Shown piece after piece: positions 1 to 64,000 of a stretch of 64,000 nt of DNA. This stretch comes from Permianibacter aggregans. Its GTDB lineage: Bacteria; Pseudomonadota; Gammaproteobacteria; Enterobacterales; Permianibacteraceae. Every line of letters begins with the position of its first letter. The first letter of the stretch is position 1. The position numbers and the translations under genes are program-made. The DNA is taken from positions 2,666,001-2,730,000 of the forward strand of contig NZ_CP037953.1 of NCBI RefSeq assembly GCF_009756665.1. The letters run 5' to 3'. The notes under the pieces were generated by a model. That model saw only the letters and a list, made by a program, of their open reading frames with translations. It was not told the origin of the DNA and searched no databases.

Positions 1-422
1 TTTCCGCACCGCATCCGGAAGGCGTGGGTGCCGAACAGGCTATACACGCGGCACTTGCCGATGCAGGCTTGTCGGCTGAGGCCATCGATTACGTTAATTT
101 GCACGGTACCGCGACGCCGAAGAACGATGAAATGGAAGCGGCGGTCATGCACCGGGTATTTGGCGGTGAGCTGCCGTGCAGCAGCACCAAGTCGCTGACC
201 GGGCATATGCTCGGTGCGGCTGGCGCGATGGAAGTCGCAGCCTGCCTGCTGGCGCTGAAGCAGCAACAACTGCCGGTACAAACAGCGCCGATGCCGTATG
301 ATCCGGTTTTGCCAGCGCTGAATCTGGTGACGGTGCCGTCGCAAGCTACGCTGAACACTGTCATGAGCACCAACTATGCCTTTGGCGGCAGTAATGTCGC
401 GCTGATCCTGCAGCGCGCCTGA
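1..422 (+). CDS. beta-ketoacyl-ACP synthase, C-terminal part (5' end outside window)
   Basis: This is the last ~140 residues of a FabB/FabF-type condensing enzyme, open from the first bases of the window and ending TGA at 420-422. Visible active-site elements are the His of HGTAT (codon 102-104) and the Lys and His of TKSLTGH further on; the nucleophilic Cys lies upstream, outside the window. It is followed after 13 bp by a dehydratase, ketoreductase and second ketosynthase on the same strand. That KS-DH-KR-KS order is typical of aryl polyene (ApeO-P-Q-R) and xanthomonadin-type pathways. The ApeO-like assignment is inferred from this order; the ketosynthase family itself is clear. Confidence 0.85.
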   Translation, partial: SAPHPEGVGAEQAIHAALADAGLSAEAIDYVNLHGTATPKNDEMEAAVMHRVFGGELPCSSTKSLTGHMLGAAGAMEVAACLLALKQQQLPVQTAPMPYDPVLPALNLVTVPSQATLNTVMSTNYAFGGSNVALILQRA

Positions 423-435
423 TTGAATAACGAGC

Positions 436-900
436 ATGAGTGAAAAGAAATTCTGGCCCATTGAGGATTTGATCCCGCATCGCGGTGAGATGATTCTGAT
501 TGATGCGCTGATCGATTACACCGACAACAGTGTCGATGTTGCCTGCACGCCAAAAGCTGGCGGTTTGTTTATCGACGAACAACAGCAGATGCCGGGCTGG
601 GTTGGTATTGAACTGATGGCCCAGGCGATTGCCTCGTTCGCCGGTGTTAGTGCCCGTTTGCGTGGCGAAGAGCCGAAAGTTGGTTTTCTGCTAGGCACTC
701 GTGCCTATACGGCGCATGTTGACCATTTTCCCGTTGGCCAATCCTTCACGATTCGGGCAACGCAGTTGTACCTGGATGAAGGTGGCCTGGGCTCGTTCGA
801 CTGTCGTATTTTTATCGGTGAACAGATTCTCGCTGAAGCGGCCGTCAATGTTTTCGAGCCAAAAGATTTTTACGGTTATTTGAAAGGAGTGCAGCAATGA
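436..900 (+). CDS. ApeP-like 3-hydroxyacyl-ACP dehydratase (hotdog fold)
   Basis: A 154-residue protein resembling the ApeP/FabZ-like dehydratases that remove water from 3-hydroxyacyl-ACP during polyene chain extension. The N-terminal LIPHRGEM carries the expected His15. The central helix reads PGWVGIELMAQAIA with Glu59, characteristic of the hotdog dehydratase core. Its stop overlaps the start of the next gene (ATGA at 897-900), so the two are translationally coupled. The specific ApeP role rests on the surrounding KS-DH-KR-KS order rather than on one diagnostic residue. Confidence 0.8.
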   Translation: MSEKKFWPIEDLIPHRGEMILIDALIDYTDNSVDVACTPKAGGLFIDEQQQMPGWVGIELMAQAIASFAGVSARLRGEEPKVGFLLGTRAYTAHVDHFPVGQSFTIRATQLYLDEGGLGSFDCRIFIGEQILAEAAVNVFEPKDFYGYLKGVQQ

Positions 901-1625
901 GCGGACGCCGTATTCTGGTCACCGGTTCCAGTCGGGGAATTGGTTTGGCGATTGCTGAAGCGCTGGCGCAGGATGGTTTTCATGTCGTCGTCCACGGTCG
1001 CCGCGATGCCACCCAATTGCAGGAAATTGCCGAGCGATTGAGTAGCACCGGCGGCAGCGCTTCCTGGCTGCAGTTTGATATTGCTGATCGCGAAGCCGCG
1101 AAAGCGGCGCTGGAAAATGAAATCGAAGCCAACGGTGCTTTTTATGGTGTTGTCGCCAACGCTGGCATCGCTCGTGACAACGCCTTTCCGGCGTTGACTT
1201 CGGAAGAATGGGATGGCGTAATCCATACCAATCTCGACAGTTTCTATAACGTCATTCATCCGCTGGTGATGCCGATGGTGCGCGCACGCAAGGGCGGCCG
1301 CATCGTTACCTTGTCATCGGTTTCCGGTATCGCCGGCAATCGTGGCCAGGTCAATTACAGTGCTGCCAAAGCGGGCATTATCGGAGCAACCAAAGCGCTG
1401 GCGATTGAACTGGCTTCGCGCAACATCACGGTCAATTGTGTTGCACCAGGTTTGATCGAAACCGATATGATCGATCAAGAGCTTCTCGACGAAGCCATGA
1501 AAATGATTCCGGCCAAGCGCGTCGGCAAACCACAGGAAGTCGCGGCATTGGTGCGTTTCTTATGCTCGGATGCGGCCGGGTACATCACCCGTCAGGTTAT
1601 CTCGATCAACGGTGGCATGGTCTGA
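897..1625 (+). CDS. 3-oxoacyl-ACP reductase, FabG/ApeQ-like SDR
   Basis: A 242-residue classical short-chain dehydrogenase/reductase, predicted to reduce 3-oxoacyl-ACP with NADPH. Visible motifs are the cofactor-binding TGSSRGIG (residues 9-16), NAG (88-90) and the catalytic Ser141, Tyr154 and Lys158 in the YSAAK context. The C-terminal INGG is standard for FabG proteins. The start overlaps the dehydratase stop, and the next ketosynthase begins one base after this stop. In this operon the likely role is the ketoreduction step of aryl-polyene-type synthesis rather than housekeeping FabG, which is normally encoded beside fabD and acpP. Confidence 0.88.
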   Translation: MSGRRILVTGSSRGIGLAIAEALAQDGFHVVVHGRRDATQLQEIAERLSSTGGSASWLQFDIADREAAKAALENEIEANGAFYGVVANAGIARDNAFPALTSEEWDGVIHTNLDSFYNVIHPLVMPMVRARKGGRIVTLSSVSGIAGNRGQVNYSAAKAGIIGATKALAIELASRNITVNCVAPGLIETDMIDQELLDEAMKMIPAKRVGKPQEVAALVRFLCSDAAGYITRQVISINGGMV

Positions 1626-1626
1626 A

Positions 1627-2859
1627 ATGAAAACCCATCGCGTCGTCGTTACCGGCATGGCCGGTATCACCAGTCTCGGTAGCGACTGGCAAAGCATTGC
1701 TGACCATATTCAGCAAAAGCGCAGCGGCATTCGCTATATGCCGGATTGGGAACGCTTTGATGGGTTGAATACTCGCCTCGGTGGTCCGGTCGCTGATTTT
1801 GTTTTGCCCTCGCATTATTCCCGCAAGAAAACGCGCAGCATGGGCCGGGTCAGTCAGTTGGCCACGGTGGCCACCGAAAACGCGCTGCGTGATGCGGGTT
1901 TGCTCGACGACGAATCGATCAAAGACGGACGCATGGGCATTTCCTATGGTGCTTCGGCTGGCAGCATGGAGCCGATCAAACATTTCGGTAATATGCTCAA
2001 TACCGGTTCTTTGGCCGGCATTACCTCAGCCAGCTATGTGCAAATGATGGCGCATACGGCGCCGGTCAATCTCGCCGTTTTTTTTGAATTGAAAGGCCGG
2101 GTGATCACCACCAGCTCGGCCTGCACTTCCGGTTCACAAGGCATCGGTTATGCCTATGAGGCGATCAAATACGGCAAGCAAGTCATGATGGTCGCCGGTG
2201 GTGCCGAGGAGCAAACCGGTGCTGAAGCCGTCGTGTTCGACACGCTGTTCGCGACCAGCACAAAAAACGACGCGCCAAGCACAACACCGAGACCGTTTGA
2301 TCGTGACCGTGATGGCCTCGTTTGCGGCGAAGGCGCAGGCACCCTGATTCTGGAATCGCTGGAACATGCGCAGGCGCGCGGCGCAAAAATCTACGCGGAA
2401 ATCGTTGGTTATGGCACCAATTCTGATGGCGCTCATATCACCCAGCCAGAGTCGGCGACGATGGCGGTAGCAATGCAACTGGCGCTGGCCGATGCTGGCT
2501 TGTCGCCGGAGCAGATTGGCTATGTCAATGCTCATGGCACCGCTACCGATCGCGGTGATATTGCTGAGTCGCAGGCAACGCAGAAAATTTTCGGCGAGCG
2601 CATGCCGATCTCATCGCTGAAAAGTTATTTCGGCCATACTCTTGGTGCTTGCGGTGCCATCGAAGCCTGGCTCAGCATCGAGATGATGAACCGGAACTGG
2701 TTTGCGCCAACCTTGAATCTGCACAACGTTGATCCGCAATGTGGTGTGCTTGATTACCTGATGGATGCGCCGCGACAACTCAATGTTGAGTTTGTCATGA
2801 GCAACAACTTTGCGTTTGGTGGAATCAACACCTCATTGATCTTTAAACGGTGGGGTTAG
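1627..2859 (+). CDS. beta-ketoacyl-ACP synthase II family, ApeR-like
   Basis: A 410-residue FabF-family ketosynthase with a complete active site: Cys166 in TTSSACTSGS, His303 in NAHGTAT, and Lys332 and His337 in LKSYFGHTLG. The frame is open further upstream to 1570, but that part lies inside the preceding reductase. ATG 1627, one base after the reductase stop, begins the family-typical MKTHRVVVTG. It completes a KS-DH-KR-KS set, the type II FAS core seen in aryl polyene clusters, and is the last biosynthetic gene of the operon visible here. Confidence 0.88.
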   Translation: MKTHRVVVTGMAGITSLGSDWQSIADHIQQKRSGIRYMPDWERFDGLNTRLGGPVADFVLPSHYSRKKTRSMGRVSQLATVATENALRDAGLLDDESIKDGRMGISYGASAGSMEPIKHFGNMLNTGSLAGITSASYVQMMAHTAPVNLAVFFELKGRVITTSSACTSGSQGIGYAYEAIKYGKQVMMVAGGAEEQTGAEAVVFDTLFATSTKNDAPSTTPRPFDRDRDGLVCGEGAGTLILESLEHAQARGAKIYAEIVGYGTNSDGAHITQPESATMAVAMQLALADAGLSPEQIGYVNAHGTATDRGDIAESQATQKIFGERMPISSLKSYFGHTLGACGAIEAWLSIEMMNRNWFAPTLNLHNVDPQCGVLDYLMDAPRQLNVEFVMSNNFAFGGINTSLIFKRWG

Positions 2860-2864
2860 AAAAG

Positions 2865-3194
2865 ATGAAATTGGTTTCGGCTTCTGACATCCACGCAATC
2901 CTTTTAAGTTGGATTTCCGGAGAGATAAGCGAAACGGACGTGAAGTCTTGGGCAGAAGCTCGATTTTGTACAAGCCAATTTGAAGTCGAGTCCGAAGCTG
3001 CAAATGAAGTGCTAGGTCGCCTTGATAGACTGGATATAGATCTCACGACAAAAGGAGACGCGGCGAAATTGATTGAGGCGTTGACTGCATCCAACTTTCG
3101 GGCGCTGCTAACCTCCTTAGATTCGTCGGTCGATATTCAACAGCGAAAAGTTCAACTGAAAGAGCATCCATTTTATTCACGATTCTGTGTCTAA
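2865..3194 (+). CDS. hypothetical protein, small orphan gene at the operon end
   Basis: A 109-residue soluble protein that I do not recognise. It is acidic, with no signal peptide or membrane segment, and is probably mostly helical. The ATG at 2865 lies 5 bp after the ketosynthase stop; an in-frame GTG at 2850 would overlap that gene. Codon use is visibly AT-richer than in the four genes before it, which suggests separate acquisition. The compact size and the internal G-x-I-x(4)-V-x(2)-WAE pattern remind me of small immunity-type proteins, but this is only an impression. Confidence 0.6.
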   Translation: MKLVSASDIHAILLSWISGEISETDVKSWAEARFCTSQFEVESEAANEVLGRLDRLDIDLTTKGDAAKLIEALTASNFRALLTSLDSSVDIQQRKVQLKEHPFYSRFCV

Positions 3195-3254
3195 CTTCAA
3201 TGCAGTGGATGGTTGAACTAGTAATTTTGGACGTTCAATTCGTGGGTCTTTTTC

Positions 3255-4055
3255 TCACCAGATCCACGCAGCAGCAACACCTAGCGCAATATTCTGTTCG
3301 TCGCGCACCAGTGGCGAGTCAGCAAATTCCGCATCGCTGATATCGAAATAACGTAGAAACACTGCAGTCCACAACTGCCCTTGCCGGCGTGTGATACCAG
3401 CGCTGTAGCGCCAACCGCCGTAACCAGCATTGGCTTCGTATGCCGCTCGCGTGGTCGTGACAAATTCCGGTGCAACACCATAAAAATAATTGTGTTGACG
3501 CTCGTCGCCCCAAACCAGAGCCAGCGAATGTTCAAATGACCAATACGTTTCTTGCTGCTGCCAATCATGGCGATTAAAGAGCTGCCATTGTGCTGCCCAG
3601 CCGGCGTTCTGGTAATCGGTGAAATCGCTGGCGATGGCTTTACGAATCGCGATATCGGTGCGCCAGTAAGAGTCTGCTTTTTCAGCAAAGCGGAACTGCA
3701 ACCACGGGCCGACTTCCAACGTCGGCATCAAATCTGGCATGCCTTCGCGAGCGTTGTTATCTTCGCTGTTGACCGGTAGGCTGCCGGAGAAATTCAGGTC
3801 CAGGCGCCAGCGTTTGTTTTCCAATAACTCGCGGTTGATCAATTGCCGGTCAATACGCCAATCCTTGCCGATATAACGCACATAAGGAAATGGCCAAGCG
3901 GTTTCCCGGGTCTGATCGGAACCGATGTAGTCCGGTAGGTGCAGAACCGTTGCGCCGAGACCAAGCTCCAACTTCCCTTGCTCCAGCTCATCGCTGGCAA
4001 TAACAATCGCATTGTTGGCAGCAAGTAAAACGATCAGCGCGAGCGATTTTTTCAT
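3255..4055 (-). CDS. MipA/OmpV family outer-membrane protein
   Basis: A 266-residue protein with a Sec signal peptide (MKKSLALIVLLAANNAIVIAS) followed by alternating aromatic and polar stretches typical of an outer-membrane beta-barrel. GLGATVLHLPDYIGSDQ, the PFPYVRY segment and the C-terminal IALGVAAAWIW ending in an aromatic residue match the MipA/OmpV family (MltA-interacting or scaffold-type barrels). It is monocistronic, convergent with the gene at 2865 and in the same direction as the lipoprotein gene upstream. The physiological role of the family is poorly defined. Confidence 0.8.
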   Translation of the reverse strand: MKKSLALIVLLAANNAIVIASDELEQGKLELGLGATVLHLPDYIGSDQTRETAWPFPYVRYIGKDWRIDRQLINRELLENKRWRLDLNFSGSLPVNSEDNNAREGMPDLMPTLEVGPWLQFRFAEKADSYWRTDIAIRKAIASDFTDYQNAGWAAQWQLFNRHDWQQQETYWSFEHSLALVWGDERQHNYFYGVAPEFVTTTRAAYEANAGYGGWRYSAGITRRQGQLWTAVFLRYFDISDAEFADSPLVRDEQNIALGVAAAWIW

Positions 4056-4175
4056 TGTTGATGTTCGTCTAATTTTTTAACGCGATAGGCTATTGTCGAT
4101 TTTTCCGCCGCGCTTCTCAAGCCAGTTAGCGCGGAATGAGCATTAGCCTTCAGCACTTTTCGTCGTTGTTGACGT

Positions 4176-4658
4176 TCAGTTCGATAGCTTGGCGAGTATG
4201 TCTTGTTGATTCATCTGTCGCTGCACTTGCGCAACCAGCGCGGCCGGATTTTGGCCTTCGCTCAGCGGCTTGGCATGTTGCGACATATTTAATGTTATCG
4301 ATTGCCCGACATGATTGCTGATAATTTTTTCCAGCGTCGCGATGTCTTTGACGGCATCCTGCGTTAGTTGAATGACATGGACATCATCTGGAGAGGCATG
4401 ATCGTTGCTGGACGTCAGAATGCTCTTTTGCCCTTTCGGTAAATAGATTGTGCCATTGGTGATGTCGACAGCGAACGCGATGACGCCGGGGACGACGAAC
4501 AGCAGTAAACTCAAGCTGTCCATGACGATCACCGCCGGGTCCAGTTCGCCACCGGTTTGGCCTCGACGTTCCGGATACAAGACATAACCACAACCGGTGG
4601 TTTGCAACAAAAACGTCGTCAGCGCGGTGACGCAGGCGAAACGGGAAAAGGTTTGCAT
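4176..4658 (-). CDS. putative lipoprotein, GCGYVLYPERRGQ family
   Basis: A 160-residue protein with a lipoprotein signal peptide whose lipobox LLQTTGC gives Cys23. The segment after the Cys, with the YPERRGQ motif, a hydrophobic stretch (about residues 45-68) and NGTIYLP, is a conserved pattern I recall from gammaproteobacterial lipoproteins of unknown function. The C-terminal half is hydrophilic and Gln-rich, without a domain I can name. It is predicted to be membrane-anchored in the envelope. Confidence 0.65.
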   Translation of the reverse strand: MQTFSRFACVTALTTFLLQTTGCGYVLYPERRGQTGGELDPAVIVMDSLSLLLFVVPGVIAFAVDITNGTIYLPKGQKSILTSSNDHASPDDVHVIQLTQDAVKDIATLEKIISNHVGQSITLNMSQHAKPLSEGQNPAALVAQVQRQMNQQDILAKLSN

Positions 4659-4817
4659 GATTGGCTCTTCGTTAGCTTGTGCATCGAAAAATTATAGCGG
4701 CGCGCCGTTTGGCGTCCGCCCCTGAATGATTGAATCTGGTACTGGTTCACAAAGAGGGTAACGACCAATATCTGCTGCGTTATACTGCGCCAGCCTTCAT
4801 TCGGTTTACTTCTATTG

Positions 4818-6011
4818 ATGAACAAACGCAGCGAATTCCCCATTGTGATCGCCGGCGGCGGTCTTGTCGGTTTGGCGACGGCCTGCCTGTTGGCTGAGGC
4901 CGATATGGCGGTAACGGTGCTGGAAGGCAAACCGTCGGCCAATCACTGGCAGGCCGAGCATACCGATTTGCGCGTTGTGGCGTTGACTCGCGCCAGCCAG
5001 TTGCTGTTGGAGCGAATTGGCGCTTGGCGCGGTGTCATCAGCCGTCGCTTGTCGCCGTACCGGGCGATGCAGGTGTGGGATGGCGAGGGCAGCGGTGAAA
5101 TTCGTTTTACCGCCAATGAAGTCGGCGAACCGGACCTCGGTCATATCATTGAATTGTCCGCCATCGAAACGGCGTTATTGGAGCAACTGAAACATCATCG
5201 CCACGCCAGCATTCGCTACGGCGTATCGGTGCAGGATTTTCGCGTCGGCGATCAGCGGGTGCATCTGACACTTTCTGATCAAAGCTTTCTGCCGGCCAGC
5301 TTGTTGATAGCCGCCGATGGCGCTGAATCCGGTTTGCGCGAAAAAGCTGGCATTGCTCACGCTCGTGAGGCGTATCAGCATACGGCGTTGATTGCCCAGA
5401 TCCACTGCGAACAGCCGCATCAGCAAACTGCTTGGCAGCGCTTTACCCGCAGCGGCCCACTGGCCTTGCTGCCACTTTCCGATAGCCATCAATGCTCGAT
5501 TGTCTGGTCGGTGCCGGCGGATGAAGCCGAGCGCTATCTGGCGCTCGATGATGCCGCATTTGGCGGCGTGCTGAGCGCCGCGTTTGAGCATCGCTTGGGG
5601 CGTTTGATGCCGATGAGCGCGCGTCATGCCTTTCCATTGATTGAACGCCAGGCCGAGCGCTATATCGGCGAGCGCTTGGCGCTACTTGGTGATGCCGCGC
5701 ATACGATGCACCCGTTGGCCGGTCAGGGCCTGAACCTCGGTCTGCAGGATGTCGAATGCCTCGCTGATCAACTGATTCGCGCCGCCAAAGCTGGTGTTGA
5801 TCCGGGCCAGCCGGGTTTGCTGCGCCGCTATGAACGGATTCGCCGCTCGGAAGCGACGCTGATGCTGACGGTCGTCAAAGGCTTCAAGCAGCTATTTACC
5901 AACCATCCGATGCCACTGGTTTTGGCCCGTAACGCGGGCATGTCTCTGCTCAATGGCCATGGCTTTGCCAAGGCGCAAATCATCCGGGCGGCGATGGGGC
6001 TGGGTTCCTGA
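4818..6011 (+). CDS. UbiH/UbiF/VisC/COQ6-family FAD-dependent hydroxylase
   Basis: A 397-residue flavoprotein monooxygenase of the ubiquinone-biosynthesis hydroxylase family, which hydroxylates the polyprenyl-phenol ring using NAD(P)H and O2. Seen: the FAD-binding GGGLVG (13-18), a DLRVVALTRAS segment typical of the family, the DG motif in AADGAES (166-167) and the GD motif in LLGDAAHTMHPLAGQGLNLG (290-291). ATG 4818 is preferred over the in-frame TTG at 4815. The gene is not next to another ubi gene, so sequence alone does not tell UbiH, UbiF or UbiI apart. Confidence 0.85.
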   Translation: MNKRSEFPIVIAGGGLVGLATACLLAEADMAVTVLEGKPSANHWQAEHTDLRVVALTRASQLLLERIGAWRGVISRRLSPYRAMQVWDGEGSGEIRFTANEVGEPDLGHIIELSAIETALLEQLKHHRHASIRYGVSVQDFRVGDQRVHLTLSDQSFLPASLLIAADGAESGLREKAGIAHAREAYQHTALIAQIHCEQPHQQTAWQRFTRSGPLALLPLSDSHQCSIVWSVPADEAERYLALDDAAFGGVLSAAFEHRLGRLMPMSARHAFPLIERQAERYIGERLALLGDAAHTMHPLAGQGLNLGLQDVECLADQLIRAAKAGVDPGQPGLLRRYERIRRSEATLMLTVVKGFKQLFTNHPMPLVLARNAGMSLLNGHGFAKAQIIRAAMGLGS

Positions 6012-6099
6012 ACTAACCGGATTTTCTCGGCTATAGTGTGAAAACGCTAGGATCTTATTGTCCTGAAGTCGAGCGCTTGATTTGAGTGAACCCGGTTCT

Positions 6100-7182
6100 A
6101 TGACGGCATCGAATGCTGCCAGCGCGAGCACTGATCGCCGCAGCCGGCCATCGCCAGCCATCCATTCTGATAACTACCGCATTTACCTGGTTGTGCGGCA
6201 AGGGGCCGGCATTGGCTTTCTCGCCCACTTGGCCTTTATCCCGTTGTTTAGTTTGTTAAAAATTTATCCCCTGGCCTTGTTTAACGTACTCAGCGTCTTG
6301 GCCTGGGGCTACGCCTATTGGGTCAACAACAACGCCCGCCATGGCCTTGCCATCCATGTCATCGGCATCGAGGTGGTGCTGCATGCGGCATTGGCGACCT
6401 GGTTGCTGGGCTGGGATGCGGGGTTCGGGCATTACCTGGTCACGCTGATCGTTTTCGCGATGTTTAACCATCAAATAGCCAATCGATGGGTGGTCGCTGA
6501 AGCATTATTCATCGTGTTTCTCTATGCCGGCATGTTCGCGCTGACCCATGGCAAGGCGATCTATTCGATGTCGCAGGCGACCATTCAAAGCCTCAACATG
6601 ATCAATGCCGTGATTTCGTTCTCGACTCTGGCGCTGATCAGCTACTTCTTCCGTGAAGGCTCAATCTACAACGAACGCTCGATGGAGCGTCTGGCCAATA
6701 CCGACCCGCTCACCCAACTACCCAATCGCCGATATCTTTGGAAGCAACTGGAGGCCGAGGTTCTGCGCACCACCGACGGTGGCGCACCGTTTGCGCTGGT
6801 GCTGGCCGATTTGGACGGATTCAAGCGCATCAATGACCAATACGGCCATGAAGTTGGTGACCAAGTGCTGACCGAGGTGGCGCGGCGGATGCGCTCCTGT
6901 TTGCGGGAGAATGATGTGGTTGGTCGCTGGGGTGGCGAGGAATTTCTGATTTTGATGCCGCAAATGTCAGCAAATGACGCGTTTCAGGCGGCCGAGCGAG
7001 TCCGGCGAGCGGTAGCGGAAAGCCCGATGGAAACCAGTGTCGGTGCGTTGTCGTTGACCATTTCGCTGGGCGTTGCCCACCATCGTCCAGGCATCGATCT
7101 GGGGGAAACCATCCATCGTGCTGACACGGCCATGTATCGCGCCAAAATGGGAGGTCGCAATCGGGTTGAACCGGAGCAGTGA
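6100..7182 (+). CDS. membrane diguanylate cyclase (GGDEF)
   Basis: About 360 residues. The N-terminal half (about 28-185) contains some six hydrophobic segments and forms a membrane sensor region without an obvious named domain. The C-terminal half is a GGDEF domain beginning NTDPLTQLPNRR. The active-site loop is GGEEF (278-282), and the allosteric inhibitory site RxxD is intact (REND, 269-272), so c-di-GMP synthesis with product feedback is expected. Start choice is uncertain: ATG 6100 is used, while an in-frame TTG at 6082 would add six residues. No partner gene is adjacent. Confidence 0.88.
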   Translation: MTASNAASASTDRRSRPSPAIHSDNYRIYLVVRQGAGIGFLAHLAFIPLFSLLKIYPLALFNVLSVLAWGYAYWVNNNARHGLAIHVIGIEVVLHAALATWLLGWDAGFGHYLVTLIVFAMFNHQIANRWVVAEALFIVFLYAGMFALTHGKAIYSMSQATIQSLNMINAVISFSTLALISYFFREGSIYNERSMERLANTDPLTQLPNRRYLWKQLEAEVLRTTDGGAPFALVLADLDGFKRINDQYGHEVGDQVLTEVARRMRSCLRENDVVGRWGGEEFLILMPQMSANDAFQAAERVRRAVAESPMETSVGALSLTISLGVAHHRPGIDLGETIHRADTAMYRAKMGGRNRVEPEQ

Positions 7183-7308
7183 GGCGACCACGCGGCATCA
7201 ACCGGCCCTTGTACAATCTGAACGTGATCATCGATGTTTTGACGATGCCAGGCCGGGACCGGATCGGTATAATTCGCGCCTCCAAGAATCCCCCCAGGAA
7301 TGCTCGCC

Positions 7309-8391
7309 ATGGGCCAACGCACGCCGTTCTACGATATCCACGTCGCCGCAGGCGGCAAAATCGTCGATTTTGGTGGCTGGGATATGCCGCTGCACTACGG
7401 CTCTCAGCTCGAAGAGCACCATATCGTCCGTCAGGACGCCGGCATGTTCGATGTCTCGCACATGACCATCCTCGATGTCCGCGGGCCGGACGCCAAAGAC
7501 TACTTGCGCCACCTGCTGGCCAATGACGTTGCCAAGCTGAAGGAGCCGGGCAAGGCGCTGTACAGCGGCATGCTCAATGAGCTCGGCGGCGTCGTCGACG
7601 ACCTGATCGTCTACTATCGTAACGACGAGTATTACCGCGTCGTCGTCAACGCCTCGACCCGCGACAAAGACATCGCCTGGATGGAAAACCAGGCCCAGGG
7701 CTTTGCCGTATCGATTGAACACAATCGTGGCCTGGCCATGCTGGCCATTCAGGGCCCGAATGCCCGCAACAAGGTGCACCAGGTCAAGCCGCAGTTCGCT
7801 GCCGAAGCGGAAAAACTCGGCGTGTTCTATGGTGTAGAACTCGACGGCTGGTTTATCGCCCGCACCGGTTACACCGGTGAAGATGGCTATGAAATCATGA
7901 TCCCGCTGCATGAAATCAAAAGCTTCTGGGATGGTTTGATCGCCGCCGGCGTGCGCCCCTGCGGCCTCGGTGCCCGCGACACGCTGCGTCTGGAAGCCGG
8001 CATGAATTTGTACGGCAGTGATATGGACGAATCGATAAGCCCCTTGGAAGCGAACATGGGCTGGACCATTGCCTGGGAACCGGCCGACCGCGATTTCGTT
8101 GGACGCAAGGCACTGGAAGTGGAAAAAGCCGAAGGCCCGAAACGCAAGCTGGTTGGCCTGGTGTTCACCGACAAAGGCATTCCACGTGCGCACATGAAAG
8201 TCGTCGTGCCCGGTGTCGGCGAAGGCGAAATCACCAGCGGCACCTTCTCGCCAACACTGCAACAAGGTATCGCCATGGCCCGCGTGCCGTGCGCGGTCGG
8301 CAGCGAAGTGCAGGTCGAGGTTCGTGGTAAATTATTGCCCGCCAAAGTGGTCAAAGTCGGTTTTGTCCGTAACGGCAAATCAGTGCTATAA
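7309..8391 (+). CDS. gcvT: aminomethyltransferase, glycine cleavage T-protein
   Basis: A 360-residue GcvT, which transfers the methylene group from the aminomethyl-lipoyl H-protein to tetrahydrofolate and releases ammonia. Family landmarks are [28 protein letters not shown] split across the N-terminus, [21 protein letters not shown] and [12 protein letters not shown]. An ATG at 7300 is also in frame, but an AGGAA ribosome site (7296-7300) is properly spaced only for ATG 7309. A TATAAT hexamer at 7268-7273 may be the -10 of its promoter; I see no glycine riboswitch upstream. It is followed by gcvH. Confidence 0.95.
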
Positions 8392-8432
8392 AAGCGCACG
8401 TTTGCAGTGCAAAAACAGTAGAGGAAACGAGC

Positions 8433-8825
8433 ATGTCAAATTACCCGAGCGAACTGCGCTACGCCAAATCCCACGAATGGTTGCGTGATGACGGCAATGG
8501 TCTGTACACCGTCGGCATCACCGAGCATGCCCAGGAACTGCTGGGTGATTTGGTTTACGTCGAGCTGCCGGAAGTCGGTGCCGAATTGAATGCCGGTGAT
8601 AGCGCCGGTGTTGTTGAATCCGTGAAAGCCGCCTCCGATATTTATGCGCCGGTTTCCGGTGAAGTCGTTGCCGTCAACGAAACCCTGGCCGATGCGCCGG
8701 AGAAAGTGAACAAAGAGCCGTTCAAAGGTGGTTGGTTGTTCAAGATCAAAATCTCTGAAGAAGCCGAACTCGACGATCTGCTTGATGCCGACGGTTACGC
8801 CGAGCACGTTGATTCAGGTGAGTAA
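8433..8825 (+). CDS. gcvH: glycine cleavage H-protein
   Basis: A 130-residue lipoyl carrier protein that shuttles the aminomethyl group between P- and T-proteins. The lipoylated lysine is Lys65 in VESVKAASD. The N-terminal [10 protein letters not shown] and central [12 protein letters not shown] are family-typical. A GAGGAA ribosome site precedes the ATG, 41 bp after gcvT. A strong hairpin terminator follows at 8856-8883, so gcvTH can be transcribed as a unit separate from gcvP. Confidence 0.95.
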
Positions 8826-8855
8826 GGTTTGCCGCGATTGATTTAAAAAGCATGG

Positions 8856-8883
8856 AACGCTCCCAGAACCTTGGGAGCGTTTT
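8856..8883 (+). terminator. intrinsic terminator after gcvH
   Basis: A perfect 10-bp stem (AACGCTCCCA / TGGGAGCGTT) with a six-base loop, ending in a short T run, starts 31 bp after the gcvH stop. It lies inside what would otherwise be a gcvTHP operon, so gcvP would depend on read-through or its own promoter. Confidence 0.75.
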
Positions 8884-8950
8884 GCTTTACCGATGTAGCG
8901 AAATTTGTCTGAGCTGTTTTCGAAAACGAAAACCATCCCTGATCCCAAGC

Positions 8951-9016
8951 TTCTCCCCGTGAAGGGAGAAGACGTTCCCCTCCCCCCTCGTGGAGGAGGG
9001 GTTAGGGGAGAGGGGG
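8951..9016 (+). repeat. C-rich palindromic repeat unit between gcvH and gcvP
   Basis: Two adjacent hairpins: TTCTCCC / GGGAGAA (8951-8970), then CCCCTCC / GGAGGGG (8977-9001), followed by a TTAGGGGAGAGGGGG tail. The second hairpin and its purine-rich tail match, in the same order, the units at 16851, 59966 and (inverted) 16936 and 60380. It is non-coding: the gcvP frame happens to be open across it from 8990, but that extension has no family similarity. Confidence 0.7.
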
Positions 9017-9106
9017 CCGCTGAACAAGCGTTGCATCGAAGCAATACCGATACGAACCCCGTATCAACAAAAGTCCCCCGTTGTTTTTGCCGTAAAGGTT
9101 AATGAA

Positions 9107-11998
9107 ATGAGCCAGCCCAGTTTGACCCAGTTGGAAAAGCACGACGGTTTTGTCGCCCGTCATATCGGCCCGAGTGATCAAGAAATCTCCGCGATGTTGC
9201 AATCGCTCGGCGTTTCGACGCTGGAAGAGTTGACCACGCAAATCGTGCCGGAATCGATTCGCCTGCGTGAAGACTTGGCGCTGAAACCGGCGATGAGCGA
9301 ACACGAAACGCTGCAATACCTGAAAAAACTGGCCGGCAAAAACAAAATCTACAAGAGCTTTATCGGTACCGGTTACTACGACACGATTACGCCGCCGGTG
9401 ATTCTGCGCAACGTGCTGGAAAATCCTGGCTGGTACACCGCTTACACGCCATACCAACCGGAAATCGCGCAAGGCCGTTTGGAAACGCTGTTGAACTATC
9501 AACAGATGGTCGTGGATTTGACCGGTTTGGCCATTGCCAATGCCTCATTGCTTGACGAAGCGACCGCCGCCGCCGAAGCGATGGCCTTGGCCCGCCGCGG
9601 TTCAAAAAGCAAAAGCAATCTGTTCTTTATCGACGAAGACACCCATCCGCAAACGATCGACGTCACGCGCACCCGTGCCGACGCCTATGGTTTCGAAACG
9701 GTTGTTGGTCCAGTTACCGATGCATTGAAGCATGACTATTTCGGCGTACTGTTGTCGTACCCGTCTTCCAGTGGCCAGGTCAATGACTTGAGCGGTTTGA
9801 TCGCCGCGCTACAAGAACGCAAAACGCTGGTGACGCTGGCGACCGATTTGCTGGCGCTGTGCGTACTGAAATCGCCGGGTGAGCTTGGCGCTGATATTGC
9901 CATCGGTTCCGCGCAGCGCTTCGGTGTGCCATTTGGTTTCGGCGGCCCGCACGCGGCATTCCTGGCCGCCAAAGACGAATTCAAACGCTCAATGCCGGGC
10001 CGCATCATCGGCGTCTCGGTCGACAAGCGTGGCAATAAAGCGCTGCGCATGGCGATGCAAACCCGCGAGCAACATATCCGTCGCGAAAAAGCCAACTCCA
10101 ACATCTGTACCGCTCAAGTTTTGCTGTCGAACATGGCGGCGCTGTATGCGATGTATCACGGCCCGCAAGGCTTGAAAGATATTGCCACCCGTGTGCACCG
10201 TTTGATGGCGATTTTTGTTGCCGGCATGCGCGCCAAAGGCGCTCAAGTCGATACCAAAGCCTTCTTCGATACCGTCACCATTGATGTTGGTGCCGTACGC
10301 GAGCAAGTGTACATGCGTGCGCTATCGAACAAGATGAATCTGCGTCTGATTGGCGACAGCAAACTGTGCATTGCGTTTGATGAGAAAACCACGCGCGACG
10401 ACGTCAAAGTACTGTGGGAAGTGTTCCTGCAAGACGAAGCCGAAGGCCTCAGCATTGAACAACTTGATGCGCTGTATGCCGCTGAAGATCTGCAAGACGT
10501 GCCAGACCAACTGCAACGCACCAGCGAATACCTGAGCCATCCGGTGTTCAACAAATACCACAGCGAAACCGACATGCTGCGCTATTTGAAAATGCTCGAG
10601 AACAAAGACTTCTCGTTGACCCACGGCATGATCCCGCTCGGTTCCTGCACGATGAAGCTGAACGCGACGACCGAAATGATGCCGGTGACCTGGCCGGAAT
10701 TCGGCAACATCCATCCGTTTGCACCGCTGGTGCAAGCACAGGGTTACCTGGACATGATCCACGAGCTGGAACACCAGCTGAAAGCGATCACCGGTTTCGA
10801 TGCCATCAGCATTCAGCCGAACTCAGGCGCCCAAGGTGAATACGCGGGCTTGCTGACCATTCGCAAATACCACGAATCGCGCGGCGAAGGTCATCGCACC
10901 ATTTGCTTGATCCCGCAATCGGCGCACGGCACCAACCCGGCCTCGGCGCAAATGGCCAACTACCGCGTCGTCGTTACCGCCTGCGATAAAGAAGGCAATA
11001 TCGATTTCGCTGATCTGGAAGCGAAAGTCAAAGAGCACGCCGATAACCTCGCTTGCTTGATGATGACCTATCCGTCGACGCACGGCGTTTACGAAGAAGG
11101 CGCGAAGAAAATTTGCGACTTGATCCACGCGCACGGTGGTCAGGTGTACATGGATGGTGCCAACCTGAACGCACAAGTCGGTTTGACGATGCCGGCGCGC
11201 ATCGGTGCTGACGTATCGCACATGAACCTGCACAAAACTTTCTGTATTCCACACGGCGGCGGTGGCCCTGGCATGGGCCCGATCGGTGTTCGCGCCCATT
11301 TGGCGCCGTTCCTGCCGAACCACGCGGTCGTGCACTTGGAAGGTCCAAATCCGGGTAACGGCGCTGTCAGTGCCGCGCCTTGGGGCAGCGCTTCGATTCT
11401 GCCGATTTCCTGGTCGTATATCGCGATGATGGGCGGCGAAGGTTTGCGCCGCGCTACGCAAGTCGCGATCCTGAACGCCAACTACATGATGAAGCGCTTA
11501 AGCGAACATTACCCGGTGCTGTACACCGGCCGTAACGATCGCGTTGCGCACGAATGCATCATCGATATTCGCCCGATCAAGGAAGCCAGCGGCATCTCTG
11601 AAGAAGACATCGCCAAGCGTTTGATGGACTACGGCTTCCACGCGCCAACGATGAGCTTCCCGGTTGCCGGCACACTGATGATCGAGCCGACCGAAAGCGA
11701 ATCGAAAGAAGAACTCGATCGTTTCTGCGACGCGATGATTGCGATCAAAAAAGAAATCGACAACGTGCAAAGCGGCAAATGGCCATTGGACAACAACCCG
11801 CTGGTCAACGCCCCGCACACACTGGCCGATATCACCGAAATGGACTGGAATCGTCCGTACTCACGTGAAGAAGCGGTGTTCCCAATGCCGGGTCAAAAAG
11901 CCAATAAATTCTGGCCGGCTGTCAACCGTATCGACAACGTCTACGGCGACCGCAACTTGTTCTGCGTCTGCCCACCGATGGAAGATTACGCAGCTTGA
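9107..11998 (+). CDS. gcvP: glycine dehydrogenase (decarboxylating), P-protein
   Basis: A 963-residue PLP enzyme that decarboxylates glycine and loads the aminomethyl group on lipoyl-GcvH. It is the fused homodimeric type, of normal length. The PLP-binding lysine is Lys710 in [18 protein letters not shown]. The N-terminus [12 protein letters not shown] and the [21 protein letters not shown] region (seen in two parts) are typical. ATG 9107 has an AAGG site eight bases upstream; the longer frame from 8990 only reads through the repeat. A strong bidirectional terminator follows at 12013. Confidence 0.95.
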
Positions 11999-12012
11999 TG
12001 CTGAAGTGAAGT

Positions 12013-12048
12013 AAATAAAAACGCCGCTTATTAGCGGCGTTTTTATTT
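12013..12048. terminator. bidirectional intrinsic terminator after gcvP
   Basis: A perfect 16-bp stem, an A-run plus ACGCCGCT on one arm and AGCGGCG plus a T-run on the other, with loop TATT. The A and T runs let it act on both strands: it ends gcvP on the plus strand and the interrupted gene at 12081 arriving on the minus strand. Confidence 0.9.
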
Positions 12049-12080
12049 ACGGTGGCTGCATTGATCTAGCACATGTTGGA

Positions 12081-12695
12081 CTATCCACTTTTAGTGGCGT
12101 CGTCTAGTGCTGTGTTGCAAAGATCTTTTAGAAACGCCGTAGGAAAGCGTATGTTTATACGCCCTTGCTCACTCGAAATTATTTGCTGGCTTTCGTGTTT
12201 TGGAACAATCCAGACAATATTTTCTAAAAAATAATCGCCTTTAATTGCATTAATAAATACAAAGTACAGTCGATAACTCAAATCTCGATTATGAAAGGCT
12301 TCCCAAACATTATTAAGAGCATCTAGTTCAATTTTTTCCTGAGCTATCCCAGGAGTGCTTATTAAGTGTAAGTTTGTATAGTTCTTTGCTCTGTCCAATA
12401 CTGCAACCAAAGAGTTTGATTCCTGGGAAAAGTAACTAAGAATTTTATTGTCTAATTCTATGGACAATATATCTCCGGTTAGACTTAGATGAACATGAAC
12501 TTTACAAAATATAAGCTCTGAAAGGTATTGAAACTTCTGGCTTTCGTAAATTATGCATTCATATGCAAACCCAAATGTTTCTGCGCTTTCTCTCTCTGGA
12601 GTTGAGAACTGAACATCTTTGGTGAGTTGGGCGAGTAGAGCTCCTAAAAAGAAGTCCTTGTCGGATGCACTTTTTATTTCGGATGGCTTAACTAT
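12081..12695 (-). pseudogene. 3' part of an IS-interrupted proteasome-like Ntn-hydrolase gene
   Basis: The open frame on the minus strand runs without a stop from the left end of the IS (first full codons ATA-GTT-AAG within the target duplication) to TAG at 12081-12083, about 204 residues. Read from the IS border it starts IVKPSEIKSASDKDFFLGAL. The 5' fragment on the other side of the IS ends GEKGPIVK, so removing the IS (1309 bp) and one 8-bp duplication (total 1317 bp, a multiple of three) rejoins both in frame as one 342-residue protein. This C-terminal part has no domain I can name. A TTG at 12467 could start a shorter remnant, but nothing supports its expression. AT-rich compared with its neighbours. 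Confidence 0.8.
12688..12695. repeat. target-site duplication, left copy (TTAACTAT)
   Basis: The 8-bp TTAACTAT directly abuts the left end of the IS element and is repeated exactly at 14005-14012 at the right end. Eight-base duplications are usual for IS256-family insertions. The perfect identity points to a fairly recent insertion. Confidence 0.92.
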
Positions 12696-14004
12696 GGGAC
12701 CGTTTTGATTTTTGTGTAACTGGCTTCATCATATCCTCAATAGGAGAGCATTATGAAGCCAGAAAAACCTGTCAGCACCCATACCACACTTGATGAATTA
12801 TTAGACAGTTGCAAATCAACCGAAGACTTCCAGGCACTAACCAAAGTGTTGTTCAAGCAGGTCGCGGAGCGGGCGCTGAAGGCCGAAATGGAACAGCATC
12901 TGGGTTATGACAAACACGCCGTCAAAGGTCGCAACTCCGGTAATTCACGTAACGGCCGATCGACCAAGCAAGTGCAAACCGAGCATGGCCCACTGGATAT
13001 CGAAGTCCCACGTGACCGGAATGCCGAGTTTGAACCTCGGTTTATCGGCAAGCATCAACGACGCGTTGGCAGCATAACGGACGCCATCGTGCGACTCTAC
13101 TCTTACGGCATGAGTCAGCGTGACATTCACGACTACCTGCAAGAAACCTACGGCAACGCGGTGTCACCGGCGCTGATAAGCCAGGTGACCGAACAGGTTA
13201 TGGATGAAGTACAACAATGGCAGAAGCGACCACTCGATTCGACTTATGCGATTGTCTATCTCGATGCCTTGGTGACGAAGTCGCGGCAGGATGGCATGGT
13301 CGGCAATCGCTCCGTGTATGTAGCGCTGGGCATCAACATGCGCGGTGAGAAAGAGATTTTAGGGTTATGGTTGGCCAGCAGTGAAGGCGCCAAGTTCTGG
13401 TTAAGCGTTATCAATGAACTGAAAAATCGCGGCGTCAATGACGTATTGATTGCTGTGTCGATGGCCTTAAAGGCTTCTCGGAAGCGATTAATGCGGTCTA
13501 CCCGCAGACCCATGTGCAGCAATGCATCGTCCATCAAGTGCGTCACTCGCTGCACTTCGTCCCTTGGAAAGAGCGTAAGGCCGTGGCGGCCGATTTACGG
13601 TTGATTTATCGAGCGGCAACGGAAAGCGAAGCACAGCGGGCGCTGGCTGAATTTGAACAGAACTGGGGCGGGAAGTATCCGCATATTGGGCCGAGCTGGC
13701 GTAACAACTGGACACGGTTGACGGTGTTCTTTGATTATCCCCGGAGATACGGAAAATCATCTACACGACCAACGCGATTGAATCACTCAACGCCAGCTTG
13801 CAGAAAGTGTTGAAGCCCAAGAAAGCCTTCCCGAATGACGAGGCAATCTTGAAGGTGTTGTACTTAACCTTGCATCGGATCGCGGAAAAGTGGACGATGC
13901 CGGTACACGATTGGAAAGCCGCACTGAATCAGTTGTTGATCGTGTTCGGCGAAGACCGCGTGAAGGTGTAAATCCGCCAGTTACACAAAATTCTGGACAG
14001 TCTC
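12696..14004 (+). mobile_element. IS256-family insertion sequence, complete ends, 1309 bp
   Basis: The element is bounded by imperfect 29-bp terminal inverted repeats (12696-12724 and 13976-14004), matching at 23 of 29 positions and starting GGGAC / GAGAC. They are flanked by the 8-bp direct duplication TTAACTAT. Its single transposase gene (12753-13971) belongs to the IS256/mutator group but carries two one-base deletions. The element lies inside, and on the opposite strand to, a host gene whose halves lie at 12081-12695 and 14005-14426. It is a simple IS without passenger genes. Confidence 0.93.
12753..13971 (+). pseudogene. IS256-family (mutator) transposase, two frameshifts
   Basis: Restoring one base near 13455-13458 (GTGTCGAT where GTGGTCGAT is expected) and one C in the CCCC at 13739-13742 gives a 406-residue DDE transposase, normal for IS256. 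Frame 1 ends with the first Asp region (IVYLDALVTK). The first deletion falls exactly at the second Asp motif, VVDGLKGF. The remaining frames give MQQCIVHQVRHSLHFVPW, then TTNAIESLN with the catalytic Glu, and the final stop at 13969-13971. Both lesions are in short homopolymers, so either decay or a sequencing/assembly error is possible. As written, the protein is truncated and inactive. Confidence 0.9.
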
Positions 14005-14012
14005 TTAACTAT
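14005..14012. repeat. target-site duplication, right copy (TTAACTAT)
   Basis: Exact copy of the 8-bp sequence at 12688-12695, directly after the right inverted repeat of the IS. Together they define the insertion point within the Ile-Val-Lys codons of the interrupted gene. Confidence 0.92.
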
Positions 14013-14426
14013 TGGGCCCTTTTCCCCCAGTACTCTCTGGCACTCTAGCCTTCCTGTTCCTTGGTATTGGGGTTCAGAGAAATTGATTTTGTGCGGAATT
14101 TTGCAAGACCATCGAAACGCTCTTGGCTTATCCGTAACAAGCCAGCCAATAATTGATAGTTGGATCGAAGTGTCTTCTGGCTCGGGTATGTTGGCAAGAA
14201 TGTTTTCTAAATTCGCTTTGCTCAACTCTACGTGAGCGTTGTCTTTCAAGTATCGAAGGGCAATCTCCGCATATCTTAGCGAGCCGGTCCAAGCTACCGC
14301 CAAATTTTGGTTAATAATACAAACCTTTTTTCTAAGTCCTGCAACGCTACCGTCATCCCATGAAAGTAGAAAATCTCCAATTAAAGCTGGCGTGTCATGC
14401 AAACGAAATGCTGCGACAAGAGTCAT
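14005..14426 (-). pseudogene. 5' part of an IS-interrupted proteasome-like Ntn-hydrolase gene
   Basis: Starts ATG at 14426 with MTLVAAFRLHDTPALIGDFL and continues to GPIVK at the IS border; the frame then reads into the IS and stops at 13929. If Met is removed, Thr becomes residue 1, Asp of GDF is residue 17 and the second Lys of RKKV is residue 33. These are exactly the Thr1/Asp17/Lys33 positions of HslV and proteasome beta subunits. An AVAWTGS segment aligns with the AGFAGG turn of HslV. The family is therefore inferred to be an Ntn-hydrolase of the proteasome fold, full length about 342 residues with the part at 12081-12695. No partner ATPase is adjacent, and no strong ribosome site is seen. 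Confidence 0.75.
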
Positions 14427-14469
14427 TGAGTCTTTGGAAGCTTGTCATTGCCAAAGATAAGCATATTGC

Positions 14470-15444
14470 TTAATCCGCCGCATCCGGCAACGTCTTCGTC
14501 AACTGCCGATACATCTCCCGTCCTGCACGAATCAGCGCATCCACGGTTGGCGCTTCTGAAGCGACATGCCCGGCACCACGAATAATCTGTAATTCGCTAC
14601 CCGGCCAACGCTTTTGCAATTCCCATGCTGCTGCAAGGGGGCTGACGATATCGTAACGGCCGTGCACCAGAATGCCGGGGATATCGCCGAGTTTTTCGGC
14701 GTTATCGAGCACTTCGTTGGGTTTCAGAAAATACTGATGCGTCACGTAATGATTGGCGATGCGGGCAACAGATAAAGCCCGGTGCGGGTCCATGTATTGC
14801 TCACGCATATGGTTGTTGTCGTTCAGTGAACGCATGCGAGCGGCAAATTGGCCCCAGGCACGGGCAGCGGCGAGCCGGGCGATTTCATCCTGACCTTGCA
14901 GGCGGCGATGGTAGGCGGCGATCACATCGTGGCGTTCATCTTCCGGAATATGGCGGGCAAATTCGGCATAGGCATCCGGGAAAATCTGTGCGGCGCCGCC
15001 ACCGAAATACCAGTCGATATCGCATTGCCGGGCAAGGTAAACGCCGCGGGTGATGATGCCGGCGACCCGGTCCGGGTGACGCTGGGCGTAGAGCAGGGCC
15101 TGGGTGCTGCCGAATGAGCCGCCGAACAACACCATGTTTTCCAGTTTCAGGTGTTCGCGCAGCGCTTCGATATCGTTCAGCAAATCGGCCGTGGTGTTAT
15201 TGGTGACCGAGGCATGTGGCGTCGAGCGGCCGGAGCCGCGCTGATCGAACAGGATGATGCGATAGTGACGTGGATCGAAGAAGCGGCGTTGCATCGGCTG
15301 ACAGCCAGCGCCGGGACCGCCATGCAGTACGATGACCGGCAAGCCATGCGGATCGCCGCTTTGTTCGTAGAACAGGGTATGCCCATCACTGACCGGCAAT
15401 CGTCCCTCATGATAAGGGCGGATTTCCGGGAACAGACTCAGCAT
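14470..15444 (-). CDS. pip: prolyl aminopeptidase (alpha/beta hydrolase, S33)
   Basis: A 324-residue proline iminopeptidase that releases N-terminal proline from peptides in the cytoplasm. Seen: oxyanion-hole HGGPG (41-45), the FDQRGSGRSTPH signature, nucleophile Ser110 in GGSFGST, Asp in HGRYDIVSP and the C-terminal His in GAGHV. The frame is open upstream to 15543, but ATG 15444 is chosen: it is preceded by AGGAGG at good spacing and starts at the family-typical LFPEIRPYHEG. Usual homologues have Trp rather than Phe in the GGS-W-GST motif, a conservative change. Confidence 0.9.
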   Translation of the reverse strand: MLSLFPEIRPYHEGRLPVSDGHTLFYEQSGDPHGLPVIVLHGGPGAGCQPMQRRFFDPRHYRIILFDQRGSGRSTPHASVTNNTTADLLNDIEALREHLKLENMVLFGGSFGSTQALLYAQRHPDRVAGIITRGVYLARQCDIDWYFGGGAAQIFPDAYAEFARHIPEDERHDVIAAYHRRLQGQDEIARLAAARAWGQFAARMRSLNDNNHMREQYMDPHRALSVARIANHYVTHQYFLKPNEVLDNAEKLGDIPGILVHGRYDIVSPLAAAWELQKRWPGSELQIIRGAGHVASEAPTVDALIRAGREMYRQLTKTLPDAAD

Positions 15445-15558
15445 GGTGCATCCTCCTGGCCAGAATGTGGGTTGTGCCACATCGCTGGTGTCTAAGCCTA
15501 GACAGAACTGGTGCGCGAATACGCGTAGATTAGCACATGCCAATCCCTGACTGCCCCT

Positions 15559-15906
15559 TTAGGGGCTTTTCTCGCCAGCCGTTTGCGCTGGCGTTTTTTC
15601 GCCTGTCGTTTCCTTCACTTCGCGAACGATGACGGTGCCTTTTGGCAGCGCTTTCGGCGTGATGCCCTTGGCCTGCTGGGCGGTCTGGTAAGCCTCCTGT
15701 ACGCATTCTTCACCGCCGCCGGAGGCCTTGCACATTTCGTAGGCCTGATTGAGCTCTTCGAGCATCGTTGTTTGCGGCGGCGGCGGCGTGTAACCGAACA
15801 GCGCGCCGAGGATATTGACCGGGGTTTTTATCGCTTGTTTGGCGGTACATCCAGACAGCAAAACGGCGCTCAACATCAGCGCCGTCAGAGAGAATATTGA
15901 AGGCAT
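15559..15906 (-). CDS. small lipoprotein, paralogue of the upstream gene
   Basis: A 115-residue lipoprotein: signal peptide with lipobox LLSGC (Cys20), then a linker and a short domain with PVNILGALFGYTPPPPQTT, CKASGGGEECVQEAY and LPKGTVIVRE. The same series of motifs occurs in the gene at 15907-16221, so the two are a tandem duplication. Its ATG directly abuts the stop of that gene. The two conserved Cys residues in the C-x(n)-GGG-EEC region may form a disulfide. Function unknown. Confidence 0.75.
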   Translation of the reverse strand: MPSIFSLTALMLSAVLLSGCTAKQAIKTPVNILGALFGYTPPPPQTTMLEELNQAYEMCKASGGGEECVQEAYQTAQQAKGITPKALPKGTVIVREVKETTGEKTPAQTAGEKSP

Positions 15907-16221
15907 TTATTCCTGCTTTTTTACCGTGACCGTCGGGTCATCCTTATCTTCGCGGATTATGACCACACCTTCCGGTAAAGGTTTCTCGGGCATGCCTTTG
16001 ACCTTGCGCACCATCGCGTACGCTTCCTGCGCGCATTCATCGCCACCACCGGCGGCTTTGCAGCGATCATATTCCTTGGTCAGTTCCTGCAAAACCGTGG
16101 TTTGTTCCGGCGGCGGCATCGCGCCAAACAACATGCCGAGCACGTTGACGGTATTTTTCGCCCCTTCCTTGACGGTGCACGCCGTCAAACACAGTGCGCA
16201 GATCAGCAGTAGTTGGCGCAT
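15907..16221 (-). CDS. small lipoprotein, tandem paralogue
   Basis: A 104-residue lipoprotein with signal peptide MRQLLLICALCLTAC (Cys15 as the lipid-attachment residue). The mature part repeats the motifs of its neighbour: NTVNVLGMLFGAMPPPEQTT, CKAAGGGDECAQEAY and LPEGVVIIRE. The open frame extends to 16308, but ATG 16221 has AAGGAA just upstream and begins the signal peptide. It is second in an apparent operon DUF4399 gene - lipoprotein - lipoprotein. Function unknown. Confidence 0.78.
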   Translation of the reverse strand: MRQLLLICALCLTACTVKEGAKNTVNVLGMLFGAMPPPEQTTVLQELTKEYDRCKAAGGGDECAQEAYAMVRKVKGMPEKPLPEGVVIIREDKDDPTVTVKKQE

Positions 16222-16237
16222 CGCGATTCCTTGTGGA

Positions 16238-16669
16238 TTATTTAACGGTAATAGTAATTGGTTTTGAGTAAACCGGTGGTTGATGCGGGCGATGCAGATG
16301 ATCGCCAAGCAGCAATTGCAGCGTGTGTTTGCCCGGCGACAACTGCAGCGTTACTTCGGTTTGGCCGCCACCAAAATGGCGGACATTGTCATTGGCGGGT
16401 AATGGCTGGCTCATGTCTTGCGGCAGCGGCGTGTTGATCAGTAAATGGTGGTGGCCGGTTTTCGCCGCTTCGATGCCGGCCGGCGCTACGCCCATGCCAT
16501 GCAAGCCGAAACGCACCGTCACTGGATTGCTGACCGTGGCGCCGTCTTTCAGGTCGATGAAATAGAGCTTGGCCTCTTCCGGCGCCGTGGTGCGCGGCAG
16601 ATCGGCGGCATGTAGCGGCGCGGCAATGGTGGTCAGCATCAGGGCTGCGAACAGTGGGCGGAATTTCAT
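16238..16669 (-). CDS. DUF4399 domain periplasmic protein
   Basis: A 143-residue exported protein with signal peptide ending APLHA-A. The mature domain has DGATVSNPVTVRFGLHGMGV, the TGHHHLLI histidine cluster and GKHTLQLLLGDHLHRPHQPPV, matching the DUF4399 pattern I know. The His-rich segments suggest metal contact, but this is inference. Of two adjacent ATG codons, 16669 has the better distance to AGGAGG. It is first of three co-directional genes with the twin lipoproteins. Confidence 0.8.
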   Translation of the reverse strand: MKFRPLFAALMLTTIAAPLHAADLPRTTAPEEAKLYFIDLKDGATVSNPVTVRFGLHGMGVAPAGIEAAKTGHHHLLINTPLPQDMSQPLPANDNVRHFGGGQTEVTLQLSPGKHTLQLLLGDHLHRPHQPPVYSKPITITVK

Positions 16670-16850
16670 CATGGGCCTCCTGGCGGTGAGAAGTTTCAGA
16701 GAAAGGAACGGTACTGCTGTTCTGGTAGGGGAACATTAAAGCGCAGTTTGCTGAAGATTGCTTGTGAACTTGGTCCGATATGGGGCCTTTGAGGCGCCAG
16801 AGCGGGATCTCATTATCCTCATGTTTGTGCCGAATGAAATCAGCTTGTGC

Positions 16851-16970
16851 TCCCCCTCCTTAGCGAGGAGAGGCTAGGGGGGTATAGCGTTAACGTGCGA
16901 TGTTTCGATGGGGATTCAGTGTTCGGGGGACCAGCCCCTGACCCCCTCCTGGGGCAGGAGGGGGAACGAG
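16851..16970. repeat. inverted doublet of the C-rich palindromic repeat (REPIN-like)
   Basis: Two units face each other across about 45 bp. The left unit (16851-16886) reads CCCCCTCCT, TAGCG, AGGAG, then a CTAGGGGGG tail. The right unit (16931-16966) is the reverse orientation, a CCCCTGA head followed by a perfect stem CCCCCTCCT (16942-16950) / AGGAGGGGG (16956-16964) and GAACG. The same unit types flank the DUF559 gene at 59966 and 60380. This fills most of the 400-bp gap between the DUF4399 gene and typA; no reading frame of note lies in it. Confidence 0.7.
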
Positions 16971-17027
16971 CGACTTTCCGTGTCTCGCCTCAATCGATAG
17001 CCACAGATTCTTTCCCAATTTGCCGAC

Positions 17028-17061
17028 GATAAAAAAGGCGCTGTTAAGCGCCTTTTTTATC
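17028..17061. terminator. bidirectional intrinsic terminator downstream of typA
   Basis: A perfect 15-bp stem, GATAAAAAAGGCGCT at 17028-17042 pairing with AGCGCCTTTTTTATC at 17047-17061, with loop GTTA. Read on the minus strand it lies 13 bp after the typA stop and ends in a U run. Confidence 0.9.
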
Positions 17062-17073
17062 AATGCTGAAAAC

Positions 17074-18894
17074 TTAGTCTTTCGCTGCGCGATCGGCACG
17101 CTTGCGTTCGTGTTCTTGCAGAAACTTCTTACGCACACGAATCGCTTTCGGCGTCACTTCAACCAACTCATCGTCCTCGATAAATTCCAGCGCTTGCTCC
17201 AGCGAGAATTTGATCGGCGGGGTCAGAATCAGCTTTTCGTCGGCGCCGGCCGAGCGAATGTTGGTCAGCTGTTTGCCCTTCATCGGGTTGACGACGAGGT
17301 CGGAATCACGTGAATGAATGCCGATAACCATGCCTTCATAGACTTCGGTGCCGTGCTCGATAAACAGGCGACCGCGCTCCTGCAGGTTGAACAGCGAGTA
17401 GGCGACAGCTTTACCCATTTCGTTGGCGATCATGACGCCGTTGACACGGGCAGCAATAGCGCCGGCAGCAGCCGGACCGTAGTGGCTGAATGAGTGGTAA
17501 ATCAAACCGGTACCGCGAGTCGCGGTCATGAATTCGGTTTGGAAACCAATCAGACCACGCGCCGGAATGACGTAATCCAGACGCACGCGACCTTTACCAT
17601 CCGGCACCATGTTTTCCAACTGGCCAGAACGGGTGCCGAGCTTTTCCATGACGCCGCCCTGATGCTCTTCTTCGACGTCGACGGTCAGGGTTTCGTAAGG
17701 TTCCTGGCGAACGCCATCGACCATTTTGAAAATCACTTCCGGACGCGACACGCCGAGCTCATAGCCTTCGCGACGCATGGTTTCAATCAGGATACCGAGG
17801 TGCAATTCACCGCGACCGGAGACGCGGAACTTATCCGGGTCATCGGTTTCTTCAACACGCAGTGCGACGTTGTGCACCAGCTCGCGTTGCAGACGATCAC
17901 CAATCTGGCGCGAGGTGACGAACTTGCCATCTCGACCGGCGAATGGTGAGGTGTTGACCTGGAAGGTCATCGTCACGGTCGGCTCATCGACCGCCAGCGG
18001 TGGTAGAATTTCGACCGCGTCTTGGGCGCAAATGGTGTCGGAAATTTGTGGTGTTTCGATACCGGTGATGGCAACGATGTCGCCAGCGCGCGCTTCTTCC
18101 ACTTCGGTGCGCTCCAGGCCCATATAGCCGAGCACTTGGCCGATTTTGGCGTTATAGGTTTTGCCATCACGGTTGATGACGGTGACCGGCATGTTGCGGC
18201 GAACTTTACCGCGGGTGATTTTGCCGACGGCAATCGCGCCTACATAGGAAGAGTAATCAAGCTGGGAAACTTGCATCTGCAGCGGGCCGTCAATATTGAC
18301 GTCTGGCGGTGATACATGACGCAGGATGGTTTCGAACAGCGGCGTCATGTCGCCTTCGCGCACTTCCGCCTCTAAACCGGCGTAACCGCCCAAGGCCGAG
18401 GCGTAAACGACCGGGAAATCGAGTTGCTCGTCGGTGGCGCCGAGGCGGTCGAACAGATCAAATACCTGATCGATAACCCAGTGTGGGCGGGCACCTGGAC
18501 GGTCGACTTTATTGACGACAACGATCGGCTTCAAGCCATGGCTGAAGGCTTTCTGGGTAACGAAACGGGTTTGTGGCATTGGGCCGTCGACGGCATCGAC
18601 CAGCAGCAATACCGAATCGACCATCGACAGAATGCGCTCGACCTCACCGCCGAAATCGGCGTGTCCGGGGGTGTCGACGATGTTGATGCGGTAGTCTTTC
18701 CAGCGAATCGCGGTGTTCTTGGCCAGAATGGTAATACCGCGTTCTTTCTCCAGCGCATTGGAATCCATTACCCGTTCCTGTGGCTGGGCGCGGTCGCCGA
18801 GCGTGCCGGATTGTTGCAGGAGTTTGTCGACCAGGGTGGTTTTGCCATGGTCAACGTGGGCGATAATGGCGATGTTGCGGAGATTCTCGATCAC
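17074..18894 (-). CDS. typA: ribosome-associated translational GTPase TypA/BipA
   Basis: A 606-residue elongation-factor-like GTPase involved in 50S assembly and stress or cold adaptation. The G domain shows G1 AHVDHGKTT (12-20), the switch region with ERGITI, G3 DTPGHADF and G4 NKVDRP. EF-G-like domains III and V and the BipA-specific C-terminal domain follow, with [11 protein letters not shown]. Length is normal. It is monocistronic, ended by the hairpin at 17028 and divergent from the S9 peptidase; the 228-bp gap holds no gene. Confidence 0.96.
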
Positions 18895-19122
18895 GGTAAA
18901 AGGACTGCCAGGTTCAAAAGGGCCGGTATTCTACTCTTGTCGGAACGGCGGCGTCTGACATTTCGCATAAAAAATCAGCAGTTTTCCGAGAAATGAGGCT
19001 TGCTTTTCCCCGTTCTGGGTGCGTTCGTGCCGGAAATGCCGCCTCGCCGTTCGTCGACTGGACGCTGGCGCAGGCAATCGGGATACTGCCGGCAAGCACT
19101 TCGAACCTAGTCACTGCCCGCA

Positions 19123-21258
19123 ATGCGAATGATGAAAGCACACGGAAAATCCGTTCGGCATTGGTTGTTGCTGTTATCAGTATTGCTGTTCACCGCTTGT
19201 CGAGAACCACCCGAACCGGTGGCCACACCGGCGCTGGAAGCCAATGTCGCGGCGGCCCCGACGGTCGGTGTGCCGCTTATCCCGCGTGCCGATTTGTTCG
19301 GCAACCCGGAAAAAGCGGCAGCCGATATTTCACCAGATGGCAACTGGCTGAGCTGGCTGGCGCCGCATCAGGGCGCGCTGAATATCTGGGTGGCGCCAAT
19401 CGCTGATTTAAGTCTGGCCGAGCCGGTCACCGATGCCGGTGCTCATGGTGTCGATAGTTATGAATGGGCCGGCAACAGCAGCCATATCGTTTACTACCAG
19501 GATCGTAATGGCGTTGAGGATTTTCATTTATACAGTGTCAATGTGGTGACCAAAAAAGTCATCGACTTAACGCCGCAAGCAAACATCAGTGCATTCATTC
19601 AACACAACAGCCCGCAGTTTCCAGACCATCTGGTCATCGCCATCAATGATCGTGGCGATCGCTCTTTGCACGATTTGTATCTGGTGTCGGTACACGATGG
19701 CAGTCGGCAATTGCTGTATCAGAACGAACGATTCGCGCAACTGTACCTTGATGACAATTACCAACTGCATTTCGCCAGCGAAAATGAGGCCGATGGCGGA
19801 TTTCGTATTTATCAGTTGAACGCCGACAAACAATGGCAACCGTTCAGCCATATTCCGATGCAAGACGCGTTGACCACCTGGATCCTGCGCATTGAGGATG
19901 GCGGCAAAGGCCTGCTCTGGGTGGATAGCCGCAATCGCGACAAGGCGGCGGTTTATCGGCAAGACGCCAAAACGGCGGAAATGAAACTGATTTTTGAAAG
20001 TGGCCGGGCCGATGTCGAATACATCGACTTGCATCCCATCACTCACGAGGTGCGCGCCGTTTCGGTCAATTATTTGCGCCGGCAATGGCATCTGCTTGAC
20101 GAAAGTTTTCGCGCCGACTTCGACTACCTGTCGCGATTGCATGAAGGTGAGCTGCAATTGCTGAATACCAGTCGCGACGACAAGCGCTGGTTAGTCGCTT
20201 ATCAGGATGACAATCATCCGTCGCGAACGTTTTTGTATGACCGCATCGGCAAGCTGGCGACGCGCTTGTTTATCACTCGTCCGGTGTTGGACGGCTTGCC
20301 ACTGGCCAGCATGCAGGCACTGGAAATTGGCGCCCGCGACGGCATGACTTTGATCAGTTATTTGTCGCTGCCATTCGATGCCGATCCGGACAACGATGGC
20401 AAGCCAACCACGCCATTACCGATGGTGCTCATTGTTCACGGCGGCCCTTGGGATCGTGATTATTGGGGATTCAATCAAGAACATCAGTGGTTGGCTAATC
20501 GCGGCTACGCTGTGCTCAGCGTCAACTTTCGCGGCTCGACTGGTTTTGGCAAACAATTTGTCAATGCCGGCAATCAGGAATGGGGCGGAAAAATGCAAAC
20601 GGATTTGCTTGATGCCGTGCAATGGGCAATCAAGAACGGCATAGCCGATGAGAGCAAAATCGCTATTTACGGCGGCAGTTATGGTGGCTATGCCACGTTG
20701 GTCGGTTTGACGCAAACACCCAATACCTTTGCTTGCGGTGTTGATATTGTTGGCCCTTCCGATCTGCAAACGATGATTCAGTATTTTCCGGCCTACTGGA
20801 AAAGCTTTCAGGAGCAATGGCTGCATCGGGTAGGCGATCCCTCAACGGAAACGGGTCGTGCGTTGCTGAAATCCCGTTCACCTTTGCATTTTGTTGAGCA
20901 AATCAAAAAACCGCTGTTGATCGCGCAAGGCCAGAATGATCCACGAGTCAGCGCTCGCGAGTCTGAGCAAATCGTCAATGCGATGCTGAACCGTAATATG
21001 CCAGTGACTTATCTGGTGTTTCCTGACGAAGGGCATGGCTTTTTGCGACCGGAAAATGATCGGGCGTTTTATGCGATCAGCGAGGAGTTTCTGGCCCGCT
21101 GTCTCGGTGGTCGCGTGCAAATGCCTGGTGGTGACTTACAAGGCAGCAGCGTGCAGATTCGGGTTGGTGAGCAATGGGTGCCGGCGAGTGCCGAAGCGAT
21201 GCGGGCGCCAACCGAAGTGTTAAGCAAAACGCCACCGGAACAGGCGGCAGCACATTAG
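19123..21258 (+). CDS. S9 family prolyl-oligopeptidase-type peptidase, lipoprotein
   Basis: A 711-residue secreted peptidase with a lipoprotein signal (LLFTAC), so probably envelope-anchored. The N-terminal half (about 50-400) has WD-like beta-propeller repeats such as ISPDGNWLSWLAP. The C-terminal alpha/beta hydrolase domain carries the triad Ser519 (GGSYGGY), Asp606 (GQNDPRVS) and His638 (DEGHGF). Predicted role: release of di- or oligopeptides or acyl-amino acids from short peptides. Three in-frame ATGs (19123, 19129, 19132) compete and none has a strong ribosome site. Convergent with the gene at 21272. Confidence 0.9.
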   Translation: MRMMKAHGKSVRHWLLLLSVLLFTACREPPEPVATPALEANVAAAPTVGVPLIPRADLFGNPEKAAADISPDGNWLSWLAPHQGALNIWVAPIADLSLAEPVTDAGAHGVDSYEWAGNSSHIVYYQDRNGVEDFHLYSVNVVTKKVIDLTPQANISAFIQHNSPQFPDHLVIAINDRGDRSLHDLYLVSVHDGSRQLLYQNERFAQLYLDDNYQLHFASENEADGGFRIYQLNADKQWQPFSHIPMQDALTTWILRIEDGGKGLLWVDSRNRDKAAVYRQDAKTAEMKLIFESGRADVEYIDLHPITHEVRAVSVNYLRRQWHLLDESFRADFDYLSRLHEGELQLLNTSRDDKRWLVAYQDDNHPSRTFLYDRIGKLATRLFITRPVLDGLPLASMQALEIGARDGMTLISYLSLPFDADPDNDGKPTTPLPMVLIVHGGPWDRDYWGFNQEHQWLANRGYAVLSVNFRGSTGFGKQFVNAGNQEWGGKMQTDLLDAVQWAIKNGIADESKIAIYGGSYGGYATLVGLTQTPNTFACGVDIVGPSDLQTMIQYFPAYWKSFQEQWLHRVGDPSTETGRALLKSRSPLHFVEQIKKPLLIAQGQNDPRVSARESEQIVNAMLNRNMPVTYLVFPDEGHGFLRPENDRAFYAISEEFLARCLGGRVQMPGGDLQGSSVQIRVGEQWVPASAEAMRAPTEVLSKTPPEQAAAH

Positions 21259-21271
21259 CCGTGCTCAATGC

Positions 21272-22429
21272 TCAAGCGGCACTGGCTTGCGCCAGTGCCA
21301 TCGCCACCCGATTGCGGCCTTGTGCTTTCGCTTGATACAAGGCCTGATCGGCTTGCTTCAACAAGGCTTCCAGTTGCAGCGGTGGCTGCGCAGAAGGGCT
21401 GATACCAATGCTGACGGTGGCGTGAATTTCTTTGCCTTCATGTTGCAAGCGGGTTTGTTGCCAGTGTTGGCGTATTCGCTCGGCCACGTGCGCCGCTTGT
21501 CTGTCGTCCAGATCACATAGCAGCACGGCAAATTCTTCGCCACCAATTCGACAGACAACATCATCGGGGCGCATCATGCTTTTCAGTTGCTTGGCGAACG
21601 CTTTCAGCACCAGATCGCCGCACGCATGGCCATGCTGATCGTTGATCTGTTTGAAGTGATCGAGATCGGACATCATCACCGTTGCGCGGCCCGTTGGTGC
21701 AAGACGATCCAACTTTCGGTGCGTCTTATCCCAGAAACCTTTGCGGTTCAGCAAACCGGTCAGCGGATCCAACTCAGCCAATTCCTGCAGGCGCCATTCC
21801 TGAATGGCATGCAATAAAACCAGCAAGGCAAAACAGCGCAGCATGATCAGCGCCGTGGACGGAATCGAGCCGAGTGCGCTTTGCTGTTCCACCGGTAAAT
21901 GCGCAAAAGGAAAGCCGCCGAACATCGCCAAACCACGTGCTGCCAACACGATTGCCGACACCAGAAAAATCGCCGCGACGAATTGACGGGTAAAGTTTGG
22001 AATCGGTGCTGCTGCTGCTTTCACCACTTGATAGGAAAGGCCGCAGGCGGCTGCAGAAAGCAACAAGCTGGCGGCAACCTGCTGCGGATAGGAAAACCAC
22101 GCAACAACAAGCCAAACGGCAGCGAACAACAACAGTGTGCCGTTTGCCGACCAACGAGGGCGATGGCCGAGAAAGCGCATTAACCCGACCCAAATCGCCA
22201 GATTGCCGCTCAGATACAGCACGCCGGCCAGCCAGTAGTTTTCGCTAGGGTCAGATTCGCTGTGCCACCAGCGCACCAGATAACCGCTGGCCAAGGCCAA
22301 ACAACCGATGAGCCAAAAGCCGATACCCGGTCGTTTTGGGTATTGGAGACGAATAACGGCAAACACGACCGAGGCGGCCAACAGCAGCGTCAGAACAAAA
22401 AGATTGAGTGTTGGAAAATGCAGGCTCAT
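21272..22429 (-). CDS. membrane diguanylate cyclase (GGDEF)
   Basis: A 385-residue protein with about six or seven hydrophobic segments in residues 8-210 and a C-terminal GGDEF domain starting ELDPLTGLLNRKGF. The catalytic loop is GGEEF (296-300), with an intact inhibitory RxxD (RPDD, 287-290) five residues upstream. It should make c-di-GMP in response to an unidentified membrane signal. It has the same architecture as the cyclase at 6100 but different membrane-domain sequence, so it is not a recent duplicate. Confidence 0.9.
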   Translation of the reverse strand: MSLHFPTLNLFVLTLLLAASVVFAVIRLQYPKRPGIGFWLIGCLALASGYLVRWWHSESDPSENYWLAGVLYLSGNLAIWVGLMRFLGHRPRWSANGTLLLFAAVWLVVAWFSYPQQVAASLLLSAAACGLSYQVVKAAAAPIPNFTRQFVAAIFLVSAIVLAARGLAMFGGFPFAHLPVEQQSALGSIPSTALIMLRCFALLVLLHAIQEWRLQELAELDPLTGLLNRKGFWDKTHRKLDRLAPTGRATVMMSDLDHFKQINDQHGHACGDLVLKAFAKQLKSMMRPDDVVCRIGGEEFAVLLCDLDDRQAAHVAERIRQHWQQTRLQHEGKEIHATVSIGISPSAQPPLQLEALLKQADQALYQAKAQGRNRVAMALAQASAA

Positions 22430-22586
22430 TACTGATGCCCCCAGTTATCCTGCGCGCCGCCGGTCTCAGCGTGTTAAAACTATAGCCCAATAAAGCCGAA
22501 GGACATCGTTGTCGCTGGAGCTCATTGGTTAAAATCTCTACAATGCGCGCCCCCGTGTTGGGCGCGGGGCAGATTGATATGAATGA

Positions 22587-23642
22587 ATGGGTACAAGTGT
22601 GACAAAACGCAAAGCGGTAGCGCTGATTTCTGGCGGTCTCGATTCGATGCTGGCAGCGAAAGTGATCATGGAGCAGGGTGTCCATGTTGAAGGCATCAAT
22701 TTCTTCACCGGCTTTTGTGTTGAAGGTCATACCCATGCCATTCGTAAGCACGATCAGAAAAAGCAAAAACGCAACAACGCGCTGTGGGTTGCCGAGCAGT
22801 TAGGTATTCCGCTGCATATCATCGACATCGTCGATGAGTACAAAGATGTGTTGCTGAACCCGAAGCATGGTTACGGCCAGCATTTGAATCCTTGCCTCGA
22901 CTGCAAAATTTTCATGGTGCGCAAAGCGCAGGAATGGTGCACCGAAAACGGTTTTGATTTCATCATTACCGGCGAAGTGATCGGGCAACGGCCGAAATCA
23001 CAACGCGCGGCGACGATGCCGATTATCGCGCGTGAGTCGACCGCCGAAGATCGCTTGTTGCGGCCACTGTGCGCCCATCACCTGATGCCAAGCTTGCCGG
23101 AGCGCGAAGGCTGGGTGGATCGCAACAAGCTTTACGGCATCACAGGACGATCCCGCAAACCGCAGGTGGAGTTGGCGCAACAATTTGGTTTCGAGGAATG
23201 GGCACAACCGGCTGGCGGCTGCTGCTTCCTAACCAACGAGCAGTACGCCAGCAAACTCACCGATTTGTGGCAAAGCCGGGGCCACCGCGACTACGAACTC
23301 GACGACATCATCATGCTGAAAGTCGGCCGTCATTTGCGTCCGCGTCCGCATTTCAAATTGATCATCGCGCGCGAAGAAGGCGAAGCAAATTTCCTGGAAG
23401 GCTATCGCAATCAATTTGCCTCACTGCAACCGCAATCGCATATGGGCGCACTGGCATTGATCGACGGCGTTCTGAAAGACGACAGCGATATCGAACTTGC
23501 TGCGCGCATTGCCGGACGTTATTCCCAAGGTCGCGATGGCGATTCGGTCACTTACGAATTCACCCGCCCTGGTCAACCGACCAAACTGGTCAGCGCCAAA
23601 CCGATCAGTGAAAAAGAAATCGAAGCGACTTGGTATGTCTGA
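22587..23642 (+). CDS. PP-loop tRNA-thiolation-type enzyme (ThiI/MnmA-like core, NFACT-R-like C-terminus)
   Basis: A 351-residue protein. The N-terminal ATP-pyrophosphatase loop is ALISGGLDSMLA (residues 11-22). NPCLDCK gives a CxxC typical of sulfur-relay nucleotide-modifying enzymes, and PAGGCCFLT contributes further cysteines. The last ~130 residues (MLKVGRHLRP, IIAREEGEANFL) resemble the NFACT-R RNA-binding domain. It lacks the THUMP and rhodanese domains of gammaproteobacterial ThiI yet occupies the typA-glnA interval where Pseudomonas has thiI. The next gene, overlapping its stop, is a TusA-like sulfur carrier. The exact tRNA target is unknown. GTG 22599 is an alternative start. Confidence 0.75.
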   Translation: MGTSVTKRKAVALISGGLDSMLAAKVIMEQGVHVEGINFFTGFCVEGHTHAIRKHDQKKQKRNNALWVAEQLGIPLHIIDIVDEYKDVLLNPKHGYGQHLNPCLDCKIFMVRKAQEWCTENGFDFIITGEVIGQRPKSQRAATMPIIARESTAEDRLLRPLCAHHLMPSLPEREGWVDRNKLYGITGRSRKPQVELAQQFGFEEWAQPAGGCCFLTNEQYASKLTDLWQSRGHRDYELDDIIMLKVGRHLRPRPHFKLIIAREEGEANFLEGYRNQFASLQPQSHMGALALIDGVLKDDSDIELAARIAGRYSQGRDGDSVTYEFTRPGQPTKLVSAKPISEKEIEATWYV

Positions 23643-23859
23643 ACCCATCATTGTCGATGCCCGTCGCTTGTTATGTCCGCTACCGGTCATTCGTTTGCAG
23701 CAGGCGGTAAAGAAAGCGCCGAAAGGTTCGCTGATTCGCGTGCTGGCGACCGACCCCGGTGTGCAGAACGATATTCCGGCTTGGTGCCGGGTGCATCAGT
23801 TGCAGGTGGTGCGCTTGGAACAAATTGATCGGGAGTGGGTAGTGGAAGTGCAAGCCTGA
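23635..23859 (+). CDS. TusA/SirA-family sulfur-carrier protein
   Basis: A 74-residue protein with the TusA-fold signature: IIVDARRLLCPLPVIRLQQA (the Cys of CPLP carries the persulfide) and the beta-strand GSLIRVLATDPGVQNDIPAWC. ATG 23635 overlaps the stop of the PP-loop gene by a few bases, indicating coupled expression. It probably hands sulfur to that enzyme; this is inferred from fusion-like proximity. E. coli TusA works with TusBCD-MnmA, none of which are adjacent here. Confidence 0.85.
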   Translation: MSEPIIVDARRLLCPLPVIRLQQAVKKAPKGSLIRVLATDPGVQNDIPAWCRVHQLQVVRLEQIDREWVVEVQA

Positions 23860-23882
23860 GAAGGCGTTAGGATGTTGCGCTT

Positions 23883-24644
23883 TCAGTATGGCGATACCGC
23901 TAGAAAGCGCTCGGATTCAAAGAAGTTTCGATTCATCGCGATTTGCCGATTGAATTGCTGCACCAATTCCGCGGGCACCGAGCGTTTGCTGAACATCAGA
24001 TGCGACGACTCGCTATTGATCACGAAATCCAACGGCCTCGGCATCGGAAAACCGCTACCGCGCACGACATACGGTAAAATTAATTCATCGGCCATAAACC
24101 ATTCGCCGCGTGGTGGCGATGCGTACAGTTGTCGCAATCCCTGATTGATACTGTGATAGGGCTGCAGGCGATGCTGTTCAATAAGCAGCGGTATCGCCTG
24201 TTGCCATTTATTGCCGAACCAACCGCCGGCAGGGGCAATAATTGTGTGCTCAGTATTAAACAGTGTGGCCCAATCGAGTTGTTTCCATGGTGAATCCGGA
24301 CGGACATAAATTCGATAGGTTTCGGCCCGATAGGCGTCTGAGAAATAGGCAAAAGCTAGTCTGTCTTCGCGCACCGATGCCAAGGTCAGAACGTCGATCT
24401 CGCCTTCGGCGAGCATGCGCTGGCGCCGCGCGAAACTGACCGGTGCCGGTACCACAGAAATTTCGCAACCAAGCCGCTTGGCGGTGTATTGTAGAAAACG
24501 GAAGTCTGGTGTTTGGGCTTCTTGCAGGCGGAAGCTTGGTTCGGCGACGGGAAACGCAGTACGCAGTGGCCGAGCGCAAGACGATTGAGCCTCGACGACA
24601 GGCAAGAACAGCATGCATAGCACGGCAACTACAGCATGACGCAT
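23883..24644 (-). CDS. periplasmic solute-binding-like protein (SBP family 3 fold)
   Basis: A 253-residue exported protein with a signal peptide ending at about VVEAQS. The mature protein shows the periplasmic binding-protein pattern: FRFLQYTAKRLGC, a polar motif EGEIDVLTLASVREDRL, and YFSDAYRAETYRIYVR. I see no transporter genes nearby, so a sensor or orphan-binding role is possible. ATG 24644 begins the signal peptide; the frame continues upstream to a TTG at 24683. It is paralogous to the gene at 24777. Many such stand-alone SBP_bac_3 proteins have no known ligand. Confidence 0.7.
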   Translation of the reverse strand: MRHAVVAVLCMLFLPVVEAQSSCARPLRTAFPVAEPSFRLQEAQTPDFRFLQYTAKRLGCEISVVPAPVSFARRQRMLAEGEIDVLTLASVREDRLAFAYFSDAYRAETYRIYVRPDSPWKQLDWATLFNTEHTIIAPAGGWFGNKWQQAIPLLIEQHRLQPYHSINQGLRQLYASPPRGEWFMADELILPYVVRGSGFPMPRPLDFVINSESSHLMFSKRSVPAELVQQFNRQIAMNRNFFESERFLAVSPY

Positions 24645-24776
24645 CGGGTCAGGTGTCCAAGTAAAATCCTTTTCCGTATTCAAGTATACGCGCAGTTACT
24701 TATTTTACCCTGGCGCCATATTGGACACGATCATTGGCGCGCACAATTGGTCTCCTGACTGGTGCGATGATGCTAT

Positions 24777-25559
24777 TCAATTAATCGCTGGCCGTCGTTC
24801 AGACAACGCTTTGAAAAAGTCGGGGTGCGCTTTCAGCGCAGCGTTGAAGCGCGCCACGGTTTCCGGCGCTACTGATTTCCGGCTGAACATGAAATGCACC
24901 GGCTCGACCTTGAAGGGCGTGCCAAGCAAGCGTGGTGGTGGTCGTCTGTGCTGTTCCGAGGCCAGTAGAATCAAATCGACATCGCCCATCATGACTACGC
25001 CGCGTGGCGGTGTGGCGTGTAGTAGCTGCAGGCCATGTTGAAAGTCGCTGTAGCGTGTCAGCCGGTGTTTTCTTTTGATCGTTCTCGATACTTTCACCCA
25101 CTCATCACCGAACCAGCCCTCCGGGGCCAGCACATCGCCGTCAACATTCGGTAGGTCAAACAGCGTCAGGCTGGCCAATGTGCTATCGGCGCGGGCGAAA
25201 AGGCCGATGCGTTCCATCCGATAAGGGTCGGAAAAATGAGCATAACGAACCCGTTTGGGGCGCAGCGACGCCAACGACAGTACATCCACCTCGCCTTGTT
25301 CGAGCAACATGAGTCGTCGGGAATGACGGGTGAGTTCGGGTAGGCGTTCAATCGTGCAGCCGGCGGTGCGGGCGACGATAACCATGAAGCGAAAATCCGG
25401 CGACGCGGTTTCGTCGTGGTCCGGTGCCCGCAATGGGCGTTCGCAGCACAAGGCTGTGCCGGTCAACCACACCAGCAGCCAAGCCCAGCGGCCAAACCGT
25501 CGATGCGCTCGGGAAGGGGTGGCGCATCGGCGGCGATATCGAATCGTCCATCGCAGCAT
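24777..25559 (-). CDS. solute-binding-like protein (SBP family 3 fold), paralogue
   Basis: About 260 residues. An Arg-rich N-terminus ([19 protein letters not shown]) looks like a signal sequence, possibly twin-arginine type. The mature part parallels the neighbour at 23883: [41 protein letters not shown] and GWFGDEW, so both arose by duplication. ATG 25559 is chosen; the frame is open to 25613. The pair sits divergent to glnA and is transcribed away from it. Ligand unknown. Confidence 0.68.
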
Positions 25560-25606
25560 GCTCAAAATATAGTTGCTGCGAAGAATTTCGATGGCGCCAC
25601 TCAACC

Positions 25607-25620
25607 GCACCAAAATGGCG
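25607..25620 (+). promoter_or_regulatory. candidate NtrC binding site upstream of glnA
   Basis: GCACCAAAATGGCG resembles the enteric NtrC operator (GCACCA, 3 bp, TGGTGC): the left half matches fully and the right half at four of six bases. It lies about 110 bp upstream of the sigma-54 promoter, a usual enhancer distance. Only one clear copy was seen. Confidence 0.4.
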
Positions 25621-25715
25621 ATAAAATGCGTGCCGCGGTATCAAAAAGGTGCAACCGCCTGAGCCGGGCGAGATTCTGCAATCGATTCGGCGCGGCCCTG
25701 TTCCGAATTGGCGCA

Positions 25716-25731
25716 TGGCACGGGCTTTGCT
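25716..25731 (+). promoter_or_regulatory. sigma-54 promoter of glnA
   Basis: TGGCACGGGCTTTGCT has the -24 GG (25717-25718) and -12 GC (25729-25730) exactly 12 bp apart and matches the consensus TGGCAC-N5-TTGC in full. Transcription would start near 25742, about 60 bp before glnA. It fits NtrC-activated, nitrogen-limited expression, with ntrBC encoded downstream. Confidence 0.9.
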
Positions 25732-25802
25732 TTTATCTGGCCAAATCGGATCGGCCTCCGGCTGCCCGCATCGCCATCACCCGCTTTAAAGGAGCGTTTT
25801 AC

Positions 25803-27212
25803 ATGTCCATCAGCAATGTTCTGAAACTGATTGAAGAAAACGACGTCAAGTTCGTTGACCTGCGTTTCACCGATACCAAAGGTAAAGAGCAGCACGTGTC
25901 GATTCCGGCCCGTTTGGCCGATGAGTCGCTGTTCCAGGACGGCAAAATGTTTGATGGCAGCTCGATCCACGGCTGGAAAGGCATCAATGAGTCGGACATG
26001 ATCCTGATGCCGGACGCCGACACTGCCGTGCTCGACCCATTCACTGATGACGCCACGCTGATCGTTCGTTGCGACATTCTCGATCCGGCTACGATGCAAG
26101 GCTACGACCGCGATCCGCGTTCGATTGCCAAGCGCGCCGAGGAATACCTGAAATCCACCGGCATCGCTGATGTTTGCTACTTCGGCCCAGAGCCAGAATT
26201 CTTCATGTTCGATGACGTCAAGTTCTACAACCGCATGAACGGCTGCGGTTACGAACTCGATTCGCAAGAAGGCGCCTGGAACACCAACCGCAGCTACGAA
26301 GGCGGCAACATGGGCCACCGCCCGATGATCAAAGGCGGTTACTTCCCGGTCGCGCCAGTTGACTCCTCGCAGGACATCCGCTCGCAAATGTCACTGGTCT
26401 GCGAGCAAATGGGCCTGGAAATCGAAGCCCACCACCACGAAGTGGCGACCGGTGGCCAGAACGAATTGGCGGCCAAGTTCAACACGCTGGTGAAGAAAGC
26501 TGACGAACTGCAGATCATGAAGTACGTCATTCATAACGTCGCTCATGCCTACGGCAAAACCGCGACGTTCATGCCAAAGCCAATGGTCGGTGACAACGGC
26601 TCCGGCATGCACTGCCACCAGTCGCTGGCCAAGAACGGTCAGAATATTTTCGCTGGCAACAAATACGCTGGTCTGTCGGAAGAAGCGCTGTACTACATCG
26701 GCGGTATCATCAAGCACGCTCGCGCGCTGAACGCCATCACCAACGCTTCGACCAACAGCTACAAGCGTCTGGTGCCAGGTTTCGAAGCGCCGGTCATGCT
26801 GGCTTACTCGGCCCGTAACCGCTCCGCCTCGATTCGTATTCCGTACGTCGCCAGCGCCAAAGGCCGCCGTATCGAGTGCCGTTTCCCGGACCCGACGGCC
26901 AACCCTTACCTAGCGTTCGCCGCGATGATGATGGCCGGCTTGGACGGCATCCAGAACAAGATCCACCCTGGCGATGCTGCCGACAAGGATCTCTACGATC
27001 TGCCGCCAGAAGAAGCCAAAGCCATTCCTACCGTCGCCCACAGCCTGGAAATGGCCCTGGACGCACTGGAAGCCGATCACGAGTTCCTGACCCGTGGTGG
27101 TGTATTCAGCAAAGACTTCCTGGACAGCTACATCGCCATCAAGCGTGCCGAAGCCAAGCGTGTATCGATGGCCGTGCACCCGCTGGAAATGGAACTGTAC
27201 TACAGCGTGTAA
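25803..27212 (+). CDS. glnA: glutamine synthetase type I
   Basis: A 469-residue GSI-beta enzyme forming glutamine from glutamate, ammonia and ATP. Seen: [16 protein letters not shown], the FDGSSIHGW region, [11 protein letters not shown], the [10 protein letters not shown] loop and the adenylylation tyrosine Tyr398 in [12 protein letters not shown], so regulation by GlnE is expected. The open frame extends far upstream (to 25416), but ATG 25803 gives the exact family N-terminus. It is driven by the sigma-54 promoter at 25716 and closed by the terminator at 27229. Confidence 0.97.
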
Positions 27213-27228
27213 GCGTCAAAGCGTGATC

Positions 27229-27256
27229 AAAAAAGCCGCCTTCGGGCGGTTTTTTG
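27229..27256 (+). terminator. intrinsic terminator after glnA
   Basis: Stem CCGCC / GGCGG with TTCG tetraloop, extended by a G-U pair and six A-T pairs, followed by a T run, 16 bp after the glnA stop. It separates glnA from the ntrBC part, so full ntrBC expression needs read-through or separate promoters. Confidence 0.9.
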
Positions 27257-27447
27257 TTTGTTGCTGTCATGCGAATAACCGTGGCGAAAACGGCTTTAAT
27301 GGCTGGAGCTGGCGAGCAAATGCGGCCGTTTGCGACCCATTCGTCGAATCTGGTGCACGAAACTTAAACGCGCAGGGGCAAGTCTATTACTATGCTTGTC
27401 CAATAATCGGGTTCTATTTATGTAGCCCGCAAAGAGGGAGACGATTC

Positions 27448-28113
27448 ATGCGCCATCTGCTTTGGTTGAGCCTGTTGCTGTTGCCGCTCAGCGGCTACGC
27501 CGCCGAGGCCTACAAATGCAAAGGCCCGAACGGCGAAACGATTTTTTCCGATACCCCCTGCGGTGACGGAAAAGCCATTGAATTGAAAGAAGTGCCGACC
27601 TTTGAGCAGGCACCGATACCGGACCTGCCGCCATTGCCCACCAAGAAGAAAGCGGCCGACCAAGGTTATCAGCTGACGTTTGCCAAGCCTGAGCCGGACG
27701 CTGTGCTACGCGACAATCTCGGTCGGGTCGAGGTGGCGCTGAACCTGAAACCGGGCCTTGGCCCGGATGATTTCGTGTTGCTGAAGCTTGATGGCGACCC
27801 GGTCGGTGAAAAAGGCCGCAAAACCACTTGGTCGCTGGAAGGGGTGGAACGCGGTATGCATACCTTAACGGCTGAAATCCTGAGCCAGGATGGCAAGGTG
27901 CTGATATCGGCCTCTACCTCGTTCATGTTGCACCAGGCATCGGCCAATATCGGTGCCCGGTTACGGCAAGAACCGAAGCCCGGCCAGCCACTGCTGTCAC
28001 TTGATGATCCGGAAACCCTCAATGTCGGCCGTGAGCCTGGCCATGAATGGGCAAAGCCCGCCGACAAAGACAAGAAGCCGGCACCGACTCGTACGGCAGG
28101 GCCGCGCAAGTAA
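27448..28113 (+). CDS. DUF4124 domain exported protein
   Basis: A 221-residue protein with signal peptide MRHLLWLSLLLLPLSGYA and, right after it, the DUF4124 motif EAYKCKGPNGETIFSDTPC with two Cys that probably form a disulfide. The middle part (about 75-165) looks like a beta-sandwich, and the end is a Lys/Pro-rich tail. ATG 27448 has AGAGGGAG upstream. A DUF4124 gene between glnA and ntrB is a conserved arrangement in pseudomonads, but its role is unknown. Confidence 0.82.
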   Translation: MRHLLWLSLLLLPLSGYAAEAYKCKGPNGETIFSDTPCGDGKAIELKEVPTFEQAPIPDLPPLPTKKKAADQGYQLTFAKPEPDAVLRDNLGRVEVALNLKPGLGPDDFVLLKLDGDPVGEKGRKTTWSLEGVERGMHTLTAEILSQDGKVLISASTSFMLHQASANIGARLRQEPKPGQPLLSLDDPETLNVGREPGHEWAKPADKDKKPAPTRTAGPRK

Positions 28114-28166
28114 TTGTCGATTGCACCAATTTGGTTCAGGCTTTAGCATAAGCATCACCAAAACGG

Positions 28167-28190
28167 ACGCCGCCTGCGGGCGGCGTTGTT
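28167..28190 (+). terminator. hairpin between DUF4124 gene and ntrB
   Basis: An 8-bp stem ACGCCGCC / GGCGGCGT with loop TGCG and a short TTGTT tail, 39 bp before ntrB. It may be a weak terminator or attenuator. Confidence 0.5.
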
Positions 28191-28228
28191 GATCGCCGAT
28201 TCGTCCGGCGCAGCACCAATGAGGCGGC

Positions 28229-29266
28229 ATGAATACCGAAAGCCTGTTTGATTCGCTGACCATTGCCGTCATAGCGCTGGACGCCGGCGGTCGCATTCAG
28301 GCCGTCAACATGGCTGCCGAGAATCTGCTCGGCCACAGCCGCAAGCGGCTGTTGAACAGCCCGCTGGCCCGCTGGCTGCCGACTCATCATCCCTTGCTGG
28401 AAATGCAGGCGCGTTGCATCGAACAGCAGCGTATCTGCCATGCCCAGCGCCTGCCGTGGCCGCTGCCATTTACCGCCGTGCAACGCATCGACGCCAGTTT
28501 GAGCCCGCTGCCGAACGGCTGCCTGCTGGAGCTGAAACCGCTGGAAGAAAGCCAGCGTTTGCAGGAGGAGTCCGAGCGGTTTCGCCAGCAGCAGGACCTG
28601 CATCACTTGCTGCGTTCGCTGGCCCATGAAATCAAGAATCCGTTGGCCGGCGTTCGCGGCGCGGCGCAGTTGCTGGCCCGGGAACTGGCCGACGACGGCC
28701 AGCGCGAATTCACTGATTTGATTCAGCGCGAAGCCGATCGGTTGCGCGAACTGGTTGATCGCCTGCTGCTGCCGGGTCACAGCCAAAAGCAGCGCGAGAT
28801 CAATGTCCATTCTGTGTTGGAACAGGTTTTGCAGACACAAGCGATGACACGAGCCCGTGGTATCGACATCGTTCGCGATTACGACCCGAGCTTGCCCGAT
28901 ATTCCAGCCAACCCGGATGCCTTGCATCAGGTGTTCTTCAATCTGATTCAAAACGCCATGGAAGCAATGGGCGAGCAGGGCACGCTGATCTTGCGCAGCC
29001 GGGTTGAACACGGCGCGACGATTGGCGGCAAACGTCACAAGCGGGTGCTGCGCTTGGACATCATCGACACCGGCCCTGGCATTGAGCCGGAACTGATTGA
29101 TCGGGTGTTTCTGCCGCTGGTATCCGGCAAGGCCAATGGCACTGGTTTGGGGCTGTCGATTGCCCAGACGCTGGTGCTGCAACACGATGGTCTGCTGGAG
29201 TGTCAAAGTGAGCCTGGCCACACGCGTTTTTCCGTGTGGCTGCCGTGGACCACCGAGCATAAGTGA
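28229..29266 (+). CDS. glnL: nitrogen regulation sensor kinase NtrB
   Basis: A 345-residue cytoplasmic histidine kinase/phosphatase that controls NtrC according to PII status. The N-terminal PAS-like domain spans about 5-105. The H-box is LAHEIKNPLAGVRGAAQLL with His133. The N box (LIQNAMEA), the DTGPGI G1 box and a GTGLGLSIAQ G2 box follow. No membrane segment is present, as expected. It is followed by ntrC after 6 bp. Confidence 0.94.
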   Translation: MNTESLFDSLTIAVIALDAGGRIQAVNMAAENLLGHSRKRLLNSPLARWLPTHHPLLEMQARCIEQQRICHAQRLPWPLPFTAVQRIDASLSPLPNGCLLELKPLEESQRLQEESERFRQQQDLHHLLRSLAHEIKNPLAGVRGAAQLLARELADDGQREFTDLIQREADRLRELVDRLLLPGHSQKQREINVHSVLEQVLQTQAMTRARGIDIVRDYDPSLPDIPANPDALHQVFFNLIQNAMEAMGEQGTLILRSRVEHGATIGGKRHKRVLRLDIIDTGPGIEPELIDRVFLPLVSGKANGTGLGLSIAQTLVLQHDGLLECQSEPGHTRFSVWLPWTTEHK

Positions 29267-29272
29267 TGACAC

Positions 29273-30670
29273 ATGACTGACAAACACAATGTACTGGTGC
29301 TGGACGATGACAACAGCATTCGCTGGGTGCTCGACCGCGCGCTGCGCTCGGCCGGTTACCAAACGCATTTATGTGCCGACGTGCCAAACGCTCGCAATGC
29401 ACTGAAGAAAAAGCAATTCGATCTGGTGCTCAGCGATATTCGGATGCCGACCGGCGATGGCGTCAGCTTTCTGAAAGAAATCAAATCCGAACATCCGGAA
29501 TTGCCGGTGGTGTTGATCACCGCCCATGCCGATTTGTCGAGTGCCGTGCAGTCCTTTGATCACGGCGCGTTCGAGTTTGTCGCCAAGCCTTTTGATGTTG
29601 ATGATCTGATGCAAATCGTCAATCGCGCGCTGGAATCGCAGCAGTTCGACAAGGCGCCGCCAATTGAGTCCTCGCAAGGCCAATTGATTGGCCGCTCACC
29701 GGCGATGCAAACGGTTTTCCGGGCCATAGGTCGTTTGGCGAAATCGAAATTCACTGTGCTGCTGATTGGCGAATCGGGCACCGGCAAAGAACGGGTTGCT
29801 CGCGCTTTGCATGAGCACAGCACACGCGCTGACGAGCCGTTTGTCGCGATCAACATGGCGGCGATTCCGCAGGAATTAATCGAGGCGGAATTGTTCGGCT
29901 ATGAAAAAGGCGCGTTCACCGGTGCTGCTGCTCGCACGACGGGACGTTTTGAACAGGCCGATGGCGGTACGCTGTTTCTCGATGAAATTGGCGATATGCC
30001 ACTGACTGCGCAGACCCGTTTGTTGCGCGTGTTATCGGATGGCGGTTATTACCGGGTCGGCGGCAAGGAATTATTGAAAGCTGATGTGCGCGTTATCGCC
30101 GCCACCCACCAGAATCTGCAGACGCTGGTACAGAGCGGCAAATTCCGTGAGGATTTGTATCACCGCCTGAATGTAGTGCGCATTGAACTGCCGGCAATGC
30201 GCGAACGCATTGAAGATCTGGAGTTGCTGGCCGATCAATTTTTATCGCAGGCCGCGCAAGAGGCAGGCGTCAATCGCAAACGCTTCAGCGAGCCCGTGCT
30301 GAAATATCTGCAGCAACTCGATTGGCCCGGTAACGTCCGGCAATTGGAAAATGCCTGCCGTTATCTGACCGTGATGGCACCGACCGATGTCATCCAGCTG
30401 ACTGATTTGCCGGAGGATTTAAGCTCTGCTCAAAGTCTGGAAACGGAAAAGCCCGGTGCCGATTGGCGCACATTACTGCAAGCCGAAGTGCGGCGAGCGG
30501 CGCTGAAAAACGATGCCGAAAAAGTGCAGGCTTTGGCGGCCGAAAGCGAGAAACTGCTGGTTGATACCATCCTGGATGTCGTTGACGGTCACCGCCAGGA
30601 AACCGCCCGTCTGCTTGGTTGGGGGCGCAACACCCTGACCCGCTACTTGAAAAAAGTGGACGACGAGTAA
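29273..30670 (+). CDS. glnG: nitrogen regulation response regulator NtrC (sigma-54 activator)
   Basis: A 465-residue three-domain activator. The receiver has its phospho-acceptor Asp55 in LVLSDIRMP. The central AAA+ domain has Walker A GESGTGKE, the sigma-54-contacting GAFTGA loop and Walker B LFLDEIGD. The C-terminus is a Fis-type helix-turn-helix ([23 protein letters not shown] region, seen in parts). Target promoters include the sigma-54 site at 25716. Confidence 0.95.
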
Positions 30671-30738
30671 GCGCAAACAAACAAATCTTCAACCACTGCA
30701 TTAAAATGACGGGTCTTGAGCCCGCCATTTTGTCTGTC

Positions 30739-31203
30739 ATGATCGACATCGTTTTGTTCCAACCGGAAATACCGCCGAACACCGGCAATGTCATCCGGCT
30801 TTGTGCCAATACCGGTTTTTCCTTGCACCTGATTGAACCGCTCGGCTTTGCACTCGAAGACAAGAAAATGCGCCGGGCCGGGCTCGATTATCACGAGTGG
30901 GCCAACGTCAAGGTGCATGCAAATTTCGCTGCCTACTGTGAAAGCGAAAAGCCGCAAAGGATTTTCGCCATTGAGACCAACGGCAGCGTGCGTTACGACA
31001 GGGTCGATTATCAGGCTGGTGATGCGCTGCTGTTCGGGCAGGAAACCAAAGGTATTCCAGAAGCGGTGATGCAGCAGATCCCGCGCGAACATTGGTTGCG
31101 TTTGCCGATGCGCCCAGGTCAACGAAGTTTGAATTTATCGAATGCGGTAGCCGTCACCGTTTTCGAAGCATGGCGACATCTGGATTTTCGTGGAGGAGTT
31201 TGA
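30739..31203 (+). CDS. trmL: tRNA (cytidine/uridine-34-2'-O)-methyltransferase TrmL
   Basis: A 154-residue SPOUT-class methyltransferase that modifies the wobble position of tRNA-Leu species. MIDIVLFQPEIPPNTGNVIRL covers the N-terminus, and the trefoil-knot motifs LLFGQETKGIP and LRLPMRPGQRSLNLSNAVAV are clear. The open frame begins earlier (30619), but ATG 30739 matches the family start. Close to ntrC on the same strand, as in pseudomonads. Confidence 0.93.
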   Translation: MIDIVLFQPEIPPNTGNVIRLCANTGFSLHLIEPLGFALEDKKMRRAGLDYHEWANVKVHANFAAYCESEKPQRIFAIETNGSVRYDRVDYQAGDALLFGQETKGIPEAVMQQIPREHWLRLPMRPGQRSLNLSNAVAVTVFEAWRHLDFRGGV

Positions 31204-31205
31204 GC

Positions 31206-31634
31206 ATGAGCAGTATCTGGTCCGTTAAACCGACGTTGGCACAAATTCACGAGCGCAATAACGGCACAATGGTCAGCCATTTGGGCATTGAGTTCACCGA
31301 AGTCGGCGACGATTTTCTCGGCGCGAAAATGCCGGTTGATGAGCGCACCAAACAGCCTGCCGGTATCCTCCATGGCGGCGCCAATGTCGTCCTGAGCGAA
31401 ACCATCGGCAGCGTCGCCGCTAATTGGATCGTGTTCCCGCAGGGCAAAATGGCTGTTGGTTTGGAAGTCAACGCCAATCACCTACGCCCGGTCAGCAAAG
31501 GTTATGTCTATGGTGTTGCCAAGGCGGTGCATCTTGGCAAAAGCACCCAAGTCTGGGAAATCCGTATCAGTGATGACGAGGGCAAGCTGAGCTGTATTTC
31601 GCGGCTGACGATGGCAATCGTCGCCAAGCCATAA
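31206..31634 (+). CDS. hotdog-fold acyl-CoA thioesterase, YdiI/PaaI-like
   Basis: A 142-residue thioesterase. The signature PAGILHGGANVVLSETIGS includes His56 and catalytic Glu65, matching the YdiI/EntH subfamily that hydrolyses aromatic or acyl-CoA thioesters. ATG 31206 is two bases after the trmL stop, so the two are probably co-transcribed. The physiological substrate is not predictable here, since no menaquinone or enterobactin genes are adjacent. Confidence 0.85.
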   Translation: MSSIWSVKPTLAQIHERNNGTMVSHLGIEFTEVGDDFLGAKMPVDERTKQPAGILHGGANVVLSETIGSVAANWIVFPQGKMAVGLEVNANHLRPVSKGYVYGVAKAVHLGKSTQVWEIRISDDEGKLSCISRLTMAIVAKP

Positions 31635-31730
31635 ACTCAGTCGCAGAATTACCCCGTGGCGGTTTGCTCCATGCCGTACCCATGCTAGGCTGCTGAGCCG
31701 CAGGAAGGGGTCTTACAGGGAGCAAGGCGC

Positions 31731-32750
31731 ATGGAGCAGCCGTCACCACCACGACCATGGCATCACGCCGCGATCTTGTTGTGGATGCTGGGATTTCTTG
31801 TTGTTATTGAGTTGGCGCTGGAATGGCGTGCACACCAGCGCGGTTACGATACCTTGCTGTTCAGTAAGGAACGCGCATCAGACGCTATCTCAACTTCTCC
31901 GTTTCGCAATCCTCCGATAGCTCCAGAACGCACCAGCAATTTACCGTTGATCTGGCTGATGGGCGCCTCCCATGCCGAAGACAGCTACCTGCCGGTCGAT
32001 ACCATTTTTCCCAATTTGATTTGTCGTCAACCGGCGCTGCGTTGCGTACTGATCAATGCCAGTTCCGCCGGTGCCGATATCGATGAAAATCTCAGCGTTT
32101 TTCAACAATACGCCAGCGAATGGCAGCCGGATTACGTGCTGCTATATCAGGGCAGCATTGAAATTCAATTGCTGAGCAAACTGGCATTCGGCACACCGGA
32201 GGCGGTGGCGAATGCCGACACACCGTCGCTCTATCAGCAAGCGCTGAATCATGTGCGCAGCACTGTTGAAGCCACCACGGTGTTTTCCCATTTGACGCAG
32301 GAATTGCGTACTCGCTTGATGGCCGCCAAACCCTTGCACGATGCGATACCGGAGCCAGTGTGGCAAATCTTCCGCCAGCGCTTGCAACGGGTGATTGATG
32401 CATCTCGCGAGCAAGGCGCTGAACCGGTATTGCTGACATTTGCCGCGCGTTATCGTGCTGATCAACGCGAACAATTCAGTGATGAACTGTTTCGCTCGCA
32501 ACTGCGTTACAACCCCTACCTGTCACGACAAGGTTGGCTGCAAAGCATTGAAAGGTTGAATCAGGAAATTTCCACGCTCGCCGAGCAACAGGGCTTGCAA
32601 CTGATCGAATTGGCCGACAGCACCTCCGGGCAAGCGTCTTTTTTTCGCGATTTCTCCCACTTCACACGTGAGGGGCATCAGCATGTGGCGGAACAAATCG
32701 CAGAACGCCTGAAGCTGAAAAGTCCGCAGTTGACGGAGGTGTCGCGATGA
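31731..32750 (+). CDS. membrane-anchored SGNH-like protein paired with MBOAT
   Basis: A 339-residue protein with one N-terminal membrane anchor (about 13-31) and an external domain. Block I-like LIWLMGASHAEDS gives a candidate nucleophile Ser80, and the C-terminal FFRDFSHFTREGH gives the Asp307/His310 pair of SGNH hydrolases. Its stop overlaps the ATG of the MBOAT gene (ATGA), a pairing typical of envelope O-acetylation machineries (compare AlgI with AlgJ/X). The polymer it acts on is not indicated by neighbours. Confidence 0.68.
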   Translation: MEQPSPPRPWHHAAILLWMLGFLVVIELALEWRAHQRGYDTLLFSKERASDAISTSPFRNPPIAPERTSNLPLIWLMGASHAEDSYLPVDTIFPNLICRQPALRCVLINASSAGADIDENLSVFQQYASEWQPDYVLLYQGSIEIQLLSKLAFGTPEAVANADTPSLYQQALNHVRSTVEATTVFSHLTQELRTRLMAAKPLHDAIPEPVWQIFRQRLQRVIDASREQGAEPVLLTFAARYRADQREQFSDELFRSQLRYNPYLSRQGWLQSIERLNQEISTLAEQQGLQLIELADSTSGQASFFRDFSHFTREGHQHVAEQIAERLKLKSPQLTEVSR

Positions 32751-34141
32751 TTTTCAACTCGCTTGAATTCGTGCTGTTCTTCCCACTGGTATTGCTGCTG
32801 TTCAGTGCCGTCTACCAGCGTGAACGCACGCGTGATCTATTGCTGCTGGTCATCAGCTATCTGTTTTATATGGCCTGGTATTGGGAGTATGCCGGGCTGA
32901 TTGCCTTTTCCACGTTCGTCGATTACTTCGTCGCCCGACGCATCGGCGCCAGTGAAGACCCGCGTCAGCGCAAGTTCTGGCTGATCGTCAGCTTGTTCGT
33001 CAATCTTGGCGTGCTGGCAGTGTTCAAGTACTTCAATTTCTTTGCGGAAGTGTCGGTCAACCTGATCGATGTCTTCGGCTGGCAGTTGAATCTTCCGCGC
33101 AGTGAGCTGTTGTTGCCGGTGGGTATTTCGTTTTATACCTTCCAGAGCCTGTCGTATACGATTGATGTCTACCGTCGGCAAATCCCCGTTGAACACAATT
33201 TTTCCAAGTTCGCTTTATATGTATCGTTTTTTCCGCAGTTGGTGGCTGGTCCGATTGTGCGTGCTGCCGATTTCCTGCCGCAATTGCGGCGACCTTTGCA
33301 AGTCACCCGTGCACAGTTTGATGGTGGCTTGGCGCTGATGTTTATCGGCCTGTTCAAGAAGGTGATCATCGCTGATACGCTCGGCGTGTTGGCCGTCGAC
33401 GCCGTGTTTGCCAATCCCTCGCAGTACTCGTCGGTCGATTTGCTGCTCGGCATTTATGCCTACGCTTTCCAGATCTACGGTGATTTTTCCGGCTATTCCG
33501 ATATGGCGATCGGTGCTGCGGCGATGCTCGGGTTTACCCTGCCGCTGAATTTCAATCGCCCTTATCTAGCGCAAAATATTCGCGACTTCTGGACCCGCTG
33601 GCACATTTCCTTGTCGAGTTGGTTGAAGGACTATTTGTATATCAGCCTCGGCGGCAATCGCGGCGGCAAATGGCTGACGATGCGCAATTTGATGATCACC
33701 ATGTTGCTCGGTGGTCTATGGCATGGCGCAGCGCTGAATTTCATTTTATGGGGTGGTTATCACGGCGTGCTATTGGCCTTTTCGCGCCAGCAAGATCGCC
33801 ATGCCGAAGTTGGTTCTTTTTGGCGAACCTGGCGCAATCGGATTATCACGTTTCATCTGGTTTGCTTCGGCTGGCTGATGTTCCGCATTTCCGACTGGTC
33901 ACATTTTGTCGATTACCTGCAAGGGTTGGCAGCGTTGACGGGTGGCTCACAGTTGCATCATTACGTGCCGCTGGTCATTTTGCTGGCGGCGGTTATGCAC
34001 GTGTTGCCGAAGGCGCGTATTGATGCCGACATACTGACGCGTTTGCCGCGTTGGACTCAGGCCGGTGTCTATAGCCTGTTGCTGTTGTTGGCCGTTGGTT
34101 TCACGTTGGATGCACCCGCATTCATTTACTTCCAGTTCTAG
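32747..34141 (+). CDS. MBOAT family O-acyltransferase, AlgI-like
   Basis: A 464-residue polytopic membrane protein with about ten hydrophobic segments. Family motifs include LLPVGISFYTFQSLSYTIDV, FFPQLVAGPIVRA, DFWTRWHISLSSWLKDYLYI and GGLWHGAALNF with the essential His326. It probably transfers an acyl group across the membrane to the SGNH partner encoded just upstream. The target could be an exopolysaccharide or peptidoglycan; no alginate or cellulose genes are close by. Confidence 0.9.
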   Translation: MIFNSLEFVLFFPLVLLLFSAVYQRERTRDLLLLVISYLFYMAWYWEYAGLIAFSTFVDYFVARRIGASEDPRQRKFWLIVSLFVNLGVLAVFKYFNFFAEVSVNLIDVFGWQLNLPRSELLLPVGISFYTFQSLSYTIDVYRRQIPVEHNFSKFALYVSFFPQLVAGPIVRAADFLPQLRRPLQVTRAQFDGGLALMFIGLFKKVIIADTLGVLAVDAVFANPSQYSSVDLLLGIYAYAFQIYGDFSGYSDMAIGAAAMLGFTLPLNFNRPYLAQNIRDFWTRWHISLSSWLKDYLYISLGGNRGGKWLTMRNLMITMLLGGLWHGAALNFILWGGYHGVLLAFSRQQDRHAEVGSFWRTWRNRIITFHLVCFGWLMFRISDWSHFVDYLQGLAALTGGSQLHHYVPLVILLAAVMHVLPKARIDADILTRLPRWTQAGVYSLLLLLAVGFTLDAPAFIYFQF

Positions 34142-34157
34142 AAGCCATCTCAAAAGC

Positions 34158-34184
34158 AAAAGCCTGCAGAAGCAGGCTTTTGTT
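34158..34184. terminator. bidirectional intrinsic terminator between convergent genes
   Basis: A perfect 10-bp stem AAAAGCCTGC / GCAGGCTTTT with loop AGAA, followed by TGTTT. It serves the MBOAT gene on the plus strand and the DUF3016 gene on the minus strand. Confidence 0.88.
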
Positions 34185-34197
34185 TCAACTCGGTGAT

Positions 34198-34725
34198 TCA
34201 TTCCTTTTCGAACGTTTCCCGCAGCCATTTATCGAGCATGTATTTTTCGTGATACAGCGGGTCGCTGCGGTGAATTGATGTGCGCATCATGAACGCCATG
34301 TCACGCAGTTCAACTTTGTCTTCCTTGATGATGTTGCCGCTGCGGTCCATCAGGGCATAGTCGAACTTCAGGCGTGGCGGGTACAGTTCGCGGATGATAC
34401 GGATATCGTTCATTTGTGGGCCGCGTGCAGGCTCGTAGTCACCGGCCAAATCGATATCGGTAAAGCTGATCTTCAGCTTCTGACCTTTCTGTAGATACTC
34501 GCTCGCTTCCTTGTGCAGAAACTGGCGCAGTTGGATCAGATGAGTGTTTTTCTCGGTCCGGGTACGGAAGGGGTCGTCCTTGATATCGGTGAATTCGGTT
34601 GGCTTGACGTACTCGATCATGACCGGTCCTTCAGCTTCTACCGGGTCGGAGGCGAGGGCACTTGGTGCCGCGAGCAGCATGGTCAGGCTGGTTGCCAAGG
34701 CGGTGGGCAAGGTGCGGATATTCAT
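34198..34725 (-). CDS. DUF3016 domain exported protein
   Basis: A 175-residue protein with signal peptide MNIRTLPTALATSLTMLLAAPSALA and a mature domain beginning near VMIEYVKPTEFTDIKD. LKISFTDIDLAGDYEPARG and PPRLKFDYALMDRSG are typical of DUF3016. ATG 34725 is preceded by GGAGGT at good spacing; the frame itself opens at 34812. Periplasmic, function unknown, monocistronic. Confidence 0.85.
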   Translation of the reverse strand: MNIRTLPTALATSLTMLLAAPSALASDPVEAEGPVMIEYVKPTEFTDIKDDPFRTRTEKNTHLIQLRQFLHKEASEYLQKGQKLKISFTDIDLAGDYEPARGPQMNDIRIIRELYPPRLKFDYALMDRSGNIIKEDKVELRDMAFMMRTSIHRSDPLYHEKYMLDKWLRETFEKE

Positions 34726-34886
34726 GCAGATACCTCCAGTTAATATTCTTTGCGACAGCGTATAGCTTAGAAGGCATGGCTGCCAACAAGTTCGGCTTTC
34801 GAGCGTTTGCACTTAAATGCTTTGACAAGATGCAAATGCACGATACAATCAGGGGCGTTGGTAAGTCATCTACCGGGAGACGCTGC

Positions 34887-35258
34887 ATGACCGCTGTTCA
34901 CATCAACCAACCCGATCCAGGCGCGGTACTGTGCAAAGCGCTACGCCGCACCCAAGAGGCCTTTGAGCTCAGCAACGAGGAGCTTGGCAAGGTCATTGGC
35001 AAGGATCGGACGACGATTAGCCGGCTTTACGACAAAGGCTACCTTTCGCCAGACAGCAAGGAAGGCGAGCTGGCTACGCTGCTGATCCGTATCTACCGAG
35101 GGCTATACGCCCTGGTTGGCGGTGCCGGCGAGAACATGCAGCACTGGTTGAATACGCCAAACCAGCATCTGCAAGGGCAGCCACGTGAGTTACTGCGCTC
35201 GGTTACCGGCCTGGTGGCGGTACTGGGTTATTTGGACGCGATGCGCGGTCGTATCTGA
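34887..35258 (+). CDS. Xre/MbcA/ParS-type antitoxin
   Basis: A 123-residue protein with an N-terminal helix-turn-helix (about residues 27-55: LSNEELGKVIGKDRTTISRL) and a C-terminal toxin-binding domain of the MbcA/ParS/Xre family (WLNTPNQHLQGQPRELL ... GLVAVLGYLDAMRGR). It precedes a RES-domain gene, the standard order of RES-Xre modules, in which the antitoxin neutralises the toxin and represses the operon. ATG 34887 follows GGGAG; the frame is open upstream without family similarity. Confidence 0.9.
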   Translation: MTAVHINQPDPGAVLCKALRRTQEAFELSNEELGKVIGKDRTTISRLYDKGYLSPDSKEGELATLLIRIYRGLYALVGGAGENMQHWLNTPNQHLQGQPRELLRSVTGLVAVLGYLDAMRGRI

Positions 35259-35291
35259 CTCACGCTTGCCTGCCGAAAAGGAATTCGTTTT

Positions 35292-36056
35292 TTGCCAACC
35301 CGTGACGAGAATATCTGGCAACGTTGCCGGGGCGCCGATTTTATTGGTCCGATGAAAGTCGAGATGGTGCGCATTGTTGAGGCGCAGGAAGATATCGCGA
35401 CCTTGTCGCTGGTCGATAACCTCGACGAGCAGCATTTGCTGGAATCGCTGCTGGAAAAAAGCAAACCTGGCCAACTCGAGCCCAACCTCCATTACCTGTT
35501 GGCGTCACCTTTCCGCTATCCTCCGCTGCTCTGGGGCAGTCGCTTTGGCCGCGCTCACGAACGGGCCTTGTTTTATGGCTCCACCCGCATGGAAACCGCG
35601 CTGGCCGAGTGTGCGTTCTATCGATTGGTCTTTATCGATGGTGTTTCGGTGCCGTTTCCGCAACCGCTGGTTTCCCAACACACGAGTTTCTGGGCGCTAG
35701 CCCGGGCCGAACGCGCAGCCGATCTAACCCGCTCACCGTACGACAGCGTCATGGCTGAACTGCGCGCACCTGACCGCTATAGCGCCACCCAGATTCTGGG
35801 CAGCGAAATGCGTTCAGCGGGTGTCATGCTGTTCACCTACCGCTCGGCCCGTGATGATGACCCGACCGCCATCAATGCGGCGGCATTCAGTCCGGACGTT
35901 TTCAAGCGTGCTCAACCGACTCGTTTTCAGAGCTGGACGTGTTATGCCACCGCCGACGCCGTGCGTTTTATTTCCAGCCCAAACAAAGCCTCGCATGAAT
36001 TTTCCCGCCATCGCTTTCTGGTCAACGAGCGCTTGCCGATGCCGCCGCCGGCGTAG
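35292..36056 (+). CDS. RES-domain toxin (NAD+-degrading type)
   Basis: A 254-residue RES-domain protein. Members such as MbcT and ParT attack NAD+ or ADP-ribosylate targets. The conserved Arg, Tyr and Glu are visible as Arg84 (GSRFG), Tyr95 (LFYGST) and Glu101 (METALAE). The central part has ATQILGSEMRSAGV. No ATG or GTG is available between the antitoxin stop and this domain; the start is TTG 35292 with AAGGA nine bases upstream, which would keep toxin synthesis low relative to antitoxin. Gap to the antitoxin is 33 bp. Confidence 0.88.
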   Translation: MPTRDENIWQRCRGADFIGPMKVEMVRIVEAQEDIATLSLVDNLDEQHLLESLLEKSKPGQLEPNLHYLLASPFRYPPLLWGSRFGRAHERALFYGSTRMETALAECAFYRLVFIDGVSVPFPQPLVSQHTSFWALARAERAADLTRSPYDSVMAELRAPDRYSATQILGSEMRSAGVMLFTYRSARDDDPTAINAAAFSPDVFKRAQPTRFQSWTCYATADAVRFISSPNKASHEFSRHRFLVNERLPMPPPA

Positions 36057-36147
36057 CGATACTGCAGTGGCGATTTATATTGGCCTCCGTGCAAAGCTGG
36101 CCGCGAACCACTAAGCTCAAAGCAGGAACGCAAAGGATCATTGATTG

Positions 36148-37530
36148 ATGAGCAATAAATCGACATTCGTTACCCAGAACGCCGTAATACGTCCGGAAGG
36201 ACGACTGGAAATTTTGTCCAAACAGGAAGTCGCCAAATTACTCGACACCAGCCAACGCGGCCTGCATACCGCATTTCGTAACTGCACGCTGGCCGTCATG
36301 AACAGTGGCAACGAACTCGACAGCGGCAAGGAATTGCTGGAGCGCTACCCGGATTTCGACGTCCAGGTCATTCAGGAAGAACGCGGCATCAAACTGCAAC
36401 TTTCCAATGCGCCGGCCAGCGCCTTTGTCGATGGCGAAATGATTCGCGGCATTCGCGAACACGTGTTTGCGGTGCTGCGCGATATCATTTTTGTTAATGA
36501 CGAAATCACCAACAATCCGTTGTTTGATTTGCAAACCACTGCCGGCGTTAGCGACGCGGTGTTTCATATTTTGCGCAATGCCAATATTGTCAGGCCAACC
36601 ACTGATCCGCGCTTGGTGGTGTGTTGGGGCGGGCACTCAATTTCACGCGAGGAATACGATTACTCAAAATTGGTTGGCTATCAAATGGGCTTGCGCGGTC
36701 TCGATATTTGCACTGGTTGTGGTCCGGGTGCGATGAAAGGCCCGATGAAAGGCGCCACCATTGGCCATGCCAAACAGCGGATTAAACACGGCAAATACTT
36801 AGGTATTACTGAACCAGGCATTATTGCGGCCGAAGCGCCAAACCCGATCGTCAACGATCTGGTAATCATGCCCGATATTGAAAAGCGTCTGGAAGCTTTT
36901 GTCCGCGTTGCCCATGCCATCATCGTGTTCCCCGGCGGCGTCGGCACCGCTGAGGAAATTCTCTACTTGCTCGGCGTACTGCTGCATCCAGACAATCGCG
37001 AGATGCCGTTACCATTGATTTTCACCGGTCCACTGACCTCGAAAAGTTATTTTGAGCAAATCGATCAGTTCATTGGCCTGACGCTCGGTGCCGAGGCGCA
37101 AAAACGCTATCAGATCATCATTGATGATCCGGTCGCCGTAGCCCAGCAAGCACAAGCGGGTATTGCCAAAGTCAAAACCTTTCGGCGGGGAAATGGCGAT
37201 GCGTTTTACTTCAATTGGCTGTTGAAAGTCTCCGAAACCTTTCAGCAGCCATTCGAAGTTACCCATGAATCAATGCGCAATCTGAATCTACACAAAGATC
37301 AGGATGCGCACGATCTAGCGGCTGGTTTACGGCGAGCTTTTTCCGGCGTGGTTTCCGGCAACGTCAAGGAGCGCGGCATCCGTTTGATTGAAGAACATGG
37401 CCCGTTTGAATTGCACGGCGACAAAAAACTGATGCAAGCAATGGATGCTTTGCTGGCCCAGTTTGTCGCCCAAGGCCGTATGCGTTTGCCCGGCAAGAAA
37501 TATGAGCCGTGTTATCGGATTAGTGCGTGA
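36148..37530 (+). CDS. ppnN: nucleotide 5'-monophosphate nucleosidase PpnN (YgdH)
   Basis: A 460-residue LOG-family enzyme that cleaves nucleoside monophosphates to base and ribose-5-phosphate; the E. coli homologue is stimulated by (p)ppGpp. Seen: an N-terminal PpnN-specific domain (IRPEGRLEILSKQEV), the Rossmann-type core with CTGCGPGAMKGPMKGA and the phosphate-binding PGGVGTAEEILYLLG. Length is as expected. ATG 36148 is preferred over TTG 36145. It lies 91 bp after the RES toxin; the link between toxin-derived nucleotide stress and PpnN is only positional. Confidence 0.93.
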   Translation: MSNKSTFVTQNAVIRPEGRLEILSKQEVAKLLDTSQRGLHTAFRNCTLAVMNSGNELDSGKELLERYPDFDVQVIQEERGIKLQLSNAPASAFVDGEMIRGIREHVFAVLRDIIFVNDEITNNPLFDLQTTAGVSDAVFHILRNANIVRPTTDPRLVVCWGGHSISREEYDYSKLVGYQMGLRGLDICTGCGPGAMKGPMKGATIGHAKQRIKHGKYLGITEPGIIAAEAPNPIVNDLVIMPDIEKRLEAFVRVAHAIIVFPGGVGTAEEILYLLGVLLHPDNREMPLPLIFTGPLTSKSYFEQIDQFIGLTLGAEAQKRYQIIIDDPVAVAQQAQAGIAKVKTFRRGNGDAFYFNWLLKVSETFQQPFEVTHESMRNLNLHKDQDAHDLAAGLRRAFSGVVSGNVKERGIRLIEEHGPFELHGDKKLMQAMDALLAQFVAQGRMRLPGKKYEPCYRISA

Positions 37531-37884
37531 AGAGCCGCTTAGCTGTCCTTTCTTGGTCATTGAGGAAGAAGGGGCTGATATTCGAGAAATATGAAAGAGA
37601 TGAGGAAATTCCGTGCTTTCGGACTCCACCCCCATAATCCCCGACGAGTCGCAGTCAGGAAAGCTAGTATTCAGCCGGAATAATCATGGGGTAGTGAAGT
37701 GCTTGTAATCCAAATCACCTCCGTCAATAGACGAAACCGAAAATAGAGGAGTTAAGACCATCGGTCGGAAGCCTATTCATTCTTTCAAAAGCCTTAGCCA
37801 CGACGCGCCACTGTCGACGTGGGGTCCCCATTCTCCCAGAAAATTTAAATTTTCTTCTGCAAATAAAACGCATTTTTTCTATAA
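37531..37884. other. intergenic stretch without a gene; holds an 18-bp palindrome
   Basis: No reading frame or RNA gene could be supported. It contains the perfect palindrome AGAAAATTTAAATTTTCT (37838-37855), followed by an AT-rich tract, and just before it the small inverted repeat TGGGG-T-CCCCA. The composition is more AT-rich than the flanks and continues into the lipoprotein gene at 37885. Confidence 0.6.
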
Positions 37885-38346
37885 TTAATTTTCCATTGTA
37901 CTTTTAGGGTTCAAGTTGTACGTTTTCAATAGCTCCTGCTCCACGACTTCGTCCAAGTATTGATCGACTGCCTCTCTACCAACTTCGGTTTCAAATACAA
38001 AGAAAATTTTGTCCGAAGATCGCTTTTCAAGAAAAACGATTTTTTTAGCGTGGATAAATTTTTTGATCTGTTCATAACGTTCAGTTGGAACGGAGATACT
38101 TCGGTTTTCTGGAAGATAATTCTCATGATTCTTCTGAAGTATAGCGAGGGCGAATTCGGCATCTGATTGTCTTATATATATAAGGCCATCGGTCGTTTCA
38201 CGATATGCTATACGTTTCTCTCGAAAGTCACTCAGGGATTTTACACGAGTTTCATCATCATCAAGCTTTATCGGAACATTCAGGTCGTCGCGATCATCAT
38301 GGCAGGATTGCAGAGAAAGTGTTGCAAGTAGAAGGAGTAATCTCAT
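37885..38346 (-). CDS. hypothetical lipoprotein
   Basis: A 153-residue protein with a short lipoprotein signal (LSLQSC, Cys15). The mature part is charged and predicted alpha/beta, with LSDFREKRIAYRETTDGLIYIR and a helical ERYEQIKKFIHAKKIVFLEK. I do not recognise the family. It is notably AT-rich, with AAA and TTT codons frequent, unlike the surrounding housekeeping genes, so it is probably acquired. No partner gene. Confidence 0.6.
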   Translation of the reverse strand: MRLLLLLATLSLQSCHDDRDDLNVPIKLDDDETRVKSLSDFREKRIAYRETTDGLIYIRQSDAEFALAILQKNHENYLPENRSISVPTERYEQIKKFIHAKKIVFLEKRSSDKIFFVFETEVGREAVDQYLDEVVEQELLKTYNLNPKSTMEN

Positions 38347-38455
38347 GGCTGATTTATTTGGGGGGTGAATTGGGTTTCTGATTCGCTTTTCTGCCGTCTC
38401 ATTACCCCTTCCAAAAATTTTGAAAGGGGGGCTGAGTTACTGTAGAAGCCGTAAA

Positions 38456-39256
38456 CTAGCGCTTGTTTTTCTCACCCGTTTCCGGCAAGGAGATAAATGG
38501 CACGGCACTACCGGTGATCTGCGGCAATTTGCCATCCCATTTTTGCACGGCTTCGAGTTCAACCAAGCGCGGGTTTTGTTCCAGCGCAGCGGCGCGGATC
38601 TGAATGGATTCAGCTTCGGCTTTGGCGGCGATCACTTTTTGCTTGGCCTGTTCCTCGATTTGGCGGGTGCGGTTTTCTTCCTCGATGGCGCGCTGAGTCG
38701 CGATGACTTTCGCTTCAATGGCGCGCTCGAACGCATCGGTATAGGAAATATCGTTGAACTCAAAGTTGATCAACACAATGCGGTGTTTTTCCATCGCCTC
38801 TTTCAGTTCGCGCAGCACCTCTTCCTGCGCCACTGAACGGTTGGTGATCAGAGCTTCCGCTGTTTGTTTACCGATGACTTCCTTGATGGTGCCGAAGACA
38901 ACCTGCGGCAACAGTTTATCGTCCCAGTCTTTGCCGACTTCCTGATAAGTCAAGTGAACCGAGTCACCGGCCAGTCGAAAGTTTATTGTGAAGTTTATGT
39001 CTGCCTGCTGTACATCTTTCGTGTAGGCCTGGGTGTTTTCTTTCCAGGACTTGATTCGTGTGTCGATCTCGACAATCGTTGTCGTCAGCGGGTTATACCA
39101 GTAGAACCCTTCTTTTAGCGTTTCCTGTTCGACTTCGCCGAAACGGACTTTAACACCGCGATGACCGGCATCGATGATCTCGGCGCAGCCGCCGAACATC
39201 AGAACGCCGGCGACGACCAGCGCCGCAAACAGCAATTTGGAAATGATCTTGATCAT
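38456..39256 (-). CDS. prohibitin/SPFH-family membrane protein
   Basis: A 266-residue protein with an N-terminal membrane segment (about 5-24, ending FGGC), an SPFH/PHB domain (about 28-190: AGHRGVKVRFGEVEQETLKEG split over the start, ADINFTINFRL, AFERAIEAKVIATQRA) and a coiled-coil stretch with EEENRTRQIEEQAKQKVIAAKAEAE. Such proteins form ring assemblies that scaffold membranes and regulate FtsH-type proteases. It differs from HflK/HflC by length and location. A small membrane-protein gene lies immediately upstream. Confidence 0.88.
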   Translation of the reverse strand: MIKIISKLLFAALVVAGVLMFGGCAEIIDAGHRGVKVRFGEVEQETLKEGFYWYNPLTTTIVEIDTRIKSWKENTQAYTKDVQQADINFTINFRLAGDSVHLTYQEVGKDWDDKLLPQVVFGTIKEVIGKQTAEALITNRSVAQEEVLRELKEAMEKHRIVLINFEFNDISYTDAFERAIEAKVIATQRAIEEENRTRQIEEQAKQKVIAAKAEAESIQIRAAALEQNPRLVELEAVQKWDGKLPQITGSAVPFISLPETGEKNKR

Positions 39257-39286
39257 CTTACGTACTCTCCCTCAAAAATGACTCGT

Positions 39287-39487
39287 TCAATTACGGCCAA
39301 CAATTATCCGGCCCAGTGCTTTTCTTCCACGGCCATGCAGCAGTGCCAGCGGCCAAATGAAGGCAATCGGTAGCAGCTTCAGCAATTCACCACGCTCTGA
39401 TTCAAATACCAGACGCGCGAGGATGAACAGCAGCAGCACGCCTGTCACGGCCAGATAGATTTTCCAGAAACCGCCCACCCAACGCAT
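39287..39487 (-). CDS. small two-helix membrane protein
   Basis: A 66-residue protein with two hydrophobic segments (about 5-25 and 37-50) and basic ends. An AAGGAGA ribosome site eight bases before its ATG supports translation. It lies 30 bp upstream of the prohibitin-like gene on the same strand, suggesting co-expression and perhaps a shared membrane complex. I do not recognise a family. Confidence 0.65.
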   Translation of the reverse strand: MRWVGGFWKIYLAVTGVLLLFILARLVFESERGELLKLLPIAFIWPLALLHGRGRKALGRIIVGRN

Positions 39488-39630
39488 CGATTTGTTCTCC
39501 TTTTGTTGCGACGCGCGCCAGCCGACGAAGGGCAGCGCACCAGACTATTATGCCGAAGCGATGGCTGGTGAATACAGCGATTTTGTAACGGTTTACAGCG
39601 GGGCAGGTTAGCTCAGCGAGCGAGTGAAGG

Positions 39631-42426
39631 CTAGTTCAACGCACTGTTCAGCAGCTCCTCGATCTGTTTTTTCTGGCGAACAAAATAGGCAGTGCTGACG
39701 TCGAATGGCACGTCAGTAATAATCAAATCGCTCAAGTATACCGGGTAGCGTTCCGGTTGCTGGCGCAGACGCAGCACCTGTTGCACGGCTTGTGAGAGAA
39801 AATCTTCGCCGTTATCCAGAAGCGAGAATTCCTGTTGTTGCACTTGGAGCTGCAAGGACTGGCGAAGCGGTTTGCCGGCTTGCAGCGAAGCGCTCAAGGC
39901 CCAGCTTTCTGGCGTTGCGGGTGTTAGTTCCAGGCGTCGCAGTTGCGTGCGCTGTTCGCCGTTACTGCTGCATAGTTCAAAGCAGTCCGGTGTTGGCAGC
40001 GGCGGCAACCCGGAAAGGCGGCGCTGACGGTCGCTGACTTGGACCAAAAACTGTTGCCAGGCTTGCAACAACGGTTTCAGTTCGGTGTTCGGATACTGGC
40101 AGAGCACCAGCGCGTCGGCTTCATCGAGCACGAAGATGTCGATGCGCTCCAGCACGCGTCGATAAAACAGTTGCAGTGAACCCTGACGGCGCTGGCAGTA
40201 GATCAAATCGAAGTCGAGCGCACGCGCCGTTTGTTGCTCGAAGATCAACTCGCAGGCTGGCGTGATCGGTTCGGCCAGCCAACTCATCAGCTCGGTGATG
40301 TCGGCGCAGCGGCGCAAGGACAATTGCTGTTCTTCCCACTGCAGTTCGACAAAACCTTTGCCCAAGCGTAACAGATAGCGTACCGGTGCGTGCTTGGCTA
40401 GCGGAAACACTTCATGAAGTAGCTCATCAACAACAAGCTGCATGCGATTGGCAATGGAGCGGGCGCGGATCGGTGAGGCGCAAAACGCTTGCACCTGTGG
40501 TTTGGCTTTCTGAGCTTCAAGCAGGGCGTGCAGTTTGCCGAGAAACTCCGGCACCGCGTCGTCGCCGTGGAACTGGCTGGTATGCAGCTCACCCCAGCTG
40601 GTCAGCCACACCAGATCAATTTTCTGCACCAGCAATTCATGCGAAGCCCCGTATGCCAGCGCATCGGTCTGGCTGCTGACCAGTTGCAGACCCTGGCGAC
40701 TGAGCTCGGCCATCGGGTCGACACCGACGTTGATGAACAAGGCCAGCTTTTGCACCTGCGCCGGCGCGTCCAAGGCTTCGTTGCTGGCCAGGGGCAACGG
40801 TTGCGGGAAAAAATCGAACAAATCACGCGCCAGCGTTGCCGCTTCGGCGAGACTGGCGGCCGGGTTGTCGCTGATTAGCGCCAAGCGCGTGCGCCGACTC
40901 AGCAATTCATTGGCATGGGTCCAAGCCAGCAACTCGATTAAATCATTGCTGCGTTTCAGTGGTCGTTCTTTGCCAAGTTGCTGCTTGTCGTGCAAGCCAC
41001 GCAGTATTTCGCAGCCTTCGCTGTTGCGCTCAACGATGGTCAGCGCGCTTTCGCTCAAGTCCGGTGCGATATGCAGATTGTGCCGCTCGATTTTGCCCGG
41101 CCGCTTTTCCAAGGTGGCGAACAACTTGCGACGTAAAATCGTTAATTCCTGCTGATTTTGTTCAGCCAGATCGCTGTGCTGGCGGGCGAACTGCTGCAGC
41201 GTGCGAGCGCTTTGGTTCAACACTTCCGATAACTGCTGACGCTCGTTGATCACCGTTTCGATTTTCCAGTAGCGGCGCTGGTCGAGCATTTGCAGCGTGC
41301 TGCGTGGCCAGCCCCATTGCTTGACCAGTTTCTGCAGCAGGTCGCGTTGCCAGTCGCTGACACGCGGCGATTGGCTCAGTTTGATACCGGTTTTCAAATA
41401 CAGCGCCCGGCGAATCAGATCGAGCCGGGCCAGTTGTCCTTGTTCAATCAGGTGGCGTTCAACCGCGTGATAAATCAGCAAATACGGATCGAGATCGTCG
41501 AGTGCGGTTTGATTGTGATAAATCCGTGATTTGTAGATCAGCGACAGCGGTGGCGGTGGTGGCAGTTGCGCATAGACTTCCATCAGCGCCAGTTTCAGCA
41601 CCGATTTATACGGCGCATCCAAAGATTTGTTCAATTGCCAGAGTGTGCCGGAAAAAAATTCGCCGGCTGGAATATCGACGACATTGCCAAAATCGATGTA
41701 CTCGCCGGCTTTGACAAACCGTTGCGTCAATAAGCGTTCGCTGTAGACGGCGTAATTCAGGTGTTGCTCCGGTGGCACCAGCCACCACAGCGGCGAACGA
41801 CCGGCGAGCAAAATGGCCGAACGATAAAATTCATCGAGCAGCAGCATATGCTGGGTGCTGCCGCTGTGTTCACTGCTCATCGGTCCGAAGGCGCCACTGC
41901 GTACCTGCTCTTCAGTCATCAGGTAGACGTGTAGCGCGACACCTTGTTGTTCGGCGTACTTGCTAATCCGTTGGGCTTTTTCCTGCAGCGATTGCAAGGC
42001 GTCATGGCTTAAATCGGGCCGATAAATCAGCCAGACATCGAGATCGCTTTCGCCGCTGTGACCGAGGCTGCCGGTCGAGCCCATCAGAAACAGTGCATAC
42101 AAATCGCGGCGCAATGCGGCGCGTCGTTCGTATTCGAACGCCTTGGCGATTTTTTTTCCGGCCAGCAAGGTCGCTTGTGTCGGGGTGTAATCGGACAAGC
42201 TGCAGGGCGTGTCGTAATCGACCCAGCCGGGCAGCGAAGGGTGGTTGACATGCCAGAGCAGCGGCAGCAGATCGATCAAATCGGCTTCGCGTTCGCGCGC
42301 GGCCCGGCGCAGCCGTTCGAGCTTGTCGCGATTGACCTGAACAAAGCGCTTGCGCACCTGGGCCAGCACTTTGCGATCAAGGCCCTCGTCGGCGTCTGCG
42401 TGTGGGTCGCGGGAATGAACAGTCAA
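39631..42426 (-). CDS. cyaA: class I adenylate cyclase
   Basis: A 931-residue class I enzyme making cAMP from ATP. The nucleotidyltransferase-like N-terminal domain has the signature FLMGSTGSLGHSGESDLDVW, with the Gly-Ser pair (116-117) and metal-binding Asp128 and Asp130. The long C-terminal half is the less conserved regulatory region. No transmembrane segment. The length is close to that of pseudomonad CyaA. It is divergent from algZ, with about 210 bp between starts. Confidence 0.93.
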   Translation of the reverse strand: MTVHSRDPHADADEGLDRKVLAQVRKRFVQVNRDKLERLRRAAREREADLIDLLPLLWHVNHPSLPGWVDYDTPCSLSDYTPTQATLLAGKKIAKAFEYERRAALRRDLYALFLMGSTGSLGHSGESDLDVWLIYRPDLSHDALQSLQEKAQRISKYAEQQGVALHVYLMTEEQVRSGAFGPMSSEHSGSTQHMLLLDEFYRSAILLAGRSPLWWLVPPEQHLNYAVYSERLLTQRFVKAGEYIDFGNVVDIPAGEFFSGTLWQLNKSLDAPYKSVLKLALMEVYAQLPPPPPLSLIYKSRIYHNQTALDDLDPYLLIYHAVERHLIEQGQLARLDLIRRALYLKTGIKLSQSPRVSDWQRDLLQKLVKQWGWPRSTLQMLDQRRYWKIETVINERQQLSEVLNQSARTLQQFARQHSDLAEQNQQELTILRRKLFATLEKRPGKIERHNLHIAPDLSESALTIVERNSEGCEILRGLHDKQQLGKERPLKRSNDLIELLAWTHANELLSRRTRLALISDNPAASLAEAATLARDLFDFFPQPLPLASNEALDAPAQVQKLALFINVGVDPMAELSRQGLQLVSSQTDALAYGASHELLVQKIDLVWLTSWGELHTSQFHGDDAVPEFLGKLHALLEAQKAKPQVQAFCASPIRARSIANRMQLVVDELLHEVFPLAKHAPVRYLLRLGKGFVELQWEEQQLSLRRCADITELMSWLAEPITPACELIFEQQTARALDFDLIYCQRRQGSLQLFYRRVLERIDIFVLDEADALVLCQYPNTELKPLLQAWQQFLVQVSDRQRRLSGLPPLPTPDCFELCSSNGEQRTQLRRLELTPATPESWALSASLQAGKPLRQSLQLQVQQQEFSLLDNGEDFLSQAVQQVLRLRQQPERYPVYLSDLIITDVPFDVSTAYFVRQKKQIEELLNSALN

Positions 42427-42639
42427 TGCCGAATCCTGTTTACGGACAAACGATAAGAGAAAACCGGAATACGGCGCGTAACGGGAAAATCAACAGCGCG
42501 CGTCCTTTGCTTCATGCAAAGGCGGTAACTCTCAGTGTAGCCGCTCATCGGCGCCTTGCTCGCTTCCAGCATGGGTCGCTGGAGCGCTTTGCCGGCAATC
42601 GCTACACTGACGCCAGTGCCAGCACAAAACCGGACCCCG

Positions 42640-43707
42640 ATGATCCCAGCATCCGAACGAACTCGCCGCCGCAGCTGGCCGCTATCGATGCGCACGCCGG
42701 CAGCCGGATTTCTGCCGGATTTCTGCAATGTCCGGATGGTATTCCTGGTGGTGCTGGCGACTGAGTTGATGGCGCTGATCCTGGCACTGGCGCAACCGAT
42801 TCAAAGCGGGCTCTGGGCCTATCTCGGCCAAACCTCACTGTTCATGCAATGGATTACGCTGCTGTGTACGGCGGTGTTGTGCCGGCTGCGCAATGTGCTG
42901 GCCAAGCGCCCGGTTTGGCAGGCAGCGCTGGTCAGTTACGCCATTATTCTGCTGGTGACCTGGCTGTTCTCGGTGCTCGCTTACTCGGTCGGCATGGTGC
43001 CGATTGTGCTACCGATGCAACCGACCGATTTTTATCTGCGCAATCTGGCCATCGCCGGCATCGTCGGCGCCGTGGTGTTGCGCTATTTTTATTTGCAGCA
43101 GCAATACCGGCATCGCTTGTACTTGGAAGCCGAAGCGCGCAACGAAGCGCTGCAGGCGCGCATTCAGCCACATTTTTTGTTTAATTCAATGAATATCATT
43201 GCCAGCCTGACGCGCAGCAATCCGCGCCTGGCCGAGCAGGTGGTCGAAAACTTGAGCGATTTGTTTCGCGCCTCGCTGGCGAAAGCCGACAAGCGCGTCA
43301 GCCTGAAAGAAGAATTGGAGCTGTGTCAGCGCTATCTCGATATCGAGCAGCTGCGGCTCGGCGCCCGCTTGAATGTCGATATGCGCGTGGACGAATCGCT
43401 GTATGACGTACAACTGCCGTTATTGCTGATTCAGCCGCTGGTGGAAAACGCGGTCTATCATGGCATTCAGCCGCGCACCGAAGGCGGCTGGGTGCGCATA
43501 CATGCGGAAGACAGTGGTGATCAGGTGCGCATTGTCATTCGCAATCCATTGCCGGAACAGCAAAGCACCGCCGGTCACGGATTGGCGCTGGATAATATTC
43601 GCGAGCGCTTGGCGTACTGGTTTGGCGAAAAAGCGGCGCTTGATACCGGACAACAAGGCGAGGAATTTGTCGCCGAATTACGACTGCCGAAGGAACCGAC
43701 AACGTGA
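42640..43707 (+). CDS. algZ: sensor histidine kinase AlgZ/FimS (LytS type)
   Basis: About 355 residues. The N-terminal part has four hydrophobic segments (about 30-160, beginning FLPDFCNVRMVFLVVL). The kinase core has the unorthodox H-box ARIQPHFLFNSMNIIASL and the ATP-binding part with NIRERLAYWFG. It pairs with the response regulator whose GTG overlaps its stop. In Pseudomonas the AlgZ/AlgR pair controls alginate, type IV pili and virulence. The start is uncertain: ATG 42640 is chosen to fit the family length, and the frame opens at 42556. Confidence 0.88.
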   Translation: MIPASERTRRRSWPLSMRTPAAGFLPDFCNVRMVFLVVLATELMALILALAQPIQSGLWAYLGQTSLFMQWITLLCTAVLCRLRNVLAKRPVWQAALVSYAIILLVTWLFSVLAYSVGMVPIVLPMQPTDFYLRNLAIAGIVGAVVLRYFYLQQQYRHRLYLEAEARNEALQARIQPHFLFNSMNIIASLTRSNPRLAEQVVENLSDLFRASLAKADKRVSLKEELELCQRYLDIEQLRLGARLNVDMRVDESLYDVQLPLLLIQPLVENAVYHGIQPRTEGGWVRIHAEDSGDQVRIVIRNPLPEQQSTAGHGLALDNIRERLAYWFGEKAALDTGQQGEEFVAELRLPKEPTT

Positions 43708-44438
43708 AACTATTACTGGTCGATGATGAACCGCTGGCACGCGAGCGGCTACGAGCGTTGATTCAGGAATCATTCGACGATATCGACATCGTCGCCGAAG
43801 CCGCTGACGGTGTGCAGGCTTTGGCCGAAGCCGGCAAGCATCTGCCCGATGTCGTGCTGCTCGATGTCCGGATGCCGGGCATGGACGGCATTGAAACCGC
43901 GCGTCATCTGGCCCAGTTGGAGCCGCCGCCGGCGGTGATTTTCACGACCGCTTATGATGATTACGCGCTGGAAGCCTTTGGTGTGCATGCGCTCGGTTAT
44001 CTGTTGAAACCGATCAAGCAGGATAAATTGGAGGCGGCGCTGCAATCGGTGATCAAACCGAATCGGGCCCAGATCGCAGCGCTGAAAGATGGTGTCGAAA
44101 AATCCACCCGCACCCATATCAGTGCCCGGGTGCGTGGCAATCTGGTGCTGATCAAGCTATCCGATGTGTTTTATTTTCAGGCCGACCAGAAATACATCAC
44201 GGTGCGCCATCGTGATGGTGAAGTGCTGATCGAAGAAGCGCTGAAAGATCTGGAAAACGAATTCGCGCCGCGCTTTATCCGCATTCACCGTAATGCGCTG
44301 GTGGCACTTGACGCCATCGCGGCGGTAGAGCGTGACGCCCTCGGTCGCACGGTCGTGCGGCTGCGCGATATCGATGAATCGCTGGAAGTCTCGCGCCGGC
44401 ATTTGGCCGATCTGCGCGAGCTATTGAAAGCGATTTGA
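43704..44438 (+). CDS. algR: LytTR response regulator AlgR
   Basis: A 244-residue regulator. The receiver begins MKLLLVDDEPLARERLRALI and has its phosphorylation site at Asp54 in VVLLDVRMPGMDG. The C-terminal LytTR DNA-binding domain (about 140-244) has DVFYFQADQKYITVRH and FIRIHRNALVAL. It starts with GTG overlapping the algZ stop, with AAGGAA upstream. It is followed after 68 bp by hemC, the same order as in Pseudomonas. Confidence 0.93.
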   Translation: MKLLLVDDEPLARERLRALIQESFDDIDIVAEAADGVQALAEAGKHLPDVVLLDVRMPGMDGIETARHLAQLEPPPAVIFTTAYDDYALEAFGVHALGYLLKPIKQDKLEAALQSVIKPNRAQIAALKDGVEKSTRTHISARVRGNLVLIKLSDVFYFQADQKYITVRHRDGEVLIEEALKDLENEFAPRFIRIHRNALVALDAIAAVERDALGRTVVRLRDIDESLEVSRRHLADLRELLKAI

Positions 44439-44506
44439 TGACCGTGGTCGTGGTTGCCCGTTGGTTACGCTAAGATCGCCGGCAATTATCGCAACCGAGA
44501 CATTCC

Positions 44507-45430
44507 ATGACCCGCATTCGCATTGCCACCCGGCAAAGCCCGCTGGCGCTGTGGCAGGCCGAATTTGTCAAAGCCGAGCTGGAGCGCCATCACCCCGGCA
44601 TTGAAGTTGAATTGCTTGGCTTTACCACCCAGGGCGACAAAATCCTCGATTCACCGCTGGCCAAAATCGGCGGCAAGGGTTTGTTCGTCAAGGAGCTGGA
44701 AACGGCGATGCTGGAAGGCAAGGCCGATATCGCCGTGCATTCGATGAAAGATGTGCCAGTGGATTTTCCGGAAGGCTTGGGCCTGACCACCATTTGCGAG
44801 CGCGAAGATCCGGCCGATGCCTTTGTCAGCAACTCCTTTGCCTCCATTGATGAGTTGCCACAAGGCGCCATCGTTGGTACTTCGTCGTTGCGCCGCCGCT
44901 GCCAGCTGCTGCAGGCAAGACCGGATCTCGATATCCGCGATCTGCGCGGCAACGTCAACACCCGCCTGCGCAAACTCGATGACGGCGAATACCAGGCCAT
45001 CGTGCTGGCTGTTGCGGGTTTAAAGCGATTGAAGATGGCAAACCGGATTCGCTCGGCCCTGCCGTTTGAGTTGTCACTGCCGGCCGTTGGCCAGGGCGCA
45101 GTCGGCATCGAATGCCGGATGGACGATACCGAAACCTTGAAGCTGCTCGAACCGCTGCATCATCAACCAACGGCCACCCGGGTGCTGGCCGAGCGGGCGA
45201 TGAATGCCCGTCTGCACGGCGGCTGCCAAGTGCCGATTGCCGGTTTTGCCGAACTTGATGGCAACACCTTGCGCTTGCGCGGCCGGGTAGGCTCGCCGGA
45301 TGGCAAGCAGTTATTGAAAGCCGAAGCCAGCGGTCCAGCGGACCAACCGGAACAGCTCGGCCAGCAAGTCGCCGACACGCTGTTGCTGCAGGGCGCCGGC
45401 GCCATCCTGAGCGAGGTTTACCGGCGATGA
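44507..45430 (+). CDS. hemC: hydroxymethylbilane synthase (porphobilinogen deaminase)
   Basis: A 307-residue enzyme that polymerises four porphobilinogen units. Seen: [17 protein letters not shown], the [12 protein letters not shown] substrate-binding arginines, [14 protein letters not shown] and Cys240 in [12 protein letters not shown], which holds the dipyrromethane cofactor. Its last four bases overlap the start of hemD (ATGA). Confidence 0.97.
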
Positions 45431-46167
45431 GCCTGCCGATGACCATCCCGCCGATTGTGCTGACGAGGCCGGCTGGCCGTGGCGAGGATCTGGTCGATGC
45501 CCTGCGTGGCAAAGGCTACCCGATGCAGGTCATCCCGCTGCTGCGCTTATCACCGTTGCCGCTGCCGGATCTGCGCTCACAGCCGGCGCCGGACCAGCTG
45601 ATCTTCATCTCGCCGTCGGCGGTCGAATTCGCGCTGTCGGCCATTCCCGAACATTGGTGGCAGGCGGGGCTGTTCGCCGTTGGTCGTGGTACGGCTCAGG
45701 CGCTGCCGGAGCCGGTACGCACCAGAGCGATGCTACCGATGCCGGAAACCAGCGAAGGCCTGCTTGAGCTCGATGCTTTGCGGGCGGTGCAAGGGCAAAC
45801 CGTTGTTATCGTTCGCGGCCAGGGCGGCCGTGAGCATCTGGCCAACACGCTGCGCCAGCGCGGCGCGGAAGTGCGCTATATGGAGGTCTATGAGCGGCTG
45901 GGGCCGGAGCCGGAGCAGCTGGCCAGCTTGCGCCAGGTATTACAGCAGCCGGCGATTCTGGTGGTGACCAGCGGCGAAGCATTGGCTAAGCTCTGTGCCA
46001 TAATCGCCGGTCCGGCGCTGAAAGCCTGCACGCTGATTGTGGTCAGCGAGCGGCTGGCCGAAATGGCCGCGCCGTATTGCCCGCAGGTGGTCAATGCCCG
46101 CGGCGCCGATACCGACTCATTGCGGCTCGCGCTTGATCGCGTGCTGAAACAACGGCAGGGAAAATAA
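45427..46167 (+). CDS. hemD: uroporphyrinogen-III synthase
   Basis: A 246-residue two-domain enzyme that closes and inverts ring D of hydroxymethylbilane. As usual for HemD, sequence conservation is low. [33 protein letters not shown] and [32 protein letters not shown] (seen in parts) are recognisable. It overlaps hemC upstream, and its stop shares a base with the hemX start. Confidence 0.93.
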
Positions 46168-47183
46168 TGACCAGAGATGCCAACGACGACATGCTGCCGC
46201 CCGATTACGCGCTCCGCCAGCCGGAAGCCCCAGCCAAAGCCCAGGGCAATGTTGCCCGTAGCGTGCTGTTCTGGGTGGCGACCGTGGCTTTACTGGCGTT
46301 GTTCGCACTGGCGCTGTGGCGTCAGCAACAACATAGCCGGCAAGCCGAGCAACGCATTGAAGAACTGAGCGGCCGTATCGAAACCCTGCAGCAGGATTTG
46401 CAGCAACGCAAAAGCGCCGCTCAGGCCGAGCAGCAGGTGTTCGAACAAACGATGCAGCAATATCAGGAAACGCTGGAATCTATTCGGGCCGAAGTCAGTG
46501 GTGGCGCCCAGGCGTTTGCCGAAGCACAGCGCGTGCATGCCGCGAGTTATCTTGTGCATCACGCCAGTCTGCATATTCGTTTGGGCCGCGATATTGATGG
46601 TGCCAAGGCGGCACTCAATTCCGCGCTCAGCGAATTGCAGCTTGCTACCAGCGAACGCGCCAATCGATTACGGGCGGCAATCACCGCCGATCTGCAAACG
46701 CTGGCTCAGGTGCAGATAGTGAGCCCATTGATGCTGGCGCGTGAACTCAATGAATTGCAGGTGCGGGTCAATCAACTTGAGCCACTGCGCTCGACGCTCG
46801 GCAATGGCGACAAGGGCCTGAACCTGATCGAAGCGCAGGACGGTTGGCTCGGTTATCTGAAACAAAGCTGGGATCAATACGCCGGTGACTGGTTTGTCGT
46901 GCGTCGCTACGATGAAGTGGTCAATACGCCACCCGATGCGCTGGAAAATCGCCGGATAAAATTAGCCATTTCCTTGGCCATCAGCGAAGCGCAACTGGCC
47001 TCGGTACATGCCGACCCATTGCTTTACACAGAAGCATTGAAACGCGCTCGCGGTTATCTGCTGGCGTTCTACAGCAATACCGACCAGGGTGAAGCCTTGC
47101 AGCAGGCGATCGATCAACTGCTGAACAAAACCATCGCGCTCAGCGATTTTGAGCTGGCCTCGGCACAGGAGACCAAGTGGTGA
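46167..47183 (+). CDS. hemX: HemX (uroporphyrinogen-III C-methyltransferase-annotated membrane protein)
   Basis: A 338-residue protein with one N-terminal membrane segment (about 31-51), then a Gln/Glu-rich coiled coil (about 55-110) and a helical periplasmic domain. It matches HemX of the hemCDXY operon. Databases often call it a C-methyltransferase, but the SAM-binding fold is not evident. It probably works with HemY in membrane-associated steps of heme synthesis. The start shares its A with the hemD stop TAA. Confidence 0.9.
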   Translation: MTRDANDDMLPPDYALRQPEAPAKAQGNVARSVLFWVATVALLALFALALWRQQQHSRQAEQRIEELSGRIETLQQDLQQRKSAAQAEQQVFEQTMQQYQETLESIRAEVSGGAQAFAEAQRVHAASYLVHHASLHIRLGRDIDGAKAALNSALSELQLATSERANRLRAAITADLQTLAQVQIVSPLMLARELNELQVRVNQLEPLRSTLGNGDKGLNLIEAQDGWLGYLKQSWDQYAGDWFVVRRYDEVVNTPPDALENRRIKLAISLAISEAQLASVHADPLLYTEALKRARGYLLAFYSNTDQGEALQQAIDQLLNKTIALSDFELASAQETKW

Positions 47184-48373
47184 GACTGCGCTGGTGGTTA
47201 TTGATCGCCTTGATCGCCGGCATCGTGCTTGGGCCGATCATTGCCGGCATCGAAGGCTTTGTCTTGATTGGCGCCGGTCATTGGACTGTCGAAATGCGGC
47301 TGTCGCTGGCTGTTGCACTGGTTTGCGTGCTGGTGATGTTCTTGATCGTGCTGGGTTCGTTAATCGGCACCGCTTCATCGCTGCAAAGCCATATTCGCAA
47401 TGTCGTGCGTGGCTTTCGTCAGCGTCAGGGCCGGGCGCAGTTGCAGGAAGGTTTGCGAGCGCTGGCATCGGGCGATTGGGAGCAGGCGGAAAAACTGTCG
47501 CTGCAAGCCGCCGATAAAACCGAATTCAAGGTCGTCTGTTTTCTGGCGGCGGCGATGGCGGCGCAGGAGCGTGGCGATATCGAAAAGCGTGATCGCTATT
47601 TATCGCAGGCGCACCGTGCCGACCCGAACGCCGATCTGGCTGTGGGCCTGACCGAAGCGCGCTTGCACTTGCGCTCGCGTCATTACAAACAAGCACGCGA
47701 TGTGCTTTCACAACTCGACCGCATTGCTCCTCGCCACACACCAGTGATGAAACTGCTGCAACATGTGTTGCGCAAACAGGGCGATTTACTGGCGTTGGAA
47801 CAATTGCTGCCGCGGCTGCGCAAATATGAAGCCTTGCCGGATGCGCAGCTGACCGAACTCGATGCGCAAGTGTTGCAATACAAACTGTCACAAGCTGGCA
47901 GCGATTTGCCCGAAATCCGTCAGCTCTGGCGGCAGACGCCGAAACCAGCACGACGCGATATCAATAGTTTTATCGCTTATGGGCGTGCGCTGATTCGGGC
48001 TCGAGTACCACACGAAGCCGAACGCCTGACACGAAAATTTCTGGAGCAGGTCTGGGACAAGCGCCTGGTAATGTTCTACGGCGAAATCGAAACCTACGAA
48101 ACCCAACGCCAGTTGCAAACCGCGGAACGCTGGACCGAAACCCGGCAGGCCGATGCGCCAATGCTGACGACGCTGGCCAAGCTGTCGATGCGCGCTCAGC
48201 AATGGGTGAAAGCTCAGCAATATTTGAATGAACTGGTGCGCATGCAACCGAGCACGGCCACCTGGATTTTGCTCGCTGACGTTTATGAGCAATTGCAGGA
48301 TCCGGATCAAATGAAGGCCTGCATTTCCGAGGCGCTGAAGCAAGCGCATGCCGACCCGGTGCTGAATGCCTGA
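47180..48373 (+). CDS. hemY: HemY, TPR-containing membrane protein of the hem operon
   Basis: A 397-residue protein with two N-terminal membrane helices (about 5-27 and 42-64) followed by helical TPR repeats (for example RALASGDWEQAEKLSLQAAD and ADVYEQLQDPDQMKACISEAL). Two consecutive GTG codons compete; 47180 has AGGAG at eight bases and overlaps the hemX stop as GTGA. This is the gammaproteobacterial HemY, unrelated to the oxygen-dependent protoporphyrinogen oxidase of the same name. Confidence 0.92.
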   Translation: MRLRWWLLIALIAGIVLGPIIAGIEGFVLIGAGHWTVEMRLSLAVALVCVLVMFLIVLGSLIGTASSLQSHIRNVVRGFRQRQGRAQLQEGLRALASGDWEQAEKLSLQAADKTEFKVVCFLAAAMAAQERGDIEKRDRYLSQAHRADPNADLAVGLTEARLHLRSRHYKQARDVLSQLDRIAPRHTPVMKLLQHVLRKQGDLLALEQLLPRLRKYEALPDAQLTELDAQVLQYKLSQAGSDLPEIRQLWRQTPKPARRDINSFIAYGRALIRARVPHEAERLTRKFLEQVWDKRLVMFYGEIETYETQRQLQTAERWTETRQADAPMLTTLAKLSMRAQQWVKAQQYLNELVRMQPSTATWILLADVYEQLQDPDQMKACISEALKQAHADPVLNA

Positions 48374-49073
48374 ACTCCCCTCCGCCGATGAGTCGGTGCT
48401 GCTGGTCGATGCCTGGAACCGGCCGATAGGCGATTGCAGTCGCCGGATCATGCGAAGACATATGTTGCGCCACCGGGCGACCTATGTGCTGGTTATCGAT
48501 TCGCAACAACGCTTGTGTGTGCAAAAACGCAGTGGACAAAAAGATTACTGTCCCGGTTGGTGGGACTTGGCCGCCGGCGGTGTCGTCAATGTCGGTGAAT
48601 CGTATCGCCTGAGCGCCGAGCGCGAATTACAGGAAGAATTGGGCATCAGCGCGCCAATACAATTCCTGCGCGAGTTTTTTACGTTTGGTGAAGACGGCGG
48701 TCGCGCATTCGGTCAGGTATTTGTTTGTCCTTGGCAGGGCGATATTCATCGGCAAGCTGAAGAAATTGATGCCGTTGAATGGTGGACCGCCGCTGATGTT
48801 TCCCGGCAGCGCGCCAGCATAACGCCAGACAGTTGGCTCGCCTGGCAAATTTACCGGCAACAGCCTCCAAGTGTTTCAGTCTCGGTCGGACAGCGCTTGC
48901 AGTGTCAGCAACAACTTTGGCAGATACAGGCGATGTTCACCGATTTGCAGGGGGAATCGATGGCGGTGCTCAGCGACAGCAAAGGCCGTTGCGAAACGAT
49001 CGCGGTAACCACATTGCAAGCCATCTGTCGCGATGGCGATACGCTGATGCCGATGTTTGCAACGGTGACATGA
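48366..49073 (+). CDS. NUDIX hydrolase (YfcD/Idi-like) with extra C-terminal part
   Basis: A 235-residue protein. Residues 30-165 form a NUDIX domain with a perfect box (G72-x5-E78-x7-R86-E87-LQ-E90-E91-L-G93). RHRATYVLVIDSQQRLCVQKRS and KDYCPGWWDLAAGG match the YfcD/isopentenyl-diphosphate-isomerase-like branch. The last ~60 residues are an unassigned extension. Its start overlaps the hemY stop by 8 bp, and its stop overlaps the next gene. Confidence 0.87.
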   Translation: MPELPSADESVLLVDAWNRPIGDCSRRIMRRHMLRHRATYVLVIDSQQRLCVQKRSGQKDYCPGWWDLAAGGVVNVGESYRLSAERELQEELGISAPIQFLREFFTFGEDGGRAFGQVFVCPWQGDIHRQAEEIDAVEWWTAADVSRQRASITPDSWLAWQIYRQQPPSVSVSVGQRLQCQQQLWQIQAMFTDLQGESMAVLSDSKGRCETIAVTTLQAICRDGDTLMPMFATVT

Positions 49074-49480
49074 TGGCCAACAAAACCTTTGAAGGTGGGT
49101 GTCATTGTGGTGTTGTGCGCTTTCGAGTCGAAACTGATTTGCCGGCCACGGTGCAGGCTTGCAATTGTTCGATATGCGCGAAAGCCGGCTACCTGCATTT
49201 GATTGTTCCCACGGCACATTTTCAGCTGTTGCAAGGTCAGCAAGATCTCAGCTGCTATACCTTTAATACCGGTGTCGCCCAGCACTTGTTTTGCCGCCAC
49301 TGTGGCATCAAATCATTCTATGTGCCGCGTTCAAATCCGGATGGTTTCAGCGTCAACATTCGCTGTCTCGATAATGTGACACCGGATAATTTCATTATCG
49401 AAGCATTCGATGGCCAAAACTGGGAACAACATGCGGCAGGCCTGACGCACTTGAGTCAGCCAATTCAGAGACAGGAGTAA
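49070..49480 (+). CDS. GFA-family zinc protein (formaldehyde-activating-enzyme-like)
   Basis: A 136-residue protein of the CENP-V/GFA family. The zinc-binding cysteines are GGCHCG (Cys11, Cys13), CNCSICAK and FCRHCGIKSFY. No formaldehyde dehydrogenase is adjacent and most members have no proven activity, so the enzymatic name should be taken loosely. ATG 49070 overlaps the NUDIX stop (ATGA); an ATG at 49073 is also possible. Confidence 0.88.
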   Translation: MMANKTFEGGCHCGVVRFRVETDLPATVQACNCSICAKAGYLHLIVPTAHFQLLQGQQDLSCYTFNTGVAQHLFCRHCGIKSFYVPRSNPDGFSVNIRCLDNVTPDNFIIEAFDGQNWEQHAAGLTHLSQPIQRQE

Positions 49481-49484
49481 TCGG

Positions 49485-49850
49485 GTGAGACGTTTGGTGT
49501 TGTTATGGTTTATCAGCGCGTTTGCGTTGATGGTCGTGACCCAAATTGTTCCAGGCTTTCATATTGATGACGGTTGGTCAGCGTTGAAAGCGGCATTCAT
49601 CATTGCGTTGGTCAACGGTACCATCGGCTTGTTTGTCGCGATTGCAACGCTGCCGCTGTCGATCCTGACCTTGGGTCTTTTTCTGATCATCGTTAATGCG
49701 CTGATGCTGCAATTGTCGGCCTGGATTGTTGAAGGTTTTGCCATCGACGGTTTCTGGTGGGCCGTTGCCGGTTCGATTGTGCTCAGTGCCACCAATATGT
49801 TGCTGCGTTGGCTGCTGGTGCCGAAAACTCGCCGCCCGCCGGAAACCTGA
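49485..49850 (+). CDS. phage-holin-4-like (PF04020-type) membrane protein
   Basis: A 121-residue protein with four hydrophobic helices. FHIDDGWSALKAAFIIALVNG and LTLGLFLIIVNALMLQL are typical of the YvlD/holin_4_2 family, small bacterial membrane proteins that are not necessarily phage-derived. It starts GTG 49485 with AGGAG upstream, right after the GFA gene. There are no phage genes nearby. Confidence 0.85.
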   Translation: MRRLVLLWFISAFALMVVTQIVPGFHIDDGWSALKAAFIIALVNGTIGLFVAIATLPLSILTLGLFLIIVNALMLQLSAWIVEGFAIDGFWWAVAGSIVLSATNMLLRWLLVPKTRRPPET

Positions 49851-49858
49851 GCGCCACC

Positions 49859-52042
49859 GTGACCGATTCACTGTATCGCATTGCTGTGCCGGTGCCGTTG
49901 CGCCGGCTTTTTGATTACCGGGCACCGGGCTTGAACCTGGCGCGCGGTGCCCGGGTGCGGGTGCCGTTCGGGCGGCGCGAGCTGGTTGGCGTTGTCTGGG
50001 AAAAAGTCGCGCAAACGGAAATGGCCGAAGCCAAGTTGCAGACGATTAGCGAAGTCATCGATTTCGAGCCGCTGATCAGTCCCGGCATCAGCAAACTGGC
50101 CGAATTCGCCAGCGGCTATTACCACCATCCACTCGGCGAAGTCATGGCGGTAACGTTGCCCACTTTGCTGCGCGAAGGCAAAACACCACGTGGTCAAACA
50201 CTGCCGGCCTGGCAGCTGACCGATGCGGGAAAAGCGTTGCCGCTGGATGAACTAAACCGGGCGCCTCGTCAGCGGGCTTTGCTGCAGGTGTTGCAGTCGA
50301 TGCCAGAAGGCGTGCTTCAGGCCGAATTGTTGGAGCAGGGGTTCAGCGCCGCGCTGCTGCGCCAGTTCGCCAAGAACGGTTGGGCCGAGAAAATAAATTT
50401 GGCGCCGGAAAACGAGCCAGTACCTTACCGTTCGGTGGCTTCACCGGTGACCTTGAACGAGGCGCAACAACAGGCCGTCGACACCGTGGCGGCGGTCGAA
50501 GGTTTTCAGTGCTTTCTGCTGGCCGGGGTCACGGGCTCCGGCAAGACCGAGGTGTACCTGCGACTGATAGATCAGATCCGGCAAAAAGGTCAGCAAGCAC
50601 TGGTATTGGTGCCGGAAATCGGCCTGACGCCGCAGACCGAGGCACGCTTTCGCGCCCGCTTTGGCGAGCAAGTGGCGGTCATTCATTCGGCGCTGACCGA
50701 GCGCCAGCGCTGGCAGGCCTGGGACCGAGCCCGCAGCGGCGATGCTGGTGTGGTCATTGGTACCCGTTCGGCGCTGTGGGTCAGCTTGCCCAATCCGGGC
50801 CTGATCATCATCGACGAAGAGCACGATCTGTCGTTCAAGCAGCAGGAAGGCTTTCGCTATCACGCTCGGGATCTGGCCGTATTGCGCGGCCAGATAGAAC
50901 AGGTGCCGGTGCTGCTCGGCTCGGCGACGCCGTCATTGGAAACGCTGCGCAACGTCAAACAAGGCCGCTATCAGCGCTTGGCGCTGCCAAACCGGGCCAA
51001 CGAAGCCCAGATGCCCGTATTGCGCTGCCTCGATATCCGCAACGCCCAGCTCGATGAGGGCTTGTCTGGGGCGCTGCTGGCGAAAATCCGCGAGCACCTA
51101 GGCAACGACGGCCAAGTGCTGCTGTTCCTGAACCGACGCGGTTTTGCGCCGACGCTGATGTGTCATGCCTGCGGCTGGCTGGCCGAGTGCCAGCGCTGCG
51201 AAGCCCATTACACCGTGCACCGCCAGTTTCGCCGACTGCGCTGCCACCATTGCGGTTCCGAACGACCGATGCCACAGAAATGCCCGCACTGCGGGAGCGA
51301 CAAACTACTGTCACTGGGGCAGGGCACCGAGCGCATCGAAGAAGCCTTGGCCCGGCATTTTCCAAACGAGAAAATCGCCCGCATCGATCGCGATACCACC
51401 CGCGGCCGCGACGCCATGCAGCGCTGGAGCGACGCGATACGCCGTGGCGACTACCGGATTCTGGTCGGCACCCAGATGCTGGCCAAAGGTCATGATTTTC
51501 CAAACGTGACGCTGGCGGCGTTGGTCGATGTCGATGGCGCTTTCTTTGCCACCGATTTTCGCGCCCCGGAACGAATGGCGCAGCTGATCACCCAGGTCGC
51601 CGGCCGGGCCGGGCGTGGCGACAAGCCCGGCGAAGTCATTCTGCAAACCCGCCAGCCTGAGCATCCGCTGCTGCAAACGCTGCTGCGTGATGGTTACGAT
51701 GCCTTCGCCGAAGGGGCGCTCAATGAGCGCGAGCAACACGGCTTGCCGCCGTTTCAACCGATTGCCTTGATGCGCGCTGAAGCCGGAAAAGTTGAGCAGG
51801 CTTTTGCGCTGCTAAGCAAAGCAGCGCAAGCATTGAATGCCAGCGGCATCACCGCATTAGGCCCGGTACCAGCACCAGCGGCTAAAAGGCAAGGAAGGTT
51901 TCGGGCCCAGCTGATGCTGGAAGCGGCCAATCGCGGTCAGTTGCAACAGGTATTGGGGGCGTTGCTGCCCGAACTGGAAAACTGGCCGGAGGCAAGAAGG
52001 GCGCGCTGGTCCGTAGATATTGACCCGCAGGAAATGGTCTAA
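49859..52042 (+). CDS. priA: primosomal protein N', replication restart helicase
   Basis: A 727-residue 3'-5' DNA helicase that reloads the replisome at stalled forks. Seen: an N-terminal DNA-binding domain starting YRIAVPVPLRRLFDY, Walker A GVTGSGKTEVY, Walker B DEEH, and a zinc-binding domain with CHACGWLAECQRCEAHY and CHHCGSERPMPQKCPHCGS. Helicase motifs V and VI (GTQMLAKGHDF, QVAGRAGRG) are intact. The frame is open from 49757 inside the previous gene; GTG 49859 yields the normal N-terminus and length. Confidence 0.95.
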   Translation: MTDSLYRIAVPVPLRRLFDYRAPGLNLARGARVRVPFGRRELVGVVWEKVAQTEMAEAKLQTISEVIDFEPLISPGISKLAEFASGYYHHPLGEVMAVTLPTLLREGKTPRGQTLPAWQLTDAGKALPLDELNRAPRQRALLQVLQSMPEGVLQAELLEQGFSAALLRQFAKNGWAEKINLAPENEPVPYRSVASPVTLNEAQQQAVDTVAAVEGFQCFLLAGVTGSGKTEVYLRLIDQIRQKGQQALVLVPEIGLTPQTEARFRARFGEQVAVIHSALTERQRWQAWDRARSGDAGVVIGTRSALWVSLPNPGLIIIDEEHDLSFKQQEGFRYHARDLAVLRGQIEQVPVLLGSATPSLETLRNVKQGRYQRLALPNRANEAQMPVLRCLDIRNAQLDEGLSGALLAKIREHLGNDGQVLLFLNRRGFAPTLMCHACGWLAECQRCEAHYTVHRQFRRLRCHHCGSERPMPQKCPHCGSDKLLSLGQGTERIEEALARHFPNEKIARIDRDTTRGRDAMQRWSDAIRRGDYRILVGTQMLAKGHDFPNVTLAALVDVDGAFFATDFRAPERMAQLITQVAGRAGRGDKPGEVILQTRQPEHPLLQTLLRDGYDAFAEGALNEREQHGLPPFQPIALMRAEAGKVEQAFALLSKAAQALNASGITALGPVPAPAAKRQGRFRAQLMLEAANRGQLQQVLGALLPELENWPEARRARWSVDIDPQEMV

Positions 52043-52154
52043 TACGCGCCTTGCCGGTCGCACCGGCTCCTCTTGCGCCGAATGCCACGTTCGACGCCCA
52101 TTCACATGAATTCCGACTGAAATAGACGACTGAACAGCAGGTTGCCGACACGCA

Positions 52155-53915
52155 ATGAAAGAAACAATTGAATCCCTGGTTAACGACGCTCTGCAAAATC
52201 TGGCCAGCAAAGGCGAATTGGCGCTGCCCGAATCCTACAAATTCAGCGTCGAACACACCCGCGACAAAGCCCATGGCGATCTGGCCTGCAATGCGGCGAT
52301 GGTGCTGTGCAAAGCCGTTGGCATGAAACCGCGCGATCTGGCCGTGAAAATCGTTGCGGCATTGCCGGCCAACGACAGCGTCACCAAAGTTGACATCGCC
52401 GGTCCCGGATTCCTGAATTTCTTCTTGGCTGAAGGCCAGCAGTTCGATGTCGTCGGCAAGATCCTCAACGGTTTTGAAACTTTCGCCCGCCCGAATATCG
52501 GCAACGGCGAAAACGTGCTGATCGAATTCGTCTCGGCTAACCCGACCGGGCCGATGCACGTTGGTCATGGTCGTGGTGCTGCTTATGGTTCGGCGCTGGC
52601 CAATGTCATGCGCGCAGCGGGATTCCGGATCAGCACCGAGTACTACATCAACGACGCCGGCCGTCAGGCCGATGTGCTCGCCGTCAGTTTGTTCCTGCGT
52701 TACCTGGAAGTGCTTGGCGAGACGGTACGCATTCCTTCGCGCGCTTATCCGGGCGAATACGTCAAACGATGCGCGGAAAATTTGCAAGCGGCGCACGGCG
52801 AAGCCTTCAAGCGCTCTTACGTCGAGTTGATGCAAGGCGTCGCACCGGACAGCGATGAAGAAGGCGACGAAGCGAAGAAAATCAAAGAAAAGCATCTGGA
52901 CAGTTTGATCGAACGGATCAAGTCGGTGCTTGGTGATGATTATCAAATCGTTCAAGACTTCGGTTTGAATGAGCAGTTGACCGACATTCGCGCCACGCTC
53001 GATGGTTTTGAAGTGCATTTCGACAACTGGTTTTCCGAGCGCAGCCTGACTCGCAGCGGCGCCGTAACGACGATGATCGAGAAGCTGAAAGCCAAAGATC
53101 GCGTCTACGAAAAAGACGGTGCGCTGTGGCTGAAAACCGAAGACATGGGCGACGAAAAAGATCGGGTGTTGATCAAGGAAGATGGTTCTTACACCTATCT
53201 CTCGCCGGATATCGCTTACCACCTCGACAAGCTCAATCGTGGTTACGACACGCTGATCGATGTTTGGGGTGCCGATCACCACGGTTACATCGCCCGGATG
53301 CGCGCTGCCATTGAAGCGCTGTCTGGCAAGGGCGAGCAATTCCATGTGTCATTGATTCAGTTCGTGACGCTGTCATCGGGCCGCATGGGCAAGCGCTCCG
53401 GCAATTTCGTGACGCTGAAAGATTTGATTCAGGAAGCCGGCGCCGACGCCACGCGCTTTTTCTACCTGACTCGCTCGCATGACCAGCATCTGGAATTTGA
53501 TATCGAGTTAGCGCGCTCACAAAGCAATGACAACCCGGTGTTCTATATCCAGTACGCTCACGCCCGCATCTGCTCGGTGTTCCGTCAAGCCGTCGAAAAA
53601 GGCTATGACTACGATGAAGCGCAAGGACTTGCCTCGCTGGAAACGCTGACCACCGACCATGAACTGGGTTTGGCGGTACGCTTGGCGAAATACCCGGAAA
53701 TGGTCGCCGCCTCGGCGCGCAACCGCGCACCGCATCAGCTGACCCATTTCCTGCGCGATGTCGCGACCGATTTCCACAGTTGGTACAACGCCGAAGCGTT
53801 TCTGGTTGCGGATGAGCGTTTGCGGAATGCGCGCCTGGTCTTGTGCGCGGCAACTCGAAAAGTGATCGCTGATTGCTTAGGCTTGCTGGGTGTCAGCGCG
53901 CCGGAGCAAATGTAA
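52155..53915 (+). CDS. argS: arginyl-tRNA synthetase
   Basis: A 586-residue class I aminoacyl-tRNA synthetase. Seen: the ArgS N-terminal tRNA-D-loop-binding domain, the HIGH-type motif as NPTGPMHVGHGRGAAYG, and the KMSKS region reduced to GRMGKRSGN, as is common in ArgS. The C-terminal helical anticodon-binding domain ends at CLGLLGVSAPEQM. Its TAA overlaps the start of the SPOR-domain gene (TAATG). Confidence 0.96.
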   Translation: MKETIESLVNDALQNLASKGELALPESYKFSVEHTRDKAHGDLACNAAMVLCKAVGMKPRDLAVKIVAALPANDSVTKVDIAGPGFLNFFLAEGQQFDVVGKILNGFETFARPNIGNGENVLIEFVSANPTGPMHVGHGRGAAYGSALANVMRAAGFRISTEYYINDAGRQADVLAVSLFLRYLEVLGETVRIPSRAYPGEYVKRCAENLQAAHGEAFKRSYVELMQGVAPDSDEEGDEAKKIKEKHLDSLIERIKSVLGDDYQIVQDFGLNEQLTDIRATLDGFEVHFDNWFSERSLTRSGAVTTMIEKLKAKDRVYEKDGALWLKTEDMGDEKDRVLIKEDGSYTYLSPDIAYHLDKLNRGYDTLIDVWGADHHGYIARMRAAIEALSGKGEQFHVSLIQFVTLSSGRMGKRSGNFVTLKDLIQEAGADATRFFYLTRSHDQHLEFDIELARSQSNDNPVFYIQYAHARICSVFRQAVEKGYDYDEAQGLASLETLTTDHELGLAVRLAKYPEMVAASARNRAPHQLTHFLRDVATDFHSWYNAEAFLVADERLRNARLVLCAATRKVIADCLGLLGVSAPEQM

Positions 53916-54523
53916 TGGCGCAGCGCGATTATGCCCGCGGCGGTGGCAACACTCGCAGCGCCGGCAAAAAGAAAACAGGTGGCAATGGCATGAAATCCGG
54001 TGTGGTGATTTTTGTCGTCGGCGTCATCGCCGGTTCGGTGCTTGGCTGGTGGGTGCGCGGCACCGTCGTCGGCAACGCCAAAGAACTCGTTGAACACGCC
54101 AAAGCCGTCAACGAAGAAGACAAAGCGAAACAGTCGAACCAGCAAAGCAAAGCCGCCATCAACGAAAAATACAAACCTTTGGATGTTGATCCACAAACCA
54201 AAGCCGATTGGAGCTTTGAAGAGCTGCTGGAAGAGAAAACCGTAACGGTACCGAAAGGAGAAACCGTCAAGGACCGCGCTACCTCTGAAGAAAATCGCAG
54301 CTACGTACTGGCCTGCGCCTCATTCACGGAAAAAAACCGCGCCGAAACGATGAAAGCGCAAATCGCGCTGAGTGGTTTGCAAGCGAACATCAATCCGGTG
54401 CAAAGCAAATCTGGGCAGACCTTTTATCGCGTACAGCTTGGACCCTATAGTTCCAAGCGCGATGCCGAGCGTGACAAGCATAAGCTGCAAGCCGGCGGCA
54501 TGAACGATTGCAAGATTTGGTAG
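53915..54523 (+). CDS. SPOR-domain cell-division protein, FtsN-like
   Basis: A 202-residue bitopic protein with a short basic cytoplasmic N-terminus, one membrane segment (about 27-48: KSGVVIFVVGVIAGSVLGWW), a Lys/Gln-rich linker and a C-terminal SPOR domain (about 125-202: YVLACASFTEKNRAETMKAQ and FYRVQLGPYSSKRDAERDKH) that binds denuded septal peptidoglycan. An FtsN-type gene between argS and hslV is the conserved gammaproteobacterial arrangement. The essential E-domain of FtsN cannot be confirmed by eye. Confidence 0.87.
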   Translation: MAQRDYARGGGNTRSAGKKKTGGNGMKSGVVIFVVGVIAGSVLGWWVRGTVVGNAKELVEHAKAVNEEDKAKQSNQQSKAAINEKYKPLDVDPQTKADWSFEELLEEKTVTVPKGETVKDRATSEENRSYVLACASFTEKNRAETMKAQIALSGLQANINPVQSKSGQTFYRVQLGPYSSKRDAERDKHKLQAGGMNDCKIW

Positions 54524-54639
54524 TGGTTGTTTCTGATAGCGTTTCACGATTAGTTGTTCGATTCAGGTTCACACCGTGGTTTGAAGTGTCGAAGTCGAAA
54601 AACTAGAAAAGAAAAAACGGGGGCCCCGTCTGCGCCAGC

Positions 54640-54880
54640 CGGCAACAAGTGTTTGTAGGCCGGGTACGCCAGCAGGGATAGCTGGCGTAGCACTGATAAG
54701 GCATGGATGCCGCGTCAGTGCGGCCCGAGCCGGAGAACGCTTGTTGACGGAGCGGCCAAGTCGAAGCTGCAAAACCTGTCTGGCGCATCGGGGCGCGCTT
54801 CTCTTTGGATACTTTCTCTTGCGCGAACAAGAGAAAGTATCTCGCCTGCCGGGGCGAGACCCGGCAGGCCCTAAAGTCGA
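54640..54880. repeat. non-coding array of nested hairpins (dispersed-repeat-like)
   Basis: Four perfect inverted repeats in a row: TACGCCAGC / GCTGGCGTA (54665-54689); GCACTGA / TCAGTGC (54690-54721) enclosing GGCAT-gg-ATGCC; ATACTTTCTCTTG / CAAGAGAAAGTAT (54809-54840); and GCCTGCCGGG / CCCGGCAGGC (54844-54869). The tract has no credible gene and lies between the SPOR gene and the hslVU promoter. The phrases match, from memory, multicopy intergenic repeats of other proteobacteria. Confidence 0.7.
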
Positions 54881-54979
54881 ATGATCACGCTTCAGTGAGA
54901 TTACGGCGCAAGAAAAAGTTTTTCGTTCTGATTTCTTCAGTGCCCAAAATCAGGCTATGAAATTCGCCTAAACGGCCAA

Positions 54980-55009
54980 CTTGAAATTATCGGTAAGTGC
55001 ACCCACATA
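54980..55009 (+). promoter_or_regulatory. candidate sigma-32 (heat-shock) promoter of hslVU
   Basis: CTTGAAA at 54980-54986 is the exact sigma-32 -35 consensus. After 15 bp CCCACATA (55002-55009) resembles the -10 CCCCATNT with one disturbance. It lies about 60 bp upstream of the hslV start, and hslVU is a heat-shock operon in related bacteria. Confidence 0.45.
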
Positions 55010-55071
55010 GAATCTCACATCTGATTCACCCAAAGTCTCGGCATCAGGTACCCAAGTTCAGGAGCGCTCGA

Positions 55072-55617
55072 ATGGAACAAATGCATGGAACGACCATTGT
55101 GTCGGTTCGCCGTAATGGTGTGGTCGTGGTCGGTGGCGATGGCCAGGTGACGCTGGGTAATACGGTCATGAAGGGCAATGCCCGTAAGGTGCGCAAGCTC
55201 TACAACGGTAAAGTGTTGGCCGGGTTTGCTGGTGGTACCGCTGATGCCTTTACGTTGTTCGAGCGTTTTGAAGCGAAGCTGGAGCAATTCGGTGGTCGCT
55301 TGCAGCGTGCCGCCGTGGAACTGGCCAAAGACTGGCGCACGGAACGTTCGCTGCGCCGTCTGGAAGCGCTGTTAATTGTCGCCGACAAGGAATGTAGCTT
55401 GATCATTACTGGCAATGGCGACGTGCTGGAGCCAGAGGATTGTTTGCTGGCCGTCGGTTCCGGTGGCCCGTTCGCCCAATCAGCCGCCCGTGCGCTGCTC
55501 GATCACACTGATATGGGCGCCAAGGAAATTGTTGAGGCCGCGCTCAATATCGCTGGCGATATCTGTATTTACACCAATCACAACCGCACCATTGAGTCAC
55601 TCAGCACTGAAAGCTGA
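55072..55617 (+). CDS. hslV: ATP-dependent protease subunit HslV
   Basis: A 181-residue proteasome-like peptidase subunit. After a short propeptide (MEQMHG) the mature nucleophile Thr begins [10 protein letters not shown], with Asp17 (GGDG) and Lys33 (ARKV) in mature numbering. The [21 protein letters not shown] core and [15 protein letters not shown] end are typical. ATG 55072 follows AGGAG. The open frame extends to 54997 without similarity. It forms the HslVU complex with the next gene. Confidence 0.96.
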
Positions 55618-55644
55618 GTTTGAACAACGCTAAAGGATTCCACT

Positions 55645-56967
55645 GTGAGCTCTGTAATCAATCCGATGACGCCGCGCGAAATCGTCCATGAACTTGACAA
55701 ACATATTATCGGCCAGAAAGATGCCAAGCGTGCCGTCGCTATTGCGCTACGCAATCGCTGGCGCCGGATGAATGTCGATGAATCGCTGCGCGAAGAAATC
55801 ACGCCGAAAAATATTCTGATGATAGGACCAACGGGTGTCGGTAAAACCGAGATTGCCCGCCGTCTGGCGCGCCTTGCCAATGCGCCGTTTATCAAAGTCG
55901 AAGCGACCAAGTTCACCGAAGTCGGTTACGTTGGTAAAGACGTTGACAGCATCATTCGTGATTTGGTTGATGTCGCCGCCAAGATGATTCGTGAACAGGA
56001 AGTCGAAAAGGTCAAACACCGGGCCATGGATGCTGCAGAAGATCGTATTCTCGATGTGTTGCTGCCGCCGGCGCGTGGTTTTGATGAGAATCCACCGGAC
56101 TCCAATACTCGTCAGATCTTCCGCAAGAAACTGCGCGAAGGCCAACTTGACGACAAGGAGATCGAAATCCAGGTCAGTGGCCCGTCAATGAATGTTGAGA
56201 TCATGACGCCGCCTGGTATGGAGGAAATGACTTCGCAATTGCAGAGCATGTTCCAGAATCTGTCGCCGAACCGCTCACAAACGCGCAAGCTGAAGATTCG
56301 TGAGGCGATGAAGCTGCTAACTGAAGAAGAAGCCGAGCGACTGGTCAATCATGACGAGATCAAGCAAACGGCCGTCAACTCGGTTGAGCAGAACGGTATC
56401 GTCTTTCTGGATGAGATCGACAAAGTCGCCAAGCGCAGTGATCACGGCGGTGCCGATGTCTCGCGCGAAGGTGTGCAGCGCGACCTGCTGCCGTTGATTG
56501 AAGGCAGTACTGTCAGCACCAAATACGGCATGATCAAGACTGACCACATTTTGTTTATCGCTTCCGGTGCGTTCAGCTTTGCCAAACCTTCCGATTTGAT
56601 TCCTGAACTGCAAGGCCGCTTGCCGATTCGCGTCGAGTTGAAAGCCCTGACGGTAGACGATTTCAAACAGATTCTGACCGAGCCGGATGCCTCGCTGACC
56701 AAGCAATACACAGCACTGCTCGGTACCGAAGAGGTGGAGCTGAAATTCACGGAGGACGGTATTCAGCGCATCGCGGAGATTGCCTTTTCGGTCAATGAAA
56801 ACACCGAGAATATTGGCGCTCGTCGTCTGCACACGGTGCTGGAGCGTTTGCTGGATGAAGTCTCATTCGATACCAAGAAAGGCGAGTTTGTTATTGACGG
56901 TGCTTACGTTGACAAACAGCTTGGCGAACTGGTCAAGAATGAAGACTTGAGCCGCTATATTCTTTAA
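55645..56967 (+). CDS. hslU: ATP-dependent protease ATPase subunit HslU
   Basis: A 440-residue AAA+ unfoldase that feeds substrates into HslV. Seen: [17 protein letters not shown], Walker [16 protein letters not shown], the pore loop GYVGKDV, the I-domain insert (about 110-245), Walker B VFLDEIDK, and the HslV-contacting C-terminal tail ending DLSRYIL. It starts GTG 55645 with AAGGA seven bases upstream. Confidence 0.96.
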
Positions 56968-56978
56968 TCAACCGAGTC

Positions 56979-57014
56979 AAGTCGCTTGCTTCAATTCGAA
57001 CTGAGCGGCTTTTT
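56979..57014. terminator. possible terminator between hslU and cobB
   Basis: AAGTCGCT (56979-56986) pairs with AGCGGCTT (57004-57011) through one G-U pair over a 17-base loop, followed by TTT on the plus strand. The long loop makes it weaker than the other terminators here. Confidence 0.45.
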
Positions 57015-57723
57015 ATATCCGGAATAATTTGGGTACTAACTCGGTCGCCAAGCCATGCTCAGCGTACTGGAAGGCATTGCGGGTTAGGCTCGGTTCCAGA
57101 TTCAATTCGATGGTTTTGGCGCCAGCCTGATTGGCTACCTCTACAAAGCCAGCGGCCGGGTAGACATTGCCGCTGGTGCCGATGCTGACGAACACATCAC
57201 AGCGTGAAAGCGCATCGAAAATCCGCTCCATTGCCAACGGCATTTCATGAAACCAGACAACATGCGGTCGCAGTCGTGACGGTAGATGGCAGCACTCACA
57301 ACGGAGTTCGGTACTCAGGTCGATGCGACACTCAAAAATGCGGCCGCTGACAGCGCAACGCATCTTCAATAATTCACCATGCATATGGATTAACTTGCGA
57401 CTTCCAGCTCGCTCATGCAGGTCGTCGATGTTCTGCGTGACCAACAAAAAATCACCGGCAAATTGCCGTTCAAAATCAGCCAGCGCCTGATGCGCCTTGT
57501 TCGGTTGAATGGCATCGGATAAAAGTTGTTGGCGGCGCCTATTGTAAAAGTGATGCACCAGCGCCGGGTTGCGACGAAAGCCTTCCGGCGTTGCGACATC
57601 GTCGACGCGATGGTCTTCCCAAAGTCCATCGGAAGCACGAAAGGTTTTGATGCCGGACTCAGCCGAAATCCCGGCGCCGGTCAGGACAACAATCGAACGA
57701 GCTCCGTCAAGACTCAACATCAT
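57013..57723 (-). CDS. cobB: NAD-dependent deacylase, SIR2/CobB family
   Basis: A 236-residue sirtuin. Seen: [14 protein letters not shown] (17-30), [12 protein letters not shown] (97-108) and catalytic His115 in HMHGELL. A Tyr60-x-x-Arg63 pair in FYNRRRQ marks class III sirtuins with desuccinylase capacity, as in E. coli CobB. Zinc-site cysteines are present (Cys123, 142, 144, 145), though the CxxC spacing is atypical. Convergent with hslU; ATG 57723 is 3 bp after the rsmE stop. Confidence 0.88.
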
Positions 57724-57726
57724 CGT

Positions 57727-58455
57727 TTACCGCAGATCACCATGCAGGGCTTGCAAGCAGGCAAGAGCGGTCAACGCTGCCGTTTCGGTACGCAGAATCC
57801 GCGGCCCCATACGCACCCCAATAAACTGTGCCGCGCTGGCCTGATACAAGTCCAGATCGCCAAGGCCGCCTTCCGGGCCAATCAGCAACGTGACATCGCC
57901 ATGCAATTTCAACTCACCAAAACCTTGTTCGGCATCTGGCTGTAAGGTAAAGCGATGCGCAGTACTGACATCTGCCAACACCAAATCCAGTTTGCGCACT
58001 GGATGCACGGTCGGCACGCGATTGCGTCCGCATTGCTCGCAGGCACTGTGGACAATGGCCTGCCAGTGCTCCTGCTTTTTCTGCCAGCGTTGTTCGTCGA
58101 GCTGCACGCCGCAGCGTTCGGTGATCACCGGATGGATATCGCCGACACCAAGCTCTACGGCTTTCTGAATCGTAATCTCCATGCGATCACCGCGCGACAC
58201 GCCCTGAATCAGCGTAATCGACAATGGCGACTCGCGATGCTGTTCCGACATCTGGTGAATATCGACGCCGACATCACGCTTGTCGACATGGCTGATGGTC
58301 GCGTCGTAGGCATGGCCATCGCCGTTGAATAACTGCACCGCGTCGCCGACGCGCATGCGTAACACTCTTGCCACATGATTGGCGGCATTTTCCGGCAAAC
58401 TGAGCTTGCGCCCGGTCTGCAATGGCAAGTCAACATATAAACGGGTGATGCGCAT
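57727..58455 (-). CDS. rsmE: 16S rRNA (uracil-1498-N3)-methyltransferase RsmE
   Basis: A 242-residue SPOUT methyltransferase with an N-terminal PUA-like domain (AANHVARVLRMRVGDAVQLF) and the C-terminal knot motifs LLIGPEGGLGDLD and RMGPRILRTETAALTALA. The frame opens at 58506, but ATG 58455 follows AGGAA and starts MRITRLYVDLP, typical of the family. It is in the same direction as cobB, 3 bp apart, and divergent from pntAa. Confidence 0.93.
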   Translation of the reverse strand: MRITRLYVDLPLQTGRKLSLPENAANHVARVLRMRVGDAVQLFNGDGHAYDATISHVDKRDVGVDIHQMSEQHRESPLSITLIQGVSRGDRMEITIQKAVELGVGDIHPVITERCGVQLDEQRWQKKQEHWQAIVHSACEQCGRNRVPTVHPVRKLDLVLADVSTAHRFTLQPDAEQGFGELKLHGDVTLLIGPEGGLGDLDLYQASAAQFIGVRMGPRILRTETAALTALACLQALHGDLR

Positions 58456-58551
58456 GCGGTTCCTGTATGCGTGGAGGTTGTTTGACCAAAGGGTGTCATG
58501 CTGCATAGGATAGCGGCTTACGGAGATAAGCTAAACCAACGAGGAGCGCCC

Positions 58552-59661
58552 ATGCGCCTGTCCGTGCCTTTGGAGACCCATCCGCTGGAATCACGGGTCG
58601 CCGCCACCCCTGAAACGATCAAAAAATATATTCAGGCGGGTCATCAGGTGGTTGTGCAACACAACGCCGGCTTAAAAGCCGGGGTGACTGACGAGGCTTA
58701 CACCGCCGTTGGCGCAAGCATTGTCGATAGCGCCGATGCCGCGTTCGATGCCGAGCTGGTGCTGAAAGTGCGGGCGCCGAATGCCGATGAAATCAAGTTG
58801 CTGCGCAAAGGGTCCAGTATCGTTGCCTGCTTCAATCCCTATCGCAATGACAGCTTGCCGGCCGTGGCCACTGCAGGCGTCGCCGCGTTTGCGATGGAAT
58901 TGGTGCCGCGCATTACCCGGGCCCAGAGCATGGACGTGCTGTCATCCCAGGCCAATATTGCCGGCTATAAGGCGGTCGTCGTCGCGGCCGATCATTACCC
59001 TCGTTATTTTCCAATGCTGATGACCGCTGCCGGCACCGTCAAAGCGGCGCGGGTATTGATCATGGGCGCTGGTGTCGCCGGTTTGCAGGCCATTGCGACC
59101 GCCAAGCGTCTGGGGGCTGTCGTCGAAGCGTTTGATGTGCGTGCCGCCGCGAAAGAGCAAGTCGAATCGCTGGGCGCCAAGTTCGTCGAGGTGCCAGTCG
59201 AAGAAAGCGGCGAAGGCGGTGGCGGTTACGCCAAGGAAATGTCCGAAGAATACAAACGCAAGCAGGCGGAACTCGTGCATCAGCGCGCGCAGCAGGCCGA
59301 CATCATCATCACCACGGCGCTGATTCCGGGCAAACCGGCACCACGATTGATTCATCACCACACGATTCAGGCAATGAAACCGGGCTCGGTCATTGTCGAT
59401 CTGGCGGCCGAAATGGGCGGAAACGTTGAGGGTTGTGAAGCCGACAAAATCGTCACGATCAACAACGTCACGATCATTGGTTACACCAATCTGCCGTCGC
59501 AAGTCGCTGCCGATGCCTCGGCGATGTACGCGAAAAACCTGCTGAATTTCCTGACGCCGATGTTCGACAAGGAAAAAGGTTTTGTCATCAACACCGACGA
59601 CGAAGTGGTTGCCGCCACGCTGCTATGCCGCGACGGCCAACTGCTTTTTGGTCAACGATAA
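58552..59661 (+). CDS. pntAa: NAD(P) transhydrogenase subunit alpha part 1
   Basis: A 369-residue NAD-binding (dI) subunit of the proton-translocating transhydrogenase in its three-gene form. It starts [20 protein letters not shown], has the QD-type region and Rossmann motif [19 protein letters not shown], and the mobile loop near [17 protein letters not shown] 58552 follows GAGGAG; the longer frame from 58498 lacks similarity. The enzyme uses the proton gradient to make NADPH from NADH. Confidence 0.94.
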
Positions 59662-59672
59662 GGAGTTATGCG

Positions 59673-59963
59673 ATGGCCGATCCACTGATTATCAACCTGA
59701 CCATTTTTGTGCTGGCAATTTTCATCGGTTACCACGTCGTTTGGAACGTGACGCCTGCGCTGCACACGCCGCTGATGAGCGTCACCAACGCCATTTCCTC
59801 GATTGTTATCGTTGGCGCCATGCTGCAAGTGGGTTTCAATGCCTTTGGTGCTGATAGCCTCGTTGGTGCCCTGGCCGTAGGCCTTGCCAGCGTCAATATT
59901 TTCGGCGGCTTTTTGGTGACTAGACGCATGTTGGAAATGTTCAAGAAAAAGCAACGCACCTAA
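59673..59963 (+). CDS. pntAb: NAD(P) transhydrogenase subunit alpha part 2
   Basis: A 96-residue membrane subunit with three helices (about 5-23, 35-55 and 62-84). [34 protein letters not shown] (seen in parts) is highly typical. AAGGAG precedes ATG 59673. It is directly followed by a C-rich palindrome and a DUF559 gene that separate it from pntB; the three pnt genes are normally contiguous. Confidence 0.94.
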
Positions 59964-59965
59964 AT

Positions 59966-60000
59966 ATCCCCCTCCTGCCAAGGAGGGGGTAGGGGTGGTT
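59966..60000 (+). repeat. C-rich palindromic repeat, left flank of the DUF559 gene
   Basis: A perfect 9-bp stem CCCCCTCCT (59968-59976) / AGGAGGGGG (59981-59989) with loop GCCA, followed by TAGGGGTGGTTT. It starts 4 bp after the pntAb stop and is oriented opposite to the unit at 60380. Confidence 0.8.
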
Positions 60001-60022
60001 TCTACGTTAAACGGACTTAACC

Positions 60023-60391
60023 ATGAAGTTATTCAATACCCAGGATAAAGGCGTAAGACAGCATTTACGAAACAACGTAGGTGAACCCGAACACCAATTA
60101 TGGCAACGACTGCGTGGCTCGCAGTTGGGAGTAAAATTTAGAAGGCAGCATGGCATTGGACCTTTCATTGTTGACTTCTATTGCTCTGCGCATCAACTGG
60201 TGATCGAAGTAGACGGTGTAACGCACGAAACGATGGCGAGCCAGAAAGCTGATACTGGGCGAGATCAATTCATGCGAAGCCTAGGTATTAAGGTTTTACG
60301 GTTTTCGAACCAACAAGTGATGACGGAAGTCGATGGCGTGGTGCAGGCAATACTGGACGAGATCTCAATTGAAAAACTGACCCCCCCCTAG
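60023..60391 (+). CDS. DUF559 (Vsr/restriction-endonuclease-fold) protein
   Basis: A 122-residue protein matching the DUF559 pattern: N-terminal RNNVGEPEHQLWQRLRGSQLG, then VKFRRQHGIGPFIVDFYC with an Asp, and LVIEVDGVTHE with a Glu-Asp pair, the acidic residues of a very-short-patch-repair-like nuclease core. The C-terminal GIKVLRFSNQQV is also conserved. No strong ribosome site is visible. The last codons (Thr-Pro-Pro and the TAG stop) lie within the right-hand palindromic repeat. Biochemical function of the family is unproven. Confidence 0.85.
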   Translation: MKLFNTQDKGVRQHLRNNVGEPEHQLWQRLRGSQLGVKFRRQHGIGPFIVDFYCSAHQLVIEVDGVTHETMASQKADTGRDQFMRSLGIKVLRFSNQQVMTEVDGVVQAILDEISIEKLTPP

Positions 60392-60415
60392 CCCCCTCCT
60401 TCGCAGGAGGGGGAA
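60380..60415 (-). repeat. C-rich palindromic repeat, right flank of the DUF559 gene
   Basis: A perfect 9-bp stem CCCCCTCCT (60392-60400) / AGGAGGGGG (60405-60413) with loop TCGC, preceded by ACCCCCCCCTAG. In reverse complement it aligns with the left unit (stem, then CTAGGGG tail), so the two flank the gene as inverted copies. It supplies the stop codon of the DUF559 gene. Confidence 0.8.
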
Positions 60416-60515
60416 CGATAAGCAAGTTAGTTTTACGCTCCTTCCTTAGCAGAAAGGTGGGAATGAAAAACGAATTTATGACGGGCAAACCCACAATAAC
60501 GAATCGGACGCCAAT

Positions 60516-61901
60516 ATGATCAACTACAACCTGGTTGCGCTTTCCTATCTGGTTTCTTCGGTGCTGTTTATCCTTTCTTTGAGAGGCTTGTCGCATCCGG
60601 AGTCAGCGCGTCGCGGCAACACCTTCGGTATGATTGGCATGGCAATGGCCATCGTCACCACGTTTTATCTGATGAAAGATCAGGTCAGTGTCAACGGCTA
60701 TGCGCTGACGCTCGCGATGATCGTTGTCGGTGGCATCATCGGCACGATACTGGCCAAGAAAGTCGAAATGACCGCGATGCCGCAGTTGGTTGCCGCGATG
60801 CACTCGCTGGTCGGTTTGGCGGCCGTGCTAATTGCGGTCGCGGCGATTCTGAAACCGGGTTTGCATCTGGATGCCGTGCACCGTTTTGAATTGTTTGTCG
60901 GCGCCTTTATCGGTGCCATCACGTTCACGGCCTCGATTGTAGCGTTCGGAAAACTTTCCGGCCGTTTTTCCAGCAAGGCGATTCGTTTTTCCGGCCAGCA
61001 TTGGCTGAATCTGGTCATGGCCATCGCAATGATCGTTGCCGGCGTGGCTTACTTCCTGAACGAAAACCACACCGCGTTCTACATCATGCTGGCGATTGCG
61101 CTGGTGCTCGGTTACTTGCTGATCATTCCGATTGGCGGCGCCGACATGCCGGTTGTCGTGTCGATGCTGAACAGTTATTCCGGCTGGGCTGCTGCCGGCA
61201 TCGGTTTTACCCTGAACAACCATTTGCTGATCGTCGCCGGTTCGCTGGTTGGCGCTTCCGGTGCCATTCTTTCCTACATCATGTGCCGGGCGATGAATCG
61301 CTCATTCTGGAACGTCATTCTTGGTGGCCTCGGTGGTGATGATGCCGCGGCTGCCGGTGGTGATGGCGGCGAAAAGAACTATCGTGCTGGCTCGCCAGAA
61401 GATGCCGTGTTCCTGATGAAAAATGCTGACAGCGTGATCATCGTGCCCGGCTATGGTTTGGCGGTTGCCCGCGCCCAGCATGCGCTGCAGGAGCTGGCAG
61501 AAAAACTTGAGCATGCTGGTGTCAAAGTGCGCTACGCAATTCACCCGGTAGCCGGTCGTATGCCCGGTCATATGAACGTGCTGCTCGCCGAGGCAGAAGT
61601 ACCTTATGACTCGGTATTGGAAATGGAAGAGATCAACTCCGATTTCTCCAGCACCGATGTCGTGCTGGTCATTGGCGCCAATGACGTCGTCAACCCGGCT
61701 GCCAAAGACGATCCGGCATCGCCGATTTACGGCATGCCGATTCTCGAAGCGCACAAAGCACGCACGGTGCTGGTCGTTAAACGTTCAATGGCGGCCGGTT
61801 ACGCCGGTCTCGACAACGATTTGTTCTACATGGATAAAACCATGATGGTGTTTGGCGATGCCAAGAAAGTCGTTGATGAAATGGTCAAAGCCGCTGAATA
61901 G
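60516..61901 (+). CDS. pntB: NAD(P) transhydrogenase subunit beta
   Basis: A 461-residue subunit with some nine membrane helices in residues 1-270 and the NADP-binding dIII domain at the C-terminus (VIIVPGYGLAVARAQHAL, HPVAGRMPGHMNVLLAEA, VLVIGANDVVNPAA, VVKRSMAAGYAG). It completes the PntAa-PntAb-PntB enzyme. Its ATG lies 552 bp after pntAb because of the DUF559 cassette; co-transcription through the cassette is likely, since no terminator with a T run was seen. Confidence 0.95.
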   Translation: MINYNLVALSYLVSSVLFILSLRGLSHPESARRGNTFGMIGMAMAIVTTFYLMKDQVSVNGYALTLAMIVVGGIIGTILAKKVEMTAMPQLVAAMHSLVGLAAVLIAVAAILKPGLHLDAVHRFELFVGAFIGAITFTASIVAFGKLSGRFSSKAIRFSGQHWLNLVMAIAMIVAGVAYFLNENHTAFYIMLAIALVLGYLLIIPIGGADMPVVVSMLNSYSGWAAAGIGFTLNNHLLIVAGSLVGASGAILSYIMCRAMNRSFWNVILGGLGGDDAAAAGGDGGEKNYRAGSPEDAVFLMKNADSVIIVPGYGLAVARAQHALQELAEKLEHAGVKVRYAIHPVAGRMPGHMNVLLAEAEVPYDSVLEMEEINSDFSSTDVVLVIGANDVVNPAAKDDPASPIYGMPILEAHKARTVLVVKRSMAAGYAGLDNDLFYMDKTMMVFGDAKKVVDEMVKAAE

Positions 61902-61991
61902 TTGAAGCCCGCAACGTCCGAGGAAAGCTGGTGCATCGGTCATATCGTTGATGTCTCGCCATGCGTCAGCGAAGCAGAATAAGGTCAAGCC

Positions 61992-62831
61992 ATGGGTACC
62001 GCGCCAACGTCGTGCCTGAACTGTGAGACGCCGTTACAAGGCGCATACTGTCATCAATGCGGGCAGAAACATATTCCACGCGAGCATTGGGGGGTAGCGC
62101 CCATGCTCGCCGAATTAGTCGAAAATCTCGGGAATCTGGATAACAAAGTTTTCCGTACGCTTCGCGACGTTTTGCTTCGACCTGGTGTTGTCGCATACCA
62201 ATTTAATCAAGGCAGGCGTCGGCGGTATGCATCTCCGATAAGAATGTTGCTGTTCATTTTTTTGGTGATCTTTCTCTACCCATTCATCACCGACTTTACC
62301 CAAGATCTGTCTAGCCACTTGCGCTTTGGGTTCTTCACGCAGTACGCACAACCCATGATTGACACGCTGATGGCAAACGCCTTTCAGGATAGGGCAGCGC
62401 TTGAGCTGAAATTTGCTGAAAAGCAAGTCGATGTTGCCAGTGTGTTGGTGCTGATTCATGTGCCATTTTTTGCACTGGTTTTGTGGGGGCTACAACCTCA
62501 GAAGCGATTTTACTTCATCGACCACATTGTCAACGCCTCCTTTTTTCTTATCTTTATTCTGCTGTACTTGTACTTGAATATCTTGCTGATTGGCATGCCT
62601 TTAGAGTTTTTCTCTCGTGACCCCGAATTCAGCAAAACGGTTGAGCCCTGGTTGAATTTGATTCTGCTGAAGCTGCCATTTCCCTTCATGATGGCTGCAT
62701 TTCTGAGGTTCGCGTATCAGCATTCTTGGTTGGCAGCAGCATGGCGGGCGCTACCGGCTACTGTTGGCTTTGTCATGGCGCATATGTTGTACCGAACAAC
62801 GGTGTTCTATACGACATTGCTTTTTTTGTAA
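61992..62831 (+). CDS. DUF3667 membrane protein with N-terminal zinc ribbon
   Basis: A 279-residue protein. The N-terminus has a four-cysteine ribbon (Cys8, Cys11, Cys20, Cys23 in CLNC ... CHQCGQKH). Then TLRDVLLRPGVVAYQFNQGRRRRYASPIRM (seen in parts), characteristic of DUF3667, precedes about five membrane helices. The function of the family is unknown. AT-richer than pntB; its stop is 57 bp before the next gene. Confidence 0.85.
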   Translation: MGTAPTSCLNCETPLQGAYCHQCGQKHIPREHWGVAPMLAELVENLGNLDNKVFRTLRDVLLRPGVVAYQFNQGRRRRYASPIRMLLFIFLVIFLYPFITDFTQDLSSHLRFGFFTQYAQPMIDTLMANAFQDRAALELKFAEKQVDVASVLVLIHVPFFALVLWGLQPQKRFYFIDHIVNASFFLIFILLYLYLNILLIGMPLEFFSRDPEFSKTVEPWLNLILLKLPFPFMMAAFLRFAYQHSWLAAAWRALPATVGFVMAHMLYRTTVFYTTLLFL

Positions 62832-62888
62832 GGTTTTTGTGTTGCTATCGACTATGGATAGTAGAAACCACCTATTGAGGAAATATTT

Positions 62889-64000
62889 GTGGGATTCATT
62901 CGATTAACGTTGGCGGGTCTGTTCGCTACCACGAGCGTGGCTGGTGCGTTGGCGGCTGATTTGAAGTCAGTCAGTGAAAATTGTCACTTGAAAGGCTTTC
63001 GCGATCCCTTGCGTTGCCTGCAGGTGACCGTTCCTGCCGATTACCAGCGGCCTGATGAAAACCAGTATGAAATCTTCGTCGCCATTGCGCCGTCTTTGCG
63101 TGAAAACGCCAAGCCGGATCCGGTATTTGTCTTGGCGGGCGGACCGGGTCAGTCCGGCAGCAGCATCATCCATTTGCTTGCTAACGCCATGCAGAAACTG
63201 CGCGCCACCCGCGATATCGTGTTTATCGATCAGCGCGGCACCGGCCGCTCCGGCAAGCTGGATTGCCCGAATCTGAAAGATCAGATGTTCTCGCTCGATG
63301 AACAGCAAAGCGTGGCCATGTTTCGTGAATGTGTCGAGAGTCACTCGGTCGATTTTTCCCATTACACGACGGCCAATGCTGCGCGCGATCTGGATAAGAT
63401 CCGTCAGCAACTCGGCTACAACCAGATCAATCTCTGGGGTGGTTCCTACGGCACCCGACTGGCGCAAACCTATGCTCGCCTGTTTCCGGAAAACACCCGG
63501 GCGTTGATTCTTGATGGCGTGGCATCGCCGGAACAAGTGCTGGCGGTTTGGAGCAAAGATGCGCAAGCAGCGCTCGATAAACTGTTTCAGCAATGCGCCC
63601 AGGATGAAGACTGCCGTGCGGCGTTCCCGAATTTGCAGCAGGATTTTGTCAACGCCGCAACCAATATCAAGGCTGGTATTCCGCCCGTGCGTCTGCGTCA
63701 TCCGCGCACTGGCGAATGGATTGACGTGCCGCTGACTTACGAAATTTTTGCCGACACGGTACGCACGGCCTTGTATTCACCGACCACGATGGCCGCCTTG
63801 CCGCAATTGATTCATCTGGCTGCCGAAGGCAATTGGCAACCGATGGTGACGGCACTGCTGACCTACAGCGAGTGGACCCAGGATGCCATGGCGATCTTGC
63901 TGACGTTCTCCGTCGCCTGTGCCGAGGATGTGCCGTATATCGACGAAGCAACGATCGAATCCGAGCGCGCCAGTGGTTTTCTTGAGGGCTTGCAGGCCCG
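62889..64000 (+). CDS. secreted alpha/beta hydrolase (TAP/SlpE-type peptidase), 3' end outside window
   Basis: The frame is open from GTG 62889 (GAGGAA seven bases upstream) to the end of the window, so it is incomplete. It starts with a signal peptide ending near VAGALAAD, then an exported alpha/beta hydrolase: VFVLAGGPGQSG (oxyanion loop), IVFIDQRGTGRSG and the nucleophile Ser186 in LWGGSYGTRLAQTYARLFP. This matches tripeptidyl-aminopeptidase-like enzymes that release short peptides. Asp and His of the triad would lie beyond residue 370, outside the window. Confidence 0.85.
   Translation, partial: MGFIRLTLAGLFATTSVAGALAADLKSVSENCHLKGFRDPLRCLQVTVPADYQRPDENQYEIFVAIAPSLRENAKPDPVFVLAGGPGQSGSSIIHLLANAMQKLRATRDIVFIDQRGTGRSGKLDCPNLKDQMFSLDEQQSVAMFRECVESHSVDFSHYTTANAARDLDKIRQQLGYNQINLWGGSYGTRLAQTYARLFPENTRALILDGVASPEQVLAVWSKDAQAALDKLFQQCAQDEDCRAAFPNLQQDFVNAATNIKAGIPPVRLRHPRTGEWIDVPLTYEIFADTVRTALYSPTTMAALPQLIHLAAEGNWQPMVTALLTYSEWTQDAMAILLTFSVACAEDVPYIDEATIESERASGFLEGLQA

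What the first reader, a model, noticed from the sequence alone, without database searches (positions are those of the whole stretch)
12081..14426. IS insertion hides a proteasome-like Ntn-hydrolase gene with Thr1/Asp17/Lys33 register
The two minus-strand fragments (14005-14426 and 12081-12695) each carry one copy of the target duplication, and the IS plus one duplication is 1317 bp, an exact multiple of three. Rejoined they give a 342-residue protein. After Met removal its N-terminus has Thr1, Asp17 (GDF) and Lys33 (RKKV), with an AVAWTGS turn, all at the positions seen in HslV encoded at 55072 (Thr1, GGD with Asp17, ARK with Lys33). At 342 residues it is nearly twice the size of HslV, and its C-terminal ~200 residues match nothing I know. 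It has no neighbouring ATPase, so it would be a stand-alone, AT-rich, probably horizontally spread Ntn-hydrolase with an unexplored role.
Basis: partly seen in the sequence, partly recalled or inferred. Interest (0 to 1): 0.85.

Follow-up and report, generated by a model that had tools for sequence, protein, structure and literature searches.

The report
Broken proteasome-like gene of mobile islands
A transposon has cut in two a rare, AT-rich gene for a stand-alone cousin of the proteasome; intact relatives sit on plasmids, in a probable provirus and inside a DNA-restriction operon, which hints at a role in bacterial conflicts with mobile DNA.

Summary
An IS256-family element (window 12696-14004, 8-bp target duplication) interrupts a minus-strand gene; by arithmetic the frame is kept. 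The N-terminal piece belongs to a divergent family with six intact genes at five other loci (leave-one-out profile E 1.1e-15): Oscillatoria and Ca. Tenderia plasmids, a Mariprofundus MAG, a probable provirus, and a tandem pair on another viral-collection contig. Models of two relatives, of low mean confidence, match 20S proteasome subunits (best Z 16.3). So it is a proteasome-like Ntn-hydrolase, inactivated here. The relatives' core runs past the break; about 100-125 C-terminal residues are an unassigned extension. The C-terminal piece alone has no significant match. No unfoldase gene was recognised beside it. In Oscillatoria the gene lies between hsdS and hsdR, a slot that holds toxin-type or RT-domain genes in three of four related operons inspected. 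Best guess: stand-alone conflict cargo. Twenty-two proteasome-like subfamilies were published in 2021; whether this is one of them could not be tested.

The parts
14005..14426 (-). N-terminal piece of the interrupted proteasome-like gene: ATG, then Thr1 codon 14421-14423, Asp17 14373-14375, Lys33 14325-14327, Gly47 14283-14285
   Evidence: Translation; leave-one-out family profile E 1.1e-15, best of 928 window ORFs, 54.3 bits against at most 3.3 for 2000 shuffles; four catalytic columns invariant in 7 of 7
12081..12695 (-). C-terminal piece of the same gene (rest of the Ntn core plus C-terminal extension, inferred) and stop codon
   Evidence: Open frame, duplication and frame arithmetic; sequence match to the relatives' C-terminal halves not significant
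12688..12695 (.). target-site duplication, copy 1 (TTAACTAT)
14005..14012 (.). target-site duplication, copy 2 (TTAACTAT)
12696..14004 (+). IS256-family insertion element, one of 9 full-length copies at 99-100% identity in the genome
12753..13604 (+). 5' part of the element's transposase frame (Mutator family), frameshifted; further parts in other frames to 13971
   Evidence: PF00872 E 2.8e-68; ORF list
55072..55617 (+). HslV of the same genome, used only as the yardstick for the active-site register
   Evidence: PF00227 E 1e-23 at 55084-55593; an ORF that I take by eye for hslU follows at 55645

Best explanation
The gene encodes a stand-alone member of the proteasome-like Ntn-hydrolases. Removal of the start Met (expected because residue 2 is Thr) would expose Thr1 as the nucleophile, with Lys33 and Asp17 as its partners and Gly47 in the oxyanion hole. 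The alpha-beta-beta-alpha core (about 220-264 residues in the relatives) is followed by a C-terminal extension of about 100-125 residues, which probably decides what is bound. The gene travels as single, AT-rich cargo of plasmids, viral elements and restriction islands, and I think it most likely acts as a conflict effector: a peptidase, or possibly a peptide ligase, of narrow specificity, kept quiet in the healthy cell and turned on a phage or host protein during attack by foreign DNA. In this genome a probably recent IS256 insertion has inactivated it. Shown: the break, the family, the conserved active site, the predicted fold of two relatives, the AT-rich patchy carriage, and one seat in a slot of variable cargo genes. 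Inferred: Met removal, catalysis, substrate, and the defence role (I put the conflict role at about 0.5; the fold and family at about 0.95).
For: Active site: Thr1, Asp17, Lys33, Gly47 identical in 7 of 7 rows at 19.5-28.5% pairwise identity, one 91% pair apart; chance that four preset positions are all among the 11 invariant of 140 is 2e-5; Lys-to-Gly spacing is 14 in every row. In the first gene of the tandem pair a GTG preceded by GGTGGAGG puts Thr second. Fold: Foldseek E 4.4e-4 and VIA Z 10.6 for the Mariprofundus relative; E 4.5e-6 and Z 16.3, rmsd 2.4 over 158 residues, for the provirus relative, several alignments to chain K of yeast 20S entries (beta5 by recall) beginning with model residue 2 on chain residue 1. 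The family profile against PDB sequences gives 14 hits at E up to 10, all proteasome alpha chains, best E 0.028. Carriage: G+C below that of the stretch held around it at all six loci; plasmids; near a phage integrase. Slot: hsdS ends at 9999, the gene is 10001-11182, hsdR starts at 11163; the same slot in four related operons holds a short DarT-family gene plus an RT-domain gene, Fic plus HigB genes, nothing, or a nucleotidyltransferase/DUF86 pair plus PIN genes.
Against: Both models have low mean confidence (pLDDT 46 and 51); in the second, 97 of 369 residues are at 70 or more. No member matches Pfam, PF00227 included (0 of 7 at E up to 10; the tool's filters lose most matches above 0.1). 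Comparison with a 15-sequence HslV profile is not significant (E 0.033; 1 of 100 column-shuffled controls scores higher). The conflict role rests on one operon: 0 of 4 related operons inspected carry the gene, and tblastn of the Oscillatoria protein finds a relative in only one other plasmid record, Tenderia, although 673 records match its HsdR. PADLOC models give no hit to P0001, P0002 or P0003. The Mariprofundus copy sits among ordinary chromosomal genes. The C piece has no significant match of its own.
Confidence: 0.62

Rival explanations
1. Element-serving protein: phages and plasmids carry it for their own benefit (counter-defence or processing of their own proteins); PPH and AAH are proteasome homologues that phages carry.
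For: One relative lies near a phage integrase on a viral-collection contig, one on a mobilizable plasmid that also encodes an antirestriction protein. PMC8665760 reports PPH and AAH in phages.
Against: No match in 50,697 phage records with three family members as queries; the Oscillatoria copy is inside a restriction operon and the Mariprofundus copy among ordinary chromosomal genes.
Confidence: 0.15
2. Connectase-like peptide ligase or maturation enzyme: the core joins or trims one dedicated partner protein instead of degrading proteins.
For: Five of seven rows carry 22-25 extra residues between Asp17 and Lys33, by position (inferred) the S3/S4 site where connectase has its substrate lid (PMC8665760); no unfoldase gene recognised beside any copy.
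Against: The window and Tenderia proteins lack the insertion; both models show helices H1 and H2, which connectase lacks; no partner peptide was looked for.
Confidence: 0.12
3. Dedicated control protease of the neighbouring type I restriction enzyme, doing locally what ClpXP does to HsdR in restriction alleviation.
For: Tight packing between hsdS and hsdR in Oscillatoria; proteolysis of HsdR is a known control point (PMC4231737, abstract and start of introduction read).
Against: Only one of six loci is next to recognised hsd genes; four related operons do without it; the window locus shows none beside it.
Confidence: 0.08
4. Not an Ntn-hydrolase: the register in the window is a coincidence and the models are artefacts of thin alignments.
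For: Low pLDDT; no Pfam match; insignificant HslV profile comparison. The two models share one set of five rows, so they are not fully independent.
Against: Four active-site columns invariant in 7 of 7; two models from different query sequences both give only proteasome entries in the rows listed, best Z 16.3.
Confidence: 0.03

Closest known systems
20S proteasome beta subunits (and alpha, by fold)
   Same: Predicted fold (Z up to 16.3), Thr1/Asp17/Lys33/Gly47, 14-residue Lys33-Gly47 spacing
   Different: No Pfam PF00227 match, Thr directly after Met instead of a propeptide, C-terminal extension of about 100-125 residues, no companion subunit or unfoldase recognised beside the gene
HslV (present in the same window at 55072)
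   Same: Thr1, Asp17, Lys33 in the same register
   Different: HslV is about 175 residues and followed by an hslU-like ORF; the family here is 342-393 residues, without such a neighbour, and AT-rich; profile comparison not significant
22 divergent proteasome-like subfamilies of Fuchs, Alva and Lupas 2021 (DAH, RPC, PMI-1 to 6, GPH, PPH and others)
   Same: Same superfamily, patchy distribution, insertions at S3/S4 in PMI-5/6, C-terminal extra domains in DAH and RPC, no AAA+ partners identified; DAH is listed in proteobacteria, cyanobacteria and phages, among others
   Different: Their sequences are not held here, so identity with one of them (DAH looks the likeliest by distribution and extra domain) is open; that paper reports no genome context suggestive of a function, whereas one member here is in a restriction operon
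Connectase
   Same: Proteasome homologue that works alone; insertion at the S3/S4 site in five of seven rows here
   Different: Models here contain the H1/H2 helices that connectase lacks; two rows have no insertion
PrrC and similar restriction-linked effectors
   Same: Possible logic: an effector gene inside a type I restriction locus
   Different: PrrC is an anticodon nuclease; no mechanism is shown here. PrrC facts from the abstract start of PMC2610378 in a search listing

Membership tests
Proteasome-like Ntn-hydrolase superfamily | Thr (or Ser) that becomes the N-terminus | tested here: met
   Thr directly after the start codon in 7 of 7 rows, the start being my choice for the tandem pair and Mariprofundus, where frames extend upstream; a ribosome-binding-like GGTGGAGG supports it in the first tandem gene. 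Met removal itself is inferred
Proteasome-like Ntn-hydrolase superfamily | Asp17, Lys33 and oxyanion Gly47 | tested here: met
   7 of 7 by alignment; exact numbering in the window piece, one less for Lys and Gly in Tenderia, 22-25 more in five rows with an insertion
Proteasome-like Ntn-hydrolase superfamily | Core of strands S1-S11 with flanking helices (alpha-beta-beta-alpha) | tested here: met
   Models of two relatives, not of the window protein, of low mean pLDDT:
Proteasome-like Ntn-hydrolase superfamily | Hydrolase or ligase activity at Thr1 | not testable with these tools
   needs purified protein
Pfam PF00227 (proteasome/HslV, sequence level) | Score over the curated cut-off | tested here: not met
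   0 of 7 members match any Pfam model at E up to 10; in the own genome PF00227 finds only HslV
HslV | hslU ATPase partner next to the gene | tested here: not met
   None recognised by eye at the window locus or at the relatives' loci
PPH / RPC | Absence of helix H2 (PMC8665760) | tested here: not met
   Second helix predicted at 94-104 in the provirus relative and 96-105 in Mariprofundus
Connectase | Absence of the first helix pair H1/H2 (PMC8665760) | tested here: not met
   H1 and H2 predicted in both models
Anbu and BPH | Closest structural or sequence match to these | tested here: inconclusive
   Not recognised among the 50 PDB rows shown in each, which excludes nothing
DAH, PMI-1 to 6, GPH and other 2021 subfamilies | Clustering with their sequences | not testable with these tools
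   Their sequences are not held; only the paper's text was read
Known anti-phage defence systems (PADLOC 2.0.0) | Match to a PADLOC model | tested here: not met
   No hit for P0001, P0002 at E up to 10 or P0003 at E up to 0.01; P0004-P0008 not scanned

The most novel reading that the evidence does not exclude
An undescribed subfamily of stand-alone proteasome homologues that serves as anti-phage or anti-plasmid effector cargo, held inactive by a host system such as a type I restriction enzyme and released when that system is disturbed: a proteolytic counterpart of PrrC.
Probability: 0.2. Interest if true: 0.85.

Novelty: new member of a known kind. Interest (0 to 1): 0.52.

Why it matters
Divergent proteasome homologues in bacteria are numerous and mostly without a known function; the 2021 survey reports no genome context suggestive of one. 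This small family gives a lead: a gene packed between hsdS and hsdR, in a slot where three of four related operons inspected carry toxin-type, nucleotidyltransferase/DUF86 or reverse-transcriptase genes. That makes a concrete, cheap test possible of whether a proteasome-like enzyme takes part in defence against mobile DNA.

Tried and rejected
Family libraries: Pfam, NCBIfam, PADLOC and PHROGs gave no usable match to either piece (PHROG 32249 at E 0.19 set aside). Relatives were scanned with Pfam and NCBIfam only, P0003 also with PADLOC: no usable match; one phosphomevalonate-kinase hit at E 0.035 was set aside as chance. PDB by sequence with single proteins gave only scattered weak hits, none of them named proteasome chains. 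Phage records: none. A Halobaculum plasmid hit (E 0.1, under an ABC-transporter annotation) was dropped as chance. One genome-contig scan with the window piece alone found nothing; the second found only Mariprofundus, the same gene as L007. Eight viral-contig scans gave two contigs with relatives. These pattern scans are insensitive for so divergent a family, so it is probably larger than seen.

Rarity: 1 of 59 relatives, the genome itself; 2 of 369 of the class with the single sequence and the same 2 of 369 with the profile; 2 of 398 of the phylum; 1 of 78 of the Mariprofundus class and 1 of 11 of the Tenderia order, both the carrier already known. The window genome is counted.

Empty site: in the same-genus genome G001, pip and the genes upstream of it keep their order, but no gcvP match lies within the roughly 8 kb fetched on the other side of pip, so no clean empty site could be shown. 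BFVD structures: four weak matches at E 0.011-0.017, none below 0.001. The HslV profile comparison used 15 of 30 PF00227 loci, those in which my script found a TT-start frame.

Literature: searches of the held library for proteasome/Ntn with restriction-modification, proteasome homologues, connectase, restriction alleviation, PrrC and genes between hsdS and hsdR: none of the listed titles and abstract starts reports a proteasome homologue inside a restriction operon. Only PMC8665760 and PMC4231737 were opened; nothing outside that library was searched.
Full report
What is there. Window 12081-14426 holds a minus-strand gene cut in two by an IS256-family element. The N piece (14005-14426) and the C piece (12081-12695) each carry the 8-bp duplication TTAACTAT; the element spans 12696-14004, has imperfect terminal repeats, belongs to the Mutator/IS256 transposase family (PF00872, E 2.8e-68), and its transposase frame is itself broken. 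Nine full-length copies at 99-100% identity, this one included, lie in the 4.27-Mb genome, so the insertion is probably recent. The gene starts 43 bases after the stop of a proline-iminopeptidase-like gene on the same strand and ends just beyond a terminator-like hairpin after gcvP (gene names and hairpin by eye and recall). Its two pieces pooled are 39.9% G+C; 0 of 596 windows elsewhere in the 64 kb are as low.

Relatives. The N piece alone found two weak plasmid matches (E 0.03 and 0.8) that both proved real: an Oscillatoria nigro-viridis plasmid gene of 393 aa and an unannotated 343-aa frame on a Candidatus Tenderia electrophaga plasmid. Alignments of these brought a Mariprofundus MAG gene, a tandem pair on an IMG/VR contig and a gene near a phage integrase on another IMG/VR contig, a probable provirus. 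A profile built from the six intact proteins without the window piece picks the window piece out of 928 window ORFs at E 1.1e-15; 2000 shuffles reach at most 3.3 bits against 54.3. The C piece is 4th of 928 (E 4.5) in the same search, aligned where the GGxxEV stretch of the family is expected; 16 of 2000 shuffles of it beat its score against a C-terminal profile. That is suggestive only.

Active site. In the seven-row alignment eleven columns occupied by the window piece are invariant. Counted from the residue after Met in the window piece, they include Thr1, Asp17, Lys33 and Gly47, the catalytic triad and oxyanion glycine of the proteasome as named in PMC8665760. Lys to Gly is 14 residues in every row. 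The Asp-Lys stretch is of proteasome length in the window protein, one residue shorter in Tenderia, and 22-25 residues longer in the other five. A G-S/T-G motif follows where proteasomes have theirs (recalled, Ser129) in 5 of 7 rows; the tandem pair has a one-residue gap there. Pairwise identities are 19.5-28.5% except for the tandem pair (91%). For the tandem pair and Mariprofundus the frames extend upstream of the Met-Thr start that I chose; a GGTGGAGG before the GTG supports it in the first tandem gene.

Fold. AlphaFold2 models were made for the Mariprofundus and provirus proteins with the same five permitted rows, so they are not fully independent. Mean pLDDT is low (46 and 51), but the order of strands and helices, compared by eye, is that of a proteasome subunit, and in the second model the ten-residue means are 66-90 for residues 1-20 and 61-150. 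The 50 Foldseek rows listed are all from proteasome entries for both (best E 4.4e-4, 2 matches at or under 0.001; best E 4.5e-6, 631 such matches). VIA-align gives Z 10.6 at best for the first (four tied rows, rmsd 3.7-4.8, 118-177 residues) and 16.3 for the second (rmsd 2.4, 158 residues), several alignments to chain K of yeast 20S entries beginning with model residue 2 on chain residue 1. By sequence, the profile's only PDB matches are 14 proteasome alpha chains, best E 0.028. A narrow HslV profile gave the right register but no significance (E 0.033; 1 of 100 shuffled controls higher). The aligned core ends at about residue 220-264 in most rows (rows end between 220 and 357, less reliably), so in the window gene the break falls within the core; about 100-125 C-terminal residues of the relatives are unassigned and were not folded on their own.

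Carriage and context. The gene is lower in G+C than the stretch held around it (gene included, except that the window value is for windows elsewhere) at all six loci: window 0.399 against 0.553, Oscillatoria 0.302 against 0.441, tandem pair 0.38-0.39 against 0.528, provirus 0.528 against 0.589, Mariprofundus 0.397 against 0.497, Tenderia 0.367 against 0.486. It is rare: 2 of 369 genomes of the class, 2 of 398 of the phylum. In Oscillatoria it is packed between hsdS (ends 9999) and hsdR (starts 11163; the gene is 10001-11182), downstream of a ubiquitin-like conjugation cluster (the ThiF protein matches PADLOC E1-E2 models). Four related hsd operons, chosen from the 12 records listed of 673, show what else this slot holds: a short DarT-family gene and a reverse-transcriptase-domain gene (Nostoc), Fic and HigB genes and a regulator (Synechocystis pSYSX), nothing (Hoyosella), a nucleotidyltransferase/DUF86 pair (MNT/HEPN by recall) and PIN genes (Synechococcus). 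None of the four carries the Ntn gene, and tblastn of the Oscillatoria protein finds a relative in only one other plasmid record, Tenderia, so the association with hsd genes is a single case. On the Tenderia plasmid a KfrA-like gene is the next annotated one upstream, and an antirestriction gene lies about 2.1 kb away across the record's start. In Mariprofundus the neighbours are ordinary chromosomal genes. I recognised no unfoldase-like ATPase directly beside any copy, but this was by eye except for ten ORFs scanned with Pfam; an ORF that looks to me like a phage RepA-type ATPase lies about 6 kb from the provirus gene.

How it most likely works. Met removal exposes Thr1; Lys33 and Asp17 activate it; the C-terminal extension and, in five of seven, the insertion between Asp17 and Lys33 shape access to the site. 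With no unfoldase beside it, the protein probably acts on a specific, accessible substrate. The patchy AT-rich carriage and the hsdS-hsdR seat make a conflict role the best guess; restriction-linked effectors such as PrrC (PMC2610378, abstract start only) show that the logic exists, and ClpXP control of HsdR (PMC4231737, abstract and start of introduction) shows that proteolysis can also serve the restriction enzyme itself. None of this is shown here.

Place among known kinds. PMC8665760 (abstract, methods, results and discussion read) lists 22 proteasome-like subfamilies, with S3/S4 insertions, C-terminal domains, phage carriage and no identified AAA+ partners among them, and says that more are likely. 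DAH fits best by distribution and extra domain, but its sequences were not at hand, so I call this a new member of a known kind and leave open whether the subfamily itself is new.

Noticed in passing
L066-L069 (Nostoc C052, Synechocystis pSYSX, Hoyosella, Synechococcus 7502 plasmids) and L004:9999-11182: The slot between hsdS and hsdR of this operon type carries different cargo in each of five cases inspected (RT-domain gene, Fic/HigB, nucleotidyltransferase/DUF86 and PIN genes, the Ntn gene, or nothing): perhaps a small hotspot for conflict genes.
   Followed up: partly
L008:2021-6527: A roughly 2-kb unit holding the Ntn gene and the end of an upstream gene is tandemly repeated (two units about 90% alike, and a third partial copy about 85% alike), so the gene has been locally amplified and is diverging.
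   Followed up: partly
window 12696-14004: The element is one of nine nearly identical full-length IS256-type copies in the genome; the window copy is 1-2 bases shorter than the others listed, in line with its frameshifted transposase.
   Followed up: partly
L004:2669-5292: A multiubiquitin, E2, ThiF and DUF6527 gene cluster lies just upstream of the hsd operon that holds the proteasome-like gene: ubiquitin-like conjugation and a proteasome homologue near each other, perhaps by chance.
   Followed up: no
L003:844-1875 / CP013100.1 882-1910: The Tenderia relative has no gene in the annotation table held for that plasmid record.
   Followed up: yes
L004:14339-15037, L066-L069: A gene annotated as SprT-family metalloprotease directly follows hsdR in all five operons inspected.
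   Followed up: no
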